DNA from: Micromonospora siamensis
Lineage (GTDB): Bacteria; Actinomycetota; Actinomycetes; Mycobacteriales; Micromonosporaceae
NCBI RefSeq assembly: GCF_900090305.1
Contig: NZ_LT607751.1
Span: 4,278,001 to 4,342,000, forward strand
DNA length: 64,000 bases
Direction: 5' to 3'
Shown: piece after piece, positions 1 to 64,000 of the stretch
Position numbering within the stretch: the first letter of the stretch is position 1
How the letters are laid out: each line of letters starts with the position of its first letter
Translations under genes and position numbers: made by a program
The notes under the pieces: model-generated
What the model was told of the DNA's origin: nothing
Databases searched by the model: none
Seen by the model: the letters and a program-made list of their open reading frames with translations, nothing else

Positions 1-831
1 GCGGACCGGTCCCAGATCGACAACGAGCCCGACCAGGATCGTGACGTGTGGCTGGCGCGCCGCGCCGCGGCTCTGCAGGCCTGGTACGAGAACCTTCCGC
101 TGCGTAGGGCTCAGCGCCCGGTCGGGCCGGACGTGCAGGCGTACCGCCGCCTACGGTTCGGGCGCCTCGCCGACGTGCACATGGTCGACACCCGCCAGTA
201 CCGCTCCTTCCAGAACGACCCGGCGACCAATGCGACCGATCGCTGGATCCCGGGCCGCACCATGCTGGGTGACGCCCAGGAGCAGTGGCTGCTCAACGGC
301 CTGGCGGACAGGTCGGTGCGCTGGCGGGTGATGGCCGACCCGGTCCAGATGGCCCAGCAGGACTCGGCTGCCGGCCCCGCGGTGAACGTGCCCAACGACC
401 CGTGGGACGGGTACGCGTGGTACCGCACCCACCTGCTCACCCGGATCCACGAACTGGGCGTGCGGAACTTCGTGCACATGGCCGGCAACGGCCACTGGAA
501 CATGGCCTCCGACCTGCTGGTCAACTTCGACGAGCCGGGCTCTCCGGTCGTCGGCGCCGACTTCATGACCACCTCGGTCACCTCCGGTGGCGACGGCTCG
601 GAGCAGGACAACGGGGCCCGGAACCGCATGGCGGCCAGCCCGTGGCTGAAGGTGGGCAACACCCGTCGTGGCTATCACAAGACGGTCTACACGAAGGCGG
701 AGCTGCGCCAGGAGGTCAAGGTGATGCCCTACGTGACCCGTCCGGGCGCTCCGGTCTTCACCCGCGCCAGCGCGATCGTGCGGGACGGCGTCCCCGGCAT
801 CTCCGAGGTGGTCCAGGGCACCATCGTCTGA
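1..831 (+). CDS. PhoD-type alkaline phosphatase/phosphodiesterase, C-terminal part
   Basis: The reading frame is open from the first base, so the N-terminus lies outside the window. The visible 276 codons match the C-terminal half of the PhoD metallophosphatase family, which hydrolyses phosphate mono- or diesters outside the cell. Typical stretches are VDTRQYRS, the NDPWDGY segment and the late AGNGHWNMASDL block followed by an ADFMTTSVTSGG block. In most PhoD proteins the GNGH position reads GDxH, so the Asp to Asn change is a small oddity. The Tat signal expected at the N-terminus cannot be seen. The next gene is convergent, and a dyad lies between them. Family assignment is confident; substrate is not known. 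Confidence 0.85.
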   Translation, partial: ADRSQIDNEPDQDRDVWLARRAAALQAWYENLPLRRAQRPVGPDVQAYRRLRFGRLADVHMVDTRQYRSFQNDPATNATDRWIPGRTMLGDAQEQWLLNGLADRSVRWRVMADPVQMAQQDSAAGPAVNVPNDPWDGYAWYRTHLLTRIHELGVRNFVHMAGNGHWNMASDLLVNFDEPGSPVVGADFMTTSVTSGGDGSEQDNGARNRMAASPWLKVGNTRRGYHKTVYTKAELRQEVKVMPYVTRPGAPVFTRASAIVRDGVPGISEVVQGTIV

Positions 832-908
832 CCGAGCCGCCCCGCTCCGGGGCCGGCCGTAGTCGCGTTTTCGGGACCGACACCGCGAACGCCTGGGCCC
901 GACATCAC

Positions 909-926
909 GTCCCGGTTGACCGGGAC
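909..926. terminator. Hairpin between convergent genes
   Basis: A perfect 8-2-8 inverted repeat (GTCCCGGT, TG, ACCGGGAC) lies in the 152-base gap between the phosphatase stop and the stop of the convergent downstream gene. It has no T-run. A bidirectional terminator role is inferred from position. Confidence 0.5.
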
Positions 927-983
927 CGGGGGTCAGCCCCAGAAGATCCCGGTTGGGCCCCGGTATGGCCGTGACACGGGGCC

Positions 984-2528
984 CTATCGCACCCGCTGCA
1001 GAGCCACGGTCACCGCGGCGGCCTCGAACCGCGCCGGGTCGAAGTCGTTCAGGTTGTCCAGGCTCAGCCACTCCAGCCGTTCCCGGTGCTCCGGGTGCGT
1101 CGGGTCGGCGAGGATCTCCACCAGCTCGGCGTACCCTCGCACCCCGCCGCAGTCCTCCGGCGGCGCGGCCCGCCGGCCGCCGACGCACCGCGGGTACGCC
1201 TCGGCCGCGTCCCGGTCGAAAGCCTTCTCCACGAGGATGTCGAGCTCCCAGTTGTCGCCGAAGTCGTACGTGTAACGCAGCCTGTCCCCGGTGTTAGGCG
1301 CGACCTGCTCCAGGGTGACCCGCGACTCGGCGCGATGGCCCAGGTCGGTGTCGGGACGGCCGAAGCTGCCGTACGGGGTCTCGAAGACGTGCAGGTGGCT
1401 GTCGGTCCAGCCGAAGGCGACCTGGATCAGCTCGTGCAGCCGGGCGAGGCCGACGTCGGCGGGCACCTGGAGGCGCCGCCAGATCGGCGGGCGGGCACCG
1501 CGCAGGCTCACCTTGACCTGATAGATGGGGGCCTGGCCAGCCGACTTCCTCCGCTTTCCCGGCAGTGCCGCCGGGCGTCGCGGACCGGGCACGGCACCGA
1601 CGGGCGCACCGGGAGCGATGATGTCGAGCAGCGCCGAGATGGAGGCAACGGTCAACTCGCCGTCGCGCAGGTCGCCCCGGCTCGTTGTCCGGGGAGCGGG
1701 AAGCCCCCGTAGCCAACTGCGCAGCAGCAGGGCCAGCGCGGCAGTGCCGGGCCCCTCCTCCTCGGGCGGGCCGCCCGGGCCCCCGAGGTCCTCGTCGTGG
1801 TCGGCGTAGTTGTCCAGCGCCGCCTCCACAGCTCGGCGAAAGCCGGCCGGCTGGAGCTTGCGTTCCGTGACGTCCACGCCGCCGGCCCGCATCTCGGACA
1901 GGAGCGCGTTGCGCGCCGCATCCCACCCGTCGGCGTCGACCAACAGGATGTCGCGGGCGGCACCGCAGTCGCAGTCGTCGATGACGACGACGGCGACGTG
2001 CGATCGGCCGGCCCGCCGGAACCTGCCAGTGAGCAGAAGGTTGAACCCCTCGGCATCGGTGTACCGGAAGCGCTGGTCGACCGTGACCGGGGCGTCCAGC
2101 TCGGCGAGCCAGGGCGGGGCACCGACGCCGGCCTCGGCGAGCCTGCGGGCCGCCGCCGACGCCGCCCGCCCGGCCTCACCGTCGGCCACCGAGCCGAGCG
2201 CCGACAGCATGGCCCGCGCCTGCGGGGTGGCCTGTGCCTCGAAGGTCGGCACGAACTGTTCCCGCACGGCTCGATCGAAGTCGACGTCCAGGGCAGACCC
2301 GATCGCCAGCAGCATTGCGGCAGGAACCTCCACCTCCAACGGCTCCTGCATGACGTCGAGGTCGATCGCCTCCGGCAGCAGGGCACCGACCTGGGCGGAC
2401 GCCGGCTGGGCGTCGGCACAGAACGGGCAGTCGCACTCCTGCGGCGAACCGACCACGACGAGCGGTGCACCGCCGCGAACTGATCGCTTCTTCGCGTTGC
2501 GGCGCCGGCCACGGCTCACTGGGCTCAC
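984..2528 (-). CDS. pRiA4b ORF-3 domain protein with SEC-C-like N-terminus
   Basis: About 514 residues. The C-terminal 180 residues carry the plasmid pRiA4b ORF-3 domain: a YQVKVSLRG strand, PPIWRRLQVP, a FGWTDSHLHVF helix-strand, YTYDFGDNWEL and YPRCVGGRRAAPPEDCGG. The N-terminal part is basic (SRGRRRNAKK) followed by a CDCPFC cluster that may bind metal, then an acidic linker rich in Gly, Pro and Glu. Function of the domain is unknown; it often occurs in TnpR-like or accessory proteins, yet nothing mobile is visible here. The GTG at 2528 is chosen because it starts the conserved basic N-terminus; an in-frame GTG at 2600, four bases after the upstream stop, would add 24 unremarkable residues. 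Confidence 0.75.
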   Translation of the reverse strand: MSPVSRGRRRNAKKRSVRGGAPLVVVGSPQECDCPFCADAQPASAQVGALLPEAIDLDVMQEPLEVEVPAAMLLAIGSALDVDFDRAVREQFVPTFEAQATPQARAMLSALGSVADGEAGRAASAAARRLAEAGVGAPPWLAELDAPVTVDQRFRYTDAEGFNLLLTGRFRRAGRSHVAVVVIDDCDCGAARDILLVDADGWDAARNALLSEMRAGGVDVTERKLQPAGFRRAVEAALDNYADHDEDLGGPGGPPEEEGPGTAALALLLRSWLRGLPAPRTTSRGDLRDGELTVASISALLDIIAPGAPVGAVPGPRRPAALPGKRRKSAGQAPIYQVKVSLRGARPPIWRRLQVPADVGLARLHELIQVAFGWTDSHLHVFETPYGSFGRPDTDLGHRAESRVTLEQVAPNTGDRLRYTYDFGDNWELDILVEKAFDRDAAEAYPRCVGGRRAAPPEDCGGVRGYAELVEILADPTHPEHRERLEWLSLDNLNDFDPARFEAAAVTVALQRVR

Positions 2529-2603
2529 GCCGAGCCAGTCTGCCTCATCATCGGGCTGAGCGACCGCGCGGCACGCGCATGCCTGGACCCCGCCGGCCAC
2601 GCC

Positions 2604-3464
2604 TCAGTTCGCGCCGACCGCCCGTCCCGCCGCGATCCGCTCGACCGCGGCCTCCGTTCCCAGCTCCGAGCGGAGATCGGGGCAGGAGTGGTAGGACGCC
2701 AGCGCGTGATAGACCACCACCGGATCGCCGGCCAGCCAGTACGGCCGGACCGCCACGAACGGCAGCAGCCGGGACTCCAGGGTGCCGAACCGTCCCGTCA
2801 GCCGCCGCATCCGGGTGTCGTCTGACATGTTCGCCTTCACCACCAGGAGCGGGGTGTTCACGCTCTCGGCCGAGACCTGGTAGACGTCCCGCCACGGCAC
2901 GAACTGGGTGTGGACCAGGGCCCGGTGCCGGATCCCGGCCGGCGACAGGACCAGTTCCCCCGGCGCCAGCCGGAGCATGGTCCCCACGAACCATCCGAGC
3001 AGCACCGCGAGGGCCGCGGGGCCGACGCCGAGCAGCACGCCGACGATCCCGGCGAACATCGCGGTCACGGCCACGACCGCGGTGACCAGCGCGGCCAGCA
3101 CCAGCAGAGCACCGAGGGAGACGTACGGCGCGGTCGCGTAGCCGAACCGCACCCCCCGGCCGCCCTGCGGGTCGTCGACCAGCGTGGGCGGGTGCCCCCG
3201 GCCGGCGCGGAGCCGACGCGACCGGACGGAGAAGCCGACCACCAGGCCCAGGAAGACCGCGCCGAACGCCAGCAGCGCCGCCTCGCCCCGGTCGCCGGAC
3301 CGGGCCGCGGACACCACGCCGGCCACCATGCCCAGGGCGAGCACGCCCAGTCCGACCATCGAAGCAGTGAAGGGTACGGACGTCTGTGGCCCGGCCCAGC
3401 CCGTGGGCACCGGCAGCCCTGCAACGCCGCCGTCGCTTCGGACCGCGTCCTGCTCAGACGACAT
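2604..3464 (-). CDS. Membrane protein with PH-like cytoplasmic tail
   Basis: 286 residues when started at the ATG at 3464, which follows a GAGGGA ribosome site. Hydrophobic segments near residues 35-55 and 62-80 form a first pair, a second pair spans about 112-160, and the rest (about 165-286) is soluble. The tail pattern, with a LVLSPAGIRHR strand and a PWRDVYQVSAES turn, resembles the bacterial PH domains found after membrane pairs. The product is not recognised beyond that. It is transcribed in the same direction as, and four bases before, the longer reading of the next gene, so the two may be co-transcribed. Confidence 0.6.
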   Translation of the reverse strand: MSSEQDAVRSDGGVAGLPVPTGWAGPQTSVPFTASMVGLGVLALGMVAGVVSAARSGDRGEAALLAFGAVFLGLVVGFSVRSRRLRAGRGHPPTLVDDPQGGRGVRFGYATAPYVSLGALLVLAALVTAVVAVTAMFAGIVGVLLGVGPAALAVLLGWFVGTMLRLAPGELVLSPAGIRHRALVHTQFVPWRDVYQVSAESVNTPLLVVKANMSDDTRMRRLTGRFGTLESRLLPFVAVRPYWLAGDPVVVYHALASYHSCPDLRSELGTEAAVERIAAGRAVGAN

Positions 3465-3678
3465 CCTCGGACTCCCTCGGCGACGGTGGGGCCGCCCGCC
3501 CACAGCTCGACAGTTCGGTAACTCACCATGCCGTTCCTCCGGTCGGACGGCACGTCGAGCGGTCCGCTTCGCGGCTTATCCCCGGTACGAGAGCATCCGA
3601 CCGTGGTGGCAGATTGTTCATCAACCCTTCGACAGGGGGTAGTCGGCGGGGACCACAGAGCGGCGTCCTGCCCCTACG

Positions 3679-4152
3679 ATGCGTTCCATGCTCACCTCTC
3701 CCCCGCCCGCCGGCCTCGGGCTACCGCCCCGCCGGCCGGACTGCTCCTGCCCCGAACACGCCGACGATCTGACCGACCTGCTGCTGCCGGTCGACGAGGC
3801 CGGCGAGCCGCCGGTGCGCCTGGCCGACCTGATCGAGGCGCGGAAGGTGGGCGTGAGCCCGGCGGAGCCGCAGGAGCACTGGCTGGAGCCGCACGACGAG
3901 TCCGACGCCGGGCCTGACCGGCTGGGGCCGTTCCACTGGGGACTGCGGGTCGGCGACGAGGCGCACGACTGCTACTCCGACGAGGCGCCGTGGTCGCTGG
4001 ACCAGGCGCTGCTGGACCGGCCGGGGGTGGAGCAGGTGGAGTGGATGGACCGGGAGGACTTCCTGGTCGGCGCGCCGACGCTGTGCGCGAGCGGGGTGCT
4101 CGCCGCCGCGGCCCGCGCTCTCGCCGATCCCCGGGTACGCCGCGCCGCCTGA
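3679..4152 (+). CDS. Hypothetical protein, 157 residues
   Basis: Acidic soluble protein, unrecognised. Near the N-terminus is CSCPEHADD, then a DLIEARKVGVSPAEP stretch and a core ending HWGLRVGDEAHDCYSDEAPWSLDQALLD and VEQVEWMDREDFLVGAPTLC; the C-terminal helix is Ala/Arg-rich. No membrane segment or signal peptide. The start may be the ATG at 3679 or at 3688; neither has a clear ribosome site. It stands alone between divergent and convergent neighbours. Codon use looks like that of real genes, with G or C at nearly every third position. Confidence 0.6.
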   Translation: MRSMLTSPPPAGLGLPPRRPDCSCPEHADDLTDLLLPVDEAGEPPVRLADLIEARKVGVSPAEPQEHWLEPHDESDAGPDRLGPFHWGLRVGDEAHDCYSDEAPWSLDQALLDRPGVEQVEWMDREDFLVGAPTLCASGVLAAAARALADPRVRRAA

Positions 4153-4177
4153 GCCCGCCCCGCACCCCCAGGGCGCC

Positions 4178-5992
4178 TCACCTCGCCAGGGTGGCGTACC
4201 GGCCGGCGCGGTCGAGCAGCGTGTCGTGGGTGCCGGTCTCGACGATCCGGCCGTGATCGACGACGGCGATCTGGTCGGCGCGCCGCACGGTGGAGAGCCG
4301 GTGCGCGATGGTGATCGTCGTACGCCCTTGCGCCAGGGCGTCGAAGGCGCGTTGCACGGCCCGCTCGGTCTCGGTGTCCAGTGCGCTGGTGGCCTCGTCG
4401 AGGATCAGCACCCGCGGGTTGCGCAGCAGGGTACGCGCGATGGCCAGGCGTTGCTTCTCGCCGCCGGAGAACCGGTGGCCCCGTGAGCCGACCACGGTGT
4501 CGTACCCGTCGGGCAACCCGACGATGAGGTCGTGGACCTGTGCCGCGCGGGCGGCCTCGACGATCTCGGCGTCGGTGGCGTCCGGCCTGGCGTAGCGCAG
4601 GTTCTCCCGCACCGTGGTGTGCAGCAGGTACGTCTCCTGGCTGACCACGCCCACGACGGCGGCCAGGTCGGCCAGCCGCAGGTCGCGCAGGTCGATTCCG
4701 TCGATGGTGATCCGGCCGGCGGTCGGGTCGTGCAGCCGGCTGAGCAGGGCGGCGATGGTGCTCTTGCCGGAGCCGGTCTCGCCGACGAGGGCCAGGCTGC
4801 CGCCCGCCGGCACGTCGAGGGTGACCCCGGCGACGGCGGCGGTGTCGCTGCCCGGGTAGGTGAAGGTGACGTCCTTGAGCCGGACGTGACCGCGGACCCG
4901 GGCCGGGTCGACGGTCGCCGGGTGGGCCGGCTCGTCGACCTCGACGGGCAGGTCGAGGTATTCGAAGATGCGGGCGAACAGGGCCAGCGACGCGGTCAGC
5001 GAGACGCCGACGTTGAGCAGCGCGGTCAGCGGCCGGAACAGCGCGCCCTGCAACGCGGTGAAGGCGACCAGGGTGCCGATGCTGAGCGTGCCGGCGGTGC
5101 CGGGCAGGCCTGCGCTGAGGTAGATGACCGCCGGGATGGCGGCGAAGATGACGCTCATCGAGGCCATCCGCCACCGTCCGGCCAGCTCGGAGCGCAGCTC
5201 CAGGTCGACCAGGCGGGCCGACGAGGCGGTGAAGCGGTCGACCAGGGCCGGGCCGGTGCCGAGGGTCTTGCTCAGCTGCACCCCGCTGATCGACAGGCTC
5301 TCCTCGACGGTGACGTTGAGGTCGGCCAGTTCGCGCTGGCGTTGCGCGGTGATGGTCCGGCGCAGCCGGGCGACCCGCCGGGACAGCCAGATCGACGGGG
5401 GCAGCACGACCAGGGAGACCAGCGAGAGTCGCCAGGACAGCGCCGCCATCGCCACGGCCGTGGCGATCACGGTGGTGAGGTTCGCGGCGATCGAGGTGGC
5501 GGTGGAGGTGACCACCGACTGCATCCCGCCGATGTCGTTGGTGATCCGGGACTGCACCTCGCCGGTGCGGGTGCGGGTGAAGAAGGAGACGGACTGGCGC
5601 TGGAGGTGGCGGAAGACGTCGGTGCGCAGGCGGTGCATGACCTGCTGGCCGACCCGGGTGGAGATCCAGGTCTGCACGACGCCGAGGGCGGCGGTGACGG
5701 CGGCGACCGCCACCATGCCGAGGACGAGCCGGACCAGCAGGGTCAGGTCACGCTCGGGCAGCGCGCGGTCGATCACGGCACGGAGCAGGAACGGTGACGC
5801 CATGGCGAGCACCGAGGAAGCCACGATGATCGCGGTGACGGCGGCGAGCTGCCAGCGGTGGTCGGTGAAGAGCCGGCCGATCCGGCGCAGCGACACCTCG
5901 CGGGCCTGGGCCTTCTCGGCGGGGGTGGCCTGCCGGCCGGCGTCGCGGCCGCCCCGGCGGCCTTCAAGGGGGTACGCGGTGGGTGAGTCCAA
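4178..5992 (-). CDS. ABC half-transporter (exporter type, fused TMD-NBD)
   Basis: About 604 residues. A six-helix transmembrane domain covers roughly residues 35-330, and the nucleotide-binding domain follows with Walker A GETGSGKST, signature FSGGEKQR and Walker [12 protein letters not shown] plus the H-loop in TITIAHRLS. This is the type-I exporter layout of MsbA/LmrA-like multidrug or lipid exporters, expected to work as a homodimer. The TTG at 5992 is preferred because GAGG lies eight bases upstream; an upstream TTG at 6049 would place the operator inside the gene. The divergent MarR gene and the dyad between them suggest MarR repression relieved by a small-molecule ligand. Substrate unknown. 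Confidence 0.88.
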   Translation of the reverse strand: MDSPTAYPLEGRRGGRDAGRQATPAEKAQAREVSLRRIGRLFTDHRWQLAAVTAIIVASSVLAMASPFLLRAVIDRALPERDLTLLVRLVLGMVAVAAVTAALGVVQTWISTRVGQQVMHRLRTDVFRHLQRQSVSFFTRTRTGEVQSRITNDIGGMQSVVTSTATSIAANLTTVIATAVAMAALSWRLSLVSLVVLPPSIWLSRRVARLRRTITAQRQRELADLNVTVEESLSISGVQLSKTLGTGPALVDRFTASSARLVDLELRSELAGRWRMASMSVIFAAIPAVIYLSAGLPGTAGTLSIGTLVAFTALQGALFRPLTALLNVGVSLTASLALFARIFEYLDLPVEVDEPAHPATVDPARVRGHVRLKDVTFTYPGSDTAAVAGVTLDVPAGGSLALVGETGSGKSTIAALLSRLHDPTAGRITIDGIDLRDLRLADLAAVVGVVSQETYLLHTTVRENLRYARPDATDAEIVEAARAAQVHDLIVGLPDGYDTVVGSRGHRFSGGEKQRLAIARTLLRNPRVLILDEATSALDTETERAVQRAFDALAQGRTTITIAHRLSTVRRADQIAVVDHGRIVETGTHDTLLDRAGRYATLAR

Positions 5993-6022
5993 GAGGGGTG
6001 CCTCTTTCCGGTCGACTGATAC

Positions 6023-6043
6023 TGAGGTTACCTCATCATGAGG
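6023..6043. promoter_or_regulatory. Probable MarR operator in divergent promoter
   Basis: The pentamer TGAGG occurs at 6023-6027 and 6039-6043, with its reverse complement CCTCA at 6031-6035, giving two overlapping dyads with three-base spacers. On the minus strand TTGCAG (6049-6044) and CAGTAT (6024-6019) form a possible promoter with a 19-base spacer that the dyads fill. The MarR gene reads away from the other side, with TACCGT at 6063-6068 as its likely -10. Confidence 0.6.
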
Positions 6044-6074
6044 CTGCAACAGGAAGTCCTGCTACCGTATTCCC

Positions 6075-6518
6075 GTGACCGCGGCAGCACCTCGAGACGA
6101 CGACGAGCAGCCCCTCGCCGAGGCGTTCTGGGAGGTGGCCCGCCGGCTGCGGCACCGTTCGCGGCAGACCCTGGAGCCGTGGGACATCACGCCCGGGCAG
6201 GGCCGCGCCCTACAGGTGCTGATCCGCCACGGCGGCATGCGCCTCGGCGCGCTCGCCGACCACCTGCGGATCGCCCCGCGCTCCGCCACGGAGGTGGTCG
6301 ACGGGCTGGAGGAACGTGGGCTGGTCGAACGCCGGCCAGACCCGGTGGACCGGCGCGCCACGCTCGTGGCACCCACCGCCGAGGGGGACCGGGTGGGCGA
6401 GGCCGTGCGTGCCGCCCGCGCCGCCGAGGCCGAGCGGCTCTTCGGCGAGCTCAGCGCCGCCGACCGCGCCGACCTGGCGCGCATCCTGCGCACCCTGGCC
6501 GCCGACCGACTCGACTGA
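6075..6518 (+). CDS. MarR family transcriptional regulator
   Basis: 147 residues, the usual MarR length. The winged helix-turn-helix covers about residues 38-100: ITPGQGRALQVL, GALADHLRIAPRSATEVVDGLEERGLVERR, then the wing with the family hallmark DPVDRRATLV (Asp-Arg-Arg). The first and last helices form the dimer interface. The GTG start lies seven bases after a TACCGT -10 hexamer, with no nearby ribosome site, so a leaderless transcript is likely. The divergent ABC exporter is the probable target through the dyad at 6023-6043. Confidence 0.88.
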   Translation: MTAAAPRDDDEQPLAEAFWEVARRLRHRSRQTLEPWDITPGQGRALQVLIRHGGMRLGALADHLRIAPRSATEVVDGLEERGLVERRPDPVDRRATLVAPTAEGDRVGEAVRAARAAEAERLFGELSAADRADLARILRTLAADRLD

Positions 6519-6602
6519 GCCGACCAGCCGGCCGGGGCGGGCCGCGGCGACGGTGGGCACCTCAGCGGGCCGATTGCGGTGGCCGAGACGCGAACCGATC
6601 CC

Positions 6603-6726
6603 GCAGCGCCGGCCCGTGTCACTGCCGGGGCATAGACAGGTCTCGCAGTATTGGCCGGCATCACTCGGGGACGCGGACCAACCCTGCAGCGCCGGCCCGG
6701 CATCACTCCGGGACGCTACAGACCTG
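6603..6726. repeat. Three degenerate ~41-bp direct repeats
   Basis: Copies begin at 6603, 6645 and 6686, each opening with GCAG and sharing a GCCGGCCCG/GGCCGG core, a CATCACT or GTCACT block and a GGGG/CGGGGAC end. The third copy runs into the left arm of the inverted repeat element. Spacing is 42 and 41 bases. No function is assigned. Confidence 0.55.
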
Positions 6727-6977
6727 AGAGCACGAACGACTCAGGTAACTCCCGGGATGCCCGGTCCGCCTCGCCATCGGCTGACGCCACCGACGCTCTT
6801 CGGACGCTTTGCCCGACCGTGGCCGCCGCCGACACCCCGGCGCTTCCTCGACCGTGGCCGCCGCCGACACCCCGGCGCTTCCTCGACCGATTGCCGATGA
6901 CCCGACCTCCCTGGGCTCGTCGGCGACCGGCAGGGCGTCGGCGATTCCGTGAGTCGTTCACGCTCTCAAGTCTGTAG
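6716..6977. repeat. 262-bp element bounded by 27-bp imperfect inverted repeats
   Basis: Left arm 6716-6742 and right arm 6951-6977 are reverse complements at 24 of 27 positions; both outer ends read CTACAGAC on their own strands. The interior has no transposase-sized frame. This architecture fits a MITE-like remnant or a pair of opposed regulatory sites. No clear target duplication is visible in the flanks. Confidence 0.55.
6814..6889. repeat. 35-bp perfect tandem duplication
   Basis: Unit one 6814-6848 and unit two 6849-6883 are identical, starting CGACCGTGGC and ending GCGCTTCCT; six bases of a third unit follow. It lies inside the inverted-repeat element. Such perfect copies suggest recent slippage. 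Confidence 0.85.
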
Positions 6978-7103
6978 GCAGCGAAGCAGCCTCCCCGGCC
7001 CGGCCGCCAGCACCCTCAGGCCGAGGAAGTCGAGCAGGGCCGAAGGGCCGAGGAGCGCCCATGAAGCAGGCGCCGGCCCGCGCCCACGTCCACCCCGACG
7101 CCG

Positions 7104-8324
7104 TCACCGAGGACCCTCCAGCAGGTCACGGCGGCGCAGCAGGAAGTCCCGCTCGGCCCGGTTGCCGGTGAGCGCCGCGGCGGTCGCGTACGCCTGCCGG
7201 GCCTCGTCGCGGCGGCCCAGCCGGCGCAGCAGGTCGGCCCGGACCGCGTGGAAGACGTGGTAGCCGGCCAGGTCGAGGCGGTCGACCTGGACCAGCGCGG
7301 CGGCCGGACCGGCCACTTCGGCCACCGCGACGGCCCGGTTCAACGCCACGACCGGCCCGGGGGCACGGACCAGCAGCTGGTCGTACAGCTGAAGGATCTG
7401 GGCCCAGTCGGTGCCGGCGGCGTCCGGCGCGTCGCTGTGCACGGCGTTGATCGCCGCCTGGATCTGGTACGGGCCCGGCCGGTCGCGCCGCAGGCAGCGG
7501 CGGACGAGGTCCTGCCCCTGCCGGACCAGGTCCCGGTTCCAGCGTTGCCGGTCCTGCTCGGCCAGCGGCACCAGGGCGCCGTCCGGTGCGGTGCGGGCCT
7601 CCCGCCGTGCCTCGGTGAGCAGCATCAGCGCGAGCAGGCCCAGCGCCTCCGGCTCGTCGGGCATCAGCTCGACCAGCAGCCGGCCCAGCCGGATCGCCTC
7701 CGCACAGAGCTCGGCACGGGCCAGCCGGTCCCCCGCGCTGGCCGTGTGCCCCTCGGTGAAGATCAGGTAGACCACCGCGAGCACCGCGTCGAGTCGGGCC
7801 GGCAGGTCCGCGTCGCGGGGCACCCGGTACGGGATGCCGGCGTCCCGGATCTTGGCCTTGGCGCGGACCAGGCGTTGGGCCATCGTCGGCTCGGGAACCA
7901 GGAAGGCGCGCGCGATCTCGGCGGTGGTCAGGCCGCCGAGCAGGCGCAGGGTCAGCGCCACCCGGGCGGGTGCGGCCAGCGCCGGATGGCAGCAGGTGAA
8001 GATCAGTCGGAGCCGGTCGTCGGTCACGGGCCCCTCCTCGGCGGGGACGTCGGGGGCGTGCAGCAGGGCGGCCTGGGCGTGCCGCCCAGGGCGGGACGCC
8101 TCCCGCCGCCACCGGTCGACGGCCCGGTTGCGGGCGGTGGTGATGATCCAGCCCGCGGGGCTGGGCGGCACTCCGGTCGACGGCCAGCGCCGCAGGGCGG
8201 CGACGAACGCCTCCTGGACCGCCTCCTCGGCGAGGTCGATGTCGCCGAGGAGGCGGACCAGCACCGCGACCGCGCGCCCGTACTCGGCGCGGAACACCCG
8301 CTCGACGTCGTCGGCGTGCGGCAT
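7104..8324 (-). CDS. ECF sigma factor with C-terminal extension (ECF42-like)
   Basis: 406 residues, about twice a minimal ECF sigma. Region 2 lies near residues 8-75 ([27 protein letters not shown], then [17 protein letters not shown]). Region 4 lies near 110-165 ([22 protein letters not shown], then [14 protein letters not shown]). A long helical extension follows, with the VYLIFTEGH motif and tetratricopeptide-like helices typical of the ECF42 group. That group is characteristically paired with DGPF/YCII proteins instead of an anti-sigma factor, and such a gene sits immediately upstream in the same direction, nine bases away. Family knowledge suggests a link to antibiotic or stress response, but the target promoters are not known. 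Confidence 0.88.
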
Positions 8325-8332
8325 GGAGGCGG

Positions 8333-8680
8333 TCAGACCTCACCCTGGAAGGGGCGGACCTCGATCGGCAGGGTGGTGGCGAGGGCGTACCGGCGTCCCC
8401 ACTCCAGGGCGGCGTCCAGGTCCGGTGCGGTGATGATGGTGACGCCACCGAGATGCTCCTTGCCCTCGGCGTACGGGCCGTCGGTGACCAGCACGTCGCC
8501 GTCCTTCGGGCGCAGCACGGTCGCGGTGTCCGGGGCGTGCAGCCCCTGCCCGAAGACCCAGGAGCCGGTCGCCCGCAGCTCGTCGCCGATGGCCTGGACC
8601 TCGCGCATCACCCCGGCCAGGAACTGCGGGTCCGGCTCGCCGCCGACCGGCTGGTACATGCTGATCAGGTACTGCTTCAC
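8333..8680 (-). CDS. YCII/DGPF-domain protein, sigma-factor partner
   Basis: 115 residues from the GTG at 8680, which follows GAGGAGAAGACC, a good ribosome site. The single YCII ferredoxin-like domain begins [10 protein letters not shown] and contains [13 protein letters not shown], the local form of the DGPF motif, and ends with a PIEVRPF strand. Proteins of this type sit next to ECF42-like sigma factors and are thought to work with the sigma C-terminal extension. It is the first gene of a two-gene operon. No catalytic role is established. Confidence 0.85.
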
Positions 8681-8802
8681 GGTCTTCTCCTCACGAGAGC
8701 CGCCGGCCCGGTGCCGGACGCCCACCCTTCATACGAGCGGGACCGCCCAGGATCGACAGGACACACCGGACCGCCCCGTCTCCGCAACTATGTACTCGGG
8801 GT

Positions 8803-8817
8803 ATACACCGGGTGTAT
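8803..8817. promoter_or_regulatory. Probable PadR operator
   Basis: A perfect 7-1-7 inverted repeat, ATACACC G GGTGTAT, ends ten bases before the ATG of the PadR gene. A further TGTA half-site stands just upstream at about 8790. Position and the PadR preference for ATGT/ACAT-like halves suggest autorepression of the whole PadR-ABC operon. Confidence 0.6.
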
Positions 8818-8826
8818 GGTCGCCGC

Positions 8827-9351
8827 ATGAGTGTTCCGTTGACCCTTCTCGGCCTGCTCGAGCAGGAACCCCGCCACGGGTACGACCTGAAGCGCGACTA
8901 CGACACCTTCTTCGGCCGCGGCAAACCGCTGCCGTACGGCCAGGTCTACTCGACGCTGAGCCGCCTCGCCCGCGACGGCAAGGTCGTCATCAGCGATGTG
9001 GAGCCCGGGGCCGGGCCGGACCGCAAGCGCTACGTCATCACCGACCGGGGCGCCACCGAGGTCGACCAGTGGCTGATCCAGCCGGTCGAGCCGGAGCCGC
9101 ACCTGCAGACGGTGCTCTTCGCCAAGGTCGTGCTGGCGCTGATGCTCGACCGCCCCGCCGAGGACTACCTGGACACCCAACGCCGCGCCCACCTGCAACG
9201 CATGCGCGAGCTGACCGAGGTCAAGCGCACCGGCGGCCTGGTCGACGCGCTGCTGGCCGACCACGGCCTCTACCACCTGGAGGCGGACCTGCGATGGATC
9301 GAGACCACCGGCGCCCGCCTGGACGCCCTGCGGAGGACGGTGCGACCATGA
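8827..9351 (+). CDS. PadR family transcriptional regulator
   Basis: 174 residues from the ATG at 8827. The winged helix starts LTLLGLLEQEPRHGYDLKRDYD, with the recognition segment PLPYGQVYSTLSRLARDGKV and the wing DRKRYVITDRG, all standard for PadR. The C-terminal helices (about 95-174) are the Vir_act_alpha-type dimer arm. The stop overlaps the ATG of the ABC ATPase gene as ATGA, so the two are translationally coupled. Likely represses its own operon through the dyad at 8803-8817. An in-frame GTG at 8812 would lie inside that dyad and is less likely. Confidence 0.88.
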   Translation: MSVPLTLLGLLEQEPRHGYDLKRDYDTFFGRGKPLPYGQVYSTLSRLARDGKVVISDVEPGAGPDRKRYVITDRGATEVDQWLIQPVEPEPHLQTVLFAKVVLALMLDRPAEDYLDTQRRAHLQRMRELTEVKRTGGLVDALLADHGLYHLEADLRWIETTGARLDALRRTVRP

Positions 9352-10028
9352 CCACCCTGATCGAGGCCCGAGACGTGGAGTTCTCGTTCGGCAGCACGCC
9401 CGCGCTACGTGGCGCGAGCCTCGCCGTGGACGCCGGTGAGATCGTGGCGGTCATGGGCCCCAGCGGCTCGGGCAAGTCGACCCTGCTGCACTGCCTGGCC
9501 GGCATCCTGGTGCCCGACGCCGGGGAGATCCGGTTCGACGGTCACCGCATCGACACCCTGTCCGAACCGCAGCGCAGCGCCCTGCGCCGGGACCGTTTCG
9601 GGTTCGTCTTCCAGTTCGGACAGCTCGTGCCCGAGCTGACCGCCGCGGAGAACGTCGCCCTGCCGCTGCTGCTCGGCGGGGTACGCCGGGCCGAGGCGCT
9701 GCGTACCGCCAACGGCTGGCTCGACCGGCTGGGCCTGGTCGGCCTGGAACAACGCCGTTCGGGAGAGCTGTCCGGCGGCCAGGCCCAGCGGGTCGCCCTG
9801 GCCCGCGGCCTGGTCGCCGGCCCCCGGGTGCTCTTCGCCGACGAGCCCACCGGCGCCCTCGACTCGCTCACCGGCGAACAGGTGATGGACCTGCTGGTCA
9901 CCGCCGCCCGCGAGCAGGGCACCACGGTCGTCCTGGTCACCCACGAGCCGCGGGTCGCCGCGTACGCCGACCGCGAGGTCATCGTCCGGGACGGCCGGAT
10001 CAACGCCCCCGACCGGGTCGCGTCGTGA
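9348..10028 (+). CDS. ABC transporter ATPase (MacB/LolD-like)
   Basis: 226 residues, a stand-alone nucleotide-binding domain. Walker [10 protein letters not shown] lies near residue 39, signature LSGGQAQR near 140, Walker B VLFADEPTGALD near 160 and the switch His in LVTHEPR near 195. The DEPTGALD form is typical of the MacB/LolD/FtsE subfamily that pairs with FtsX-like permeases, and one follows at once with a GTGA overlap. Together they probably export a peptide, lipid or antibiotic, or sense envelope stress, under PadR control. Confidence 0.92.
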   Translation: MTTLIEARDVEFSFGSTPALRGASLAVDAGEIVAVMGPSGSGKSTLLHCLAGILVPDAGEIRFDGHRIDTLSEPQRSALRRDRFGFVFQFGQLVPELTAAENVALPLLLGGVRRAEALRTANGWLDRLGLVGLEQRRSGELSGGQAQRVALARGLVAGPRVLFADEPTGALDSLTGEQVMDLLVTAAREQGTTVVLVTHEPRVAAYADREVIVRDGRINAPDRVAS

Positions 10029-12184
10029 TCCGCCTCGGTTTGCGCCTGGCCGTGGCCGGCGGCCGGGAGGCGGTCACCCGCCTCGTGTTGATCGCCGCCG
10101 CCGTCGCCGTGGGCGCCGGGCTGCTGCTGACCACCCTGGCCAGCGTCAACGCCGTCGACGCCCAGCTCACCCGGTATGCGGCGCTGTATCCCGGCGAGTC
10201 CGTCGGCGGCGACGCCGATCCGCTGTGGTGGTCGACCCGGGACGACTACTTCCAGGGGAAACAGATCGTCCGGGTCGACGTCGCCGCGACCGGGCCGGAC
10301 GCGCCCACGCCGATCGGCCTACCCGGGACGCCGCGTCCCGGCGAGTTCTACGTCTCCCCGGCGCTGCGGGAGCTGATCGCCGCTAACCCGGCCGACCAGC
10401 TCCGCGACCGCTACCCGGCCCGCGACCTGGGCACGATCGGCTCGGCGGCGCTGCCCTCGCCAGACGCCCTGGTGATCATGGTCGGTGGCACCCCCGAGGA
10501 GGTGGCCAGGCAGCCCCGGGCCCGGCAACTCACCAGCGTCGGCGACACCACCCCACAGATCCCGGAGACCATCGTGGACCTGATCCTGGGCGTGGTCGCC
10601 GGCGGTCTGCTCTTCCCGGTGCTGATCTTCATCGGTACGGCCACCCGGCTCAGCGCCGCCCGCCGCGAGCAGCGCTTCGCCGCGCTGCGCCTGGCCGGCG
10701 CCACACCGAGGCAGATCTCGACGATCGCCGCGGTCGAGGCCGGCCTGGCGGCCGTCGCCGGCACCGCCGTCGGCTTCGCCCTCTTCCTCGCCGTCCGCGG
10801 CCAGCTCGCCGAGATCCCGTTCACCGGCATGCGGTTCTTCCCCACCGACATGTCGCTGGACCTGCGGGACATCCTGATCGTGGCGCTCGGCATCCCGGCC
10901 GGCGCCGCGACCGCCGCCCACGTCTCGCTGCGCCGGGTACGGATCTCCCCGCTCGGCGTCACCCGGCGGGTCACCCCACGCCCGCCGCGCGCGTACCGAC
11001 TGATCCCGCTGGTCCTCGGCCTCGCCGTGCTGTTCGTCGCCTACGGCTACCGTCCCCGCACCAGCGACGGGCAGACGGCGCTGTTCCTGCCCGCCATCCT
11101 GCTGGTGATGGGCGGCCTTCTCCTCGCCGGCCCCTGGCTGACCATGGTGGGCGCCCGGCTGCTGGCGGCCCGGACCCGCCGGCCCGCCGGACTGATCGCC
11201 GCCCGACGGCTCGCCGACAACCCGAAGGTCGGGTTCCGAGCGATCAGCGGCATCATGGTCGCGCTCTTCGTCACCACCCTGGCCGTCGGCGTGATCACCA
11301 CGATCGTCGCCAACCGCGGGCCCGCGCCGCTGGGCACCACCGCCGCCGGCACGCTCTCGGCGAACTTCAACGAGAAACCGCTCGCCGTCCCCGACCGGGT
11401 GCTGACCGACCTGCGCGCGATCCCGGGCGTGCGGTCCACCAGCGTGGTCCGAGAGAACTCGGACCTCACCATGGAGGGCGACGGGGTGATCGCCTGCGTC
11501 GACCTGCCGCCGGCGTACGGCCGGTGCGCCCCCGGCGCCGCCGTGGCCCAGGTTTCCTCCAACTTCCTCCCCTGGCGGGAGTCGGCGTCGCCGGACCGGC
11601 AGTGGCCCACGTCGTCGGTGTCCCCCGCCGGCCTGCGCCGGTTGCCGGTGACGTCGGTCGTCGTCGGCACGGACGGCGGGGCTGCCACGGTGGAGCGCGC
11701 GCGGACCGTCCTGGAGATCGCCTACCCGACGCAGTTCTGGGTGGCGCCGAACGTGCCCGGCGACTTCGAGTCCGACTTCGCCAACACGATGCGTGGCTGG
11801 CAGCAGTTGGCCGACGTCGTCATCGTCGGCAGCCTGGCGCTGGCCGGGTGCAGTCTGGCCGTCAGCGTCATCGGCGGGCTGAGCGAACGCCGCCGCCCGT
11901 TCAGTCTGCTGCGCCTGGGCGGCGCGCCGGTACGCGTCCTGCGCCGGGTGGTCCTGCTGGAGAGCGCGGTGCCGATGCTCGCCGTCGCCGTGCTGGCGGT
12001 GGGCGTGGGTCTGCTCGCCGCACACCTGTTCCTGCGGGCGCAGATGCGCTACACCCTGACCGCGCCCGGCCCCGGGTTCTACGCCGTCGTCGCGACCGGG
12101 CTGGTGGCCTGCCTCGCCATCATCGGGGTGACCCTGCCGCTGCTGGACCGGATCACCGGCCCGGAGACCGCCCGCAGCGAGTGA
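10025..12184 (+). CDS. FtsX-like ABC transporter permease
   Basis: 719 residues. One membrane helix near residues 20-42 is followed by an extracellular domain (about 45-175), then a block of helices around 180-200, 225-250 and 285-300. A second helix group at 320-370 and 405-430, a second outer domain and a C-terminal three-helix FtsX block (about 590-705) complete the two-unit layout seen in BceB-like and FtsX-like permeases. The cytoplasmic turn RREQRFAALRLAGATPRQ is the usual coupling segment. The GTG start overlaps the ATPase stop. Substrate unknown; the outer domains suggest handling of envelope compounds. Confidence 0.88.
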   Translation: MIRLGLRLAVAGGREAVTRLVLIAAAVAVGAGLLLTTLASVNAVDAQLTRYAALYPGESVGGDADPLWWSTRDDYFQGKQIVRVDVAATGPDAPTPIGLPGTPRPGEFYVSPALRELIAANPADQLRDRYPARDLGTIGSAALPSPDALVIMVGGTPEEVARQPRARQLTSVGDTTPQIPETIVDLILGVVAGGLLFPVLIFIGTATRLSAARREQRFAALRLAGATPRQISTIAAVEAGLAAVAGTAVGFALFLAVRGQLAEIPFTGMRFFPTDMSLDLRDILIVALGIPAGAATAAHVSLRRVRISPLGVTRRVTPRPPRAYRLIPLVLGLAVLFVAYGYRPRTSDGQTALFLPAILLVMGGLLLAGPWLTMVGARLLAARTRRPAGLIAARRLADNPKVGFRAISGIMVALFVTTLAVGVITTIVANRGPAPLGTTAAGTLSANFNEKPLAVPDRVLTDLRAIPGVRSTSVVRENSDLTMEGDGVIACVDLPPAYGRCAPGAAVAQVSSNFLPWRESASPDRQWPTSSVSPAGLRRLPVTSVVVGTDGGAATVERARTVLEIAYPTQFWVAPNVPGDFESDFANTMRGWQQLADVVIVGSLALAGCSLAVSVIGGLSERRRPFSLLRLGGAPVRVLRRVVLLESAVPMLAVAVLAVGVGLLAAHLFLRAQMRYTLTAPGPGFYAVVATGLVACLAIIGVTLPLLDRITGPETARSE

Positions 12185-12192
12185 CCGCGCTG

Positions 12193-12225
12193 GCCGCCGC
12201 GCCGGCTCGTGGCCGGCGCGGCGGC
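12193..12225. terminator. Strong hairpin between convergent genes
   Basis: A perfect 14-base stem (12193-12206 with 12212-12225) closes a TCGTG loop, starting eight bases after the permease stop and ending 13 bases before the convergent stop. It has no T-run, as is common in actinomycetes. Bidirectional termination is inferred. Confidence 0.75.
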
Positions 12226-12238
12226 AAGCCGCCGTTGG

Positions 12239-15064
12239 TCAGGGCGCCGGCACGGCACGGTCCAGCAGGGCGGCGACGGTGTCCGGCACGGCCGGGTGGG
12301 CGGCCAGCAGCGCGCCGACCTCGCCCGTCCCGCCGGCCGGCGCGGCGGCCCCGGTGGGCGGCCAGTCGCCGGCACAGCCGAGCAGCGCGGCCACCGCGTC
12401 ACAGGCCGCCGGATGCGCGACGAGCAGGTCGTGCACCGGGCCGACCGGCGCGGCCGGCGCGGTCACGGGTCGCGGAGTCGGCGCCTGCCACGGCGGTACC
12501 CACGCGTCCAGGGCGGGCAGGGTGCCCGGGAGACTCCGCCCCGCCTCCCGGACCAACGCCGGCACCAGGTCCCGGGCCTCATCCCGCAGCGTGGCGATCA
12601 GCGTGGGAAGCCAGGGCAGCAGCACCGCGTCCGGCAGTCGGGCGAACGCGCCGGAGAGCACCTCGACCACGAACGGCGCCAGCGTGGGCACCGGCTCCAG
12701 GGCCCGCACCAGACCGCTCAGGTACTGCGGGAAGGCGGGCACCACCAGCGGGTTGGCCAACAGGTCGGCACAGCGTGCCCGCAGCTCGGCCAGGGGCAGC
12801 AGGCCGAGCTGGTGCCGCGCGGCCCAGAGCAGCGCCACCTTCGCCGGCGCCTCCGGGTGGGACTGGGCGACGGCGAGCTCCAGCTGCGTACGGTCACAGC
12901 CCAGCGACATCGCCAGCGACTCCATGCCGAACAGGAAGCCCAGCATCGCGGCGACCTGCCGCATTCCGGTCTCCTCGTCGGCGAACACGGTGGGCAGCAG
13001 CGTGCAGTAGTGCGCGTACCCGGCGGTGACGAAGTCCTGGCACCACGGCGGCAGGGCCGGCTCGGTGGCCCGGTAGTGGGCCAGCAGCCGCCGGATCCGG
13101 CGCAGCACCTCGGGGGCGTCGTCGACGGTGCGCTCGGCCGCGAGCAGCTCCACCGCCCGCGCGCCCAGCTCGTCGGCGAGCCGCCGCCCGCCGAGCAGGG
13201 TCAGGGCGTCCTCGACGGCGGCCAGCGCGACGGCGGCGGTGGCCCGCGGGGCGCGTACGGAGCGACGCAGCCGCTGCTCCAGCACCTGCTCGACGGTGAC
13301 GCCCTCGTAGCCCAACTCGATCAGGGTCCGCTGGTGCCGGCCGAGCGCCACGTCCCAGCTCTCCTGGACCGACCGCTCCCCCAGCCGGCGCTCCCCCATG
13401 ATCGGCCGGAGCACGCCCGGGGGAAGCAGGTGGCGCAGCATCCACAGCAGGTCCGAGCCGCCGGCCAGCTCCGGTTGGGCGCGCAGGTCCAGCAGGATCC
13501 GCTGCACCCCGCGCTTCTCCACGTCGATCCCGAGCGGCCGCAGCCGGTCGACCACGTCGCGGGCCAGCGGCGGGAGAGCGTCGTAGCCGACCTGGCCGAC
13601 CCGGTCCCCGCCGAGCAGGATCTCGCAGAGCCGGCGCACGTCGCGCCGGCCGGGCACCACGTCCTTCTCGATGCAGGTCACCGCCGCGTCGGCAAAGTCG
13701 TACGGGGTGGGCCGGGCCCGGTTGCGCAGGCCGGCCAGCAGGATCGCGGTCTCGAACACGGCGATCGCGTCGGCCGTGCTGGCCAGGTAGCCGTTGCGCC
13801 GGGCCAGCCGGACGATGTCGACGCTCCAGCCGAGCAGCTCCGCCTCGTCCAGGGCGTCGAGCGCCGGTGGCGCGGACAGGAACCCGGTGAGCCGGTCCCC
13901 GGCCGGCCCGTCGCCCGCCGGCAGGGCCTTGCGGGCCCGGCCGCCCCGGCGGCGTCCGCCCCGCTGCCCGTCCAGCCGGTACGGGGTGAGCCCGGACCGC
14001 TGCACCGCCTTGCGCCAGGTCGCCCCGGCGACGGAGACCGAGCCCGCCGCCAGGCCGAACTGCGCCTCGATGGCGGAGTTGCTGGACGGGATGAGCCCGT
14101 AGAGCCAGTGGGTGCCCGTCCGGGGGGTGATCTCGTACGGCGGGGCGTCGGACCCGGTGCCGAACTGCTCGACCCGGCTGGCGGCGTGGAAGGCGCCGCA
14201 GACGTGCAGGCACTCGCCGGCCGGCACGCCGGAGGTGGCGAGGTGCTGGCGGATCCGGGTCCACATGTACCGCTCGCGTTCCTCGTCGCGGTCCAGCCGG
14301 TCGGCGTCGGCCGGGCGCAGCCGCCGGAACAGGCTGCCGATCAGCACCATCACCTGGCGGTAGGTGTCGTGGTCGGCACCGGCCAGGGGCTGTTCGACGT
14401 ACTGGTCCCACCACTCCGACCAGTGCCGGACCCGGCCGTGGTGCAGCAGGTACGCCTCCAGCTCGGCGAAGCCGGGCCGCAGGTCGCCGATCTCCACCCC
14501 GACCGCGTCCCCGTGCAGGGCGGCGTCCTCGTCGGCCGGTCGGGCGTCGGTGTCCGCGACGCCGTCGCGGTCGCGGGGCAGCCACTGGAACACGTGGTCG
14601 GTCGAGCGGTCCACCAGCACCAGCTCCACGCCGGGGGTGTCCAGCGCGTACGCGATGGCCTGGTATTCGGCGGACGCCTCGGTGATCGGCGCGACCACGC
14701 TCAGCGGCGCCCAGTCGGCGGGGTGACCGTCGACCCGGGAAGCGAACGCCTGGACGGCCACCGGCAGTGTGCAGTTACGCAGCTCGCCCAGTAGCGGCGC
14801 CAGGTCCTCGCAGAGCTCCAGGTAGATCACCTTCGGCTGCTTCTCCCGCAGCCGGCGGACCATGGCCAGCGCCGAGGCGGGCGAGTGGTGGCAGACCGGG
14901 AAGATCTCCAGCTCCTCGGCGAGCGCCCGGTCGACGTCGTCGACCATGCCGGTGAGGATGCCGTGCAGCGCGTCCGGGGTGTCGGCGAAGGCGGTGGCGG
15001 CGTCGCCCAGCTGGGCGCGCAACGCCGCGAACGGGCCGCCCGGCGGCGGCGGGGCGGCGGTCAT
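12239..15064 (-). CDS. DUF5682 family protein of MoxR-VWA operon
   Basis: 941 residues, last gene of the five-gene operon; its ATG overlaps the AAA+ stop (ATGA). The N-terminal third holds FPVCHHSPAS (55-64), VIYLELCEDL (79-88) and HVCGAFHAASR (287-297). These conserved His/Glu/GxxH positions recall the EreA/ChaN/TraB-like fold, which is my inference. The rest is mainly helical, with repeated Leu/Ala/Arg helices resembling HEAT-type repeats. No membrane segment. DUF5682 is characteristically encoded beside a MoxR ATPase, a VWA protein and a SWIM protein, as here. The biochemical role is unknown; an effector or substrate-handling part of an ATPase machine is a fair guess. Confidence 0.8.
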   Translation of the reverse strand: MTAAPPPPGGPFAALRAQLGDAATAFADTPDALHGILTGMVDDVDRALAEELEIFPVCHHSPASALAMVRRLREKQPKVIYLELCEDLAPLLGELRNCTLPVAVQAFASRVDGHPADWAPLSVVAPITEASAEYQAIAYALDTPGVELVLVDRSTDHVFQWLPRDRDGVADTDARPADEDAALHGDAVGVEIGDLRPGFAELEAYLLHHGRVRHWSEWWDQYVEQPLAGADHDTYRQVMVLIGSLFRRLRPADADRLDRDEERERYMWTRIRQHLATSGVPAGECLHVCGAFHAASRVEQFGTGSDAPPYEITPRTGTHWLYGLIPSSNSAIEAQFGLAAGSVSVAGATWRKAVQRSGLTPYRLDGQRGGRRRGGRARKALPAGDGPAGDRLTGFLSAPPALDALDEAELLGWSVDIVRLARRNGYLASTADAIAVFETAILLAGLRNRARPTPYDFADAAVTCIEKDVVPGRRDVRRLCEILLGGDRVGQVGYDALPPLARDVVDRLRPLGIDVEKRGVQRILLDLRAQPELAGGSDLLWMLRHLLPPGVLRPIMGERRLGERSVQESWDVALGRHQRTLIELGYEGVTVEQVLEQRLRRSVRAPRATAAVALAAVEDALTLLGGRRLADELGARAVELLAAERTVDDAPEVLRRIRRLLAHYRATEPALPPWCQDFVTAGYAHYCTLLPTVFADEETGMRQVAAMLGFLFGMESLAMSLGCDRTQLELAVAQSHPEAPAKVALLWAARHQLGLLPLAELRARCADLLANPLVVPAFPQYLSGLVRALEPVPTLAPFVVEVLSGAFARLPDAVLLPWLPTLIATLRDEARDLVPALVREAGRSLPGTLPALDAWVPPWQAPTPRPVTAPAAPVGPVHDLLVAHPAACDAVAALLGCAGDWPPTGAAAPAGGTGEVGALLAAHPAVPDTVAALLDRAVPAP

Positions 15065-16173
15065 GACAACGTGGCGATCGCCTCGCGACCGCCGGTCAGG
15101 AAGCCCTCCCACGGCCCGCCGTCGGCCTTGCTGCGCGGCTCCACCACGCCGTGCAGGTATTTGTTGAGGATGGCCAGGTCCTCGGGGCTGCGCCGGGCCA
15201 GCGACCCGACCAGCGAGCCGGCGAGCGTCTCGGCGCGCAGCGTGCGGTCGCCGAAGAACTGGCTGTGCAGCACGGCGTCCTCCAGCACGCCGATCTGCTC
15301 GGCGGTGGACAGGGCGGACTCCAGCTTCTCGTCGTCGCTGGTGGCCGACGCGGCGGCGGCGCGCAGGTCGGCGAAGCTCTGCAGCAGGATGTCCAGCAGG
15401 TTGGGCGGCACCTCCAGCTCGATGCGGTGCCGGCGCAGCAGCTCCTCGGTGCGGAAGCGGACGATCTCCGCCTCGCTGCGCTTGTTGGTGACCACCGGGA
15501 TGCGGACGAAGTTGAACCGCCGCTTGAGCGCCGAGGAGAGGTCGTTGACCCCGCGGTCGCGGCTGTTGGCGGTGGCGATGATCGAGAAGCCGGGCTTGGC
15601 GAAGACGATGTTGTCGTCGTCGAGCTCGGGGATGGAGACGTACTTCTCCGAGAGGATCGAGATCAGCGCGTCCTGCACGTCGCTGGTGGACCGGGTCAGC
15701 TCCTCGAACCGGCCGATCGACCCCTGCTCCATCGCGGTCATGATCGGCGAGGGGATCATCGACTCCCGGGACTGGCCACGGGCGATCACCATCGAGACGT
15801 TCCACGAGTACTTGATGTGGTCCTCGGTGGTGCCGGCGGTGCCCTGCACGACCAGGGTCGAGTTGCGGGAGATCGCGGCGGCGAGCAGCTCGGCCAGCCA
15901 GCTCTTGCCGGTGCCCGGGTCGCCGATGAGCAGCAGCCCGCGGTCGGAGGCGAGGGTGACGATGCTCCGCTCGACGAAGCTGCGGTCACCGAACCACTTC
16001 GGCGCGATCTCGCGGTCGAGCCCGTCGGCGCGCTCGGAGCCGAGGACGAACAGCCGCACCATCCGGGGGCTGAGCCGCCAGGAGAACGGCTTCGGGCCGG
16101 CGTCGACGGACTCCAGCCAGTCGAGCTCGTCGGCGTACTTCACCTCGGCGGGGGCACGCAGCATGTCGGTCAT
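15061..16173 (-). CDS. MoxR-type AAA+ ATPase
   Basis: 370 residues. Walker A GDPGTGKS at 84-91; the Walker B position reads RFEEL (155-159), so the usual Asp-Glu is Glu-Glu; sensor 1 is TANSRDRG at 201-208, and Arg residues at 218-219 may act in trans. The strand-helix order fits the MoxR clade, whose members remodel or load metal into partner proteins together with VWA partners. The start follows GGAG ten bases upstream, inside a 13-base gap after the VWA gene. It is fourth in the operon and presumably the motor of the system. Confidence 0.88.
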   Translation of the reverse strand: MTDMLRAPAEVKYADELDWLESVDAGPKPFSWRLSPRMVRLFVLGSERADGLDREIAPKWFGDRSFVERSIVTLASDRGLLLIGDPGTGKSWLAELLAAAISRNSTLVVQGTAGTTEDHIKYSWNVSMVIARGQSRESMIPSPIMTAMEQGSIGRFEELTRSTSDVQDALISILSEKYVSIPELDDDNIVFAKPGFSIIATANSRDRGVNDLSSALKRRFNFVRIPVVTNKRSEAEIVRFRTEELLRRHRIELEVPPNLLDILLQSFADLRAAAASATSDDEKLESALSTAEQIGVLEDAVLHSQFFGDRTLRAETLAGSLVGSLARRSPEDLAILNKYLHGVVEPRSKADGGPWEGFLTGGREAIATLS

Positions 16174-16186
16174 CTTCAGGGGTCTC

Positions 16187-17665
16187 CTAGGTGAGGAAGT
16201 TCTTGAGTTCGAAGACGAGCTTGCGGATGTGACCCGAGAGCACCGGGGTGCCCAGGTCCTTGAACCGCTGCCGGAACCAGGGGTTGACGCTCTGCTGCCC
16301 CGAGCTGTTCACCGAGCCGACGGGGATGAAGCGCACCCCGGAGCGGTGCACCGCCTGGATCCCGTCGAACAGCGGCTGCGAGCGGTCGAACTCGTAGAAG
16401 TCCGAGATCCAGACCAGGACGGTCTGCGCGGGCTCGACGATCTTCGGACGGGCCATCGCCATCGCCACCGGCCCGTCGTTGCCGCCGCCCAGGTTGGTGC
16501 GGAGCAGCACCTCGAACGGGTCGTGCACCCACGGGGTGAGGTCGACCGCCCGGGTGTCGTACGCGATGAGGTGGACGTCCACCTTGGGCAGTCCGGCGAA
16601 GATCGACGCCAGGATGGTGCAGTTGACCATCGAGTCCACCATCGACCCGGACTGGTCGACCACCACGATCAGGCGGGCCGGGGTGGTACGCCGGGCGGTC
16701 TGCCGGTAGTAGAGCCGGTCGACGTAGAGCCGCTGGTCCTCGGGGCTCCAGTTGGTGAGGTTCTTCCAGATGGTGCGGTCCAGGTCGAGGTTGCGGAACA
16801 CCCGCTTCGGCGGCACCGACCGGTCGATCGCGCCGACGCTGGCCTGCTCCACCTGGGTCCGCAGCACCTCCGCGACCTGGTCGACGAACCGGCGGATCAG
16901 CGCCTTGGCGTTGGCCAGCGCCACCCCGGACAGGTGCGACTTGTCCCGCAGCAGCTGCTCGATCAGCGACATGCTGGGGGTGAGCCGGGCGGCCAGCGCC
17001 GGATCGGCGAGCACCTCGCGCAACCGCATCCGGCGGACCAGGTCACCCTCCAGGCCGGTCAGGGTCGGTCCCAGGCCGTCGGAGCGCCCCCGCAGCTGCC
17101 CCGGCTCGGCGCCGAGCGCCCGCTCCAGCCAGCCCGCGTCGGACTGCCAGCGGGCCAGCTGACCGGCGGTCACCTCACCCGACCCGGTGCCGAAGACGTT
17201 GAGCAGCAGCTTGGACACCAGCGCGGCCCGCCGCACCTCCGCCTCCCCACCCCCGCCACCGACAACGGTGGGAGTCCCGTCGGCGGCAACAGCGGGGGCC
17301 CCATCGCCGGCAACCGCGGGAGCCCCGTCGGCGGCAACGGCGGGGGCCTCGTCGGCGGCGTCGGGCGGGGTGAGCAGGCCGCGCAGCTCGCCGGCGAGCG
17401 CCGGGAAGCGTTGCACGACGGTGTCCACGGAGACCGCCGGGTCGAGCAGCGCGGTGGGCAGGCCGAGGTCGTCGAGGACGGCGACGCTGGCCGACTCCAG
17501 GGTGGGCTGCTCGTCGGGGTCGAAGAGGCGGGCCAGCAGCCGCCAGTAGAGCACCTGGCGGCGGTTCTCGGCGGCGCGCGCCGCCGCTTCGGCGGTGTCG
17601 GCGGGGCCGGGGCCGACGAGGGCCGGCGCGGTGGCGTCGGCGCGGGCCGGGTCGAGGTCGGTCAT
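16187..17665 (-). CDS. VWA-domain protein partner of MoxR ATPase
   Basis: 492 residues. The C-terminal von Willebrand A domain starts near 330 with a complete MIDAS beginning, VVVDQSGSM (Asp337, Ser339, Ser341), and continues with IAYDTRAVDL and a WISDFYEF strand, so metal binding should be intact. The N-terminal 300 residues are helical, and residues about 105-135 form a low-complexity repeat of Gly-Ala-Pro-Ala-Val-Ala units encoded by 24-bp DNA repeats. Its ATG overlaps the upstream stop (ATGA). MoxR-VWA pairs act together in protein maturation, so this is likely the substrate adaptor. Confidence 0.88.
   Translation of the reverse strand: MTDLDPARADATAPALVGPGPADTAEAAARAAENRRQVLYWRLLARLFDPDEQPTLESASVAVLDDLGLPTALLDPAVSVDTVVQRFPALAGELRGLLTPPDAADEAPAVAADGAPAVAGDGAPAVAADGTPTVVGGGGGEAEVRRAALVSKLLLNVFGTGSGEVTAGQLARWQSDAGWLERALGAEPGQLRGRSDGLGPTLTGLEGDLVRRMRLREVLADPALAARLTPSMSLIEQLLRDKSHLSGVALANAKALIRRFVDQVAEVLRTQVEQASVGAIDRSVPPKRVFRNLDLDRTIWKNLTNWSPEDQRLYVDRLYYRQTARRTTPARLIVVVDQSGSMVDSMVNCTILASIFAGLPKVDVHLIAYDTRAVDLTPWVHDPFEVLLRTNLGGGNDGPVAMAMARPKIVEPAQTVLVWISDFYEFDRSQPLFDGIQAVHRSGVRFIPVGSVNSSGQQSVNPWFRQRFKDLGTPVLSGHIRKLVFELKNFLT
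17270..17360. repeat. 24-bp tandem repeats inside the VWA gene
   Basis: Units begin at 17270, 17294, 17318 and (partial) 17342, each a variant of GGGAGTCCCGTCGGCGGCAA plus four bases. They encode on the minus strand a run of about four GAPAVA(A/G)D octapeptides. The period keeps the frame, so copy number could vary without breaking the protein. Confidence 0.85.
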
Positions 17666-19071
17666 CGGCGCAGCAGCCTTCCCGCGCGTTCGCGCAGCAC
17701 CTCGACGGCGTCACCGGCCTTCGCCTCGGCCTTGGCGACCTTCGGGTCGGTCACGCCCAACGCCCAGTCGCCGTTGTGCGCCTCGACCGGTTTGCGCTTG
17801 ACGGTGGCCTGCACGGCGAGCGGCTGCACCGACCAGCGGCCGGCGTCCCAGCGCAGCAGGCCGACACAGGCCGACGAGGCCACCACCAGCTCGGGGGTGA
17901 GCGGGCCGCACCCGGGCAGCCGGTCCACGGCGACGTCCAGCGGCTGGCCGTCGAGGGTCAGCGTCGTCCCACCGGTCGGCGTGGTGCTGACGGCGTACCC
18001 CTCCAGCAGCACCGGTTCGGCGATGGCGGCGGGGTGGCGGTCCAGCGGCGGCACGGGCGCGGCCCGGGCGCCGGCCAGCAGCACCCGGGCGGTGGCGAAC
18101 GGGTCGGCGGGCTCGTCGAGGGTGGCCCGGTCGTCGCGCCAGATCAGGTCGCCGCCTCGGGCGGGCAGGCCGGTGACCCGCAGCGCCCGGTGCTGCGCCA
18201 GCGCGGTCAGCAGCACGGGGTGGGCGTCCAGCAGCCGCCACAGCGCCGGGCCGACGATGGTGTCCGTCCGGGCGGCGCCGACGGTGGCCCGGACCAGCCG
18301 GGTCGGGCCGCCGCCGTCCGGTTCGAGCACGGCGTGCACCTGGACCTGCACGGCGGTGCCGTGCTCGTGCACGTCGACGCCGAGCGGCAGCAGCCGGCCG
18401 TCGACCGCGTCGACCGGCGGCGGCGTGGCCGGTGCCGCCTCCTGGGCGAGCAGCAGCGCCCGGCTCCACAGGTCGGCCCAGCGGCGGGCGGGCAGCCGGG
18501 ACGTCACGGCCACCGGGCAGGACGCGCGCAGTTCGGCGGCCAGCCCGTCGAGGAGCACCGCCAGCCGGCGCAGCGCGGGCACCGCGAGCGCGGCCTCGAC
18601 GGGCCGGTCGGCTGCGGCGACCAGGTCCTGGTCGACGCCCCGCCAGCCGGTGACCGCCAGCTCGTGCAGCCAGGCCCGGCAGCCGGCCCGCAGGTTCGCG
18701 GTGTCCTGGTCCGGAGCATCGGCCACCGGCCCGGTCCAGGGTGACCGGTCCCGGCCGAGCACCCCGTCCACCCGGGCGAGCAACGCGTCGTGCACCGCGC
18801 CGAACAGCGCGGTCCGGGCGCCGGCCAGGGCGGCCAGGTGCTCGTCGGCGACCGACCCGACCGAGAGTTTCTCGACCGCCTCGGTGACCCGGCCGCCGAG
18901 CGGGGTGGCGGTGAGCGCGCCGGCGAGGCCGGTCAGGGCTGCGAGCTGGGGTTCCCCCAGTCGGGCCAGGCCGTGGGCGAGCACGCCGTCGACGCCCTCG
19001 ACCGCCTCCAGCGCGTCGGTCACCCCCGGTGGTGGTTCGTCGTGCAGCCCGGCGAGGTGGATACCCCGCAT
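17662..19071 (-). CDS. Unknown protein of SWIM-VWA-MoxR operon
   Basis: 469 residues, no recognised domain. The N-terminal half is Ala/Leu-rich and helical (for example residues 60-125 and 150-190). The C-terminal half looks beta-rich, with a conserved-looking GDLIWRDDRATLDEPAD block near 315 and a VVASSACVGLLRWDAGRWSVQPL block near 405. The position corresponds to the place often taken by a DUF5691-type protein in related operons, but I cannot confirm the match. The ATG overlaps the SWIM stop by one base, and its own stop overlaps the VWA start, so it is coupled on both sides. Probably a structural partner of the complex. Confidence 0.7.
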   Translation of the reverse strand: MRGIHLAGLHDEPPPGVTDALEAVEGVDGVLAHGLARLGEPQLAALTGLAGALTATPLGGRVTEAVEKLSVGSVADEHLAALAGARTALFGAVHDALLARVDGVLGRDRSPWTGPVADAPDQDTANLRAGCRAWLHELAVTGWRGVDQDLVAAADRPVEAALAVPALRRLAVLLDGLAAELRASCPVAVTSRLPARRWADLWSRALLLAQEAAPATPPPVDAVDGRLLPLGVDVHEHGTAVQVQVHAVLEPDGGGPTRLVRATVGAARTDTIVGPALWRLLDAHPVLLTALAQHRALRVTGLPARGGDLIWRDDRATLDEPADPFATARVLLAGARAAPVPPLDRHPAAIAEPVLLEGYAVSTTPTGGTTLTLDGQPLDVAVDRLPGCGPLTPELVVASSACVGLLRWDAGRWSVQPLAVQATVKRKPVEAHNGDWALGVTDPKVAKAEAKAGDAVEVLRERAGRLLRR

Positions 19072-19574
19072 CAGTGCCCCCTTCCGGAGCTCGGGAACCA
19101 GTGCAGCTCGGGAACCGGCTCGGTGCTCGCCGGCAGTTCCAGGTAGGACAGGTGACGCAGGAAGCGGGCGAAGACCACGGCGGCGGGGCTGGGCTCGTGC
19201 CGGCCGTCCAGCCGGGTGAGCAGGTCGGCGCCGGTGCTCGCCCCGTCACCGGGGTCGATCCGCAGGTAGCGGGCGACCCGGTCGACGCCGTACTGGAGGA
19301 CCGCCTCGTCGAGCAGGGCGTGCAGGTGCTTGCAGGGGGTGCCGCGCAGCCCACCGCAGGGCCGGTTGTTGTTGGTGCTGCAGTGGTAGGCGTGGCTGCC
19401 GGCGGCGATCGACGAGACGTAGACCCGTTCGACGTCCGAGCCGCTGGACACCACGCCCTGGAGCCGCCCGTCGGCCAGCTCGACGAAGGGGACCTTGGCC
19501 AGTTTCCGGGCCCGCACCGGCGGCACCACGCGTACGGTGCTGCGGCGCTCCCACGCGGTGTCCTCCGCGTCCAT
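19071..19574 (-). CDS. SWIM zinc-finger protein
   Basis: 167 residues from the ATG at 19574 (a GTG lies one codon earlier). First gene of the five-gene operon. The zinc site is Cys65, Cys73, Cys81 and His83 in YHCSTNNNRPCGG and PCKHLHALL; the end matches the SWIM CxH motif, while the first two Cys are seven residues apart instead of one. SWIM domains bind DNA or protein. With three coupled downstream genes it may give the system its target recognition. The divergent amine oxidase gene begins 106 bases away. Confidence 0.85.
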   Translation of the reverse strand: MDAEDTAWERRSTVRVVPPVRARKLAKVPFVELADGRLQGVVSSGSDVERVYVSSIAAGSHAYHCSTNNNRPCGGLRGTPCKHLHALLDEAVLQYGVDRVARYLRIDPGDGASTGADLLTRLDGRHEPSPAAVVFARFLRHLSYLELPASTEPVPELHWFPSSGRGH

Positions 19575-19679
19575 CACGACCTCCCGCCCGGCGGCCGTCC
19601 GCCGCCTCGCCGAAGATCATGGACCACCGGTACGACAACCGGCGCCCATAGCGGCCCGGGAACCGGGTATGCGGCGCCG

Positions 19680-21017
19680 GTGTCCCGAGGCAACCGGGTG
19701 GTGGTGGTCGGCGCTGGGTTCTCCGGGCTCGCCGCCGCGCTGGCGCTGGCCCGGGCCGGGGCGCGGGTGCGGGTGCTGGAGGCCCGGGACCGGGTGGGCG
19801 GCCGGGTGCTGACCGGGTGGCTGGACGACGGCACCCAGCTCGATCTGGGTGCGCAGTGGATCGGCCCGACCCAGGAGCGGATGTACGCGCTGGTGTCCGC
19901 GTACGGGATCGACACCTTCCCGTCGGCCGCGCACGGCGCCGGGTACGTGCTGCGCCGGGGCGGTCGGTCGACGGAGCCACCGGCGGGCGCGGAGGAGTTG
20001 TTCGCCGCCCTGGACTCGCTGAGCGCGGCGGTGGACCCGGCCGAGCCCTGGCGGGCCGCCGAGGCACCGCGCTGGGACCGGACGTGCCTGACCGACTGGC
20101 TGGAGGGGACGGCCGCGGACCCGGAGTCGGCCCGGTACGCCGGCCGGCTGCTCGCCGGCGGCCTGCTGGCGGCGAGCCCGGACGAGATCTCGGTGCTCCA
20201 GATGGTGTTCTACCTGCGCGGCGGGGGTGGCTCGCGGCTGCTGCTGGGGATGGCCGGCGGTGCGCAGCAGGACCGGCTGGTGGGCGGCCCGGCGGCGCTG
20301 GCGCAGCGGATGGCGGCGGCGCTGCCCGAGGGGTCGGTGACCTGCGGGGCGCCGGTGCACGCGATCGAGCAGGACCGGGCCGGCGTGCTGGTGCACACCG
20401 AACGGGAACGCGTCGCCGCCGACGCGGTCGTGGTGGCGCTGCCCCCGGCACTGGCCGGTCGGATCCGGTACGCCCCGGCGCTGCCGGCGCTGCGCGACGG
20501 GCTGACCCAGCGGGTCCCGATGGGTTCGGCGTTCAAGGTGCACGCGGTCTATCCGGAGCCGTTCTGGCGCGCGGACGGGCTCTCCGGGGTGGGCACCGCC
20601 GTGGTCGGCCCGGTGACCGAGACGGTCGACAACGGCATGCCGGACTCGGGCCGCGGGGTGCTGACCGCGTTCTGCTACGGCGACGAGGCGCGCGAGCTGC
20701 GCGAGATGTCCGCCGGGGCGCGTCGGGACGCTCTGCTGGACGCGCTGACCGCGGCCGTCGGCCGGCGGGCCGGCCGCCCCGACGAGCTGATCGAGTACGA
20801 CTGGTCGGCCGACCCGTACACCCGGGGGTGTTTCTGCGGGGCGCTGACGCCCGGGTCGTGGACCCGGTACGGGCCGTTCCTGCGGCGGCCGGTGGGACGG
20901 ATCCACTGGGCGGGCACCGAGACGGCCACCCGGTGGGCCGGTTACCTGGAGGGCGCGGTGCGCGCCGGTGAGCGTGCCGCGGCCGAGGTGACCGGCGCGG
21001 ACCGCCCGGCCGACTGA
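19680..21017 (+). CDS. Flavin-containing amine oxidase family protein
   Basis: 445 residues. The N-terminal Rossmann site VVVVGAGFSGLAAALALARAG binds FAD, followed by VLEARDRVGGRV and LDLGAQWIGPTQ, the usual flavin monoamine oxidase pattern. The C-terminal FAD contact is GRIHWAGTETATRWAGYLEGAV. Expected reaction: oxidative deamination of an amine, or desaturation of a related substrate, releasing hydrogen peroxide. The GTG at 19680 follows TATGCG nine bases upstream, which may be a -10 of a leaderless transcript. It stands alone; the substrate is not indicated by its neighbours. Confidence 0.85.
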   Translation: MSRGNRVVVVGAGFSGLAAALALARAGARVRVLEARDRVGGRVLTGWLDDGTQLDLGAQWIGPTQERMYALVSAYGIDTFPSAAHGAGYVLRRGGRSTEPPAGAEELFAALDSLSAAVDPAEPWRAAEAPRWDRTCLTDWLEGTAADPESARYAGRLLAGGLLAASPDEISVLQMVFYLRGGGGSRLLLGMAGGAQQDRLVGGPAALAQRMAAALPEGSVTCGAPVHAIEQDRAGVLVHTERERVAADAVVVALPPALAGRIRYAPALPALRDGLTQRVPMGSAFKVHAVYPEPFWRADGLSGVGTAVVGPVTETVDNGMPDSGRGVLTAFCYGDEARELREMSAGARRDALLDALTAAVGRRAGRPDELIEYDWSADPYTRGCFCGALTPGSWTRYGPFLRRPVGRIHWAGTETATRWAGYLEGAVRAGERAAAEVTGADRPAD

Positions 21018-21045
21018 CCTTTCAAAGATATTCTTCTATGTAATC

Positions 21046-21077
21046 TTGTAGACGATCTTCGATCTGTGTCGTAATAC
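21046..21077 (+). promoter_or_regulatory. AT-rich promoter candidate for lysozyme gene
   Basis: The 21018-21100 stretch is markedly AT-rich against its surroundings. TAATAC at 21072-21077 is a good -10; TAGACG at 21049-21054 lies 17 bases before it, and the better -35 match TTGTAG at 21046-21051 is 20 bases away. CGATCT is repeated at 21053 and about 21060, giving a GATC-TTC-GATC dyad that may be an operator. Confidence 0.4.
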
Positions 21078-21130
21078 TGGCAGTTCTTTTCACCTCCGCC
21101 GTTCCCCCGCGGCACCCCCTGGGAGGAAAG

Positions 21131-21877
21131 ATGAAACACCCCCTGCGTACGGCCGTCCGGGCCGCCGCCGCCACCCTGCTCACCCTGGTCACGGCGGTCG
21201 CCTCGACCACCCTGGCCGCCACCCCCGCGAGCGCCGCCCCGGCCGGGCTGCCCGGCATGGACGTCTCCAGCTACCAGGGCAACGTGAACTGGTCGGCGGC
21301 GTACAGCAACGGCGCCCGGTTCGCCTACGTCAAGGCCACCGAGGGCACCTACTACACCAACGCCTACTTCGCCCAGCAGTACAACGGCTCCTACAACGTC
21401 GGGATGATCCGGGGCGCGTACCACTTCGCCCGGCCGGACACCACCAGCGGCGCCACCCAGGCGAACTACTTCGTCGACCACGGCGGCGGCTGGTCCCGCG
21501 ACGGCAGGACCCTGCCCGGCGCGCTGGACATCGAGTACAACCCGTACGGCTCGACCTGCTACGGGCTGAGCCAGAGCGCGATGCGCAGCTGGATCGCCTC
21601 CTTCGTCAACCAGTACTACGCCCGCACCGGGCGCTGGGCGACGATCTACACCACCACCGACTGGTGGAGCACCTGCACCGGCAACACCTCGCAGTTCGCC
21701 GCCAACAACCCGCTCTGGATCGCCCGGTACGCCAGCACCGTGGGCACCCTGCCGGCGGGCTGGTCGACGTACTCCTTCTGGCAGTGGTCGTCCTCGGGCG
21801 TCTTCCCCGGCGACCAGAACGTCTGGAACGGAACCCTGGACCGGCTCCGGGTGCTGGCCTGCAACGGCACCTGCTGA
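21131..21877 (+). CDS. Secreted GH25 lysozyme (N-acetylmuramidase)
   Basis: 248 residues. A Sec signal peptide (MKHPLRT, hydrophobic core, ATPASA cleavage near residue 36) is followed by a GH25 barrel. Hallmarks are GMDVSSYQGNVNW (catalytic Asp), FAYVKATEGTYY, GAYHFARPD, the ALDIEYNP strand with the catalytic Asp/Glu pair, and the final WQWSS strand. The enzyme cuts the beta-1,4 bond after N-acetylmuramic acid in peptidoglycan. GGGAGGAAAG directly precedes the ATG. It is followed by a Tat-exported amidase, so the two wall hydrolases probably act together in cell-wall turnover or predation. Confidence 0.93.
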   Translation: MKHPLRTAVRAAAATLLTLVTAVASTTLAATPASAAPAGLPGMDVSSYQGNVNWSAAYSNGARFAYVKATEGTYYTNAYFAQQYNGSYNVGMIRGAYHFARPDTTSGATQANYFVDHGGGWSRDGRTLPGALDIEYNPYGSTCYGLSQSAMRSWIASFVNQYYARTGRWATIYTTTDWWSTCTGNTSQFAANNPLWIARYASTVGTLPAGWSTYSFWQWSSSGVFPGDQNVWNGTLDRLRVLACNGTC

Positions 21878-21884
21878 CCCGCGG

Positions 21885-21913
21885 CGGCGGCGGGCCCGCG
21901 CGGCCCGCCGCCG
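21885..21913 (+). terminator. GC-rich hairpin after lysozyme gene
   Basis: A 12-base perfect stem (21885-21896 with 21902-21913) around a CGCGC loop starts eight bases after the stop codon. It may terminate or attenuate before the amidase gene, whose ribosome site follows at about 21933. Confidence 0.6.
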
Positions 21914-21945
21914 TCCCTTCGGCCGTATCCCCTTGAGGAGATCCC

Positions 21946-22617
21946 GTGTCCGTTCCCCTGTCCCGGCGGTCCGTGCTGCGCGGCGCGGTCCTGCTGGGTG
22001 CCGCCGCCGGCGGCACCGCCCTGACCCAGCTCGGCGACGACCGCGGCGCCCGGGCCGTCACCACCCCGGTCGACCAGCCGGTCATCGCCAACTGCGCGAC
22101 CTGGAGCGCCCGGCCGCCGTCGTCGGCGGTGACCGTGGTGCAGAACCGGCCCAACAAGATCATCGTGCATCACACGGCGTTCCCGAACTCCACCGACTAC
22201 AGCCTGGCCCACGCCTACCAGAACTCCCGCGACATCCAGAACCTGCACATGGACACCAACGGCTGGCTGGACTCCGGGCAGCACTTCACCAACAGCCGGG
22301 CCGGCTACCTGACCGAGGGCCGGCACGGCAGCCTGTACGCGCTGCTGCACGGGCAGACCATGGTGCAGGGCGCGCACTGCGTCGGCCAGAACAGCCAGGC
22401 CATCGGCATCGAGAACGAGGGCATCTACCTCGACGTGCAGCCGCCGCAGGCGCTCTGGGACAGCCTGGTGCTCTTCTGCGCCTTCACCTGCCAGCAGTAC
22501 GCCATCGCGCCCACCGAGATCTACGGCCACAAGGACTTCAACTCGACCCAGTGCCCGGGCCTGCTGCACGGCCGGCTGCCCGAGCTGCGCAGCGCGGTCG
22601 CCGCCCGCCTCGGCTGA
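21946..22617 (+). CDS. Tat-exported N-acetylmuramoyl-L-alanine amidase (PGRP type)
   Basis: 223 residues. The N-terminus SRRSVLRGAVLLGAAAGGTA is a clear Tat signal. The amidase_2/PGRP domain follows, with zinc ligand His in KIIVHHTAF, the QNLHMDTNGWLDSGQHF block, a second ligand in GHKDF, and TQCPG at the C-terminal end. It should cleave the amide bond between muramic acid and the stem peptide. GAGGAGATCCC precedes the GTG start. Tandem with the GH25 gene. Confidence 0.9.
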   Translation: MSVPLSRRSVLRGAVLLGAAAGGTALTQLGDDRGARAVTTPVDQPVIANCATWSARPPSSAVTVVQNRPNKIIVHHTAFPNSTDYSLAHAYQNSRDIQNLHMDTNGWLDSGQHFTNSRAGYLTEGRHGSLYALLHGQTMVQGAHCVGQNSQAIGIENEGIYLDVQPPQALWDSLVLFCAFTCQQYAIAPTEIYGHKDFNSTQCPGLLHGRLPELRSAVAARLG

Positions 22618-22640
22618 CGGTGCGGCCCGGCGCTCCCCAA

Positions 22641-22713
22641 GATCGCGCTGCAACCTGGATGTAGTGGCCTCGACGCGACCGGGAGGCCACTACATCCAGG
22701 ATCGAGCGCGATC
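22641..22713. repeat. Long two-part hairpin in intergenic spacer
   Basis: An inner perfect 18-base stem pairs 22654-22671 with 22683-22700 around an 11-base loop; an outer 9-base stem (GATCGCGCT with AGCGCGATC) pairs 22641-22649 with 22705-22713. It starts 24 bases after the amidase stop. It could terminate transcription, but its length and two-part symmetry look more like a dispersed REP-like element. Confidence 0.75.
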
Positions 22714-22764
22714 ATCGCGGGCAGCGGGTGACGGGTGACGTAAAACCGCCCGTCGGCGTCGCCG

Positions 22765-25461
22765 GTGGGCGAGCCTGGGACGGTGGCGCAGCAGCGGGAG
22801 CCGGGCGGCGGGGTGGACCCGCGCGTGCCGCTGGACCGTCTCTTCCAGGACCTGCGCACCGGGCCGGACGGGCTGAGCACCGCCGAGGCCCGCCGACGGC
22901 TGGCCGAACACGGCCCCAACGAGCTGCGCCGGCAACGCCGCCGCGGCTGGTGGCGGGAGGTGGGCCGGCAGGTGGTCCACCCGCTGGCGCTGCTGCTGTG
23001 GATCGCCGCCGCGCTGGCCTGGATCTCCGGCACCACCGTGCTGGCGGTGGCGATCCTGGTGGTCATCGCGCTCAACGCGCTCTTCGCCTCGGTGCAGGAA
23101 CGCCAGGCCGAGCGGGCGGTGGAGGCGCTCACCCGTTACCTGCCGCGGCACGCCCGGGTACGCCGGGACGGCCGGTGGGCCGAGGTTCCGGCGGCGGAGC
23201 TGGTCCCCGGGGACCTGCTCGCCGTCGGCGAGGGCGACCGGATCTCCGCCGACGCGCGGCTGGTCGACGGCGACGTCGAGGTGGACCTCTCGGCGCTGAC
23301 CGGGGAGTCCCAGCCGGTGCACCGGGCCGCCGACGCGCCGGCCGGCGGCCACGGCCCGACCGAGGCGGGCAACCTGCTCTTCAGCGGCACCAACTGCCTG
23401 AGCGGGCAGGGCAGGGCGACCGTGCTGACCACCGGGATGCGTACGGAGCTGGGCCGGATCGCCGCCCTCACCCAGCGGGTCGGCCGCGACGAGAGCCCGC
23501 TGGAGAAGCAGGTACGCCGGATCGCCTGGCTGATCGCCGCGGTGGCCGTCGGCGCCGGGCTGGTGTTCTTCCCGATCGGGGTGCTCGTCGCCGGCATGCC
23601 GACCTCCGACGCGTTCGCCTTCGCCATCGGCCTGCTCGTCGCCAACGTGCCCGAAGGGCTGCTGCCCACCATCACCCTCGCCCTGGCCGTCGGCGTACGC
23701 CAGCTGGCCCGGGCCGGCGCGGTGGTGAAACGGCTCAGCGCGGTGGAGACGCTCGGCTCGACCGACGTGATCTGCACCGACAAGACCGGCACCCTGACCG
23801 AGAACCGGATGCGGGTGGTGGCGGTACGGGCGGCGGACACCCTGCTCGACCCGGCGCCCGGGGCGGGCACCCGGCCGGACGCCGCGCTGCGCGCCCTCGC
23901 GGTGGCGCTCGCGGCGTGCAACAACGCCGACCCCGAGGGCGGGGACCCGACCGAGGTGGCGCCGCTGCGGTTCGCCGCCGACCTGGGCGTCACCGACGCC
24001 GGGCACCCCGGCCGGCGTACGCAGTTCGCGTTCGACCCGAAGCTGCGGTTGATGTCCACCGTCGACCAGGTGGGCGACCAGCTCTGGCTGCACACCAAGG
24101 GCGCACCCGAGGAGGTGCTGCGCCGGTGCACGCGGGTGGTGGCGGCGGACGGGTCGGAGCGGGCGCTCGACGAGGCGTACCGGCGGGGGGTGGACGCGGC
24201 GGTGACCGCGCAGGCCGGGCAGGGCCGGCGGGTCCTCGGCGTGGCCCGGCGCCGGCTGGCGACGGTGCCGCAGCGGCGCGCGGACGCCGAGCGGGAGCTG
24301 ACCTGCCTGGGTTTCGTGGCGATGGTCGACCCGCCGCGGCCGGAGGTGCCCGAGGCGGTGGCCCGCTGCCACACCGCCGGCATCCGGATCATCATGGTCA
24401 CCGGCGATCACGGGCTCACCGCCGCGGCGATCGCCCGGCAGGTCGGCATCGTCCGGGGCGAGCCCACCGTGGTCACCGGCGAGCAGCTCGACGCGATGAC
24501 CGCCGACCAGCTGCGTCACCTGCTGGGCGAGCGGCGGGAGGTGGTCTTCGCGCGGGTCTCCCCCGAGGCGAAGCTGCACATCGCCGAGGCGCTGCGCGCC
24601 AACCACGAGGTGGTGGCGATGACCGGCGACGGGGTCAACGACGCGCCGGCGCTGCGCCGGGCGGACATCGGGGTGGCGATGGGCCGCACAGGCACCGACG
24701 TGACCCGCGAGGCGGCCACGATGGTCCTCACCGACGACAACTTCGCCACCATCGTCGCCGCGGTCGCCGCCGGGCGGCGGGTCTACGACAACGTCCGCAA
24801 GTTCATCCTCTACATCTTCGCCCACGCCACCCCGGAGGTGGTGCCCTTCCTGGTCTTCGCGCTCTCCGCGGGGGCGGTGCCGCTGCCGCTGACGGTGCTG
24901 CAGATCCTCGCCATCGACCTGGGCACCGAGACGTTACCGGCGCTGGCGCTGGGCCGGGAGCCCGCCGAGCCGGGGCTGATGGACCGGCCTCCCCGGCGGC
25001 GCAGCGACAAGGTCGTCAACGCACCCATGCTGGCCCGGGCCTGGGGTTTCCTCGGGTTGATCTCGGCGGTGCTGGTGCTGGCCGGGTTCTTCGCGGTGCT
25101 GCTGCGCGCCGGCTGGCGGCCGGGGGCCTCCACCGGGCCGGGCAGCGCTCTGCACGACGCGTACCAGGAGGCCACCACGATGACCTTCCTGGGCATCGTG
25201 GCCTGCCAGGTCGGCACCGCCTTCGCCGCCCGTACCGAGCACGCCTCGCTGTGGCGGATCGGGGTGTTCAGCAACCGACTGCTGCTCTGGGGCATCGCCT
25301 TCGAGCTGGTCTTCGCCGCGCTGGTGGTGACGGTCCCGCCGCTGCGCGAGCTCTTCGGCACCCGACCGCCGCAACCGGCGATGCTCGCGCTGCTGCTGGC
25401 CTTCCCGCCGATCGTCTGGGGCGCCGACGAGCTGCGCCGGGCGGCACGCCGCCGCCGTTGA
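22765..25461 (+). CDS. P2-type cation-translocating ATPase
   Basis: 898 residues. The N-terminal cation-ATPase domain (about 20-90) precedes M1-M2; the actuator motif TGES is at 179-182; M4 carries PEGLLPT (296-302), the form seen in Na/K- and H/K-type pumps; the phosphorylation motif DKTGT has Asp339. The hinge [21 protein letters not shown] and four C-terminal helices complete the fold. It should export or exchange a cation such as sodium or calcium; the PEGLLPT motif leans to a Na/K-like specificity. The start could also be the GTG six codons later. No ribosome site is obvious. Confidence 0.9.
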
Positions 25462-25469
25462 GTTCTCGC

Positions 25470-25493
25470 TTATATAAGTCGCATCTGATATAA
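25470..25493. promoter_or_regulatory. Probable ArsR-family operator
   Basis: A 12+12 imperfect dyad, TTATATAAGTCG against CATCTGATATAA, pairs at 9 of 12 positions; CTTATATAAG at 25469-25478 is itself a perfect palindrome. It ends just before the first possible GTG of the ArsR gene. AT-rich long dyads of this kind are typical ArsR/SmtB sites, so autorepression is inferred. Confidence 0.6.
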
Positions 25494-25494
25494 A

Positions 25495-25863
25495 GTGGTG
25501 GTGCACGCCTTCGACGTCCTCGGCGATCCGGTCCGCCGTCGGATCCTGGAACTGCTCGCCCCCGGCGAGCTGACCGCCGGGGAGATCTGCGCGACCGTCG
25601 GCACCGAGTTCGGCATCAGCCAGCCCGGCGTCTCACAACACCTCAAGGTGCTGCGGGACAACGGCTTCGCCACCGTCCGCGCGCAGGGCACCCGCCGGCT
25701 CTACACGATCGACCCGACGCCACTGCGCGAGGTCGACCGGTGGCTCGACGGTTTCCGCCGCTTCTGGAGCCCCGCCCTGGACGCCCTCGGCACCGAGATC
25801 GCCCGCGGCCGGCGGGCACGGCACACCCAGACCCCGACCGACGACTCAGGAGAGAAACCATGA
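25495..25863 (+). CDS. ArsR-type winged helix regulator (SdpR-like)
   Basis: 122 residues; GTG codons at 25495, 25498 and 25501 are all possible starts. The helix-turn-helix is HAFDVLGDPVRRRILELLAPGELTAGEI, then FGISQPGVSQHLKVLRDNGFATVRAQGTRRLYTID. It lacks the Cys metal sites of arsenic sensors and fits the metal-free group often paired with a SRPBCC protein. Its stop overlaps the ATG of such a protein (ATGA). Probably represses this two-gene operon. Confidence 0.88.
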   Translation: MVVHAFDVLGDPVRRRILELLAPGELTAGEICATVGTEFGISQPGVSQHLKVLRDNGFATVRAQGTRRLYTIDPTPLREVDRWLDGFRRFWSPALDALGTEIARGRRARHTQTPTDDSGEKP

Positions 25864-26495
25864 CCGACGTGACCCACGAGATCGACGAGGTACGCCGCAC
25901 CGTCGGCAGCCGCGCCCTGGAGGCCGGCCAGGCGCGCGTGCTGACCATCGCCCGCACCTACGACACCACACCCGAGGACCTCTGGGACGCCTGCACCAAC
26001 GCCGAGCGCATCCCCCGCTGGTTCCTGCCCGTCTCCGGTGACCTGCGGCTCGGTGGCCGCTACCAGTTCGAGGGCAACGCCGGTGGCGTCGTGGAGCGCT
26101 GCGACCCGCCGAAGAGCTTCGCCGCCACCTGGGAGATGGGCGGGGACGTCAGCTGGGTCGAGGTGCGGATCGTCCCGGTCGACGCGGGGCGTACCCGGTT
26201 CGAACTGGAGCACGTCGCGCACGTCGACGACGAGCGCTGGGTGCAGTTCGGCCCCGGCGCCGTCGGCATCGGCTGGGAGATGGGCCTGTTCGGCCTCGCC
26301 AACCACCTGCGCGGCTCGGGCATCACCCCGGAGCAGGCCGCCGAGTGGATGGCGACCGAGGAGGCCCGACGGTTCATCACGCTGAGCAGCGAGCGCTGGG
26401 TGGCCGCTGACGTCGCCGACGGCACCGACGAGGAGGCGGCCCGGGCGGCGGGCGCGCGGACCACCGCGGCGTACACCGGCCAGCCGGTGGAGTGA
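25860..26495 (+). CDS. SRPBCC (AHSA1-like) protein
   Basis: 211 residues. The START-like fold shows in ARVLTIARTYDTTPEDLWDACTNAERIPRWFLPVSGDLRLGGRYQFEG and the later WEMGGDVSWVEVRIVPVD strand, followed by a WEMGLFGLANHL helix. Such proteins bind small hydrophobic ligands in a helix-grip cavity. Translation is coupled to the ArsR gene. The C-terminal 40 residues (about 170-211) form an extra Ala-rich helix. Ligand unknown. Confidence 0.88.
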   Translation: MTDVTHEIDEVRRTVGSRALEAGQARVLTIARTYDTTPEDLWDACTNAERIPRWFLPVSGDLRLGGRYQFEGNAGGVVERCDPPKSFAATWEMGGDVSWVEVRIVPVDAGRTRFELEHVAHVDDERWVQFGPGAVGIGWEMGLFGLANHLRGSGITPEQAAEWMATEEARRFITLSSERWVAADVADGTDEEAARAAGARTTAAYTGQPVE

Positions 26496-26504
26496 GGCAA
26501 GCCA

Positions 26505-26541
26505 GGGGTACGCCGGAGGTCACGGGGTTCCGGCGTACCCC
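26505..26541. terminator. Bidirectional hairpin terminator
   Basis: A 13-base perfect stem (26505-26517 with 26529-26541) around an 11-base loop fills the 48-base gap between two convergent stops. Confidence 0.75.
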
Positions 26542-26543
26542 GC

Positions 26544-27077
26544 TCAGTCCGGCCGGTGGCCGATGCCGGCCATCGGCGTGCCGACCGCCTTCTCGTAGCG
26601 GATCACGTCGCTGAGCCGTACCCGGCGGCCGTCCGGCAGGCTTCGGCACGTCGGCCACATGATCGACCGCAGTGCCGGGTTCTCCACGGCCCGCAACGTC
26701 TCGGCCGGGTCCAGCTCCACCCCGGTCTCGTCGCACCAGGCGACGACGGCGGCCCAGAAGCGGTCCACGGTCTCCCACGCCTCGACGGTGCGGGGCCCGC
26801 GCAGCGGCAACAGCTCCTCGGTGGTGAGCAGACCGTCGATGCCGTGCGACGCCGCGTTCTGCAGATCCTCGATGAAGTCGTACGCCACCTCGGCGGCCGG
26901 GCCCTCCCCGGTCAGCAGCTCCTCCACGACGCCGAGGACCGCCGCGACCCGCCGGTTGCGCCGCACCACGTCCATCACGACGTCGCGCACCGGGACCTCG
27001 CCGCCCGCGGTGGGGAGGCCGGCGGCGGACATCAGCCGCTCGACGGGAGTCCTCGATCGCCGCTTGAACAGTCCCAC
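26544..27077 (-). CDS. Hypothetical protein, 177 residues
   Basis: Started at the GTG at 27077 because GGAGG lies nine bases upstream. The N-terminus is basic (GLFKRRSRTPVERL); the rest is acidic and mostly helical, with EELLTGEGPAAEVAYDFIEDLQNAASHG, a WETVDRFWAAVVAWCDETG stretch and the C-terminal SLPDGRRVRLSDVIRYEKAVG. No membrane segment. No family is recognised. It faces a divergent group of small genes that includes an immunity protein, which loosely suggests a toxin-immunity setting. Confidence 0.6.
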   Translation of the reverse strand: MGLFKRRSRTPVERLMSAAGLPTAGGEVPVRDVVMDVVRRNRRVAAVLGVVEELLTGEGPAAEVAYDFIEDLQNAASHGIDGLLTTEELLPLRGPRTVEAWETVDRFWAAVVAWCDETGVELDPAETLRAVENPALRSIMWPTCRSLPDGRRVRLSDVIRYEKAVGTPMAGIGHRPD

Positions 27078-27230
27078 TGGTCGCACCCTCCGGGTAGTCG
27101 TGGCGTCCGGGTCGGCCGCCGTCCGGGCCGCATGATCATGCCAGGCGGGTACGCTGCCCGCCAGATTCTCCTTGCCGGCGGGTGGCACCGGTGGAGGGCC
27201 TGGCGCGCGCCGCCGTGAAACGATGCCGGC

Positions 27231-27539
27231 ATGCCTGACCACCTGGCTCTACCCGCGCCCTGGTGGGACCTCCGCAACGGGGGCGCAGCAGAGCAACGAC
27301 AGATCACGGCCCTGACGGACGAACTGATCCGCGAGACCTCACCAGGCCATCCGCTGTACGAGGCCGCGTTCGTCGTCGCCGGACGGTCACAGGCACGCGA
27401 CGATGTGCTGCTCGAGGTCGGCGATCGCTGGGCACTCGTCCACGTGACCTGGAGTGGGAAAGCGGAGACGCCGCCCCGGCCGAGATGCGTCATCCTAGCC
27501 ACAGCTCGTGACGTCGACCGTGCTCTGGCGGCTGGATGA
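27231..27539 (+). CDS. Hypothetical protein, 102 residues
   Basis: Small soluble protein starting MPDHLALPAPWWDLRNGG. A short N-terminal helix is followed by strands RDDVLLEVGDRWALVHVTWSGKAE and a PRCVILATARDVDRAL end. The DDVLLEV-WALVHVTWSG pattern occurs in small unknown actinobacterial proteins. No ribosome site is obvious. It lies 60 bases before an Imm51-type gene in the same direction, so both may serve a toxin-immunity locus. Confidence 0.6.
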   Translation: MPDHLALPAPWWDLRNGGAAEQRQITALTDELIRETSPGHPLYEAAFVVAGRSQARDDVLLEVGDRWALVHVTWSGKAETPPRPRCVILATARDVDRALAAG

Positions 27540-27599
27540 CCTCACCCCCCGGCCGCTCGACACCGACTTCGTGTCGGAGGGGTCTGTCAGGATGCGCCG

Positions 27600-27938
27600 G
27601 TGGATCCCGTAGAGGTGGCACAGACCGAGCCCGGCGAATACTTCTTGTCCCTGGAGGCCGGGACGACCGATGTGGACGACCTGATCTCCGAACTCGGGCA
27701 CGAACCCAATGGCTACTTCTGGGAGGGGGTCGTCGAGCTTCTCGTCGCCACGGATGCCCCGGGGCTTGACGGCCGCTTCGTGTCCGACCCCGAGGGCGGC
27801 GCCTTCTTCGCCACCAGCAACGACCGACAGGCACTGGACGACCTGGCGGTCCTGCTCACGGCGGTGGCGGCCGATCGGGACCGGCTGCGACGACTCGTCG
27901 AGCACGCTCGCGCGACCGGCTTCGAGTTCGACGACTGA
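27600..27938 (+). CDS. Immunity protein 51 family (Imm51)
   Basis: 112 residues from the GTG at 27600. The core HEPNGYFWEGVVELLV, the FVSDPEGGAFFA strand and the C-terminal LVEHARATGFEFDD match the Imm51 family, immunity proteins of polymorphic toxin systems that neutralise a cognate toxin in the cytoplasm. No toxin, WXG100 or secretion gene is visible nearby, so it seems to be an orphan that may protect against a sibling's toxin. The flanking small genes could be further immunity-like genes. Confidence 0.75.
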   Translation: MDPVEVAQTEPGEYFLSLEAGTTDVDDLISELGHEPNGYFWEGVVELLVATDAPGLDGRFVSDPEGGAFFATSNDRQALDDLAVLLTAVAADRDRLRRLVEHARATGFEFDD

Positions 27939-28035
27939 ACCGGAGCCACGCCCGGTGGCTGTCACACCGCCCGACTGCCGTCCGCCGGCATCCGGCGTCG
28001 TGCCGCAAGATGCGCGCCCCTCCTACCGTGTCGGC

Positions 28036-28317
28036 ATGCAGTGGTATCTCGCGTTCGCAGGCGTCGCGCTCGTCACCGGGATCACCGCCCTGATCGTCCG
28101 ACGTCGGCGGCGTAGGCCGCAGACGGCGGAGGAGAAGGCAGCCGCCGCCCGGGCCGCGATGCGTGCGATCCGCCGCAGTTCGCCACGTCCCGGTCGCGAC
28201 GTCTTCGAGCGGGGGTGGGGCGTACCCGACCGGCACTCCGCAGCGGTCGTGGACAACGCGGCCTATGGCGACGCGGCGACCTTCGATTCCGGCGGTGGCG
28301 GCGGAGGGACGGACTGA
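28036..28317 (+). CDS. Small single-span membrane protein
   Basis: 93 residues. One N-terminal membrane helix (WYLAFAGVALVTGITALIV) is followed by an Arg-rich stop-transfer (RRRRRR), an Ala/Glu helix and a soluble tail ending in a run of Gly (GGGGGGTD). The ATG follows a TACCGT hexamer at a distance that suits a leaderless transcript. Function unknown. Confidence 0.6.
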   Translation: MQWYLAFAGVALVTGITALIVRRRRRRPQTAEEKAAAARAAMRAIRRSSPRPGRDVFERGWGVPDRHSAAVVDNAAYGDAATFDSGGGGGGTD

Positions 28318-28365
28318 GTTCGGCCGGGGCCCGACGTGTCACACCTGTCGGCCACACTGTCGAGC

Positions 28366-28926
28366 GTGTCGTCACCCCGTAGCGTCGCCGAGCTGTCCGA
28401 CCTCACCCGCACCGGCCGACGCGTCAGATACCTGCACTTCTGGGGCCACCAGCCGCAGCGGGACGGCAGCATCGGCGCGGGCTGCCTGAGTCAGTGGTGG
28501 CCGGCGCCGTTCACGGTGGACGGCCGGACGTTCGCCACCGCCGAGCACTGGATGATGTGGCACAAGGCGGCGCTCTTCGGTGACGAGGAGACCGGCGAGC
28601 GGATCCTCGCCGCCCGGCACCCGCACCGGGCCAAGGCGCTCGGCCGGCAGGTGCGCGGCTTCGACGAGGCGACCTGGATCGCCCGCCGGTACCCGATCGT
28701 GGTGGCCGGCAGCGTCGCGAAGTTCGGCCAGCACGACGGGCTGGGGGCATATCTGCTCGGCACCGGCGACCGGGTGCTGGTCGAGGCGAGCCCGACCGAC
28801 CGCATCTGGGGCATCGGGCTGACCGCCGACGACCCGCGCGCCGCCGACCCGGCCGACTGGCGCGGCGAGAATCTGCTCGGCTTCGCCCTGATGAAGGCCC
28901 GGGAGAGGCTGCGCGACGGGCGGTGA
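28366..28926 (+). CDS. NADAR (YbiA/RibX-like) domain protein
   Basis: 186 residues from the GTG at 28366; an in-frame GTG ten codons earlier is possible. Hallmarks of the NADAR fold are YLHFWGHQP, CLSQWWPAPF, FATAEHWMMWHKA, ARHPHRAKALGRQV, and DRIWGIGL with ENLLGFALMKARERL. Family members hydrolyse N-glycosidic bonds of riboflavin intermediates or act on ADP-ribosylated targets. The NUDIX gene downstream in the same direction supports a role in nucleotide or ADP-ribose metabolism. Confidence 0.88.
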   Translation: MSSPRSVAELSDLTRTGRRVRYLHFWGHQPQRDGSIGAGCLSQWWPAPFTVDGRTFATAEHWMMWHKAALFGDEETGERILAARHPHRAKALGRQVRGFDEATWIARRYPIVVAGSVAKFGQHDGLGAYLLGTGDRVLVEASPTDRIWGIGLTADDPRAADPADWRGENLLGFALMKARERLRDGR

Positions 28927-28973
28927 CCCGCGCGGTGGGCGACCGGCCGTCCGGGCCGGTAACGTGCGGCGAC

Positions 28974-29483
28974 ATGACCGGCGCACCGTACTCGCACTGC
29001 TCGTACTGCGGCTCGGCCTACCCGGCGGGGGCCGGCTGGCCGCGGGTCTGCGCGGTCTGCGGCCAGACGGTCTGGCGCAATCCGCTGCCGGTGGCGGTGG
29101 CGCTGCTGCCGGTACGCACCGACGCCGGGCTCGGCCTGGTGGCGGTCCGCCGGGACATCGAGCCGGCCCGCGGCGAGCTCGCGCTCCCCGGCGGCTTCAT
29201 CGAGTACGGCGAGGAGTGGTCCGACGCGCTGGTCCGGGAGCTGCGGGAGGAGACCGGCCTGATCGGCCGCGCCGACGAGGTCGAGCTGTTCGCGGTGCAC
29301 GGGGCGCCGGCCGGCGGCACCATGATGGTCTTCGGGGTGCTGCCCGAGCGGCCGGCCGGCGAACTGCCGCCGTCGGCGCCGACCGAGGAGGCCACCGAGT
29401 GGCTGGTGCTCACCGAACCGGTGGAACTGGCCTTCTCCACCCACACCCGGGCGATGGCCGACTTCTTCGCCGGTCGGGGCTGA
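28974..29483 (+). CDS. NUDIX hydrolase with N-terminal zinc ribbon
   Basis: 169 residues from the ATG at 28974. Two CxxC pairs (CSYCG and CAVCG) make a zinc ribbon in the first 32 residues, as in NudC-like proteins. The full Nudix box is present: G-x5-E-x7-RELREETGL, starting at GGFIEYGEE. It should hydrolyse a nucleoside diphosphate linked to another group, perhaps NADH or ADP-ribose. It lies 47 bases after the NADAR gene. Substrate is inferred only from the ribbon and the neighbour. Confidence 0.88.
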   Translation: MTGAPYSHCSYCGSAYPAGAGWPRVCAVCGQTVWRNPLPVAVALLPVRTDAGLGLVAVRRDIEPARGELALPGGFIEYGEEWSDALVRELREETGLIGRADEVELFAVHGAPAGGTMMVFGVLPERPAGELPPSAPTEEATEWLVLTEPVELAFSTHTRAMADFFAGRG

Positions 29484-29560
29484 CCGGTCCCGAGACGGCC
29501 TCGCAATTCCCACTGGTTGAATGGGGGATGGCAGCGTCGCCGAACGGTCAGGAGGCCGGC

Positions 29561-30850
29561 ATGTCCCGTACCCCGTCGTGGGAGGAGGCCCGGCACGACG
29601 ACCTGCGGGCCCGGCAGTGGCTGGCCGGCCGGGCCGACGGCGGCGGGGTGTCCCGGCAGGGGCTGCTGGAACTGGGTGCGGCGATGGGCGCGCTGACCGC
29701 CGCGGCGCGCGAACGGGAGCCGGTCGCGGTGGCCGCCGACCCGGTAGGCGTCGACCCGGGCCCGGCGGGCGGCATCGTCAAGCCGCTGCCGCCGGAGCTG
29801 CTCACGCCGCTGGACACCAACGCCGAGATGCGCTGGGAGGCGATGGCCGGGCAGGGGTACGTCGTCCCCACCGACCGGTTCTTCGTCCGCAACCACACCC
29901 GCACCCCCGCGATCGACCCGGACGACTGGCGGCTCAGCCTGTTCGGCACCGGCCTGCGCGGGCGGCCCGACCGGGACCGGCCGGTCGAGTTCGGCCTGGC
30001 CGACCTGCGGCGGCTGCCGGCCGAGCGGATCACCGCGCTGGTCGAGTGCGCCGGCAACGGCCGCCGGTTCTTCGACGAACAGCAGGGCACGCCCGCGCCG
30101 GGCGTGGCCTGGGGGCTCGGCGGCGTCGGGGTGGCCAGCTGGACGGGGGTACGGCTGTCGACGGTGCTGCGGCTGGCCGGGCTGACCGACGCCGCGGTCG
30201 ACGTGATGCCGGAGGGCCTGGACCCGGCGTACGTCACCGGCGGGGTGGACCTGGGCCGGGTACGTCGACCGTTGCCGCTGGGCAAGGCCCTCGACGACGT
30301 GTTGCTGGCGTACGCGATGAACGACGAGCCGCTGCCGCCGGACCACGGCTTCCCGGTGCGGGTGGTGGTGCCCGGCTGGATCGGCATCGCCTCGATCAAG
30401 TGGGTCGGCCCGGTGGAGGTCTCCGCCAGCCCGCTCTTCTCCCCCTGGAACACCCGGTTCTACCGGATGTTCGGCCCCGGCCACGCGGGCGACGGGGACC
30501 CGCTCACCGCCCAGTCGGTGAAGAGCGCCTTCGAGCTGCCCTGGGACGTCCGCGTCCCGGCCGGCGCCGACCTGCTGCTACGCGGCCGGTCCTGGTCCGG
30601 CAACGGGCCGATCCGCACCGTCGAGGTGGACACCGGGGACGGGTGGCGTCCCGCCGAACTGGTCGCCGCCGACGCCGGTGGGCCGTGGCAGCGGTGGACT
30701 GTCCGGTGGCGCCCGACCGCGCCGGGGGCGTACCGCCTGCGGGCCCGGGCCACCGACGTCACCGACGCGGCACAGCCGGACCGGGCCGCTCCCAACGAGC
30801 TGGGCTACCTCTTCGACGGGGTGGTCCGGCACCCGGTCACGGTCGTCTGA
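29561..30850 (+). CDS. Sulfite oxidase-like molybdopterin oxidoreductase
   Basis: 429 residues from the ATG at 29561, which has AGGAGG six bases upstream (an ATG at 29528 lacks one). The molybdopterin domain has VPTDRFFVRNHTRTP and the catalytic-cysteine segment ALVECAGNGRRFF, then WGLGGVGVASWTGVRL and FPVRVVVPGWIGIASIKWVG. A C-terminal Ig-like dimerisation domain ends the protein. The N-terminal hydrophobic stretch SRQGLLELGAAMGAL resembles a Tat signal that has lost one arginine, so export is doubtful. It probably oxidises sulfite or a similar oxyanion. The sulfur-linked riboswitch operon follows. Confidence 0.88.
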   Translation: MSRTPSWEEARHDDLRARQWLAGRADGGGVSRQGLLELGAAMGALTAAAREREPVAVAADPVGVDPGPAGGIVKPLPPELLTPLDTNAEMRWEAMAGQGYVVPTDRFFVRNHTRTPAIDPDDWRLSLFGTGLRGRPDRDRPVEFGLADLRRLPAERITALVECAGNGRRFFDEQQGTPAPGVAWGLGGVGVASWTGVRLSTVLRLAGLTDAAVDVMPEGLDPAYVTGGVDLGRVRRPLPLGKALDDVLLAYAMNDEPLPPDHGFPVRVVVPGWIGIASIKWVGPVEVSASPLFSPWNTRFYRMFGPGHAGDGDPLTAQSVKSAFELPWDVRVPAGADLLLRGRSWSGNGPIRTVEVDTGDGWRPAELVAADAGGPWQRWTVRWRPTAPGAYRLRARATDVTDAAQPDRAAPNELGYLFDGVVRHPVTVV

Positions 30851-30856
30851 GCGGGT

Positions 30857-30890
30857 GCCTTACCTGGGCCGCGACCGGCCCGGGTAAGGC
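30857..30890 (+). terminator. Hairpin after sulfite oxidase-like gene
   Basis: A 15-base stem with one G-T pair (30857-30871 with 30876-30890) and a CGAC loop begins six bases after the stop codon, isolating this gene from the riboswitch transcript. Confidence 0.7.
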
Positions 30891-30941
30891 CTGCGGGGTG
30901 AGGGTGGTCATAACGACTGGACGATCACCGGGGGCAGCTCC

Positions 30942-30947
30942 TAGATT
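30942..30947 (+). promoter_or_regulatory. -10 box before the SAM-IV riboswitch
   Basis: TAGATT lies four bases before the first G of the riboswitch P1 region, so transcription would start at its 5' end. A weak -35 (TGGACG, 30918-30923) is 18 bases upstream. Confidence 0.5.
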
Positions 30948-30952
30948 TCTGG

Positions 30953-31056
30953 TCAGGTCATGAGCGCCAGCGCGAAGCCCCGGCTCGCTGGCCGGCAACC
31001 CTCCTCCACGGTGGGGTGCTCCGGGTGAGGACCGGGCACCGGCGTGTCGCCGGTGC
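30953..31056 (+). ncRNA. SAM-IV riboswitch
   Basis: The conserved S-adenosylmethionine-binding core can be read in order: P1 opening GGTCATGAGCGCCAGCG, CCCCGGCTCGCTGGCCGGCA, CCTCC-loop-GGTGGGGTG and CTCCGGGTGA closing with GACC. P1 pairs GGTC (30956-30959) with GACC (31030-31033). A downstream hairpin with a 9-base perfect stem (31036-31044 with 31048-31056) fits the extra SAM-IV helix. SAM-IV riboswitches occur in actinobacteria before sulfur amino-acid genes and turn them off when SAM is plentiful. A short peptide frame and an ABC importer follow. Confidence 0.9.
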
Positions 31057-31102
31057 AAGCGTGGCCTGGTTCCCAGGTCAACACACCGACCCAGGGAGAA
31101 CC

Positions 31103-31228
31103 ATGCCTGCCTTTCCTTCCGCGTCACCCGTCGCGTCGTCCGCGACCGGCCCGATGCTGGTCAAACGGCGGCACGTCGACCTGATGCGGGTCTGCAGCGA
31201 CGGCTGTCGTCGCCGCCCCACGCTCTGA
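31103..31228 (+). CDS. Cysteine-containing leader peptide
   Basis: A 41-codon frame with a strong ribosome site (GGGAGAACC then ATG). Its C-terminal half, MLVKRRHVDLMRVCSDGC, matches the RHVDL-type leader peptides known before actinobacterial sulfur genes; an internal ATG at 31154 would give only this part. Two Cys codons near the end (residues 31 and 35) suggest ribosome stalling when cysteinyl-tRNA is low, a form of attenuation. It sits between the SAM-IV riboswitch and the importer genes, 103 bases before the next start. Confidence 0.75.
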   Translation: MPAFPSASPVASSATGPMLVKRRHVDLMRVCSDGCRRRPTL

Positions 31229-31331
31229 TCCACCCCTCCCCTCCCCGCACCACCCGAAGCGGTGTGCCCTCCTGCGGCGCACCGTCGGTGGCGTGCGCCC
31301 GTGCGCCGCCCGACATCCCTCGGAGAGACCC

Positions 31332-32189
31332 GTGCGATTCCTTCCCGCCCTGTCCAAGGTGGCCGCCCTCGGCGCCGCCGCCGTGCTCGCCGCCACCACG
31401 CTCACCGCCTGCGGTGGGGACGACTCCACCGCCTCGGCCGACAACCCGTACGGGTTGCAGCAGGCGGGCGTGCTGCGGGCCGGCACGCTGACCGACGCCC
31501 CGCCGAACGTGTACCTCAAGGACGGAAAGTTCACCGGCTTCGACAACGACCTGCTCACCGCGGTGGCCGGCAAGGTCGGCCTGAGGGTGGAGTTCGTCGG
31601 CACCGACTTCTCCGCGCTGCTGTCGCAGGTCAACAACCGCAAGTTCGACGTGGGCAGCTCGTCGATCACCATCACCGAGGCGCGGAAGAAGACCGTCGAC
31701 TTCGGCAACGGCTACGACTTCGGCTACTTCGGACTCGACGTGCCGGCCGGCTCCCCGATCACCGGTTTCGACCAACTCGCCGGCAAGCGGGTGGTCGTGG
31801 TGCAGGGCACCGTGCAGGACGACTACGCCACCGGCAAGGGTCTCGACCCGGTGCGGGTGCCCGACTACAACGGCGCGCTCAACCAGCTCAGGGCCGGCAC
31901 CGCGGACGCCTGGATCGCCCCCGCCGAGATCGGCGAGAAGTCCGCTGCGGACAGCGCCGGCAAGATCAAGGTGGCGGCCAAGGAGCTCAGCCCCGCCCCG
32001 ACCGCGTACGCGGTGGCCAAGGGGAACGACAAGCTCCGCGAGGCGCTGAACAAGGGCCTGGACGAGGTGATCGCCGACGGCACCTGGACCAGGCTCCAGG
32101 CGCAGTACTACCCGGGCCGGCCGATCCCGGCCGACTTCAAGCCGGGCAGCGGCACCGTGGCGGCGCCGTCGCCGTCGGCGGCTTCCTGA
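31332..32189 (+). CDS. Polar amino-acid ABC importer, substrate-binding lipoprotein
   Basis: 285 residues from the GTG at 31332 (GGAG seven bases upstream). The N-terminus is a lipoprotein signal with lipobox LTAC, so the mature protein is anchored outside the membrane. The SBP_bac_3 fold shows in VLRAGTLTDAPPNVYLKDGKFTGFDNDLLTAVAGKVG, FDVGSSSITITEARKKTVDFG and LDEVIADGTWTRLQAQYY. Being under a SAM-IV riboswitch and a cysteine leader, it most likely binds cystine, cysteine or methionine. Asp/Glu-rich ligand contacts were not worked out. Confidence 0.88.
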   Translation: MRFLPALSKVAALGAAAVLAATTLTACGGDDSTASADNPYGLQQAGVLRAGTLTDAPPNVYLKDGKFTGFDNDLLTAVAGKVGLRVEFVGTDFSALLSQVNNRKFDVGSSSITITEARKKTVDFGNGYDFGYFGLDVPAGSPITGFDQLAGKRVVVVQGTVQDDYATGKGLDPVRVPDYNGALNQLRAGTADAWIAPAEIGEKSAADSAGKIKVAAKELSPAPTAYAVAKGNDKLREALNKGLDEVIADGTWTRLQAQYYPGRPIPADFKPGSGTVAAPSPSAAS

Positions 32190-32226
32190 CGTACGCACCA
32201 GACGAGCGGGGCGGTGGGAGAACACG

Positions 32227-33030
32227 ATGGATCCGTTGAGCACCCTGTGGGAGACCTTCTTCGACTGGGACGCCATGCGCGAGGCGCTGCCCGAGATGCT
32301 CACCGTCGGGCTGCCCAACACGCTGATCCTGGCGGTCTCCGCCGCCCTGCTCGGCTCGGTGCTGGGGATGCTGCTGGCGATCGCCGGCATCTCGCGTACC
32401 CGATGGTTGCGCTGGCCGGCGCGGGTCTACACCGACGTCTTCCGGGGCCTGCCCGCCGCGGCGACGATCCTGCTGATCGGCGTCGGCCTCGCGCCGTTCG
32501 GCCTGCGGGTGTGGGGACCCAACCCGTACCCGCTGGGCATCCTGGCGCTGTCGCTGATCGCCGCCGCCTACATCGGGGAGATCTTCCGGGCCGGCATCCA
32601 GAGCGTCGAGGCGGCGCAGCTGGAGGGCGCCCGCGCGCTCGGCTTCTCCTGGGGTGAGGCGATGCGGATGGTGATCGTCCCGCAGGGCGTACGCCGGGTG
32701 CTGCCGGCCTGGGTGAACCAGCTGATCGCCCTGATCAAGGACTCCAGCCTGGTCTACTTCCTCGGCCTGGTGGCCAGCCAGCGGGAGCTGTTCCGGATCG
32801 GGCAGGACTACGCGGCCACCACCGGCAACGAGTCCGCGCTGCTGCTGGCGGGGCTGTTCTACCTGGCGCTGACCGTGCCGCTGACCCACGCGGTCAACGC
32901 CATCGACCGGCGGCTTCGGCAGGGCCGCGCGGTCGCCGCCGACCCGGACGACGACGGCGGCCTGGCGGTGGCCGGGCAGACCGCCCTGCCGCCGCAGACC
33001 GCCGCCCCGAGCACGAAGGAGCCCCGATGA
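32227..33030 (+). CDS. Amino-acid ABC importer permease
   Basis: 267 residues; GGGAG lies just upstream of the ATG. A HisM-like fold: membrane helices near residues 25-55, 75-100, 105-125 and 190-235. The EAA loop is [29 protein letters not shown], the standard ATPase contact. The C-terminal 40 residues are a hydrophilic tail rich in Asp, Gly and Pro. It is the second gene of the importer operon and overlaps the ATPase gene as ATGA. Confidence 0.9.
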
Positions 33031-33770
33031 GCACCGCGACCGCCACCTCGGTGAGCCTCGCCGTCCGCGACGTGCACCTGGCCTTCGGCGCCAACAGGGT
33101 GCTGCGCGGCGCCGACCTGGACGTCGCCCGGGGCGGTACGGCCTGCGTGATCGGCCCGTCCGGCTCCGGCAAGTCCACCCTGCTGCGCACGATCAACCGG
33201 CTGATCGAGCCGGACGCCGGCGACGTGCTGCTGGACGGGCGCAGCGTGCTGCGCGACGACCCGGACGCGCTGCGCCAGCGGATCGGCATGGTGTTCCAGC
33301 AGTTCAACCTCTTCCCGCACATGACCGTGCTGCGCAACGTCACCCTCGCCCTGCGCCGGCTGAAGAAGCTGGGCGAGGACGAGGCGGCGCAGGTGGCCCG
33401 GGAGCAGCTGGAGCTGGTCGGGCTGGCCGGCAAGGCCGACTCCCGGCCGGCCCAGCTCTCCGGTGGCCAGCAGCAGCGGGTGGCGATCGCCCGGGCGCTG
33501 GCGCTGCGCCCCGAGGTGATGCTCTTCGACGAGGCGACCTCCGCGCTGGACCCGGAGCTGGTCAAGGGCGTCCTCGGGGTGATGGCCGACCTGGCCGCCG
33601 GCGGGATGACGATGGTGGTGGTGACCCACGAGATGGGCTTCGCCCGGAAGGTCGCCGACACCGTGGCGTTCATGGACCGGGGCGTGGTGCTGGAGGCCGG
33701 CGAGCCGGCCGCGATCTTCGAGCGCCCCGAGCATCCCCGGCTACGGCAGTTCCTGTCCCAGGTGCTCTGA
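33027..33770 (+). CDS. Amino-acid ABC importer ATPase
   Basis: 247 residues. Walker [11 protein letters not shown]-loop [16 protein letters not shown], signature LSGGQQQR, Walker [15 protein letters not shown] and the switch His in VVTHEMGFA are all intact. It belongs to the GlnQ/HisP group that energises polar amino-acid uptake. Last gene of the SAM-IV-controlled operon. Confidence 0.93.
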
Positions 33771-33777
33771 CCCGCGC

Positions 33778-34557
33778 TCAGCCGGCCGGCTGCGCCAGCC
33801 GTTCCATCCGGTTCCACCCGCTCCAGCCACGTTCCCGCATCAGGTCCCGCAGCCGCTCGGAGCGGGGGTCGTACTCGTCGGTGAGCGAGTCGAGCAGGTC
33901 GAACGGCAGATCGTCGTCCCCCACCTCGCCGAGGTCCAGTTGGCCGGCGGCCTCCGCCCGCTCGGCCAGGGCGACCATGATGTCGGCGACCTCCGGCAGC
34001 CGGGAACAGTCGGCCGGGTCGCCGTCGAAGATCTCCGACAGGAGCCGGTAGAGCCGCACGACCTGCGGGTCGTCGAGTTCGGCGAGCTTGCTGGGCATCC
34101 ACTCGCGGGCGCGGTCGGGCCAGCGGGCCGCGATCAGGATCCACCCGTCCCGCTCGCCCTTCAGCATCCGCTCGGACACCCCGATCTCCCGCAGTCGGTC
34201 GAGATAATGGGCCACCTCGGGCGGAAGCACCAGGCGGTTCCCGGAAGCGAGTTGGGCGATCTGCCGCCGGCTGGTCTCCAGCCTCTCGATCTCGTCGCGC
34301 AGGCGACGGTCGATCCGCCGGACGGCGTCGGTGAAGGTCGACTCGTCCGCCTCGATCAGCTCACCGATCTGCGACAGCGGCACGCCCGCGTTGGCGAGGG
34401 TACGGATCCGGATCAGTGACACCACCGCCGTCGCGCCGTACCGCCGGTAGCCGGAGGCGTCCCGGTCCGGCTCCGGCAGCAACCCGACCTGGTGGTAGTG
34501 CCGCACCGCCCGCACGGTGACGCCCGCGTACGACGCCAGTTGACCGATCGTCAGCAT
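33778..34557 (-). CDS. MerR family transcriptional regulator
   Basis: 259 residues. The winged helix-turn-helix is N-terminal ([41 protein letters not shown]) and the dimer coiled coil covers about 85-115. The C-terminal 140 residues are a helical effector domain of the TipAS-like kind seen in regulators of drug efflux. It lies downstream of, and in the same direction as, the ABC-2 exporter genes. The exporter promoter at 36140-36175 has the long spacer and dyad typical of MerR targets. Confidence 0.88.
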
Positions 34558-34579
34558 GCTCTCGCCCCGCCGTCGTTCC

Positions 34580-35341
34580 TCAGGAGACCCGGCGACGGTA
34601 CGTGAGGCCCGCCACCAGGTAGGCGACGGCCAGGATGCCGACGCACCAGGCCAGGGCGACCCAGATGTCCGTGCCGACCGGCTGCCGGGTGAACAGGTGC
34701 CGGATCGCGTCGACGATGGCGGTCACCGGCTGGTGCTCGGCGAAGGCGCGTACCGGTCCGGGCATCGACCCGGTCGGCACGAAGGCCGAGCTGACGAAGG
34801 GCAGCAGGATCAGCGGGTAGGAGAACGCGCTGGCCCCGTCCACCGACGTCGCGGTCAGCCCGGGGATCACCGCGAGCCAGGTCAGGGCCAGGGTGAACAG
34901 CACCAGGATCCCGGCGACCGCGAGCCAGTCCAGCACGCCGGCCCCGGAGCGGAAGCCGATGAGCAGGGCGACGCCGACCACGACCACGAGCGAGACCAGG
35001 TTGGCCACCAGCGAGGTCAGCACGTGCGCCCACAGCACGGCGGACCGGGCGATCGGCATGGACTGGAAGCGTTCGAAGATGCCGCCCTGGATGTCGAGGA
35101 AGAGCCGGTAGGCGGTGTACGAGATGCCCGAGGCGATCGTGATGAGCAGGATGCCGGGCAGCAGGTAGTTGACGTACGAGTCGGTGCCGGTCTCGATGGC
35201 GCCGCCGAAGACGTAGACGAAGAGCAGCATGAAGGCGATCGGCATGATCGCGGTGGTGATGATGGTGTCGGGGCTGCGGCCGATGTGCCGCAGCGAGCGG
35301 CCGAGCAGGGCGGCGGTGTCGCCGAGGAAGTGCCTGTTCAT
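34580..35341 (-). CDS. ABC-2 type drug exporter permease
   Basis: 253 residues from the ATG at 35341, which overlaps the ATPase stop (ATGA). Six membrane helices in the ABC-2 pattern, with the family signature SGISYTAYRLFLDIQGGIFERFQSMPIARSAV between helices 2 and 3 and a final helix before a YRRRVS end. It resembles DrrB-like daunorubicin-type exporters. With the ATPase it should export a hydrophobic drug under MerR control. Confidence 0.9.
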   Translation of the reverse strand: MNRHFLGDTAALLGRSLRHIGRSPDTIITTAIMPIAFMLLFVYVFGGAIETGTDSYVNYLLPGILLITIASGISYTAYRLFLDIQGGIFERFQSMPIARSAVLWAHVLTSLVANLVSLVVVVGVALLIGFRSGAGVLDWLAVAGILVLFTLALTWLAVIPGLTATSVDGASAFSYPLILLPFVSSAFVPTGSMPGPVRAFAEHQPVTAIVDAIRHLFTRQPVGTDIWVALAWCVGILAVAYLVAGLTYRRRVS

Positions 35342-36135
35342 CGCTGGTCCTGTTCCGTTGCGGCGCCGACGAGGGTGAGGAAGACGTCTTCCAGGGTGGG
35401 TTGCTTCTCGACGTACTCGACCCGGGCGGGTGGCAGGAGCCGCTTGAGTTCGTCGAGGGTGCCGTCGACGACGATCCGTCCCTCGTGCAGGATCGCGATC
35501 CGGTCGGCGAGCTGCTCGGCCTCGTCGAGGTACTGGGTGGTGAGCAGCACGGTCGTGCCACCCGCGGCGAGTTCCCGGACGGCCTGCCACACCTCGATGC
35601 GGGCCTGCGGGTCCAGCCCGGTGGTCGGCTCGTCGAGGAAGACGACCGGCGGGTTCCCGATCAGGCTCATCGCGATGTCCAGCCGGCGGCGCATGCCACC
35701 GGAGTACGTCCCGACCCGCCGCCCGCCCGCCTCGGTCAGCGAGAAGCGCGCCAGCAGGTCGTCGGCGATCCCGCCCGGGTCCTTCAGGTGCCGGAGCCGG
35801 GCGATCAGGACGAGGTTCTCCCGCCCGGTGAGGATCTCGTCGACCGCCGCGAACTGCCCGGTGAGGCTGATCGAGGCGCGTACGTCGGCGGCCCGGGTCG
35901 CGACGTCGAAACCGTCGACCCGGGCGGTGCCGGCGTCGGCCCGCAGCAGGGTGGCCAGGATCTTCACCATGGTGGTCTTGCCCGCCCCGTTCGAGCCGAG
36001 CAGGGCGACGATGCTGCCCCGGGCCACGTCGAGGTCCACGCCGCGCAGCACGCGCAGCTCCCCGTACGACTTCTCCAGGCCCCGCACGTGGATGGCGGGC
36101 TCCTGAACCGGATCGGTTCTCGGTGGGATGTCCAT
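35338..36135 (-). CDS. ABC-2 drug exporter ATPase (DrrA-like)
   Basis: 265 residues from the ATG at 36135. Walker A GSNGAGKTT, signature YSGGMRRR, Walker B VVFLDEPTTGLDP and H-loop LLTTQYLDEAEQL are the usual DrrA set (TTQYLDEAEQLA is characteristic). The ATG lies about eight bases after a CATCCT -10 box, so the message is probably leaderless; a TTG at 36174 would fall inside the promoter. It is the first gene of the exporter-MerR operon. Confidence 0.9.
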   Translation of the reverse strand: MDIPPRTDPVQEPAIHVRGLEKSYGELRVLRGVDLDVARGSIVALLGSNGAGKTTMVKILATLLRADAGTARVDGFDVATRAADVRASISLTGQFAAVDEILTGRENLVLIARLRHLKDPGGIADDLLARFSLTEAGGRRVGTYSGGMRRRLDIAMSLIGNPPVVFLDEPTTGLDPQARIEVWQAVRELAAGGTTVLLTTQYLDEAEQLADRIAILHEGRIVVDGTLDELKRLLPPARVEYVEKQPTLEDVFLTLVGAATEQDQR

Positions 36136-36139
36136 GCCG

Positions 36140-36175
36140 GACAGGATGGAGGGTTGACGCAGCGTCAGGGTCAAG
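36140..36175 (-). promoter_or_regulatory. MerR-type promoter with dyad in long spacer
   Basis: On the minus strand TTGACC (36175-36170) and CATCCT (about 36149-36144) are 20 bases apart, longer than the usual 17. The spacer contains the perfect 6-1-6 dyad TGACGC A GCGTCA (36155-36167). MerR activators act on such overlong spacers by twisting the DNA. The regulator encoded in the same operon is the probable partner. Confidence 0.65.
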
Positions 36176-36230
36176 CCGGACGACCGATTTCCCCTAGGGT
36201 CGGGAACGAGCCGGCACGGGGAGGGTGACC

Positions 36231-37415
36231 ATGGCGGGTACGACGACCGACGGCGTACGACGGGTGACGGTGCTGCTGGCGCTGGCCCTGTCGGCGTTTC
36301 TGTTCAACACCACCGAGAACCTGCCGATCGGCCTGCTGCCGCTGATCGCCGCCGACCTGGACGTGCCGCTGCCCTGGGTGGGTTGGCTGGTCGGCGGGTA
36401 CGGGCTGGCCGTGGCCGCCGTGTCGCTACCGCTGGCCCGGTGGACCCGGGACGTGCCCCGACGCTGGCTGCTCGGCGGGGTGCTCGCCGTCCTGGCCGGC
36501 GCCACCCTGGTCGGGGCGCTCACCGGCGCGTACCCGGTGCTGCTCGGGGCCCGGATCGCCACCGCCGTGGCCCAGGCGCTGTTCTGGGCGGTGACCGCGC
36601 CGGTGGCCGTGGGGCTCTTCTCCCCCACGGTGCGCGGCCGGGTGGTGGCCGTGATGTCGGTCGGCGGGTCGCTGGCCACCGTGGCCGGGGTGCCGGCGGG
36701 CACCTGGCTCGGCCAGCACGACGGCTGGCGGTTGCCGTTCCTGCTGGTCGCCGCGGCCGCGCTGGTCACCCTGCTGCTGGTGGTCGCGCTGCTGCCGACC
36801 ACCGCGCCGGAGCGCAGCCACGGCGCGTACGCGCAGGCGCCGCACGCCGGTCGGTTCGCGGTGCTGCTGGTGGTCACCGCCGTCTCGGTGACCGGCATGT
36901 TCACCGGCTTCACCTACGTGACGCAGCTGGTCGCCGGCCGGTCGGCCGTCACGGCGGTGGGCGCACTGCTGGCGGTTTTCGGTGTCGCCGGTATCGCCGG
37001 GGTGGCGCTGGTCGGCCGGGTCGTCGACCGCCGTCCGCGGGCGGCGTTGGCGGTGACGGTGGGCGGGCAGGCGCTGGCGCTGCTCGGCCTCGGGCTGTTC
37101 ACCGCGCCGGGTGCGCTGGTGGTCCTGCTGGCGGTGCTGGGCGCCACCGCGGTGCCGGTCTTCCTGGTCACCCAGACACGGGTGTTCCAGGTGAGTCCCG
37201 GCCGCACCGAGCTGGGCCTCGCGTCGAACTCGGCGACGTTCAACGTCGGCATCGCGGCGGGCGCGCTGCTCGGCGGGCAGGTGCTGTCGAGGCTGGGCGT
37301 CGCGGCGACCTTCGTCACCGGCGGGCTGCTCACGGCCGTCGCCCTGGCCGTCGCGCTGGCCGAGCCGGCGCTGACCGGACGCCGAACGGTTCACTCCGCC
37401 GCGCCGGCCAGGTAG
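36231..37415 (+). CDS. MFS transporter
   Basis: 394 residues from the ATG at 36231, six bases after GGAGG. Twelve predicted membrane helices. The loop after helix 2 reads ARWTRDVPRRW, and the YPVLLGARIATAVAQALFWAVTAP and VPAGTWLGQHDGWRLPF segments match the AraJ/YdhP-type DHA1 efflux group. It may export drugs or sugars. Its end overlaps the convergent ABC gene by 25 bases. Confidence 0.85.
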   Translation: MAGTTTDGVRRVTVLLALALSAFLFNTTENLPIGLLPLIAADLDVPLPWVGWLVGGYGLAVAAVSLPLARWTRDVPRRWLLGGVLAVLAGATLVGALTGAYPVLLGARIATAVAQALFWAVTAPVAVGLFSPTVRGRVVAVMSVGGSLATVAGVPAGTWLGQHDGWRLPFLLVAAAALVTLLLVVALLPTTAPERSHGAYAQAPHAGRFAVLLVVTAVSVTGMFTGFTYVTQLVAGRSAVTAVGALLAVFGVAGIAGVALVGRVVDRRPRAALAVTVGGQALALLGLGLFTAPGALVVLLAVLGATAVPVFLVTQTRVFQVSPGRTELGLASNSATFNVGIAAGALLGGQVLSRLGVAATFVTGGLLTAVALAVALAEPALTGRRTVHSAAPAR

Positions 37416-39316
37416 CCGCTGGCCTGGAGCTCGAACAGCTCCCGGTAGAGGCCCCCGGCGGCCATCAGCTCGTCGTGGTTGCCCCGCTGGACGAGCCGGC
37501 CGTGGTCCATGACGAAGATCTGGTCGGCGTGCCGGACGTTGGCCAGCCGGTGGGTGATCAGGACGACCGCCCGGTCGGGACGGCGGCGCAGGTGCTGGAA
37601 GAGCGCGTACTCGGCGCGGGCGTCCAGCGCCGCGGAGGGTTCGTCGCAGATCAGCAGTCGGGCGTCCCGGTAGAGGCCGCGGGCGGCGACCAGCCGCTGC
37701 CACTGCCCGCCGGACAGGTCCTGACCGTTCTTGAACTCCCGGTCCAGCAGGGTGTCGTAGCCGAACGGCAGGTCGGCGATCATGTCGTGCGCGGCGGCCG
37801 CGCGGGCGGCCTCCTCGACGCTGGGCCCGGGCCGCCCGCCGCGGTCGTGCCGGCCGACGCGGATGTTCTGCCCGGCGGTGAACGGGAACTTCCACCAGTC
37901 CTGGGTCATCACGGCCACCTGCGCGGCGGTCTGCGCCGGGTCCAACTCGGCGACGTCGACCCCGTCCCAGCGGATGGTCCCGCCGGTGGGCCGGTAGAGG
38001 CCGGCGATCAGCTTGGCGAGGGTGGTCTTGCCGGAGCCGTTCTCGCCCACCAGCGCCACCACCTGCCCGCGGCGCACGGTGAGGCTGACCTCGTCGACGG
38101 CGGCGGTGTCCGTGTCCGGGTAGCGCAGGGTGACCCGGTCCAGCTCGATACCGTCGAAGCCGGTGACGGGACGCCCCTCCCCGGCGGTGATCCGCTCCCG
38201 AGCCCGGTCGAGGAAGTCCCGGTAGTCCTGGTAGTAGAGGGCGTCCTCATAGAGGTTGTTGGTGGCGAAGACGGCGATGCCGAGACTGGACCGGGCCGAC
38301 TGCAAGGCCAGCAGCGCGGTCGCGGCGGCGGCGAGCGCGACCACCCCGCCGAGCAGCAGCCCGCCGAGGACCGCGTAGACCGCGAAGGCGGCGACGCCGC
38401 CGACCGACATGCCGATCGCCCGCGTCGTGGTCTGCGCGCGGGCCAGCCGCAGCAACGCCCGCGTCTCGACGGTCATCATCCGGCGGAACTCGCCGAGCAG
38501 GAAGTGCCGCATCTGGTACGCCCGGATCTCGGCGGCGGTGTGCCGGTTGGCCATCAGGTGCGCCAGCATCCACATCCGGCGGCGCCGGGTGATCCGGGCC
38601 AGCATGGCGAGGTACTGCCGGCGGGCCATCCGGACCGCGGTGACCGCCTCGGGCACCGCGGCGAGCAGCAGGCAGGGCAGCAGCACCGGCTGGATGACCG
38701 CCACCGCGACGGCGGTGGCCAGCACGCCGACCACGCCGGTGATCAGGTTGACGGTGTGGTCGACGATCGACGCCGCCTCGGCCATCCCCCGGTCCCGGAC
38801 GCGGTCCATCTCCTCGGCGAATCCGGCGTCGTCGAAGGCGGCCAGCTCCACCGCCGTGGTGGTCTCGAACAGCCGCAGCTCCACCTCGTAGTTGATCTGC
38901 GGGATCAGCCGGGCCTGCGCCCAGCCGGCGGCGACGGTGAGGCTGCCCTTGGCGGTCACCGCGAGCGCGGCCAGCAGCAGCGAGGGCAGCGCCGCCCGGA
39001 CCCGGTCGGGGGTGGGACCGGCGGCGAACAGCTGGCGGAGCACGCCGGTGGTGGCGAGCAGACCGAGGGTGGTCATCACCCCGGCGGCCAGGTTGAGCCC
39101 GATCGCCGCCGCGGTGTCCCGCCGGCTGGTGGCCCAGGCCAGCGTCACCGCCTCCCGGACCAGGTGGGGCAGGCGCCGGGCGACCGCAGCGAAGCTGGTG
39201 TGGGCGAACTCGGTGGCGTGGTGCATCCAGTGGCCGTCCTCCAGCTCCGGGAGGTCCAGCTCGCCGTCGTCGTCGGAGGGCTCGGACGTGCGGCGGGGAC
39301 CGATCACCGTCGCCAT
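37391..39316 (-). CDS. ABC half-transporter (fused TMD-NBD)
   Basis: 641 residues from the ATG at 39316 (GGAGG seven bases upstream). The acidic N-terminus (DDDGELDLPELEDG) precedes a six-helix domain (about 60-330) and a nucleotide-binding domain with Walker A GENGSGKTT, signature LSGGQWQR and Walker B LLICDEPSAALD. The NBD and helix pattern recall exporters found in lanthipeptide and other natural product loci, though no peptide precursor is seen here. The stop lies within the 3' end of the convergent MFS gene. Confidence 0.88.
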   Translation of the reverse strand: MATVIGPRRTSEPSDDDGELDLPELEDGHWMHHATEFAHTSFAAVARRLPHLVREAVTLAWATSRRDTAAAIGLNLAAGVMTTLGLLATTGVLRQLFAAGPTPDRVRAALPSLLLAALAVTAKGSLTVAAGWAQARLIPQINYEVELRLFETTTAVELAAFDDAGFAEEMDRVRDRGMAEAASIVDHTVNLITGVVGVLATAVAVAVIQPVLLPCLLLAAVPEAVTAVRMARRQYLAMLARITRRRRMWMLAHLMANRHTAAEIRAYQMRHFLLGEFRRMMTVETRALLRLARAQTTTRAIGMSVGGVAAFAVYAVLGGLLLGGVVALAAAATALLALQSARSSLGIAVFATNNLYEDALYYQDYRDFLDRARERITAGEGRPVTGFDGIELDRVTLRYPDTDTAAVDEVSLTVRRGQVVALVGENGSGKTTLAKLIAGLYRPTGGTIRWDGVDVAELDPAQTAAQVAVMTQDWWKFPFTAGQNIRVGRHDRGGRPGPSVEEAARAAAAHDMIADLPFGYDTLLDREFKNGQDLSGGQWQRLVAARGLYRDARLLICDEPSAALDARAEYALFQHLRRRPDRAVVLITHRLANVRHADQIFVMDHGRLVQRGNHDELMAAGGLYRELFELQASGYLAGAAE

Positions 39317-39560
39317 GGGAGTACCTCCTCGGGAGCGGGCACCGGAAGCAGGCAGAGCGTACTTTCCGCGACCGATCGGTGTCATTGGGTGACCGGCGTG
39401 TCGTACACGTGTCCCAAGAGCGTGTCGCCGACCACCTTGCGGTACGGGTCGGCGGTGTCGCGTCGCGCGCTCGTCCGGCGGGTGGCAGGCTGGACGGTGA
39501 GCCGCCGGACGGCCCGAGGACGGTCGCCGGCGAACCGTGGTGAAGGAGAGAAGCGACCCG

Positions 39561-41198
39561 ATGGCTGCGAGTGTGACCACCACCGACGAATGGCAGGCGC
39601 TGCGCAAGCACGCCGAGACGATCCGCGGCACCCACCTGCGGGAGCTGTTCGCGGCCGACCCGCAGCGCGGTGAGCGGCTCACCGGCGAGGTCGCCGACCT
39701 GCACGTGGACTACAGCAAGAACCTGGTCACCGACGAGACCGTGGACCTGCTGGTGGGGCTGGCCGGGCGGGCCCGGCTGACCGAGCGGATCGCCGCCATG
39801 TTCGCCGGGGAGCACATCAACTCCACCGAGGACCGGGCGGTGCTGCACACCGCGCTGCGGCTGCCGCGGGACGCCTCGCTGACCGTCGACGGGCAGGACG
39901 TCGTGGCCGACGTGCACACGGTGCTCGACCGGATGTCGGCGTTCGCGCAGCGGGTGCGCGCCGGGCAGTGGCGCGGGCACACCGGCGAGCGGATCCGCAC
40001 CGTGGTCAACATCGGCATCGGCGGCTCCGACCTGGGCCCGGTGATGGCGTACGAGGCGCTGAAGGCGTACCGGGACGGCGGGATCAGCTGCCGGTTCGTC
40101 TCCAACATCGACCCGACCGACATCCACGACAAGACCCACGACCTGGACCCGGCGACCACCCTGTTCGTGGTGGTCTCGAAGACCTTCTCCACCCAGGAGA
40201 CCCTCGCCAACGCCAACCAGGCGAAGACCTGGCTGCTCTCCGGGCTGGACGCCGACGACGACGCGGCGATCGCGAAGCACTTCGTGGCGGTCAGCACCAA
40301 CGCCCAGCGGGTCGGCGACTTCGGCATCGACCCGGAGAACATGTTCGGCTTCTGGGACTGGGTGGGCGGCCGGTATTCCCTGCCGTCGGCGGTCGGGCTG
40401 GCGGTGATGCTGGCGATCGGGCCGGACCGGTTCCGGGAGCTGCTGGCCGGCTACCACACCGTCGACGAGCACTTCCGGACCACGCCGATCGAGCGGAACG
40501 TGCCGGCGCTGCTCGGCCTGCTGAACGTCTGGTACGTCGACTTCCTGGGCGCGCAGACCCACGCGGTGCTGCCGTACTCGCAGTACCTGCACCGGTTCCC
40601 GGCCTACCTCCAGCAGCTGACGATGGAGAGCAACGGCAAGTCGGTCACCCTGGACGGGACGCCGGTCGACTACGCCACCGGCGAGATCTTCTGGGGCGAG
40701 CCGGGCACCAACGGGCAGCACGCCTTCTACCAGCTGATCCACCAGGGCACCCTGCTGATCCCGGCGGACTTCATCGCGTTCAGCCGGCCGAACCACGACC
40801 TGGCCGACATGCACGACCTGTTCATGTCGAACTTCTTCGCGCAGACCGCCGCGCTGGCCTTCGGCCGGACGAAGGAGCAGGTGGAGGCGGAGGGCACCGA
40901 CCCGAAGGTGGTGCCGCACCGGGTGATGCCGGGCAACCACCCGACCACCTCGATCATCGCCCCGATGCTGACCCCGGGCACGCTGGGCCAGCTGATCGCC
41001 CTCTACGAGCACGTCGTCTTCACCTCCGGCGCGATCTGGGACATCAACCCGTTCGACCAGTGGGGGGTGGAGCTGGGCAAGGTGATGGCCAACCAGCTCG
41101 CCCCGAAGCTCACCGGCGACACCGCCGACCTGTCCGACGTGGACTCGTCGACGGCGGCGCTGATCCGCCGCTACCGGTCGGAGCGCGGCCGGTCCTGA
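39561..41198 (+). CDS. pgi: Glucose-6-phosphate isomerase
   Basis: 545 residues from the ATG at 39561, downstream of AAGGAGAG; the usual length for the long bacterial form. The signature stretches [66 protein letters not shown] and [14 protein letters not shown] are all present, including the active-site Glu and His contexts. It interconverts glucose-6-phosphate and fructose-6-phosphate in glycolysis and gluconeogenesis in the cytoplasm. It is single, with its own intrinsic terminator. The neighbours do not take part in sugar metabolism. Confidence 0.97.
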
Positions 41199-41208
41199 GC
41201 ACCGCGCG

Positions 41209-41249
41209 ACGGCGGCCGGGTCATCGCGACCCGGCCGCCGTCTTCTTTG
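41209..41249 (+). terminator. Intrinsic terminator of pgi
   Basis: A perfect 14-base stem (41209-41222 with 41228-41241) around an ATCGC loop is followed by CTTCTTTGG. The T-rich tail makes this one of the few textbook terminators in the window. Confidence 0.88.
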
Positions 41250-41258
41250 GTACGCGAA

Positions 41259-41275
41259 AACTGGTCCAACCAGTT
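41259..41275. promoter_or_regulatory. GntR/FadR-type operator
   Basis: A perfect 7-3-7 inverted repeat, AACTGGT CCA ACCAGTT, contains the TGGT-N3-ACCA core of FadR-type sites. It overlaps the -35 of the GntR gene promoter by two bases, so autorepression is likely. Confidence 0.75.
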
Positions 41276-41303
41276 GACGGGTTGATGTGCCCGCCGTCAC
41301 ACT
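41274..41303 (+). promoter_or_regulatory. Promoter of GntR operon
   Basis: TTGACG (41274-41279) and CACACT (41298-41303) are 18 bases apart. The GTG start codon lies seven bases after the -10, so the transcript should be leaderless. Confidence 0.7.
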
Positions 41304-41309
41304 GCTGCC

Positions 41310-42038
41310 GTGGCCTTCGTTCCCGTCCCCCGCGCCTCCGTCTCCGACCACGTCTTCGCCCAGCTCCGCGACGCGATCGTCAGCGGCCGGTACCGGCCGG
41401 ACGACCCGCTGCCCGGCGAGCGGGAGCTGGCCGCCGCGTTCGAGGTCAACCGGCACGCCGTGCGCGAGGCGCTGCGCCGCCTCCAGCAGCTCGGCCTGCT
41501 GCGGATCAGCCAGGGCGGCGCCACCCGGGTGCTCGACTGGCGGGCCCACGCCGGGCTGGACCTGGCGCTGTCGCTGGTCCGCGACGGCGACGTGCTGCCG
41601 GTGGAGCACCTGGTCCGGGACATGCTGGAGATGCGGGCCTGCATCGGCGTCGACGCCGCCCGCCACTGCGCCGAGCGCGCCCCCGAGACGCTGAGACTCC
41701 GCCTGCCCCGACTGGTCGAGGAGTTCGCCGCGCTCGCCCCCGACCTGGCTGCGATGGGCGAGGCGAACATCGCGCTCTGGCGGCTGATCGTCGACGGCTG
41801 CGGCAACACCGCCTACCTGCTGGCCTTCAACAGCCTGGTGGCCGGGGCGGTGGCGGTCGGCGACGTCCCGCCGCAGCGCCGCGCCGCCGAGCTGCTCGAC
41901 GTGGCCGGGCACCGCCGCCTCGGCGCGGCGATCGCCGCCGGGCACGGCGACGAGGCCGCCGCGCAGGCCCACACGCTGCTCACCGCAGACCTCACCACCA
42001 CCCCCACCACCGGACCGGAAAGGGAATGCCGAGCATGA
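41310..42038 (+). CDS. GntR (FadR subfamily) transcriptional regulator
   Basis: 242 residues from a GTG. The N-terminal winged helix covers about 8-75 (ASVSDHVFAQLRDAIVSGRYRPDDPLPGERELAAAFEVNRHAVREALRRLQQLGLLRI). The helical FCD-type ligand domain follows, with MRACIGVDAARHCAER. FadR-type proteins sense acyl-CoA or carboxylates. The stop overlaps the hydroxylase ATG (ATGA), so regulator, hydroxylase and lysoplasmalogenase form one coupled operon that probably handles lipids. Confidence 0.9.
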   Translation: MAFVPVPRASVSDHVFAQLRDAIVSGRYRPDDPLPGERELAAAFEVNRHAVREALRRLQQLGLLRISQGGATRVLDWRAHAGLDLALSLVRDGDVLPVEHLVRDMLEMRACIGVDAARHCAERAPETLRLRLPRLVEEFAALAPDLAAMGEANIALWRLIVDGCGNTAYLLAFNSLVAGAVAVGDVPPQRRAAELLDVAGHRRLGAAIAAGHGDEAAAQAHTLLTADLTTTPTTGPERECRA

Positions 42039-42895
42039 TCCCCGCCGTGCTCTACGCCGTACCGGCGTTCCTGCTGCTCATCGTCGTCGAGGCGCTGTCG
42101 TACCGGTTCGCGCCGGACGACGACGAGCGCGGCTACGAGCTGCGCGACACCACCACCAGCCTCTCCATGGGCGCCGGCAGCCAGCTGATCGGCTTTCCGT
42201 GGAAGCTGCTCACCGTCGGCGCGTACGCCGCGCTCTGGACGGTCGCGCCGGTGCACCTCTCCCCCACCAGCGTGTGGACCTGGGTGCTGCTCTTCTTCGC
42301 CGACGACCTGGCCTACTACTGGTTCCACCGCACCCACCACGAGGTACGCCTGTTCTGGGCCGGCCACGTGGTGCACCACTCCAGCCGGTTCTTCAACCTC
42401 TCCACCGCGCTGCGGCAGAGCTGGACCCCGATGACCTCGCTGCCGTTCTGGCTGGGGCTGGCCCTGCTCGGCATCCCCCCGTGGATGATCTTCCTGCAGC
42501 AGTCGATCAGCCTGCTCTACCAGTTCTTCCTGCACACCGAGCGGGTCGACCGGCTGCCCCGACCCATCGAGTGGATCTTCAACACGCCGTCGCACCACCG
42601 GGTCCACCACGGCGCGAACGCGGAATACCTGGACCGCAACTACGGCGGCATCCTGATCATTTGGGACCGGCTCTTCGGCACCTTCGAGCCGGAACGCGCC
42701 ACCGTCCGGTACGGGCTGACCAAGAACATCACCAGCTACAACCCGCTGCGGGTGGCCACCCACGAGTACGCCGCCATCTGGGCCGACCTGCGCTCGGCCG
42801 GCTGCTGGCGGCACCGCCTCGGCTACCTGTTCGGCCGGCCCGGCTGGCAGCCGTCGACCTCGGCCGCCCCGCCGGCGCCCGCGGTCAGCCGGTGA
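42035..42895 (+). CDS. Sterol desaturase/fatty acid hydroxylase family protein
   Basis: 286 residues. Membrane helices near 1-20, 45-70, 80-95 and 140-165. The di-iron histidine boxes are present: WFHRTHHEVRLFW, GHVVHHSS and SHHRVHHGAN. The family inserts oxygen into, or desaturates, lipids in the membrane. The ATG at 42035 overlaps the GntR stop; an ATG three codons earlier is possible. The substrate is unknown, but the operon partner lysoplasmalogenase and the acyl-sensing regulator point to membrane lipids such as plasmalogens. Confidence 0.9.
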   Translation: MIPAVLYAVPAFLLLIVVEALSYRFAPDDDERGYELRDTTTSLSMGAGSQLIGFPWKLLTVGAYAALWTVAPVHLSPTSVWTWVLLFFADDLAYYWFHRTHHEVRLFWAGHVVHHSSRFFNLSTALRQSWTPMTSLPFWLGLALLGIPPWMIFLQQSISLLYQFFLHTERVDRLPRPIEWIFNTPSHHRVHHGANAEYLDRNYGGILIIWDRLFGTFEPERATVRYGLTKNITSYNPLRVATHEYAAIWADLRSAGCWRHRLGYLFGRPGWQPSTSAAPPAPAVSR

Positions 42896-43575
42896 GCCGG
42901 GCGAGCGGCGGGCTGGTGCTGCGCACCTGGCCCTGGGTGTTCGGCGCGGTCGTCGCCGTCGAGCTGGTCGGCGTGGCGCTCGACGCGCCCGTCCTCCAGT
43001 GGGCGGCCAAGCCGCTGCTCGCCCCGCTGCTGGTGGTGCGGCTGCTGGCCGTACTCCGGCGGTGGGACGCGGTGGCCACGGGCCTGGTGTTCGCGACGGC
43101 GGGTGACGTGGCGCTGCTGCTGCCCGGCGACACCGCGTTCCTGGCCGGGATGGGGTGTTTCCTCGGCGCCCAGCTGGCGTTCCTGACCGCGTTCCTGCGG
43201 CACCGGCGGGCCCCGGCTGCGGTCTTCGCCAGCTATCTGGCGCTCTGGGCGGTGGCGAACGCCCTGCTCTGGGGCTCGCTGGGTGACCTGCGGCTGCCGG
43301 TGCTCGGCTACAGCCTGGCGTTGAGCCTGATGGCCGCCGCGGCGGCCGGGGTGTCCCGCCGGGCCGCCGCCGGTGGCGCGCTCTTCCTCCTCAGCGACCT
43401 GCTGATCGGCGTGGGCGCGGCCGGCGTCGAGCTGCCCGGCCGCGGGCTGCTGGTGATGGTCACCTACGTGGCCGCGCTCTACCTGCTCACCGTCGCCTGG
43501 AGCGCGCGGCCGGCCGACGGGGACCGACCCGTCGGCCGGACCGTCGGGCCGAGGACCGTCGACCACGTCGGGTGA
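42892..43575 (+). CDS. Lysoplasmalogenase (YhhN/TMEM86-like)
   Basis: 227 residues from a GTG that overlaps the previous stop. Seven to eight membrane helices. Family stretches are KPLLAPLLVVRL, ATAGDVALLLPGDTAFLAGMGCFLGAQLAFLTAF and GGALFLLSDLLIGV, holding the conserved Lys and Asp residues. Members cleave the vinyl-ether bond of lysoplasmalogens. The coupling to a lipid hydroxylase supports a role in ether-lipid turnover. Confidence 0.87.
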   Translation: MSRASGGLVLRTWPWVFGAVVAVELVGVALDAPVLQWAAKPLLAPLLVVRLLAVLRRWDAVATGLVFATAGDVALLLPGDTAFLAGMGCFLGAQLAFLTAFLRHRRAPAAVFASYLALWAVANALLWGSLGDLRLPVLGYSLALSLMAAAAAGVSRRAAAGGALFLLSDLLIGVGAAGVELPGRGLLVMVTYVAALYLLTVAWSARPADGDRPVGRTVGPRTVDHVG

Positions 43576-43638
43576 CCTCGTCCGTCCGCACGGTCGCATA
43601 ACCCTCGGTGAGGGGATCCCCCACCCCCACCGTGCCCT

Positions 43639-43777
43639 CCGCGCCCCTTTGCTCTGCTGCCGCCGACGCACCACCGCGCCCGCCAGCAACGGCGTTCGTG
43701 GGCCGCGAGTGACGCCGCTGGAACCCCGCCACGGACGGTGACTGTCGCGTGCGGGGCAGCAGAGCAAAGGGGCGCGG
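43639..43777. repeat. 139-bp element with 23-bp perfect inverted repeats
   Basis: Left arm 43639-43661 and right arm 43755-43777 are exact reverse complements over 23 bases, the inner parts reading TTTGCTCTGCTGCC and GGCAGCAGAGCAAA. The 93-base interior has no gene. It lies between the stops of two convergent operons. It may be a MITE-like insertion or an extended bidirectional terminator. Confidence 0.8.
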
Positions 43778-43849
43778 GGTGGTCCGGTCGGCCGGCGAGG
43801 CGCTCACCCTGAGTGCGGGGTGGCCCCGTCGGCCGGCGAGGCGCTCACC
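43776..43849. repeat. 33-bp direct repeat at end of acyl-CoA dehydrogenase gene
   Basis: 43776-43808 and 43817-43849 match at 31 of 33 positions (GGGGTGG, then GTCGGCCGGCGAGGCGCTCACC) with a 41-base period. The second copy touches the stop codon of the convergent gene at 43850; the first touches the inverted repeat. Confidence 0.8.
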
Positions 43850-45571
43850 TCACACGTTCATCTCGTACGTTCCGGAGAGGGCCTCGACCTGGGACCAGAC
43901 CCGGGCGGTGCGCTCCGGGTCGACCGTGGGCCGGCGGACGTGGGCCAGCGCCCAGGCGGCCTGCTCCTCGGTGGTGGCCGCCTTGCCGTGCAGCTCGGTG
44001 GCGTGGGCGGAGAAGTCCCGGACCAGCACGTCGAAGATCTCGTCCAGCAGGTCGCGGTCGAGGCCGGTCAGCTCGGCCTGCTCCAGGATCAGCTGCCCGT
44101 AGACGACCAGCGCGAAGAGCTGACCGAGGGCGAGCAGGAAGTCCAGGTCCCGCTGCTGCTCCTCGGTGGGCGGATGCGCGGCGAGCAGCGCGGTCAGCCC
44201 GTCGGCCTGCTCCCGGAACCGGGCCACGTTCGGCACGTCGGCGTGCGCGTCGTACGCGGCCCGCCAGTCGTGGAAGCGGATCGCACCGAGGCCCCGGGCG
44301 GGTCCCTGGCGGAACAGGAACTCGTCGTCGGCCGGGTCGTGCCGGGTCGGCACCGGCGGGTGCTCGGCGGGGTGGAACAGGTAGTTGGCCATGAACTTGA
44401 CGATCAGGGCCAGGTTGACGTGCACGGTGCCTTCGAGCTTGGGCAGGCCGCGGATGTCCCGGGCGGCCTTGTCGAAGTAGGTGTCCGCCTCGAAGCCCTT
44501 CGCCGCGATGACGTCCCAGAGCAGGTCGACGACCTTCTCACCCTCCGTGGTGACCTTCATCTTGGTCATCGGGTTGAACAGCAGGTAGCGCCGGTCGTCG
44601 GGGCCCGCGCTGCGGAAGTAGTCCACCGCCCGGTCGCTGAACAGCTTCATCGCGACGAGGCGGGCGTACGCGTCGGTCAGCTCCCGGCGGACGTGCGGGA
44701 AGTCGGTGACCCGCCGGCCGTAGAGCACCCGGTTGTGAGCGTGGGTGACCGCCTCGTACATGGCGTGCTCGCAGATGCCGATGGAGGCGGTGCAGAGGTT
44801 GAACTTGCCGACGTTGACGGTGTTCAGCGCGGCGTCGAAGGCGGCCTTCCCGGTGTGCAGCACGTCCTCCGCGCGCACCGGGTAGTCCTCGAGGCGGAAC
44901 TCGCTGACGTACATCTGCGCGTTGACCACGTTGCGGACCAGCCGGTACGCGGGGTGCCGGCTGTCGGCGGCGAAGAAGACGTACCCGTCGGGGCCCTCCA
45001 CGTCGGTGCGGCGGCCGAAGACGCTGACCAGGCCGGCGACGTTGCCGTTGCCGATGTAGTACTTGCCGCCGGTGGCCCGGAAGCCGCCCGCGCCGTCCGG
45101 GGTGAGCAGCATGTCGGTGGAGTAGATGTCGGCGCCGTGCGGCCGCTCGGAGAGGCCGAACGCCATCACGTGCCCCTCGTCCAGGAGCGCGGCGGCGCGG
45201 GCCCGGGCGGCGGCGTTGTCGCTCTGCCAGACCGGACCGAGGCCGAGCACGGTGACCTGCCAGGTGTACCAGTAGCCGAGGCCGTAGAAGCCGAGGATCT
45301 CCGACAGCGCGGCGTTGCGGGCGGTGTCCCAGCGCTTCGCCGGGTCGCCCGCGCCGTCGGCGGCCGGGGTCAGGAAGGTCGCGAAGAGCTTCTCCTTGGC
45401 GGCGAAGTCGAGGAAGTCTCCGTACCACCGCTGGTGGTTGTAGCTGTCGACCAGCTCCCGCTTGCCCCGGGACTCGAACCAGTCGACGGTGGCGCGCAGC
45501 AGCCGGCGGGACTCGTCGTCCAGGTGGGTCGGGTCGTAGGTGCGCGGGTTGAGCAGCGGCGAGTCGGCCAT
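43850..45571 (-). CDS. Acyl-CoA dehydrogenase/oxidase family protein
   Basis: 573 residues, longer than typical 380-residue dehydrogenases and closer to the acyl-CoA oxidase layout. An N-terminal helical domain is followed by a middle beta domain (MAFGLSERPHGADIYSTDMLL, FRATGGKYYIGNGNVAGLVSVFG) and two helical FAD domains (GICEHAMYEAVTHAHNRVLYGRRVTDFPHVRRELTDAYARL). The start follows GGAGGAACCTC. It introduces a trans double bond into acyl-CoA. A PadR gene lies 18 bases upstream in the same direction and probably regulates it. Confidence 0.87.
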   Translation of the reverse strand: MADSPLLNPRTYDPTHLDDESRRLLRATVDWFESRGKRELVDSYNHQRWYGDFLDFAAKEKLFATFLTPAADGAGDPAKRWDTARNAALSEILGFYGLGYWYTWQVTVLGLGPVWQSDNAAARARAAALLDEGHVMAFGLSERPHGADIYSTDMLLTPDGAGGFRATGGKYYIGNGNVAGLVSVFGRRTDVEGPDGYVFFAADSRHPAYRLVRNVVNAQMYVSEFRLEDYPVRAEDVLHTGKAAFDAALNTVNVGKFNLCTASIGICEHAMYEAVTHAHNRVLYGRRVTDFPHVRRELTDAYARLVAMKLFSDRAVDYFRSAGPDDRRYLLFNPMTKMKVTTEGEKVVDLLWDVIAAKGFEADTYFDKAARDIRGLPKLEGTVHVNLALIVKFMANYLFHPAEHPPVPTRHDPADDEFLFRQGPARGLGAIRFHDWRAAYDAHADVPNVARFREQADGLTALLAAHPPTEEQQRDLDFLLALGQLFALVVYGQLILEQAELTGLDRDLLDEIFDVLVRDFSAHATELHGKAATTEEQAAWALAHVRRPTVDPERTARVWSQVEALSGTYEMNV

Positions 45572-45589
45572 GAGGTTCCTCCGGGGTGG

Positions 45590-46150
45590 TCAGCGGTCGA
45601 GGTCGTGCAGGGTGGCCAGGACGTCGTCGAGCCAGGCCAGGACCATCCGCTCGTACGCGATGCCGCCGCGCAGCACCACGTGTTGCAGCGCGGAGCGGGC
45701 GTCGGCGGTGGCGCCCTCGGGGAAGTCGCGGCGCTCGCCGGCCAGGTAGCCGGCGAGGACGGCCTCGTGGTCGGCGCGGTAGCGCTCGACCTCGGCGCGC
45801 AGCGCGGCCCGGCCCTCGGGGTCGTCGAACGCCGCCCCGCGGATCTTCACGGCGAGCTCGTGCCGGACGGCCTCCGGTTCGACGGGTGCCCGCAGCCAGG
45901 TGACCAGCGTGGCCCGCCCGGCGGCGGTGGCCGACCAGACCTTCTTGTCGGGCACTCCGGCCTGGCCGACCTGCTCGGCCACGATCCAGGCGTCCGCCTC
46001 CATCCGCCGGAGCACGCGGTAGATCTGCTGGTGGGTGGCGGTCCAGAACCGGCCGATCGAGCGGTCGAAGCGCCGGGCCAGCTCGTAGCCGGAGGCGGGC
46101 TGCTCCAGCAGCGAGACCAGGATGGCGTGCTCCAACGACATGCCGGCCAT
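45590..46150 (-). CDS. PadR family transcriptional regulator
   Basis: 186 residues from the ATG at 46150; the ATG at 46141 is an alternative with AGCAGG at good spacing. Winged helix MSLEHAILVSLLEQPASGYELARRFDRSIGRFWTATHQQIYRVLRRMEADAWI, then a wing with KKVWSATAAGRATL. The C-terminal Vir_act_alpha domain covers about 95-186. It is the first gene of an operon with the acyl-CoA dehydrogenase. A perfect 22-base palindrome overlaps its start region. Confidence 0.9.
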   Translation of the reverse strand: MAGMSLEHAILVSLLEQPASGYELARRFDRSIGRFWTATHQQIYRVLRRMEADAWIVAEQVGQAGVPDKKVWSATAAGRATLVTWLRAPVEPEAVRHELAVKIRGAAFDDPEGRAALRAEVERYRADHEAVLAGYLAGERRDFPEGATADARSALQHVVLRGGIAYERMVLAWLDDVLATLHDLDR

Positions 46151-46153
46151 CCT

Positions 46154-46175
46154 GCTATGCAACTCGTTGCATAGC
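46154..46175. promoter_or_regulatory. PadR operator palindrome
   Basis: GCTATGCAAC TC GTTGCATAGC is a perfect 10-2-10 inverted repeat ending three bases before the PadR ATG. Its ATGCAAC/GTTGCAT halves match the consensus of PadR-family sites. It must block its own promoter when bound. Confidence 0.85.
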
Positions 46176-46200
46176 AAGCCCCTGCCGGCCCCCGGGTCGC

Positions 46201-46692
46201 TCAGTCCGTCACCCGGGCGAGGAACGCGGTGACGTTGGCGACCGTCCGCTCGGCCTTCTCCGCCACGGTGAGGGACTCGGCGAACCGCGCCCCCGCGCCC
46301 GCGTCCCTCTTCCCGCGTACGTAGAGCGAGCAGGCGAGGTCGGCGCAGATGTAGGTGCCCACCGAGTTGCCCTGCTGGCCGGCGCTGCCCGCCTTGCGCG
46401 CCACCATCAGCGGTACGCCGCCGGAGTGCGTGGTCAGGCACATCGAGCACATTCCCCGGCGCACCTGCCCGGGTACCGGTCGGGGCGAGCGCAGGGCCAC
46501 CCCCCGGGGCACGTCGGCCACCCGCACGACCAGGTAGGCCCGGTCGGGGGCCTGCTGGTCCCGCCAACCGAGGAAGTCCAGGTCCGCCCAGGGCCGCTGG
46601 GCCAGGTCGCGGGGTACGGCCAGCCGCTTGGCCTCGCCCTTGGTGCAGTTGACGAACGCGGCGCGAATCTCGGGCTCGGTCAGGGGTTCCAT
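46201..46692 (-). CDS. FBP-type EF-G-binding zinc-finger protein (FusB-like)
   Basis: 163 residues. The N-terminal helical part (MEPLTEPEIRAAFVNCTKGEAKRLAVP, then LDFLGWRDQ) and the C-terminal treble-clef zinc finger (MCSMCLTTHSGG and YICADLACSLYVRGK) match the FBP/FusB family. FusB proteins bind elongation factor G and free it from stalled ribosomes, giving fusidic acid resistance; chromosomal members may do this in normal translation. The ATG is eight bases after TACCGT, so the message is leaderless. A TetR gene is divergent, and one operator covers both -35 boxes. Confidence 0.85.
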   Translation of the reverse strand: MEPLTEPEIRAAFVNCTKGEAKRLAVPRDLAQRPWADLDFLGWRDQQAPDRAYLVVRVADVPRGVALRSPRPVPGQVRRGMCSMCLTTHSGGVPLMVARKAGSAGQQGNSVGTYICADLACSLYVRGKRDAGAGARFAESLTVAEKAERTVANVTAFLARVTD

Positions 46693-46700
46693 GAAAGGCG

Positions 46701-46738
46701 ACGGTAGTTTGCCTAAAGGTCTTAGGCAAATGCATAAT
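46701..46738. promoter_or_regulatory. Divergent promoters sharing a TetR operator
   Basis: The perfect 9-5-9 inverted repeat TTTGCCTAA AGGTC TTAGGCAAA spans 46708-46730. Plus strand: TTGCCT (46709-46714), 18 bases, CATAAT (46733-46738) for the TetR gene. Minus strand: TTGCCT (46729-46724), 17 bases, TACCGT (46706-46701) for the FBP gene. Both -35 hexamers are the operator halves, so one bound dimer would silence both genes. Confidence 0.85.
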
Positions 46739-46763
46739 GGGTTATGCCGATCGGAGGAGTGAC

Positions 46764-47354
46764 ATGGCGCGCGCGGGACTGACCACGGCGAGCCTCACCC
46801 GGGCCGGCGCGGAACTGGCCGACGAGGTGGGGTTCGACCAGGTGACCGTCTCGGAGCTGGCACGGCGGTGCGGCGTCAGCGTCCCCAGCCTGTATTCGCA
46901 CCTGTCCAGCTCGCGCGACCTGAAGATCCGGATCGCGCTGCTCGCTATCGAGGAGCTCGCCGACCGGGCGGCCGACGCGGTGGCCGGGCGGGCCGGCCGG
47001 GACGCCCTGATCGCCCTCGGGAACGTCTACCGGGACTACGCCCGACAGCATCCCGGCCGCTACGCGGCGGCCCGCTTCCGCCTGGATCCGCAGACCGCCG
47101 CGGCCAGCGCCGGCGCGCGACACAGCCGGCTGACCCGGGCGATCCTGCGCGGTTACCACCTGGGCGAGGAGGACCAGACCCACGCCGTGCGGCTGCTCGG
47201 CGGCTTCTTCCACGGCTTCGTCGACCTGGAAACCGCCGGCGGCTTCGGGCACAGCGCCCCGGACAGTCAGCAGTCCTGGCAACGCTCGCTGGACGCCCTC
47301 GACGCCCTGCTGCGGAACTGGCCGGCGGTGGCCGAGGGCTCATCCCGACGATAG
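46764..47354 (+). CDS. TetR family regulator (WHG-domain type)
   Basis: 196 residues from the ATG at 46764, with GGAGGAGTGAC just upstream. The N-terminal helix-turn-helix is LTRAGAELADEVGFDQVTVSELARRCGVSVPSLYSHLSSSRDLKIRIA. The C-terminal ligand domain contains FFHGFVDLETAGGFGHS, the WHG-type stretch. It very probably represses itself and the divergent FBP gene through the shared dyad. Confidence 0.9.
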   Translation: MARAGLTTASLTRAGAELADEVGFDQVTVSELARRCGVSVPSLYSHLSSSRDLKIRIALLAIEELADRAADAVAGRAGRDALIALGNVYRDYARQHPGRYAAARFRLDPQTAAASAGARHSRLTRAILRGYHLGEEDQTHAVRLLGGFFHGFVDLETAGGFGHSAPDSQQSWQRSLDALDALLRNWPAVAEGSSRR

Positions 47355-47436
47355 AAAACTATCAGCGACCGGGCGTCCGCACCATCGGGTGCCCGACCGA
47401 GTGCGCCACCAGGGCCAGGTGGCCTACGGTCGCCCG

Positions 47437-48303
47437 ATGCCCACAATCGACAGCCCCGCCGCAGCCGCGGGCGAATGGACCCTCGGCGACCTGACCGTAC
47501 GACGGATCGGCTTCGGCGCGATGCGGGTCACCGCCACCGCCGACGGCTCCCCCAGCGACCGGGACCGGGCGGTCGCCGTGCTGCGCCGGGCCCGGGAGCT
47601 CGGGGTGAACCACGTCGACACCGCCGCGTTCTACTTCTCGCCGCTGCGCTCGGCCAACGAACTGATCAACCGGGCCCTCGCGCCGTACCCGGACGACCTG
47701 GTGATCAGCGCCAAGGTCGGTCCCGGCCGGGACCCCTCCGGCGAGTGGCTGCCGCTGTGCCGGCCGGACCAGCTGCGCGGCCAGGTGGAGGAGAACCTGC
47801 GTCAGCTAGGCCGGGACCACCTGGACGTGGTGAACCTGCGGCAGGCCGGCCTGGAGTCGGTCGCGGAGCACTTCGGTGCCCTGGCCGAGCTGCGCGAGGC
47901 CGGGCTGATCCGGCACCTCGGCCTGTCCAACATCCGGCCGGAACACCTCGACCAGGCCCGGGCGATCGCCCCGGTGGTCTGCGTGCAGAACCAGTACGGC
48001 CTGCACCTGCGCCGTTCCGAGGTGCTGCTGCGCCGCTGCGCCGAGCTGGGCATCGCCTTCGTGCCGTTCTTCGCCATCACCGGCGCCGGACGCGAGGCGG
48101 GCGGTGTCGCGGAGGACCCGACCGTGGCGGCGGTCGCCCGGGAGCACGGTGTGACGCCCGCCCAGGTTCGGCTGGCCTGGACGCTGCACCGAGGGCCGCA
48201 CGTGCTGGCCATCCCGGGCACCGGCGACCCTGCCCACCTGGAGCAGAACATCGCCGCAGGGGCGCTGCGGCTCACGGTGGCGGACCTGGACCGGCTCGGC
48301 TGA
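47437..48303 (+). CDS. Aldo/keto reductase
   Basis: 288 residues from the ATG at 47437, which follows TACGGT at leaderless spacing. The barrel pattern is clear: RRIGFGAMRVTA, NHVDTAAFY (catalytic Asp and Tyr), LVISAKVG (catalytic Lys), HLGLSNIRPEHL and IPGTGDPAHLEQNIAAG (cofactor phosphate). The fourth catalytic residue, normally His at the end of strand 4, falls in DVVNLRQAG and is Asn, so activity may differ from classical reductases. NADPH dependence is expected. Substrate unknown. Confidence 0.88.
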   Translation: MPTIDSPAAAAGEWTLGDLTVRRIGFGAMRVTATADGSPSDRDRAVAVLRRARELGVNHVDTAAFYFSPLRSANELINRALAPYPDDLVISAKVGPGRDPSGEWLPLCRPDQLRGQVEENLRQLGRDHLDVVNLRQAGLESVAEHFGALAELREAGLIRHLGLSNIRPEHLDQARAIAPVVCVQNQYGLHLRRSEVLLRRCAELGIAFVPFFAITGAGREAGGVAEDPTVAAVAREHGVTPAQVRLAWTLHRGPHVLAIPGTGDPAHLEQNIAAGALRLTVADLDRLG

Positions 48304-48316
48304 GGCAGCCGGACCC

Positions 48317-48748
48317 TCAGGCGGCGTCGCTGGTGAGCTCGCGGATCAGGTCGGCGTGCGCGGCGCGCAGCCGGGCCAGCGCCGGATCGCCGCCCGGGCG
48401 GGCCCGCCGGTCCAGCTCCGCCCACGCCTCGGCCAGCGCGGCGGTCACCGCGCGCAACTCGGCGGCGTGCCGGCGGCTGCTCTGTCGGTGTGCCTCGTCG
48501 AGGCGGCGGGCCCAGCCGGCGGTGACCGCGGCCACCCGGTCGGCGTCCGCGCGGGCCTGCGCGCCGCTGCGGGCGCCGGCGGCCGGCACGATCGCGGCGA
48601 CCGGCCGGTGGTCGCCGTCGCGGGTGAGCACCGTGACGGTGTCGGTCAGCTCGGCGAGGGAGACGAGCTGGGTGAGTCGGGTGCGGGCCTCGCGCAGCGG
48701 CACGGAGCGAGGCTGGTCGGAGTGGTGCAGCGGGGCGGAGGCAACCAT
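48317..48748 (-). CDS. Phd/YefM-type antitoxin, orphan
   Basis: 143 residues from the ATG at 48748. The N-terminal part SVPLREARTRLTQLVSLAELTDTVTVLTRDGDHRPVAAIVPA matches the Phd/YefM DNA-binding antitoxin fold. The remaining 80 residues are one long helical, Ala/Arg-rich extension. No RelE, Doc or other toxin-sized frame lies beside it, so it is either solitary or has another regulatory role. It lies downstream of a terminator that isolates it from the peptidase gene. Confidence 0.75.
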   Translation of the reverse strand: MVASAPLHHSDQPRSVPLREARTRLTQLVSLAELTDTVTVLTRDGDHRPVAAIVPAAGARSGAQARADADRVAAVTAGWARRLDEAHRQSSRRHAAELRAVTAALAEAWAELDRRARPGGDPALARLRAAHADLIRELTSDAA

Positions 48749-48792
48749 GCCGCCATGCTGCACCAGGGGTACGACAATCGATGTCCGACCGT

Positions 48793-48829
48793 CCGGAGGG
48801 GACGGACCGGTCCGGTCCGTCCCCTCCGG
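48793..48829 (-). terminator. Terminator of secreted peptidase gene
   Basis: A perfect 16-base stem (48793-48808 with 48814-48829) and a five-base loop lie ten bases after the M28 stop codon on the minus strand. Confidence 0.8.
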
Positions 48830-48838
48830 GTCAGCGGG

Positions 48839-50590
48839 TCAGCTCGCCTGCAGGGTGACGTCGTCGATGACGAAGCTGGTCTGCAGGGAGGCGTCCTCCA
48901 CCCCGGTGAACTTCAGGGTGACGGTCTGGCCGGCGTACGCGGCGGCGTTGAAGGTCCTGAGCACGTAACCGCTGGCGGAGTTGAGGTTCGAGTACGTCGC
49001 CAGGGTGGTGGTGCCCAGCTGCACGGTCAGCTTGTCGTACGCCGTCGAGCTGGTCGTCTCGGCGGTGTCGATGTGCAGGTAGAACGCCAGGGTGTAGGTC
49101 GAGCAGCCGGCCGGGATCGTCACCGACTGGGACAGCGTGTCGGTGTGCGACGAGCCGTACCCGTCCAGCCATGCCTTGTAGGAGCCCGTCCGGGCCGGCT
49201 GGCTGGAGGAGCTGGTGATCACGCCCGACGTGGCGGTCCACGGCGCGCTGCCGGACTCGAAGCCGCCGTTGCCGACCACCTGGCCCCCGGCGCAGCCACC
49301 GGTGCCGCTGACGGTGAGGCTGTAGCTGGCGGTCCGGCTGACCGAGCCGGTGCCGGTGACCGTGATGGTGAACGTGCCGGTGGTGGCGGTCGACGAGGCG
49401 CTGACGGTCATCGTCGCCGAGCCGCCCGAGGTCACCGACGACGGGCTGAACGACACCGTCACCCCGCTCGGGGCGCCGGTCGCCGACAGGGCGACGGTCT
49501 GGGCGCTGCCGCTGGTGGTGGCCGTGCTCACCGTGGCGGTGGTCGAGGCGCCCCGGGCGACGCTGCCGGAGGTCGGGGAGACCGCCACCGAGAAGTCGTT
49601 GGTCGGGGTGCCGGAGCCGACGGCGAGCTGCCAGATCGCGTACGCGACACCGTCGGCGCTGCGGTTCAGGATCGTCGAGTTGATGTTGGCGGTGGTGTCG
49701 CAGGAGCGGTGGTAGCACCCGTCGTACGCCGCACCGGCGGTGCCGCCCCACTTGCTGGCCTGGGCGGAGGTCTTGGTGGCGCTGGCCCCGGCGGCGTACC
49801 CGGAGGTGGGGATGCCGGCGTTGGCGAACGAGTAGTCGTCCGAGCGGCCCTGCCCCTCGACGTTCTCCTCCGGCTGGATGCCGAACGAGTCCCAGTACGC
49901 CTTCAGCGGCGCCGCCGTGGTGGAGGTGATCCGGTTGATGAAGTACCCACCGTTGGGCGACCCGACCATGTCGAAGTTGTAGTAGCCCTTGATGTAGCTC
50001 TTCTGGGTGGCGCTGAGCGAGTTGACGTAGAACTTCGAGCCCTGCAGGCCCTGCTCCTCGCCGTTCCACCAGGCGAACCGGACCCGCTGGGTCATGGTCG
50101 GGTTCTGGGCGGCCAGCACCAGCGCGTTCTCCAGCAGGGTCGCCGAGCCGGAGCCGTTGTCGTTGATGCCCGGGCCGGCGGAGACGCTGTCCAGGTGGGC
50201 GCCGAACATCTGAACCTGGTTGGTCGGGCCCTGCGGCCACTCGGCGATCAGGTTGTTGCCCGGGTAGGTGCAGGTGGTGCAGGTCTGCTCGGTGACCGTG
50301 TAGCCGGCGGCCTGGAGCTTGCCCTTCACGTACGCCACGGAGGCGGTGTAGCCGGCCGAGCCGGCCCGCCGGGTGCCCCCGTTGTTGGTGGCGATGGTGT
50401 TGAGCTGGGTCAGGTGGGCCTGGACGTTGGTGACCGAGACGTCCGGGGCGGCGAGAGCGGCGACCGGTGCGGCGCCGGTGACCGTTCTCGACGGTGCGGT
50501 TGCGGAGGCGTGCGGCGCGGCCAGGGTCACCGTGGTGGTGGCGGTGACGAGGGCGAGCGCGATACCCGCGGTCAACGTCGTGCGTCTCAT
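48839..50590 (-). CDS. Secreted M28 family aminopeptidase with C-terminal accessory domains
   Basis: 583 residues from the ATG at 50590 (GAGGAG upstream). A signal peptide ends near ASATA. The M28 domain resembles Streptomyces griseus aminopeptidase: zinc ligands in [41 protein letters not shown] and YHRSCDT. Two beta-rich modules follow: an Ig-like domain (about 345-435) with many Thr/Ser, and a C-terminal jelly-roll ([11 protein letters not shown] to IDDVTLQAS) that may bind carbohydrate or protein. It should release N-terminal amino acids from peptides outside the cell. Confidence 0.92.
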
Positions 50591-50628
50591 GGGGCTCCTC
50601 GGGGCGGGGTAGGGGTGACGCGAAGCAA

Positions 50629-50657
50629 ACACTGACATGTATCGATCTGTAGGTCAA
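50629..50657 (-). promoter_or_regulatory. Promoter candidate of M28 gene
   Basis: On the minus strand TTGACC (50657-50652) and CAGTGT (50634-50629) are 17 bases apart, about 40 bases before the start codon. The spacer holds the ATCGAT palindrome. Confidence 0.5.
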
Positions 50658-50875
50658 CAGTGAACCTTCGGCCCTCCCCGGCCACCCGAACAGCCGAACC
50701 CTGTCCGGTGCGGACCCGGGCGGCGGCCGACCCACCAGGACCGCGCGGACCGACCGCCCGTCACGCTGTCCGTTTACGACACCACCGGACCTGGGTACGA
50801 CCCAGCCCGCGGACCCGGCGGCGGCGCGCACCGGTACGCGCCGCCCGGGACGCCAGAACGGCAGGGGGCCAGGCG

Positions 50876-52093
50876 GTGCGAGGGTGGTGGCGGTCCGGGT
50901 GGAAACGACTGCGGGACAACTGGCGACCGATCGTCGAGGCGACGGTGGCGGCCACGATCGCGTGGGTGATCGCGGCGCGGGTGATCGGGCACCCCGATCC
51001 CTTCTTCGCCCCCAGCGCCGCCCTGGTGGTGGTCGGTGAGGCCCGCGGCCGGCGGATCCGGCAGACCATCGAGATCGTGCTCGGGGTCGCCGCCGGGGTG
51101 CTCGTCGCCGAATTGCTGGTGCACGCGCTGGGCCCCGGCTACACCACGATCTTCCTGGTGCTGCTGGCCACCATCGGTCTGATGGTGCTGCTGGGCGCGA
51201 GCGGCACCCTGACCGTGCAGGCCGCCGTCTCGGCGCTCTACCTGGTGACGGTCGCCGCGCCGAAGGGCACCTTCATGCCGCTGCGCTTCCTCGACGCGCT
51301 GATCGGCGGGGCGGTGGCGCTCGTCGTGGGTCGGCTGGTGGCGACCCGCGACCCGCTCACCCCGCTGGTCGCCGAGGCCCGCCGGACCTTCTCCGACCTG
51401 GCCGACGTGCTCGGGGACATCGACGCGGCGCTGTCCGGCTGCGACGAGCCGGCGGCCCGGGTGGCCCTGGACCGGGCCCGGCAGGTCGACGGCTGCGTCG
51501 AGCGGCTGGACCAGGCGGTTGAGGCCTGCACCGAGACGCTGAGGCTGGGACTGCGCCCCGGGCGGCGGCTGGAACGCTTGAACCAGGCACAGGCGACCGT
51601 CCGCCAGCTGGACTTCGCCGCCCGCAACATCCGGGTGCTGGCCCGGGCCGGCTCCACGCTGGCCCGGCGGCACACGGCCCCGCCGCCGGAGTTGAGCGCC
51701 GCGCTGCGGGCGCTGGTCCGGGCGGTCACCGCCGCCGGGGAGGCGACCGCCACTGGCCTGGCCGGCACCGACGAGGCCGAGCGGCACGCCCGCCGGGCCG
51801 ACGAGGCGGCGCTGGAGGCGGTCCGGATCGCCGCACGGATGCTGGAGAGCGACCCGCCGCTGCCGCTGATCATGATCATCGGCCAGATCCGGGCCACCGC
51901 GGTCGACCTGATGCGCGGCACCCTCGGCGAGGACGCCGCCGTGCTGGACCGGGTGGACGAGGCGCTGGGCCTGCCCACCACCGACGCGCCGACCCTGGAG
52001 ATCTGCCCGGTCCGGTCGGAGAAGCCCGAGCAGGATCGGTCGGAGACGCCGGCCGAGCGGACCCGGTCGGAGACGCCCGAACCGGCCCGGTGA
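50876..52093 (+). CDS. FUSC family membrane protein
   Basis: 405 residues from the GTG at 50876, with AGGGGG about nine bases upstream. The N-terminal half has five to six membrane helices (WRPIVEATVAATIAWVIAARV, then FFAPSAALVVV and IVLGVAAGVLVAELLVHALG). The C-terminal half is helical and cytoplasmic, ending in a repeat of RSE(K/T)P units. FUSC proteins include aromatic-acid exporters such as AaeB. It may be an efflux component. Frames upstream to 50660 are Arg/Pro-rich and unlikely to be coding. Confidence 0.82.
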   Translation: MRGWWRSGWKRLRDNWRPIVEATVAATIAWVIAARVIGHPDPFFAPSAALVVVGEARGRRIRQTIEIVLGVAAGVLVAELLVHALGPGYTTIFLVLLATIGLMVLLGASGTLTVQAAVSALYLVTVAAPKGTFMPLRFLDALIGGAVALVVGRLVATRDPLTPLVAEARRTFSDLADVLGDIDAALSGCDEPAARVALDRARQVDGCVERLDQAVEACTETLRLGLRPGRRLERLNQAQATVRQLDFAARNIRVLARAGSTLARRHTAPPPELSAALRALVRAVTAAGEATATGLAGTDEAERHARRADEAALEAVRIAARMLESDPPLPLIMIIGQIRATAVDLMRGTLGEDAAVLDRVDEALGLPTTDAPTLEICPVRSEKPEQDRSETPAERTRSETPEPAR

Positions 52094-52103
52094 GCCACCC
52101 GAC

Positions 52104-52808
52104 TCAGTCGGCGTCGCAGCGCGGCGACAGGGCGTACCGCACCAGCACCACGTCGTCGATCTGGCGTACCTCCACCACCCGGGCCCGCCGGCCCGGATGC
52201 CACGGGAACCGCCCGTCGCCGACGAACCGGGGCGCCCGGCCGTCCCCCACGAAGAAGGGCGCGAGCACCAGGTGCAGCTCGTCGGCGAGTTCCGCGGCGA
52301 GGAACTGGGCGTGCACCGACGCGCCGCCCTCCACCATCAGCCGGCCGATCCCCCGCTCGGCCAGGTCGGCCAGCACCCGGTGCGGGTCGATCGGGTCACC
52401 CCCGTCGACCACCGCGGCCAGGTGCCCCAGCCGCTCGCGGGTCTTCTCCAGCACCGCCGTGGCGCAGTAGACGATCTTGTCGGCGTCGCCGACGGTGAAG
52501 AACCGGGCGGCCGGGTCCAGGTCGCCGCTGCCGGTCACGGTCACCTTGACCGGAGACGGGGGCAGGCCCCGCGCGGCCCGGCGCTCCCGGTGCCGGGGCG
52601 AGCGGACCAGCAGCCGCGGGTCGTCCCGGCGGACGGTGACCGCCCCCACCAGGATCGCGTCGGCCGCGGCCCGGACCGCGTCGACCCGGTCCAGGTCGGA
52701 GTCGTTGGAGAGCATCAACCGCTCGTCGGTCGCGTCGTCGATGTAACCGTCGATCGACATGGCACAGCTGAGCAGCACGTAGGGGCGCCGCCCCGGCACG
52801 GGTGCCAC
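52104..52808 (-). CDS. RibD C-terminal-type pyrimidine reductase
   Basis: 234 residues. The dihydrofolate-reductase-like fold shows in PYVLLSCAMSIDGYIDD, AAADAILVGAVTVRRDDPRL, GIGRLMVEGGASVHAQFL and LHLVLAPFFVGDG, as in the reductase half of RibD and archaeal RED. It uses NADPH to reduce the ribosylamino pyrimidine made from GTP. No deaminase domain is present. The GTG start lies three bases after the GTP cyclohydrolase II stop, so the two are an enzyme pair; a second riboflavin deaminase gene is not seen. It ends the cluster at 52-58 kb. Confidence 0.88.
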   Translation of the reverse strand: MAPVPGRRPYVLLSCAMSIDGYIDDATDERLMLSNDSDLDRVDAVRAAADAILVGAVTVRRDDPRLLVRSPRHRERRAARGLPPSPVKVTVTGSGDLDPAARFFTVGDADKIVYCATAVLEKTRERLGHLAAVVDGGDPIDPHRVLADLAERGIGRLMVEGGASVHAQFLAAELADELHLVLAPFFVGDGRAPRFVGDGRFPWHPGRRARVVEVRQIDDVVLVRYALSPRCDAD

Positions 52809-52811
52809 CGC

Positions 52812-53453
52812 TCAGCCGACGATCGGCAGGTCGGCGACGTGCGCGCCCCGGCTGGCCTTGGCGGCCAGGTAGCCGGCGTTGGCCGGGGAGAGGTACACCC
52901 CGGTCGCCACCTGCTCGGTCACCGCCACCCCGTACCGGCTCAGCTGGTCGGCCTTGTCCGGGTTGTTCGTCAGCAGCGCCGCCCGGCGTACGCCCAGCGC
53001 GGTGAGCATCTGCGCGGCCACCGAGTAGTCCCGCTCGTCCTCCCGGTGCCCCAGGGCCACGTTCGCCTCGTAGGTGTCCAGCCCGGCGTCCTGCAACGCG
53101 TACGCGTCGAGCTTCGGGTAGAGGCCGATGCCCCGCCCCTCCTGCCGCAGGTAGAGCAGGAAACCACCGGCGTCGGCGATCCGCTCGACCGCCTCCCGCA
53201 GCTGCGGGCCGCAGTCGCAGCGCTGGCTGCCGAAGACGTCACCGGTCAGGCACTCGCTGTGCGGCCGCACCAGCGGCGTGGCCTGCCGCTCGAGCGTGGC
53301 CTGCCAGTCCCCCAGCCCGAACGCCAGGTGCTCCCGGGCGTCGACCAGCCCGTCGAAGGTGAACACCCGGCCGGTGGTCTCGTAACCGTCGGGAAAGCGC
53401 AACGGCACGGTGACCTGGGTACGGATCGTGGCGGCGGGCAGCGTCTCGTCCAT
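52812..53453 (-). CDS. ribA: GTP cyclohydrolase II
   Basis: 213 residues from the ATG at 53453 after GGAGGAGAGCC. Zinc ligands are Cys in HSECLTGD and RCDCG; the catalytic RQEGRGIGL, AYALQDAGLDTYEANVALGHREDERDY and LLTNNPDKADQL blocks are intact. It opens GTP to a diamino-ribosylamino-pyrimidinone phosphate, formate and pyrophosphate. It is a stand-alone copy without the RibB half and sits in a non-riboflavin context, so it probably supplies a specialised pathway and not bulk riboflavin. The AYALQ tyrosine, which distinguishes normal enzymes from formamide-retaining variants in Streptomyces, is present. Confidence 0.9.
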   Translation of the reverse strand: MDETLPAATIRTQVTVPLRFPDGYETTGRVFTFDGLVDAREHLAFGLGDWQATLERQATPLVRPHSECLTGDVFGSQRCDCGPQLREAVERIADAGGFLLYLRQEGRGIGLYPKLDAYALQDAGLDTYEANVALGHREDERDYSVAAQMLTALGVRRAALLTNNPDKADQLSRYGVAVTEQVATGVYLSPANAGYLAAKASRGAHVADLPIVG

Positions 53454-53509
53454 GGCTCTCCTCCGTACGGCGCCGCCGGTCCCACGACGGCACGGGCTCA
53501 CAGGGACAC

Positions 53510-54526
53510 TCAACCACCGATCGTGGCCCCGTGCCGGGCCCCGGCCCGACCGGGCCACCACCGGGCCACCAGCACCACCGCGCCGGGCAGGCTGCCGACC
53601 AGCACCAGCGCCCCGTACACGGTGGCGGTGGCCACCCCCTGGGCGGCGCCCAGGCCGGCCGCGCCGAACGCCCACGCGGCCACCCCCTCGCGCGGCCCGA
53701 AGCCGCCCACGTTCGCCGGCACCCCCATCGCCAGCAGCGCGAGCAGGGTGAGTGGCAGCAGCTCGGAGATCGGGGCGGTGGCGCCGGCGGTGCGGGCCGC
53801 GACCACGAAGGTGGCCAGGTGCCCGGCGACCGCGCCGACCGAGGCGAGCACCACCCCGGCCCGGGTACGCGGGGCGAGCAGCCCGGCCCGCAGGTCGGCG
53901 GCGGCGACCCGCAGCGGTCGGGCCCAGCGGGCCGGCGCCCCGCCGGGCGCGCGCCGGGCCAGCAGGACCGCGCCGAGCAGGACCGCCACGAGCACACCGA
54001 GCACCAGCGGCAGCAGCGGCCGGACCGGCGAGGGGAACGCCAGCAGCAGCACCGCCGCCAGTCCCACCTGCACCACCTGGCCGGCCGTCCGCTCCCAGAC
54101 CACCGCCCGCACCCCCCGGGCCACGTCCCCGGCGTCGTGGCCGCTGCGCACGGCCCGGTCGACGTCGCCGAGCACCCCGCCGGGCAGGGTGGCGTTGAGG
54201 AAGACCGCCCGGTAGCAGTGCGCGACGGCGGTACGCAGCGGCAGCCCGACCCCGAGCCCCTCGGCGACCAGCCGCCAGCGCCAGGCGCAGCAGAGCGTGG
54301 TGAGCAGCCCGACGCCGAGCGCGACGCCCACCGCCGGGGCGTCGATCAGCCGCAGGCCGTGCAGGAACGGCCCGACGCCGACGCCCCACACCAGCAGGGC
54401 GAGCAGGCCGACCCCGAGCAGCACCCGGGCCGCCGGACCGCGCAACGCGGTGAGCGGCGCCGTCGGGACGGGCGGGAGCACCGCCGGCGGGGCGGGCGCC
54501 ACCGGCGCGTGGCAGATCGCCTCCAT
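53510..54526 (-). CDS. Flippase-like membrane protein (LPG synthase TM family)
   Basis: 338 residues from the ATG at 54526 (GGGAGGCAC upstream). About eight membrane helices. The family pattern is YRAVFLNATLPGGVLGDVDRAVRS, VWERTAGQVVQ and LTLLALLAMGVPANVGGFGPREGVAAW, matching the AglD/MprF-N flippase-like group. These proteins move or modify lipid-linked groups. In this cluster, beside a glycosyltransferase, it may flip a glycosylated lipid. The gene begins 54 bases after the methyltransferase stop, so it is in one operon. Confidence 0.85.
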   Translation of the reverse strand: MEAICHAPVAPAPPAVLPPVPTAPLTALRGPAARVLLGVGLLALLVWGVGVGPFLHGLRLIDAPAVGVALGVGLLTTLCCAWRWRLVAEGLGVGLPLRTAVAHCYRAVFLNATLPGGVLGDVDRAVRSGHDAGDVARGVRAVVWERTAGQVVQVGLAAVLLLAFPSPVRPLLPLVLGVLVAVLLGAVLLARRAPGGAPARWARPLRVAAADLRAGLLAPRTRAGVVLASVGAVAGHLATFVVAARTAGATAPISELLPLTLLALLAMGVPANVGGFGPREGVAAWAFGAAGLGAAQGVATATVYGALVLVGSLPGAVVLVARWWPGRAGARHGATIGG

Positions 54527-54579
54527 GTGCCTCCCAGCCGTGCCGTCACCCTTGCATACGCGCCGGGGATCCGATCGGT

Positions 54580-55407
54580 TCAGTCCACGCCGGCGAGAAG
54601 GTCGTCGTGCCCGAGTTCCACCCGTAGCTCGCCGGCCGCCGCCTGGTCCAGCCGCCGGCGCAGGTACGCCTCGGCCTCGCCGGCCAGCTCCGGCCGCTGC
54701 TCGCAGGCCGCGGCCACCCACCCGGTCAGCCAGGCGACGGTGAGGTCGGACTGCTCCGGGCCCAGCCGCCACGGGCTGGGCCGGCGGCGCACCGGCACCC
54801 CGTGCCGGCCGAAGGCCGCGACGCACGCGTCCACGGCGTCCGGGCCGAGCAGGCCACGACCGTCGACCGTGCGCCGCTGGTGGTCGTTGAAGGCGGCGGC
54901 GAACTCGGCGTCCAGGGGTTCGGCCGGGGTGAACGCCACCACGCCGGTCACCGAGATCATCAGCAGCGCGGGGCAGCCCGCCACGGCGCAGGCGGCGACC
55001 ATCCGGTCCAGCTCCTGCACCGTGAGCATGTCCAGCAGCGCGGACGCGGTGACCAGGCTCGCGCCGGCGAGGTCGGCGGCGGTCAGCCCGGTCAGGTCGC
55101 CACGGCGGGTCCGTACGGTCACCGGGGCGCCGTCGGCGGCGCGTACCCCTGCCATGCCGGCGGTCGCCCGGGCCAGCAGGTCCTCGTCCCGGTCGTGGAA
55201 GGTCCACTCCTGTTCGCCGGGCAGCAGCGGGGCGAGCCAGCGGCCCACCGAGCCGGTGCCGCAGCCCAGGTCGTGCACCACCCGGGGTCCGGGACCGGCC
55301 GGACGGGCCCGGACCGCGTCGACCAGATCCGCCGCCCGGGCCGCGGCGTCGGCGGCCTCCCGCAACCGCAGCCACTCCGCGAACAGGATGGAATCGTCGA
55401 CGCTCAT
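54580..55407 (-). CDS. Class I SAM-dependent methyltransferase
   Basis: 275 residues. The SAM site is VVHDLGCGTGSVGRWLAPLL, followed by a FHDRDEDLL acidic loop. A helical C-terminal part (about 190-275) may form the substrate cap. The ATG overlaps the glycosyltransferase stop (ATGA). The acceptor is unknown; pterin or sugar methylation is possible given the neighbours. Confidence 0.85.
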   Translation of the reverse strand: MSVDDSILFAEWLRLREAADAAARAADLVDAVRARPAGPGPRVVHDLGCGTGSVGRWLAPLLPGEQEWTFHDRDEDLLARATAGMAGVRAADGAPVTVRTRRGDLTGLTAADLAGASLVTASALLDMLTVQELDRMVAACAVAGCPALLMISVTGVVAFTPAEPLDAEFAAAFNDHQRRTVDGRGLLGPDAVDACVAAFGRHGVPVRRRPSPWRLGPEQSDLTVAWLTGWVAAACEQRPELAGEAEAYLRRRLDQAAAGELRVELGHDDLLAGVD

Positions 55408-56438
55408 GCCGCCGCCTTCGTCAGGGCGTCCGCCAGGGCCGCCGAGGTGGTCGTCCAGTCGGTCAGGGTGGTCCGCCGCGCCCGGGCCGCCGCCCGCAGC
55501 GCGGCACGCAGCCCGGCGTCGCCGAGCCAGTCCCGCAGCGCCCCGGCCAGCGCGTCCGGCTCCCCCGGCGGCACCAGCACGCCCGGGAGGCGGCCGTCCG
55601 GCGCCCGGCCCAGCGCCTCGGGCAGCCCGCCGACGTCGCTGGCCAGCACCGGTACGCCCCGGGCCAGCGCCTCCGTCACCACCATCCCGTACGTCTCCCC
55701 CCGGGAGGGCAGAATCAGCAGGTCCGCGGCGGCGTACGCGGCGTCCAGCTCCGCACCGGTCAGCGGCCCGGCCAGCCGCACCCGGTCGGCCAGCCCGGCC
55801 GCGGTGATCCGCCCCCGCAGCCGGTCGACGAACTCCGGCGCCCGGGTCAGCGCGCCGACGCAGACGCAGCTCCACGGCGCCCCGGTGACCCCGGTCAGCG
55901 CCTCCACCAGCACGTCGTGCCCCTTGTGCGGGGCGACGGCGGCCACGCAGAGCAGGGCGGAGCCGGTCGGCGAGCCGGGCGCGAGCGGCGCCGGGTCGAC
56001 GCCCGGCCGGGCCACGTGCACCCGGCCGGTGGGCAGCGCGTACCGGTCGTGGAGCAGGTCGCGGGTCCAGTCGCTGGTGGTGACCACGGCCGTGGCGGCC
56101 GCCAGGGCGCGGCCCTCGGTGTCGTCGCCGAACGCCATGTGCACCAGCACCACCAGCCGCAACCGGCCGGCCTGCGGCGCCAGGACCTCCGGCGCGACCG
56201 AGGCGACCAGGCCGTCGAGCAGCACGGTCGCCCCGTCGGGCAGGGCGGTCAGCACCCCGGCCAGCGCGGCCCGGTCCGCCGGGGTCGGGTGCGGCCAGGC
56301 ACCGGGCACCGGGTGCTCGCGCACCGACCAGCCGGCCGCCGCGAGCCCCCGGCAGACCCGCCGGTCGTACGCGTTGCCCCCGCTCGGGGTGGTCGGGTCG
56401 TCCACCCCGGCCGGCAGCACCACGTCCACGAGCCGCAT
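55404..56438 (-). CDS. Family 4 glycosyltransferase
   Basis: 344 residues, GT-B fold. The N-terminal domain has TPSGGNAYDRRVCRGLAAAGW; the C-terminal domain has VAAVAPHKGHDVLVEAL, LAGPLTGAELDAAYAAADLLILPSRGETYGMVVTEALARGVPVLASDVGGLPEAL with the E-x7-E nucleotide-sugar motif. It transfers a sugar from a nucleotide donor. It starts three bases after the stop of the PTPS-like gene, and its stop overlaps the methyltransferase start, so the operon is tightly packed. Confidence 0.9.
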   Translation of the reverse strand: MRLVDVVLPAGVDDPTTPSGGNAYDRRVCRGLAAAGWSVREHPVPGAWPHPTPADRAALAGVLTALPDGATVLLDGLVASVAPEVLAPQAGRLRLVVLVHMAFGDDTEGRALAAATAVVTTSDWTRDLLHDRYALPTGRVHVARPGVDPAPLAPGSPTGSALLCVAAVAPHKGHDVLVEALTGVTGAPWSCVCVGALTRAPEFVDRLRGRITAAGLADRVRLAGPLTGAELDAAYAAADLLILPSRGETYGMVVTEALARGVPVLASDVGGLPEALGRAPDGRLPGVLVPPGEPDALAGALRDWLGDAGLRAALRAAARARRTTLTDWTTTSAALADALTKAAA

Positions 56439-56441
56439 TCG

Positions 56442-56840
56442 TCAGAGGGACCGCTCGTAGCTGGCCCAGGCGATGTGCGACTCGTGCAGGGTGACGGTGA
56501 TCCCGGTCAGCTCCCGGGCGCCGGGGCCGAGGTCACCGGCGTGGACCCGGTCGGCGAGCCGGTCGGCGATCGTGCGGCACAGCACCTCGGTGGTGGTGTT
56601 CACCCCGTGGAACGCCGGTTCCTCGTCGAGGTTGCGGTAGGTCAGCTCGGCGAGGACCGCCTTGAGCTGCTCGGTGGCCAGGCCGATGTCGACGACGATC
56701 CCGTCCGCGTCCAGGCCGGGACGACGGAACGAGGCGTCGACGACGAAGGTCGCCCCGTGCAGGCGCTGGGCCGGGCCGAACACCTCGCCCTGGAAGCTGT
56801 GCGCGATCATGATGTGGTCCCGGACGGTCACGCTGAACAC
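56442..56840 (-). CDS. Degenerate 6-pyruvoyl-tetrahydropterin synthase (QueD-like)
   Basis: 132 residues, the normal family length. The fold shows in [63 protein letters not shown] and [15 protein letters not shown]. The usual HGH metal pair reads HGA, and the catalytic Cys four residues before it is Ala, so two key residues are missing. His14 and His28 remain. The enzyme may catalyse a different reaction, or act as a binding protein, on the GTP-derived pterin. It lies between a dehydrogenase and a glycosyltransferase in one operon. Confidence 0.85.
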
Positions 56841-56843
56841 GGG

Positions 56844-57824
56844 TCACTCTCCGTCGTAGGTGATGAGGTGGCAGAGCGCGGGCAGGCTGCCCGCGGTGAG
56901 CCGGGTGAGCACGTCGGGCAGCTCGGCGAAGGGCGAGGAGCCGGTGAGCAGGACGTCGAAGACCGGGTCGGCGAGCAGCTCCAGGGCCAGCGCCAGCCGG
57001 TCGGCGTACGAGCGGGACGCCCGCCGGGCCGGCGCCACCGTGCCCACCTGGCTGCTGCGCACGGTGAGCCGGCCGGAGTGGAACGCCCCGCCCAGCGACA
57101 CCTGCACCGGGCGGTCGCCGTACCAGCTCAGCTCCAGCACCGTCCCCTCCGGCGCGAGCAGGTCCAGGGCGCGTTGCAGCCCGGCGGAGCTGGCGCTGGC
57201 GTGCACCACCAGGTCCCGCCCACCGGCAGCCCGCTCCGGGGCGGCGAAGTCCACCCCGAGCGCGGCGGCGACCTGTGCCCGGGCGGGATCGGTGTCGACC
57301 AGCTGCACGCGTACCCCGGGGAAGCGGGCCAGCAGGGCGGCGACCGTGCAGCCGACCATCCCGGCGCCGATCACGGTGACCCGGTCGCCGACCAGCGGCG
57401 GGGCGTCCCAGAGCGCGTTCACCGCCGTCTCCACGGTGCCGGCCAGCACCGCCCGCCGCGCCGGCACCCCGTCCGGCACCGGGGTCACCGCGTCGACCGG
57501 CACCACGTAGGCGCTCTGGTGCGGGTAGAGGCAGAACACGGTCCGCCCGCGCAGCCGCTCCGGGCCGGCCTCGACCACCCCGACGTTGAGGTAGCCGTAC
57601 TTCACCGGGGCCGGGAAGTCGCCCTCCTGGAAGGGGGCGCGCATGGCCGCGTACTGGCCGGGTGGGACCCGGCCGGCGAAGACCAGCGTCTCGGTGCCCC
57701 GACTGACCCCGGTGAACCGGGTCCGGACCAGCACCTCGTCTTCACCGGGCTCGGGCAGCGGCGCCGGGCGGAGCTCCGCCACACCGGGCGACCGCAGCCA
57801 GCAGGCGCGGGCCTGTCGGGTCAC
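56844..57824 (-). CDS. BchC-like NAD(P) dehydrogenase, zinc ligands absent
   Basis: 326 residues from the GTG at 57824 (GGGAGGAGCG upstream). Medium-chain dehydrogenase fold: GroES-like part with TGVSRGTETLVFAG and MRAPFQEGDFPAPVKYGYLNVGVVE, then Rossmann GDRVTVIGAGMVGCTVAALLA. The Cys/His ligands of zinc alcohol dehydrogenases are not found (KYGY replaces the GHE site). The pattern is nearest to the BchC-like group. It is the first gene of the leftward operon and overlaps no other gene. It likely oxidises or reduces an alcohol in the unknown pathway. Confidence 0.87.
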   Translation of the reverse strand: MTRQARACWLRSPGVAELRPAPLPEPGEDEVLVRTRFTGVSRGTETLVFAGRVPPGQYAAMRAPFQEGDFPAPVKYGYLNVGVVEAGPERLRGRTVFCLYPHQSAYVVPVDAVTPVPDGVPARRAVLAGTVETAVNALWDAPPLVGDRVTVIGAGMVGCTVAALLARFPGVRVQLVDTDPARAQVAAALGVDFAAPERAAGGRDLVVHASASSAGLQRALDLLAPEGTVLELSWYGDRPVQVSLGGAFHSGRLTVRSSQVGTVAPARRASRSYADRLALALELLADPVFDVLLTGSSPFAELPDVLTRLTAGSLPALCHLITYDGE

Positions 57825-57899
57825 CGCCTCGCTCCTCCCGCCGTCGTCCCGCCGCACGAGCGTGGGCCGGGACCGAACCGATCGGTCACGTCATCCGTG

Positions 57900-57928
57900 T
57901 TGATGGTCAGGGCTTGTCGATCATAGAC
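57900..57928 (+). promoter_or_regulatory. Promoter candidate of rightward cluster operon
   Basis: TTGATG (57900-57905) and ATAGAC (57923-57928) are 17 bases apart, with GGAGG and the GTG start just downstream. The palindrome ACCGATCGGT (57877-57886) in the divergent spacer may be a regulator site. Confidence 0.5.
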
Positions 57929-57939
57929 ACGGAGGAACG

Positions 57940-58764
57940 GTGCGCACGGTTCGAAACGGTCCGCTCGCCGGGTTGGTCTGTCAGGTCGCCCTGCTGGCGG
58001 CGCTCGCCGCCACGGTCGGCCTCGGCGTCGCCGGCTGCCTGGTCGGGTTCGCCCACGGGGTGGCGCAGTACGCGCTGCTGCGGCACGGGCTACGCCGCTC
58101 GGGCGCGGTGGGCCTGCGCCCCGCCGACCGGGTGACGCTGACCCGGGCGGTCCTCGTCGGCGGGGTGACCGCGCTGGTCGCCGACTCCGTCACCAGCCCC
58201 ACCCCGGTGGCCGTGCTGGCGGCGCTGACGGCGGTGGCGCTCGCGCTGGACTGGCTCGACGGACAGGTGGCCCGGCGCACCGGCACGACCAGCGCGTTCG
58301 GGGCGCGGTTCGACATGGAGGTCGACGCCTTCCTGATCCTGGTGCTCAGCGCGTACGTCGCGCCGGCGGTCGGCGGTTGGGCGCTGGCCGTCGGCGCCAT
58401 GCGGTACGCCTTCGTCGCGGCGAGCCGGCCGCTGCCCTGGCTGCACGGCACGCTGCCGCCCCGGTGGTGGCGCAAGGTGGTGGCCGCCGTGCAGGGGGTC
58501 GCGCTGGCGGTGGTGGCCGCCGGGCTGCTGCCCGCGGCCCTGTCGGTGGCGCTGGTCGCGGTGGCGCTGGCGCTGCTGGTCGAGTCGTTCGGCCGGGACG
58601 TGTGGTGGCTGTGGCGGCACCGCCCGGCCGCCGCCCGGCAGGCCGGTGCGCGGAGCGCCGCGGCGGCCGGTACGCCGCCCGCCATCGGTCACCCGCGCGG
58701 GGAACCGGTGGGCGTCCTTCCCCATCCGGCCCAGGCTCGGCCCGCCGCTCGCCAGGCGGCCTGA
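57940..58764 (+). CDS. CDP-alcohol phosphatidyltransferase
   Basis: 274 residues from a GTG with GGAGG four bases upstream. The complete motif D-G-x2-A-R-x8-G-x3-D-x3-D is read at DWLDGQVAR and, further on, FGARFDMEVD. Six membrane helices surround it. It transfers a phosphoalcohol from a CDP-alcohol, as in phospholipid head-group synthesis. It starts the rightward half of the 52-60 kb cluster. The C-terminal 35 residues are a basic and Pro/Ala-rich tail. The lipid made may carry the sugar or pterin assembled by the divergent operon. Confidence 0.9.
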   Translation: MRTVRNGPLAGLVCQVALLAALAATVGLGVAGCLVGFAHGVAQYALLRHGLRRSGAVGLRPADRVTLTRAVLVGGVTALVADSVTSPTPVAVLAALTAVALALDWLDGQVARRTGTTSAFGARFDMEVDAFLILVLSAYVAPAVGGWALAVGAMRYAFVAASRPLPWLHGTLPPRWWRKVVAAVQGVALAVVAAGLLPAALSVALVAVALALLVESFGRDVWWLWRHRPAAARQAGARSAAAAGTPPAIGHPRGEPVGVLPHPAQARPAARQAA

Positions 58765-58795
58765 CCCCGTACCCCCGTCGAGCAGGAGAGACCCC

Positions 58796-60493
58796 GTGCG
58801 GACCGACACGACATCCCGTACCCCCGCCGCAGCGGAACCGGCCGACCAGCCGGACGGCGCGGCACCGCAGACCGACCCAGGTCGGCGCTCGCGGCCGGCC
58901 GCCGTGGTCGCCACCGGGCTGGCGGCGCTGCTGGTGCTGGCGGCGCTCGCCGCGCCCGACCGGCTGGGCGGGCTCGACGCGAGCGCGTTCGTCCGGATCC
59001 CCGTCGAGGCGCTGCTGATCGCGGCGCTGCTGCTCGCCCTGCCCTGGCGGGCCGGCCGGGTGGTGGCGGCGTCGGCCGGCGCCGCGCTCGGCCTGCTGGC
59101 GGTGTTGAAGCTGCTCGACATGGGCTTCTTCGAGGCCCGGGACCGGCCGTTCGACCTGCTGCAGGACTGGACGATGCTGGACGACGGGCTGAGCTTCCTC
59201 GCCGACTCGATCGGGTCCGTGGGCGCCTGGGCCGTCGCCGTCCTCACGGTGCTGCTCACCGCCGGGCTGGTGGTGGCGACCGCCCGGTCGGTGCTGCGGC
59301 TGGGCCGGTCGGCCCGCCGGCACCGCGCCGCCACCACCCGGGTGGTGGCGGCGCTGACCGTCGCCTGGACGCTGTGCGCGCTGCTCGGGGTGCGGACCGC
59401 CCCGGGCGGACCGGTCGCCGACGCCAGCGCCAGCGCACTCGTGCGGGACCACGTCGCCCAGGTACGCGCGGGCCTGCGCGACCGGGACACCTTCGCCACC
59501 CGGATCGGCGTGGACGCCTTCGCCGACACCCCCGGCGACCGGCTGCTCGGCGGGCTGCGCGGCAAGGACGTGGTGGTCTCCTTCGTGGAGAGCTACGGGC
59601 GGGTGGCGGTCGAGGACCCGGCCATCTCCCCCGGCGTCACCGCGGTGCTCGACGACGGCACCCGGCGGCTGCGGGCGGCCGGCTTCACCGCGCGCAGCGC
59701 GTACCTCACCTCGCCGACGGCCGGCGGCGGCAGCTGGCTGGCCCACGCGACGCTGCTGTCCGGACTGCGGGTCGACAACGAGCGGCGGCACACCGACCTG
59801 CTGGCCAGCGACCGGCTCACCCTCAACGGGGCGTTCCGCCGGGCCGGCTGGCAGACCGTCGGGGTGCTGCCCGCCGCCACCCAGCCCTGGCCGGAGGCGC
59901 GTTTCTACACCTACGACCGCTACTACGACGCGGCGAGGCTGGCCTACCGGGGGCCGAAGTTCAGCTACGCGCCGATGCCCGACCAGTACACGCTGGCCAC
60001 CTTCCAGCGCCTGGAGCGGGGCCGGCCCGGGCACGCCCCGCTGATGGCCGAGATCCCGCTGGTGTCCAGCCACACCCCGTGGGCGCCGCTGCCCGAACCG
60101 GTCGGCTGGGACCGGGCCGGTGACGCTGGGGCGTACGCCGGGATGCCGGAGCGCGGCGAGTCCCCCGACGCGGTCTGGCAGGACCCGGCCCGGGTACGCG
60201 CGGCGTACGGCCGGTCGATCCGGTACTCGGTCGGCACGCTGGTCTCGTGGCTGGAGCGCTACGGCGACGACGACCTGGTCCTGGTCTTCCTCGGCGACCA
60301 CCAGCCCGCCCCGATCGTCACCGGCCCCGGGGCCAGCCGGGACGTGCCGGTGACCGTGGTGGCCCGGGACCCGGCGGTGCTGGCCCGGATCGCCGGTTGG
60401 GGCTGGCAGGACGGGCTGCGCCCGGGCCCGGACGCGCCGGTGTGGCCGATGGACTCCTTCCGGGACCGCTTCCTCACCGCCTTCGCCCACTGA
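58796..60493 (+). CDS. Membrane-bound sulfatase/phosphotransferase-like enzyme
   Basis: 565 residues from the GTG at 58796 (AGGAGAG upstream). Four membrane helices lie in the first 200 residues, then an alkaline phosphatase superfamily domain with VVVSFVESYGR, a SPTAGGGSWLAHATLLSG segment with the nucleophile region, and metal ligands in LVFLGDHQPAPI. The layout of membrane helices plus hydrolase domain is that of LtaS- or EptA-like phosphoethanolamine or glycerol-phosphate transferases. It may hydrolyse or transfer head groups outside the cell. It ends the rightward pair, 31 bases after the CDP-alcohol gene. Confidence 0.82.
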   Translation: MRTDTTSRTPAAAEPADQPDGAAPQTDPGRRSRPAAVVATGLAALLVLAALAAPDRLGGLDASAFVRIPVEALLIAALLLALPWRAGRVVAASAGAALGLLAVLKLLDMGFFEARDRPFDLLQDWTMLDDGLSFLADSIGSVGAWAVAVLTVLLTAGLVVATARSVLRLGRSARRHRAATTRVVAALTVAWTLCALLGVRTAPGGPVADASASALVRDHVAQVRAGLRDRDTFATRIGVDAFADTPGDRLLGGLRGKDVVVSFVESYGRVAVEDPAISPGVTAVLDDGTRRLRAAGFTARSAYLTSPTAGGGSWLAHATLLSGLRVDNERRHTDLLASDRLTLNGAFRRAGWQTVGVLPAATQPWPEARFYTYDRYYDAARLAYRGPKFSYAPMPDQYTLATFQRLERGRPGHAPLMAEIPLVSSHTPWAPLPEPVGWDRAGDAGAYAGMPERGESPDAVWQDPARVRAAYGRSIRYSVGTLVSWLERYGDDDLVLVFLGDHQPAPIVTGPGASRDVPVTVVARDPAVLARIAGWGWQDGLRPGPDAPVWPMDSFRDRFLTAFAH

Positions 60494-60510
60494 CCGCCGC
60501 GTCCCGGCGG
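60494..60510. terminator. Short hairpin between convergent genes
   Basis: CCGCCG (60494-60499) and CGGCGG (60505-60510) form a 6-base stem directly after the sulfatase-like stop and before the convergent regulator stop. Confidence 0.4.
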
Positions 60511-60514
60511 CGGC

Positions 60515-61225
60515 CTAGCCGGGGAGGAGGGCCTCGGCGCGGACCAGCCCTTCCAACTCCGCGGTGGGGCGCACCCCGAGTTCGCGGTCCAGGGTGGCGC
60601 GGAACACCGCCAACCGGCGCACCGCCTCGCTGTAGTTGTGCTCGGCCAGGTGCGCCACGATCAGCGCCCGGGTGGCGCTCTCCCGCAGCGGCTCCAGGTG
60701 CACGGCGGTGAGCGCCACCTGGATCGCCTCGCCGACCCGGCCCTCGGTGGTCAACCGGGCGGCCAGCGCCTCCAGGGCGGACAGCCGCAGGTGGCGCAGC
60801 CGTTCCCGCTCGGCGAGCACCCAGTCGTCGTACCAGCCGGGGAGCAGTTCGCCGCCGAGGATGTCGCCGGCGCGCACCGGTCCGGCGGCGTCGTGGGCGA
60901 GCCGGTCGGCGGTGGCCGCCAGCGTCGCGACATCGGTGCTCACGGCGTCGGAGAGGGCGAGCCGCTCCTCGCCGGTGACCAGCGGCACGGGGGCCAGCCG
61001 GTGCGCCCGCCACAGCGTGGTGCGCAGGTTGGCCCGGGCGCGCTCCTCGCCGGAGTCGGGCCAGAGCAGACCGGCCGCCTCGGCCCGGGCACGTTGCGGG
61101 TGGACGGCGAGCAGGGCGAGCAGTCGGCGGACGCTGTGCGGGGTGGGCAGTGAGCGGCCGTCGCGGTCGAGGGCGAACCCGCCCAGCAACCGCAGGGTGT
61201 ACGGGACACGTTGCGTCGGAACCAT
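60515..61225 (-). CDS. SARP-like regulator (winged helix plus BTAD)
   Basis: 236 residues from the ATG at 61225. The OmpR-like DNA-binding domain is N-terminal (YTLRLLGGFALDRDGRSLPTPHSVRRLLALLAVHPQRA, then LLWPDSGEERARANLRTTLWRAHRL). The bacterial transcriptional activation domain covers about 90-236 (LLPGWYDDWVLAERERLRHLRLSALEALAARL). Such small SARPs activate specialised metabolism. It lies beside the 52-60 kb cluster, convergent to it, and could be its activator, though it may instead serve the unknown genes to its right. Confidence 0.88.
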   Translation of the reverse strand: MVPTQRVPYTLRLLGGFALDRDGRSLPTPHSVRRLLALLAVHPQRARAEAAGLLWPDSGEERARANLRTTLWRAHRLAPVPLVTGEERLALSDAVSTDVATLAATADRLAHDAAGPVRAGDILGGELLPGWYDDWVLAERERLRHLRLSALEALAARLTTEGRVGEAIQVALTAVHLEPLRESATRALIVAHLAEHNYSEAVRRLAVFRATLDRELGVRPTAELEGLVRAEALLPG

Positions 61226-61382
61226 CGGGTGTGCCCTTCGGAGATCCCGCCTCGGGCCTCCCACGTTCCGCGCCGGTCCGGCGCCCCGTCAACGCAGTGT
61301 CGCGACCATGACGACGGAGCGGCCCGAACGGCGGCGCGGCCCGTCCGTTCAGCGCGGCGGACCGCCCGCCGCGCCGAGGCAA

Positions 61383-62516
61383 TCAACGCAGCCGGGTCAA
61401 CGTCTGCGCGTACGCCGTCCACTCCGCCGCGTCGCCCATGCTCGCGCCGACCTGGTTCTCCTTCATGATCGAGACCAGCCGTTCCGCGGGCAGCTCCGCC
61501 AGCTGGCCGATGGTGTTCACCCCCGACTTGGCCAGGGCCGCCCGGGCCCGGGTCGGTACGGCGGTGAGGGTGGCCACGTCGCCCTCGGCGACGCTCTGCA
61601 GGGCGGTGTCGACGCCCAGCGCGGCGGCCACCGCGGCCGGCGCGCCGGTGGTGGTCCGCACCATCGCCGCCTCCCGCTCGCCCAGCTCCACGACCATCGC
61701 GTCGAGGCTCTCGTAGACCCCGTCGGCGGGCAGCGCCTTGAGCACGTCGCGGACGCTGCGCCCGTCGGCCAACTCCTCCTCGCCGAAGATCCGGACGAAC
61801 TCGTCGAGCCGCACCTGCTGCGGGAAACGTTCCCGAGGATCGCGGTTCTCGTGCACGTAGCGGCTGATCTGCCCGGCGCCGCGCAGCTTGGTGCCGGCGA
61901 CCGCGTCCACCCCGACGGTCTCCACCGCGGGCAGGACGATGGTGCCCTGCTTGGTCTGCCAGACGCTGACCTTCTTGTCGAGGAACATGGTGGTGCCCAT
62001 GTACCGGCCGAAGTCGAGGGCGGCGAGGGGATAGTTCGGGTACTTGTCGACCACCAGCGGTCCGCCGGTGATCGTGCCGGAGTCGTGCACGGAACTGTTG
62101 AGCCGGTTGAGTTCGGCGCGGATCTCGTCGAGCAGCTTGCGCAGGCTGGCCCGCATCGCCGCCAGGCAGGAGAACGCCTTGGCCAGGTCGGTGCCGAGGT
62201 GGTCGAGGTCGTGCTCGATGCGGTGGAACCGCTCGTTGAAGCCCAGCTCCCCGGTGGTCTGGCCGGCCTGCACCACGTCCTCGCCGTCGACCCAGTCGGC
62301 GTGGGCGAAGGTGCGGGCGAACGGTGGCGGGGCGCAACCCGGTTCGACGGCGGGGAACGGCTCGGCGTAGTTGAAGACCCGCTTCGCGCTGCCGACGTTC
62401 TCGTAGATCCAGGAGGAGACCAGGACGCTGGCCTCCGACTTGTCGATCCCGGCCTTGGTGAAGGTCTCGTAGAGCTGGCCGACGGTGAGCCCGTCGTAGT
62501 TGATCTCGGTGGCCAT
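61383..62516 (-). CDS. Unknown protein with C-terminal HhH-like helices
   Basis: 377 residues from the ATG at 62516. Not recognised. The N-terminal part (TEINYDGLTVGQLYETFTKAGIDKSEASVLVSSWIYENVG) is helical, a central coiled-coil-like stretch covers about 90-150, then a beta-rich region with GRYMGTTMFLDKKVSVWQTKQGTIVLP. The end, VATLTAVPTRARAALAKSGVNTIGQLAELPAERLVSIMK, looks like a helix-hairpin-helix pair. No membrane helix. It is the second gene of an operon whose first gene leaves the window. Confidence 0.65.
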   Translation of the reverse strand: MATEINYDGLTVGQLYETFTKAGIDKSEASVLVSSWIYENVGSAKRVFNYAEPFPAVEPGCAPPPFARTFAHADWVDGEDVVQAGQTTGELGFNERFHRIEHDLDHLGTDLAKAFSCLAAMRASLRKLLDEIRAELNRLNSSVHDSGTITGGPLVVDKYPNYPLAALDFGRYMGTTMFLDKKVSVWQTKQGTIVLPAVETVGVDAVAGTKLRGAGQISRYVHENRDPRERFPQQVRLDEFVRIFGEEELADGRSVRDVLKALPADGVYESLDAMVVELGEREAAMVRTTTGAPAAVAAALGVDTALQSVAEGDVATLTAVPTRARAALAKSGVNTIGQLAELPAERLVSIMKENQVGASMGDAAEWTAYAQTLTRLR

Positions 62517-62527
62517 GGGTGCCCCTC

Positions 62528-64000
62528 TCAGAGCTGGTCGTACACGCCGCGCGCTCGGCGCTGCCGGTACTGGCGGAAGGTGCGGGCGACGGCCGGGCGC
62601 AGCGGCTCGGCCACCCCGTCGCCGTCGAGGTCGACGTGGTCGCGGCGCAGGGCGTACGTGTTGATCTCGACCCCGAGCGGGCAGACCCGGCTCAGGACGT
62701 TCATCAGCCGCTCGTACTGGGCCAGGGTGAGCGCCACCCCGTCGGGCAGCTCCACCCGGAACTCGTACGGGTCGGTGCGGCCGGTGCGGACGTAGGAGAG
62801 GGCGACCACCGCGACCAGGCCGGGCGCGGTCGGCCGCAGCACGGTGCGGCTGCCCACCGCCTTGATCTCCCCCGCTGCGCCGCCGAGGCCGACGGTGTAC
62901 CAGCGGAACCCGGTGGCCCGCCGCTCGGCCAGGTTGATCCCGGCCTCGGGCAGGCCGATCACGCTGACCACCAGCAGCACCCGGTTGCCGGAGTCGACCA
63001 GGGGCAGCACCGCCGCGAGCCGGTTGTCCCGCAGCACGCCGACCAGCCGGGCCAGTCGGGCCACCGCCGCCGGCTGGTTGGCGACCAGGTCGGCGGAGAA
63101 CGCGGCGGGCAGCTCGATGGTCTCCACCAGCTCGTCGGGGAGCTGGTTCAGCGCGGTCACCACCGGGGCCGGGGTGCCGACCGCGGGCAGCCCGGCGGCG
63201 GCGAGGGCCAGCAGCACCGGCTGGCCGTCCGGGCGTACCGGGACGGTGGCCCAGCGGGCCCGGGCCTGCGCGTCCGTCAACCCGGTCCACCCCGCCTCGC
63301 CGGCGCCGGTCCACGCCGTCGCGGCGCCGGCCAGGCCGGCGACCAGCAGGGCGTTGTTGCCCGGGTCGCCGGGGGCGTGGAAGCGGGCCTGCACCGGCAG
63401 CGCCGCCTGCACCGCGCCGGTGGCCGGGGCGGTGACCACCAGGCCCCGGGTGGGCAGGTGGGACAGGTAGAGGGTGCCCGAGTCGACCCGGTGCGCGGTC
63501 GGCAGGCCGCAGGCCCGCCACAGCCAGGCCGCCTCGGGGTCGGCGGTGGTGGTCGGCACCCCGGCGGCCCGGGCGGCGGTGATCAGCGCCTCCGCGGTGC
63601 GGTCCGCCGTCGCGACCCGCGCGGTGTCCAGTACCCGGGTGCGCAGGTCGGCCAGCTGGGCCGCGGTCGGCGGGACGACGTCGACGCCGAGGCCCAGCTC
63701 GTAGCGGCTGCCGCCGGTGTCGTCCTGGGCCCGCTTGACCTGCCAGGTGACGCCCGCGCCGAGGGCGCGGCAGACCCGCCCGGCCCGGTCCAGGGCCACC
63801 GCCAGCGGCGGCGCGACGCCGTGCCCGCTGTCGAAGGTGTACGACTGGCGCAGGCTGGCCCGCAACGCGGTCGTCTCGGCCAGCCGCCGGGCCGGCAGCG
63901 CGCGGGCGGCGTGCGTGGTGTTGTTGGGTGGGGTGTTGGCCGGCAGGATCAGCCGGTCGCGGCGCAGCTGGGCGAGGAAGTTGGCGCGGTGCTGGGCCCC
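62528..64000 (-). CDS. Unknown protein, N-terminus beyond window
   Basis: The frame is open to the last base, giving 490 visible codons. No domain is recognised. The visible stretch is beta-rich with many Ala/Leu/Pro segments: PSARRLAETT-type linker, QSYTFDSGHGVAPPLAVALDRAG, a VDSGNRVLLVVSVIGLPEAGINLAERRATGFRWYTVG block, then YEFRVELPDGVALTLAQYERLMNVLSRVCPLGVEINTYALRRDHVDLDGDGVAEPLR. The DLDGDGV element may bind calcium. The C-terminal basic tail is RTFRQYRQRRARGVYDQL. It lies 11 bases before the next unknown gene. Confidence 0.65.
   Translation of the reverse strand, partial: GAQHRANFLAQLRRDRLILPANTPPNNTTHAARALPARRLAETTALRASLRQSYTFDSGHGVAPPLAVALDRAGRVCRALGAGVTWQVKRAQDDTGGSRYELGLGVDVVPPTAAQLADLRTRVLDTARVATADRTAEALITAARAAGVPTTTADPEAAWLWRACGLPTAHRVDSGTLYLSHLPTRGLVVTAPATGAVQAALPVQARFHAPGDPGNNALLVAGLAGAATAWTGAGEAGWTGLTDAQARARWATVPVRPDGQPVLLALAAAGLPAVGTPAPVVTALNQLPDELVETIELPAAFSADLVANQPAAVARLARLVGVLRDNRLAAVLPLVDSGNRVLLVVSVIGLPEAGINLAERRATGFRWYTVGLGGAAGEIKAVGSRTVLRPTAPGLVAVVALSYVRTGRTDPYEFRVELPDGVALTLAQYERLMNVLSRVCPLGVEINTYALRRDHVDLDGDGVAEPLRPAVARTFRQYRQRRARGVYDQL

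What the first reader, a model, noticed from the sequence alone, without database searches (positions are those of the whole stretch)
12239..19574. Five-gene SWIM-unknown-VWA-MoxR-DUF5682 operon as a self-contained ATPase machine
Seen: five leftward genes; four of the junctions overlap or nearly touch (1-4 base overlaps, one 13-base gap), so the proteins should be made in fixed ratio. Known: MoxR ATPases work with VWA partners; SWIM domains bind nucleic acid or protein. Inference: SWIM may recognise the target, VWA bridge it, AAA+ supply force, DUF5682 act as effector. MoxR-VWA systems have been proposed as conflict or quality-control devices, but this exact set has no established activity.
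Basis: partly seen in the sequence, partly recalled or inferred. Interest (0 to 1): 0.85.

Follow-up and report, generated by a model that had tools for sequence, protein, structure and literature searches.

The report
Split, rearranged cousin of yehLMPQ operon
A five-gene bacterial operon of unknown function turns out to be a rearranged cousin of an unstudied four-gene operon in laboratory E. coli, and looks like an ATP-driven machine that may switch on a TraB/Tiki-like enzyme under the control of a possible nucleic-acid-binding subunit.

Summary
In detail: five leftward genes at 12239-19574, junctions 1-base overlap, 4-base overlap, 13-base gap, 4-base overlap. The set recurs, but it is four functions, not five: the "unknown" gene matches the C-terminal half of YehQ, and the SWIM gene its N-terminal half. 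The operon is a reordered form (type B: SWIM, C-half, VWA, MoxR, DUF5682) of E. coli K-12 yehL-yehM-yehP-yehQ (type A: MoxR, DUF5682, VWA, SWIM). Type A was seen in six phyla, type B in four. My searches found no paper on its function. New leads: the DUF5682 N-domain carries TraB/Tiki-like motifs and, pooled over both types, matches a TraB profile above shuffled controls; type B alone does not. The "unknown" protein models with a tandem OB-like half, weak scores. DUF5682 and VWA share one open frame in 16 of 70 loci. Best model: MoxR-VWA remodels or activates DUF5682, with the SWIM/OB protein as recognition subunit. E. coli yehLMPQ is near-core, type B patchy, and no PADLOC model fits the set, so defence stays a rival.

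The parts
19071..19574 (-). gene 1: SWIM-type zinc-finger protein, N-terminal half of a YehQ-like protein
   Evidence: ORF; profile match to the first SWIM of YehQ, score 31.0 against best of 40 shuffles 21.9
19326..19382 (-). variant finger C-x7-C-x7-C-x-H (CSTNNNRPCGGLRGTPCKH)
   Evidence: coordinates; pattern in 23 of 24 type B SWIM sequences
17662..19071 (-). gene 2 ('unknown'): C-terminal half of a YehQ-like protein
   Evidence: one open frame with SWIM in L078 and L079, in none of 15 named loci; profile match to YehQ over 275 columns
17797..18423 (-). predicted tandem OB-like region of gene 2 (residues 217-425)
16187..17665 (-). gene 3: VWA (CoxE/YehP-like) protein; VWA_CoxE match at 16241-16864
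   Evidence: PF05762 E 1.5e-30; 33% over 257 aa to YehP, E 9e-46; D-x-S-x-S invariant in 71 of 71 aligned sequences
15061..16173 (-). gene 4: MoxR AAA+ ATPase, YehL-like; AAA_5 match at 15514-15939
   Evidence: PF07728 E 1.7e-36; 41% over 356 aa to YehL, E 6e-86
12239..15064 (-). gene 5: DUF5682 protein, YehM-like
   Evidence: PF18934 106.7 bits; 23% over 249 aa to YehM, E 4e-6; AF2 model pLDDT 84.7, pTM 0.77
14030..14908 (-). proposed TraB/Tiki-like N-domain of DUF5682 (residues 53-345)
   Evidence: H59 H60 S61 P62, E83, R263, M267, G290, H293 invariant in 32 chosen sequences; TraB profile match above shuffles for the pooled family, not for type B alone
12485..13447 (-). alpha-solenoid-like part of DUF5682 (about residues 540-860)

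Best explanation
The operon encodes one machine, a type B member of the YehLMPQ group. Steps 1-4 are the proposal. (1) MoxR forms an ATP-driven ring working through its VWA partner, as in other MoxR-VWA pairs. (2) The VWA protein docks on DUF5682. (3) DUF5682 is the dedicated client and effector: a TraB/Tiki-like, possibly metal-dependent hydrolase domain on an alpha-solenoid; MoxR-VWA remodels it, for example to load its metal or release an inactive state. (4) The SWIM half plus the C-terminal half (tandem OB-like) make one recognition subunit that probably binds nucleic acid and decides when the machine acts. Shown by sequence: the gene set, its recurrence, homology to YehL, YehP and YehM, the split-YehQ relation (profile level), shared DUF5682-VWA open frames, conserved motifs. 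Inferred: complex formation, metal, hydrolysis, nucleic-acid binding, direction of control.
For: Homology to E. coli YehL, YehP, YehM; YehM is PF18934 at 330.8 bits. DUF5682 in 60 of 61 and VWA in 59 of 61 flank-complete loci. DUF5682 and VWA in one open frame in 16 of 70 loci holding both; L013 encodes one 1223-aa frame with both Pfam domains. SWIM and gene 2 in one frame in L078 and L079; gene 2 versus YehQ profile score 43.5 against best of 40 shuffles 16.6. TraB: pooled 79-sequence N-domain profile scores 34.7 against best of 40 shuffles 17.9 and reversed 15.4; ChaN (3 of 32) and TraB (2 of 32) are the only extra Pfam families hit by more than one member, best E 0.039 and 0.13, and are absent from control alignment A3. 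OB. NorQ remodels a linker in the VWA protein NorD to allow metal insertion (PMC13036017, abstract seen).
Confidence: 0.42

Rival explanations
1. A conflict or defence device: the SWIM/OB protein senses foreign or damaged nucleic acid and MoxR-VWA then unleashes DUF5682 on the invader or the cell.
For: Type B is patchy in the genus, 47 of 121 genomes, and sits in different contexts. Several genomes hold both a type B cassette and another DUF5682 copy (G008 and G012; G232; G006 and G011). A type A copy on an Iodobacter plasmid lies beside type I restriction genes. MoxR-vWA ternary systems are proposed conflict systems (PMC7159879, passages); a P. aeruginosa MoxR+VWF cluster, Arc2, gives some protection against a rival's toxin (PMC8926400, passages; homology untested).
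Against: No PADLOC model fits the set; the best hits are weak, mad8 E 1.1e-5 on MoxR and TerY E 3.5e-4 on VWA. E. coli yehLMPQ is covered at least 80% in 5162 of 5426 genomes, unlike typical defence genes. One neighbouring restriction locus is an anecdote.
Confidence: 0.25
2. A housekeeping maturation or quality-control chaperone: MoxR-VWA acts on some other cellular complex, DUF5682 is a non-enzymatic scaffold or adaptor, and the SWIM/OB protein binds a nucleic-acid cofactor or ribonucleoprotein client.
For: Near-core in E. coli; the studied MoxR-VWA pairs listed in PMC7159879 mature dedicated complexes (passages); the C-terminal part of DUF5682 looks like a scaffold.
Against: No nitric oxide reductase or CO dehydrogenase gene among the ten flanking ORFs scanned; the conserved histidine and acidic motifs of DUF5682 look catalytic rather than structural (inference).
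Confidence: 0.28
3. The genes are merely neighbours and act separately.
For: Exceptions exist: L098 lacks VWA near MoxR and L125 lacks both DUF5682 and VWA; L129 and L141 next to the type B clade have order MoxR-DUF5682-VWA.
Against: 60 of 61 and 59 of 61 co-occurrence; DUF5682-VWA in one frame in 16 of 70; two gene orders keeping the same set.
Confidence: 0.05

Closest known systems
E. coli K-12 yehL-yehM-yehP-yehQ (NC_000913.3)
   Same: Same families: MoxR, DUF5682, VWA, SWIM protein; homology shown for all, by profile for the YehQ part.
   Different: Gene order; YehQ is one gene; a DUF4132 neighbour is absent in type B (0 of 14); canonical CxC..CxH in 48 of 48 YehQ-type sequences against C-x7-C-x7-CxH here. 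I found no paper giving its function.
NorQ-NorD and CoxD-CoxE (MoxR-VWA metal-insertion chaperones)
   Same: MoxR plus VWA_CoxE pair; proposed remodelling of a client through the VWA partner.
   Different: No nitric oxide reductase or CO dehydrogenase gene among the ten flanking ORFs scanned; DUF5682 and the SWIM/OB subunit are extra.
MoxR-vWA ternary conflict systems (PMC7159879)
   Same: MoxR-vWA couple with dedicated extra proteins.
   Different: The bpMoxR model scored 12.4 bits, below its 27-bit cut-off; VMAP and iSTAND partners were not searched with their own models. The held main text has 0 occurrences of SWIM, YehL and DUF5682.
TraB/Tiki superfamily (YbaP/GumN)
   Same: Order of motifs (TraB motifs recalled); pooled-profile match.
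   Different: HHSP in place of the recalled GxxH, and a long alpha-solenoid; not shown for type B alone.
RPA70 / HIN-200 / SSB OB folds
   Same: Predicted C-terminal half of gene 2 aligns over about 146-159 residues to HIN-200 and RPA70.

Membership tests
YehLMPQ-type system | MoxR of the YehL group | tested here: met
   41% over 356 aa, E 6e-86
YehLMPQ-type system | VWA_CoxE protein related to YehP | tested here: met
   33% over 257 aa, E 9e-46; PF05762
YehLMPQ-type system | DUF5682 protein related to YehM | tested here: met
   E 4e-6; PF18934 106.7 bits
YehLMPQ-type system | SWIM protein related to YehQ | tested here: met
   profile level, split in two genes: scores 31.0 and 43.5 against best shuffles 21.9 and 16.6
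YehLMPQ-type system | gene order MoxR-DUF5682-VWA-SWIM (type A) | tested here: not met
   order is SWIM-gene 2-VWA-MoxR-DUF5682; hence filed as a separate branch, type B
YehLMPQ-type system | DUF4132 neighbour | tested here: not met
   0 of 14 type B, 31 of 45 type A; not treated as defining, since 14 of 45 type A loci lack it
MoxR-vWA ternary conflict systems | third component VMAP, iSTAND, beta-propeller or FtsH | tested here: inconclusive
   no such Pfam hit over cut-off in the proteins scanned; the paper's own profiles were not run
Known anti-phage systems (PADLOC) | match to a system model | tested here: not met
   only weak AAA and VWA matches, best mad8 E 1.1e-5
TraB/Tiki superfamily | profile match of the N-domain | tested here: inconclusive
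   pooled 34.7 against 17.9, type A 33.5 against 18.2, type B alone 19.0 against 18.5
TraB/Tiki superfamily | fold of the N-domain | tested here: inconclusive
   predicted beta-alpha order is compatible by recall; the domain was not searched alone
TraB/Tiki superfamily | metal-dependent hydrolysis | not testable with these tools
   none
SWIM zinc finger | CxCx(n)CxH and Pfam PF04434 | tested here: not met
   no PF04434 hit at E <= 0.1; variant C-x7-C-x7-CxH

The most novel reading that the evidence does not exclude
A nucleic-acid-gated, ATPase-driven enzyme switch found across bacteria, E. coli K-12 included: a SWIM plus tandem-OB (RPA/HIN-like) sensor licenses a MoxR-VWA motor to activate a TraB/Tiki-like metallohydrolase (DUF5682). 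This would be a new kind of MoxR-VWA machine, with nucleic acid as input and hydrolysis as output.
Probability: 0.22. Interest if true: 0.87.

Novelty: new variant of a known kind. Interest (0 to 1): 0.62.

Why it matters
It turns an orphan actinobacterial operon, and an apparently unstudied near-core E. coli operon, into one testable system. If right, DUF5682 would stop being a domain of unknown function, the 'unknown' gene would gain a fold and a partner, and the MoxR-VWA paradigm of cofactor loading would extend to a machine with a possible nucleic-acid sensor. Because E. coli K-12 carries a type A copy, the tests can be run in a standard laboratory strain.

Tried and rejected
Defence island as an explanation: PADLOC gave only weak AAA/VWA matches. 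No count of defence genes in the flanks was made, for want of a control, so the restriction genes on one Iodobacter plasmid stay an anecdote.

A clean empty-site comparison failed: among the genomes searched, the amine-oxidase and FtsX-type genes that flank the window's cassette were found elsewhere or not at the cut-off used. L178-L180 were fetched for this but not analysed.

One search shows that five Streptomyces loci read HHAP and P0171 reads HHSS; both histidines stay.

Arc2 of P. aeruginosa (PA4317-23) as a relative: only passages read; sequences not compared.
Full report
What is there. Five minus-strand genes at 12239-19574 are confirmed base by base. Gene 4 is a MoxR AAA+ ATPase, gene 3 a VWA_CoxE protein, gene 5 a DUF5682 protein (hmmscan of the same protein lists nothing). 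Gene 1 carries a variant zinc finger and gene 2 has no Pfam match. Ten flanking ORFs were scanned: ABC/FtsX transport genes and a sigma-70-like gene on one side; an amine oxidase, a GH25 hydrolase, an amidase and a cation ATPase on the other; two gave no match. The genome is probably a Micromonospora (inference: close homologues).

What it is. E. coli K-12 has yehL-yehM-yehP-yehQ. The window MoxR is 41% identical to YehL (E 6e-86), the VWA protein 33% to YehP (E 9e-46), DUF5682 23% to YehM (E 4e-6); these are pairwise E-values. YehM is PF18934. The SWIM gene and the 'unknown' gene together match YehQ: they share one open frame in L078 and L079, and their profiles score 31.0 and 43.5 against YehQ, above 40 column shuffles each (best 21.9 and 16.6). 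Against this, none of 15 named type B loci has the two in one frame and smaller profiles had failed.

Distribution. Of 61 with more than 5.5 kb before and 7.5 kb after the MoxR start, 60 hold DUF5682 and 59 VWA; 45 are type A, 14 type B, 2 neither; the other 19 loci were left out for short flanks. Type A: Spirochaetota, Verrucomicrobiota, Pseudomonadota, Bacillota, Bacteroidota, Actinomycetota. Type B: Actinomycetota, Nostoc carneum, Herpetosiphon aurantiacus, and a Myxococcales MAG whose contig begins in gene 2, so its SWIM gene is not seen. In the quick MoxR tree of 81 rows the 17 type B rows lie on one side of a branch with SH-aLRT 100 (careful search unfinished, root unknown, a long-branch warning for L141). 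In the phylum sample PF18934 is in 39 of 396 genomes and the gene 2 family in 9 of 396. These are lower bounds, since only a few candidates per genome were scored; for example G345 has gene 2 but no PF18934 match there. In the genus gene 2 is in 47 of 121 genomes. Nine of 9 loci compared in the genus (window included) hold all five genes; flank sharing was found for L015-L016 and L183-L184 (about 9 kb each), window-L184 (about 1.5 kb), L185 with L015 and L016 (about 0.5 kb each) and L181-L182 (about 0.16 kb). Type B DUF5682 occurs on 5 of 72,556 plasmid records, one of them 11.8 Mb long. E. coli: yehLMPQ covered at least 80% in 5162 of 5426 genomes.

How it may work. VWA and DUF5682 lie in one open frame in 16 of 70 loci that hold both, and L013 has one 1223-aa frame with both domains. 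This is the best hint that VWA docks on DUF5682. The VWA D-x-S-x-S residues are invariant in 71 of 71. NorQ-NorD shows how a MoxR ring can remodel its VWA partner to allow metal insertion into a target (PMC13036017, abstract in the outline). Across 32 DUF5682 proteins chosen from both types H59 H60 S61 P62, E83, W219, E224, R263, M267, G290 and H293 are invariant. In wider sets HHSP, the E motif, RExxM and GGxH were found by pattern in 72, 62, 71 and 72 of 76 neighbourhood sequences and in 118 of 119 type B homologues for each. Five Streptomyces loci read HHAP and P0171 reads HHSS, so both histidines stay while the serine and proline vary. The pattern recalls TraB/Tiki proteins (motifs recalled); Tiki proteins are described as metalloproteases (PMC12329661, passages). 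Profile tests: pooled score 34.7 against 17.9 for the best of 40 shuffles (the 79 sequences were chosen by an exact HHSP), type A alone 33.5 against 18.2, type B alone 19.0 against 18.5, that is, not shown for the window's own branch. The significant local alignment covers the RExxM-GGxH stretch; the HHSP and E part aligns only under a permissive setting. Six other operon families scored P 0.13 or worse.

Rivals and limits. Defence is possible (patchy cassette in varying contexts; Arc2 and MoxR-vWA conflict systems as analogies, passages only), but no PADLOC model fits the set and the E. coli copy is near-core. Literature: 'DUF5682' in no paper; at least two of yehL/M/P/Q in two papers, both genome descriptions by title and abstract start; the single term yehL gave 969 papers by word start, many of them other words or names, and only the 40 listed were looked at. 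No listed paper held the SWIM term (30 of 38 and 15 of 131 papers listed). Snider and Houry 2006 was seen only as a reference. The library lacks most subscription papers, so 'no paper' means not found there.

Noticed in passing
L176 (NZ_CP103756.1 104495-130771): An E. coli conjugative plasmid carries a chromosomal segment with yehI, the yehLMPQ genes and neighbours between IS26 copies, beside resistance genes; looks like hitchhiking.
   Followed up: no
L177 (NZ_CP025783.1 17234-37588): Iodobacter plasmid with two DUF4132 genes, MoxR, DUF5682, VWA, a 347-aa SWIM gene and a 354-aa hypothetical gene (perhaps another split YehQ), next to type I restriction genes.
   Followed up: partly
L011, L013, L063, L064: Other actinobacterial DUF5682 systems with DUF5682 and VWA in one open frame; G008 and G012 hold such a copy elsewhere as well as the type B cassette.
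   Followed up: partly
L175 (MT835988.1, match 283-1347): Unannotated 'Bacteriophage sp.' scaffold from human faeces encodes a YehL-like MoxR (43% to the window's), possibly bacterial DNA.
   Followed up: no
window 12239-15064: hmmscan misses PF18934 in this type B protein although genome search scores it 106.7 bits; Pfam-based surveys may under-count type B.
   Followed up: partly
L013:17506-18588, L065-L068, L002:12280-15912: DUF4132 (YehI-like) genes sit beside type A systems (31 of 45 flank-complete loci) and in none of 14 type B loci; their role is unexplained.
   Followed up: partly
L129, L141: Pseudomarimonas and Thermoflexus MoxR branch next to type B but with order MoxR-DUF5682-VWA; L129 also has a type B-like SWIM upstream (E 6e-8), so they may be intermediates.
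   Followed up: partly
L106, L108, L111, L117, L119: A Streptomyces group of DUF5682 proteins reads HHAP where other relatives read HHSP.
   Followed up: partly
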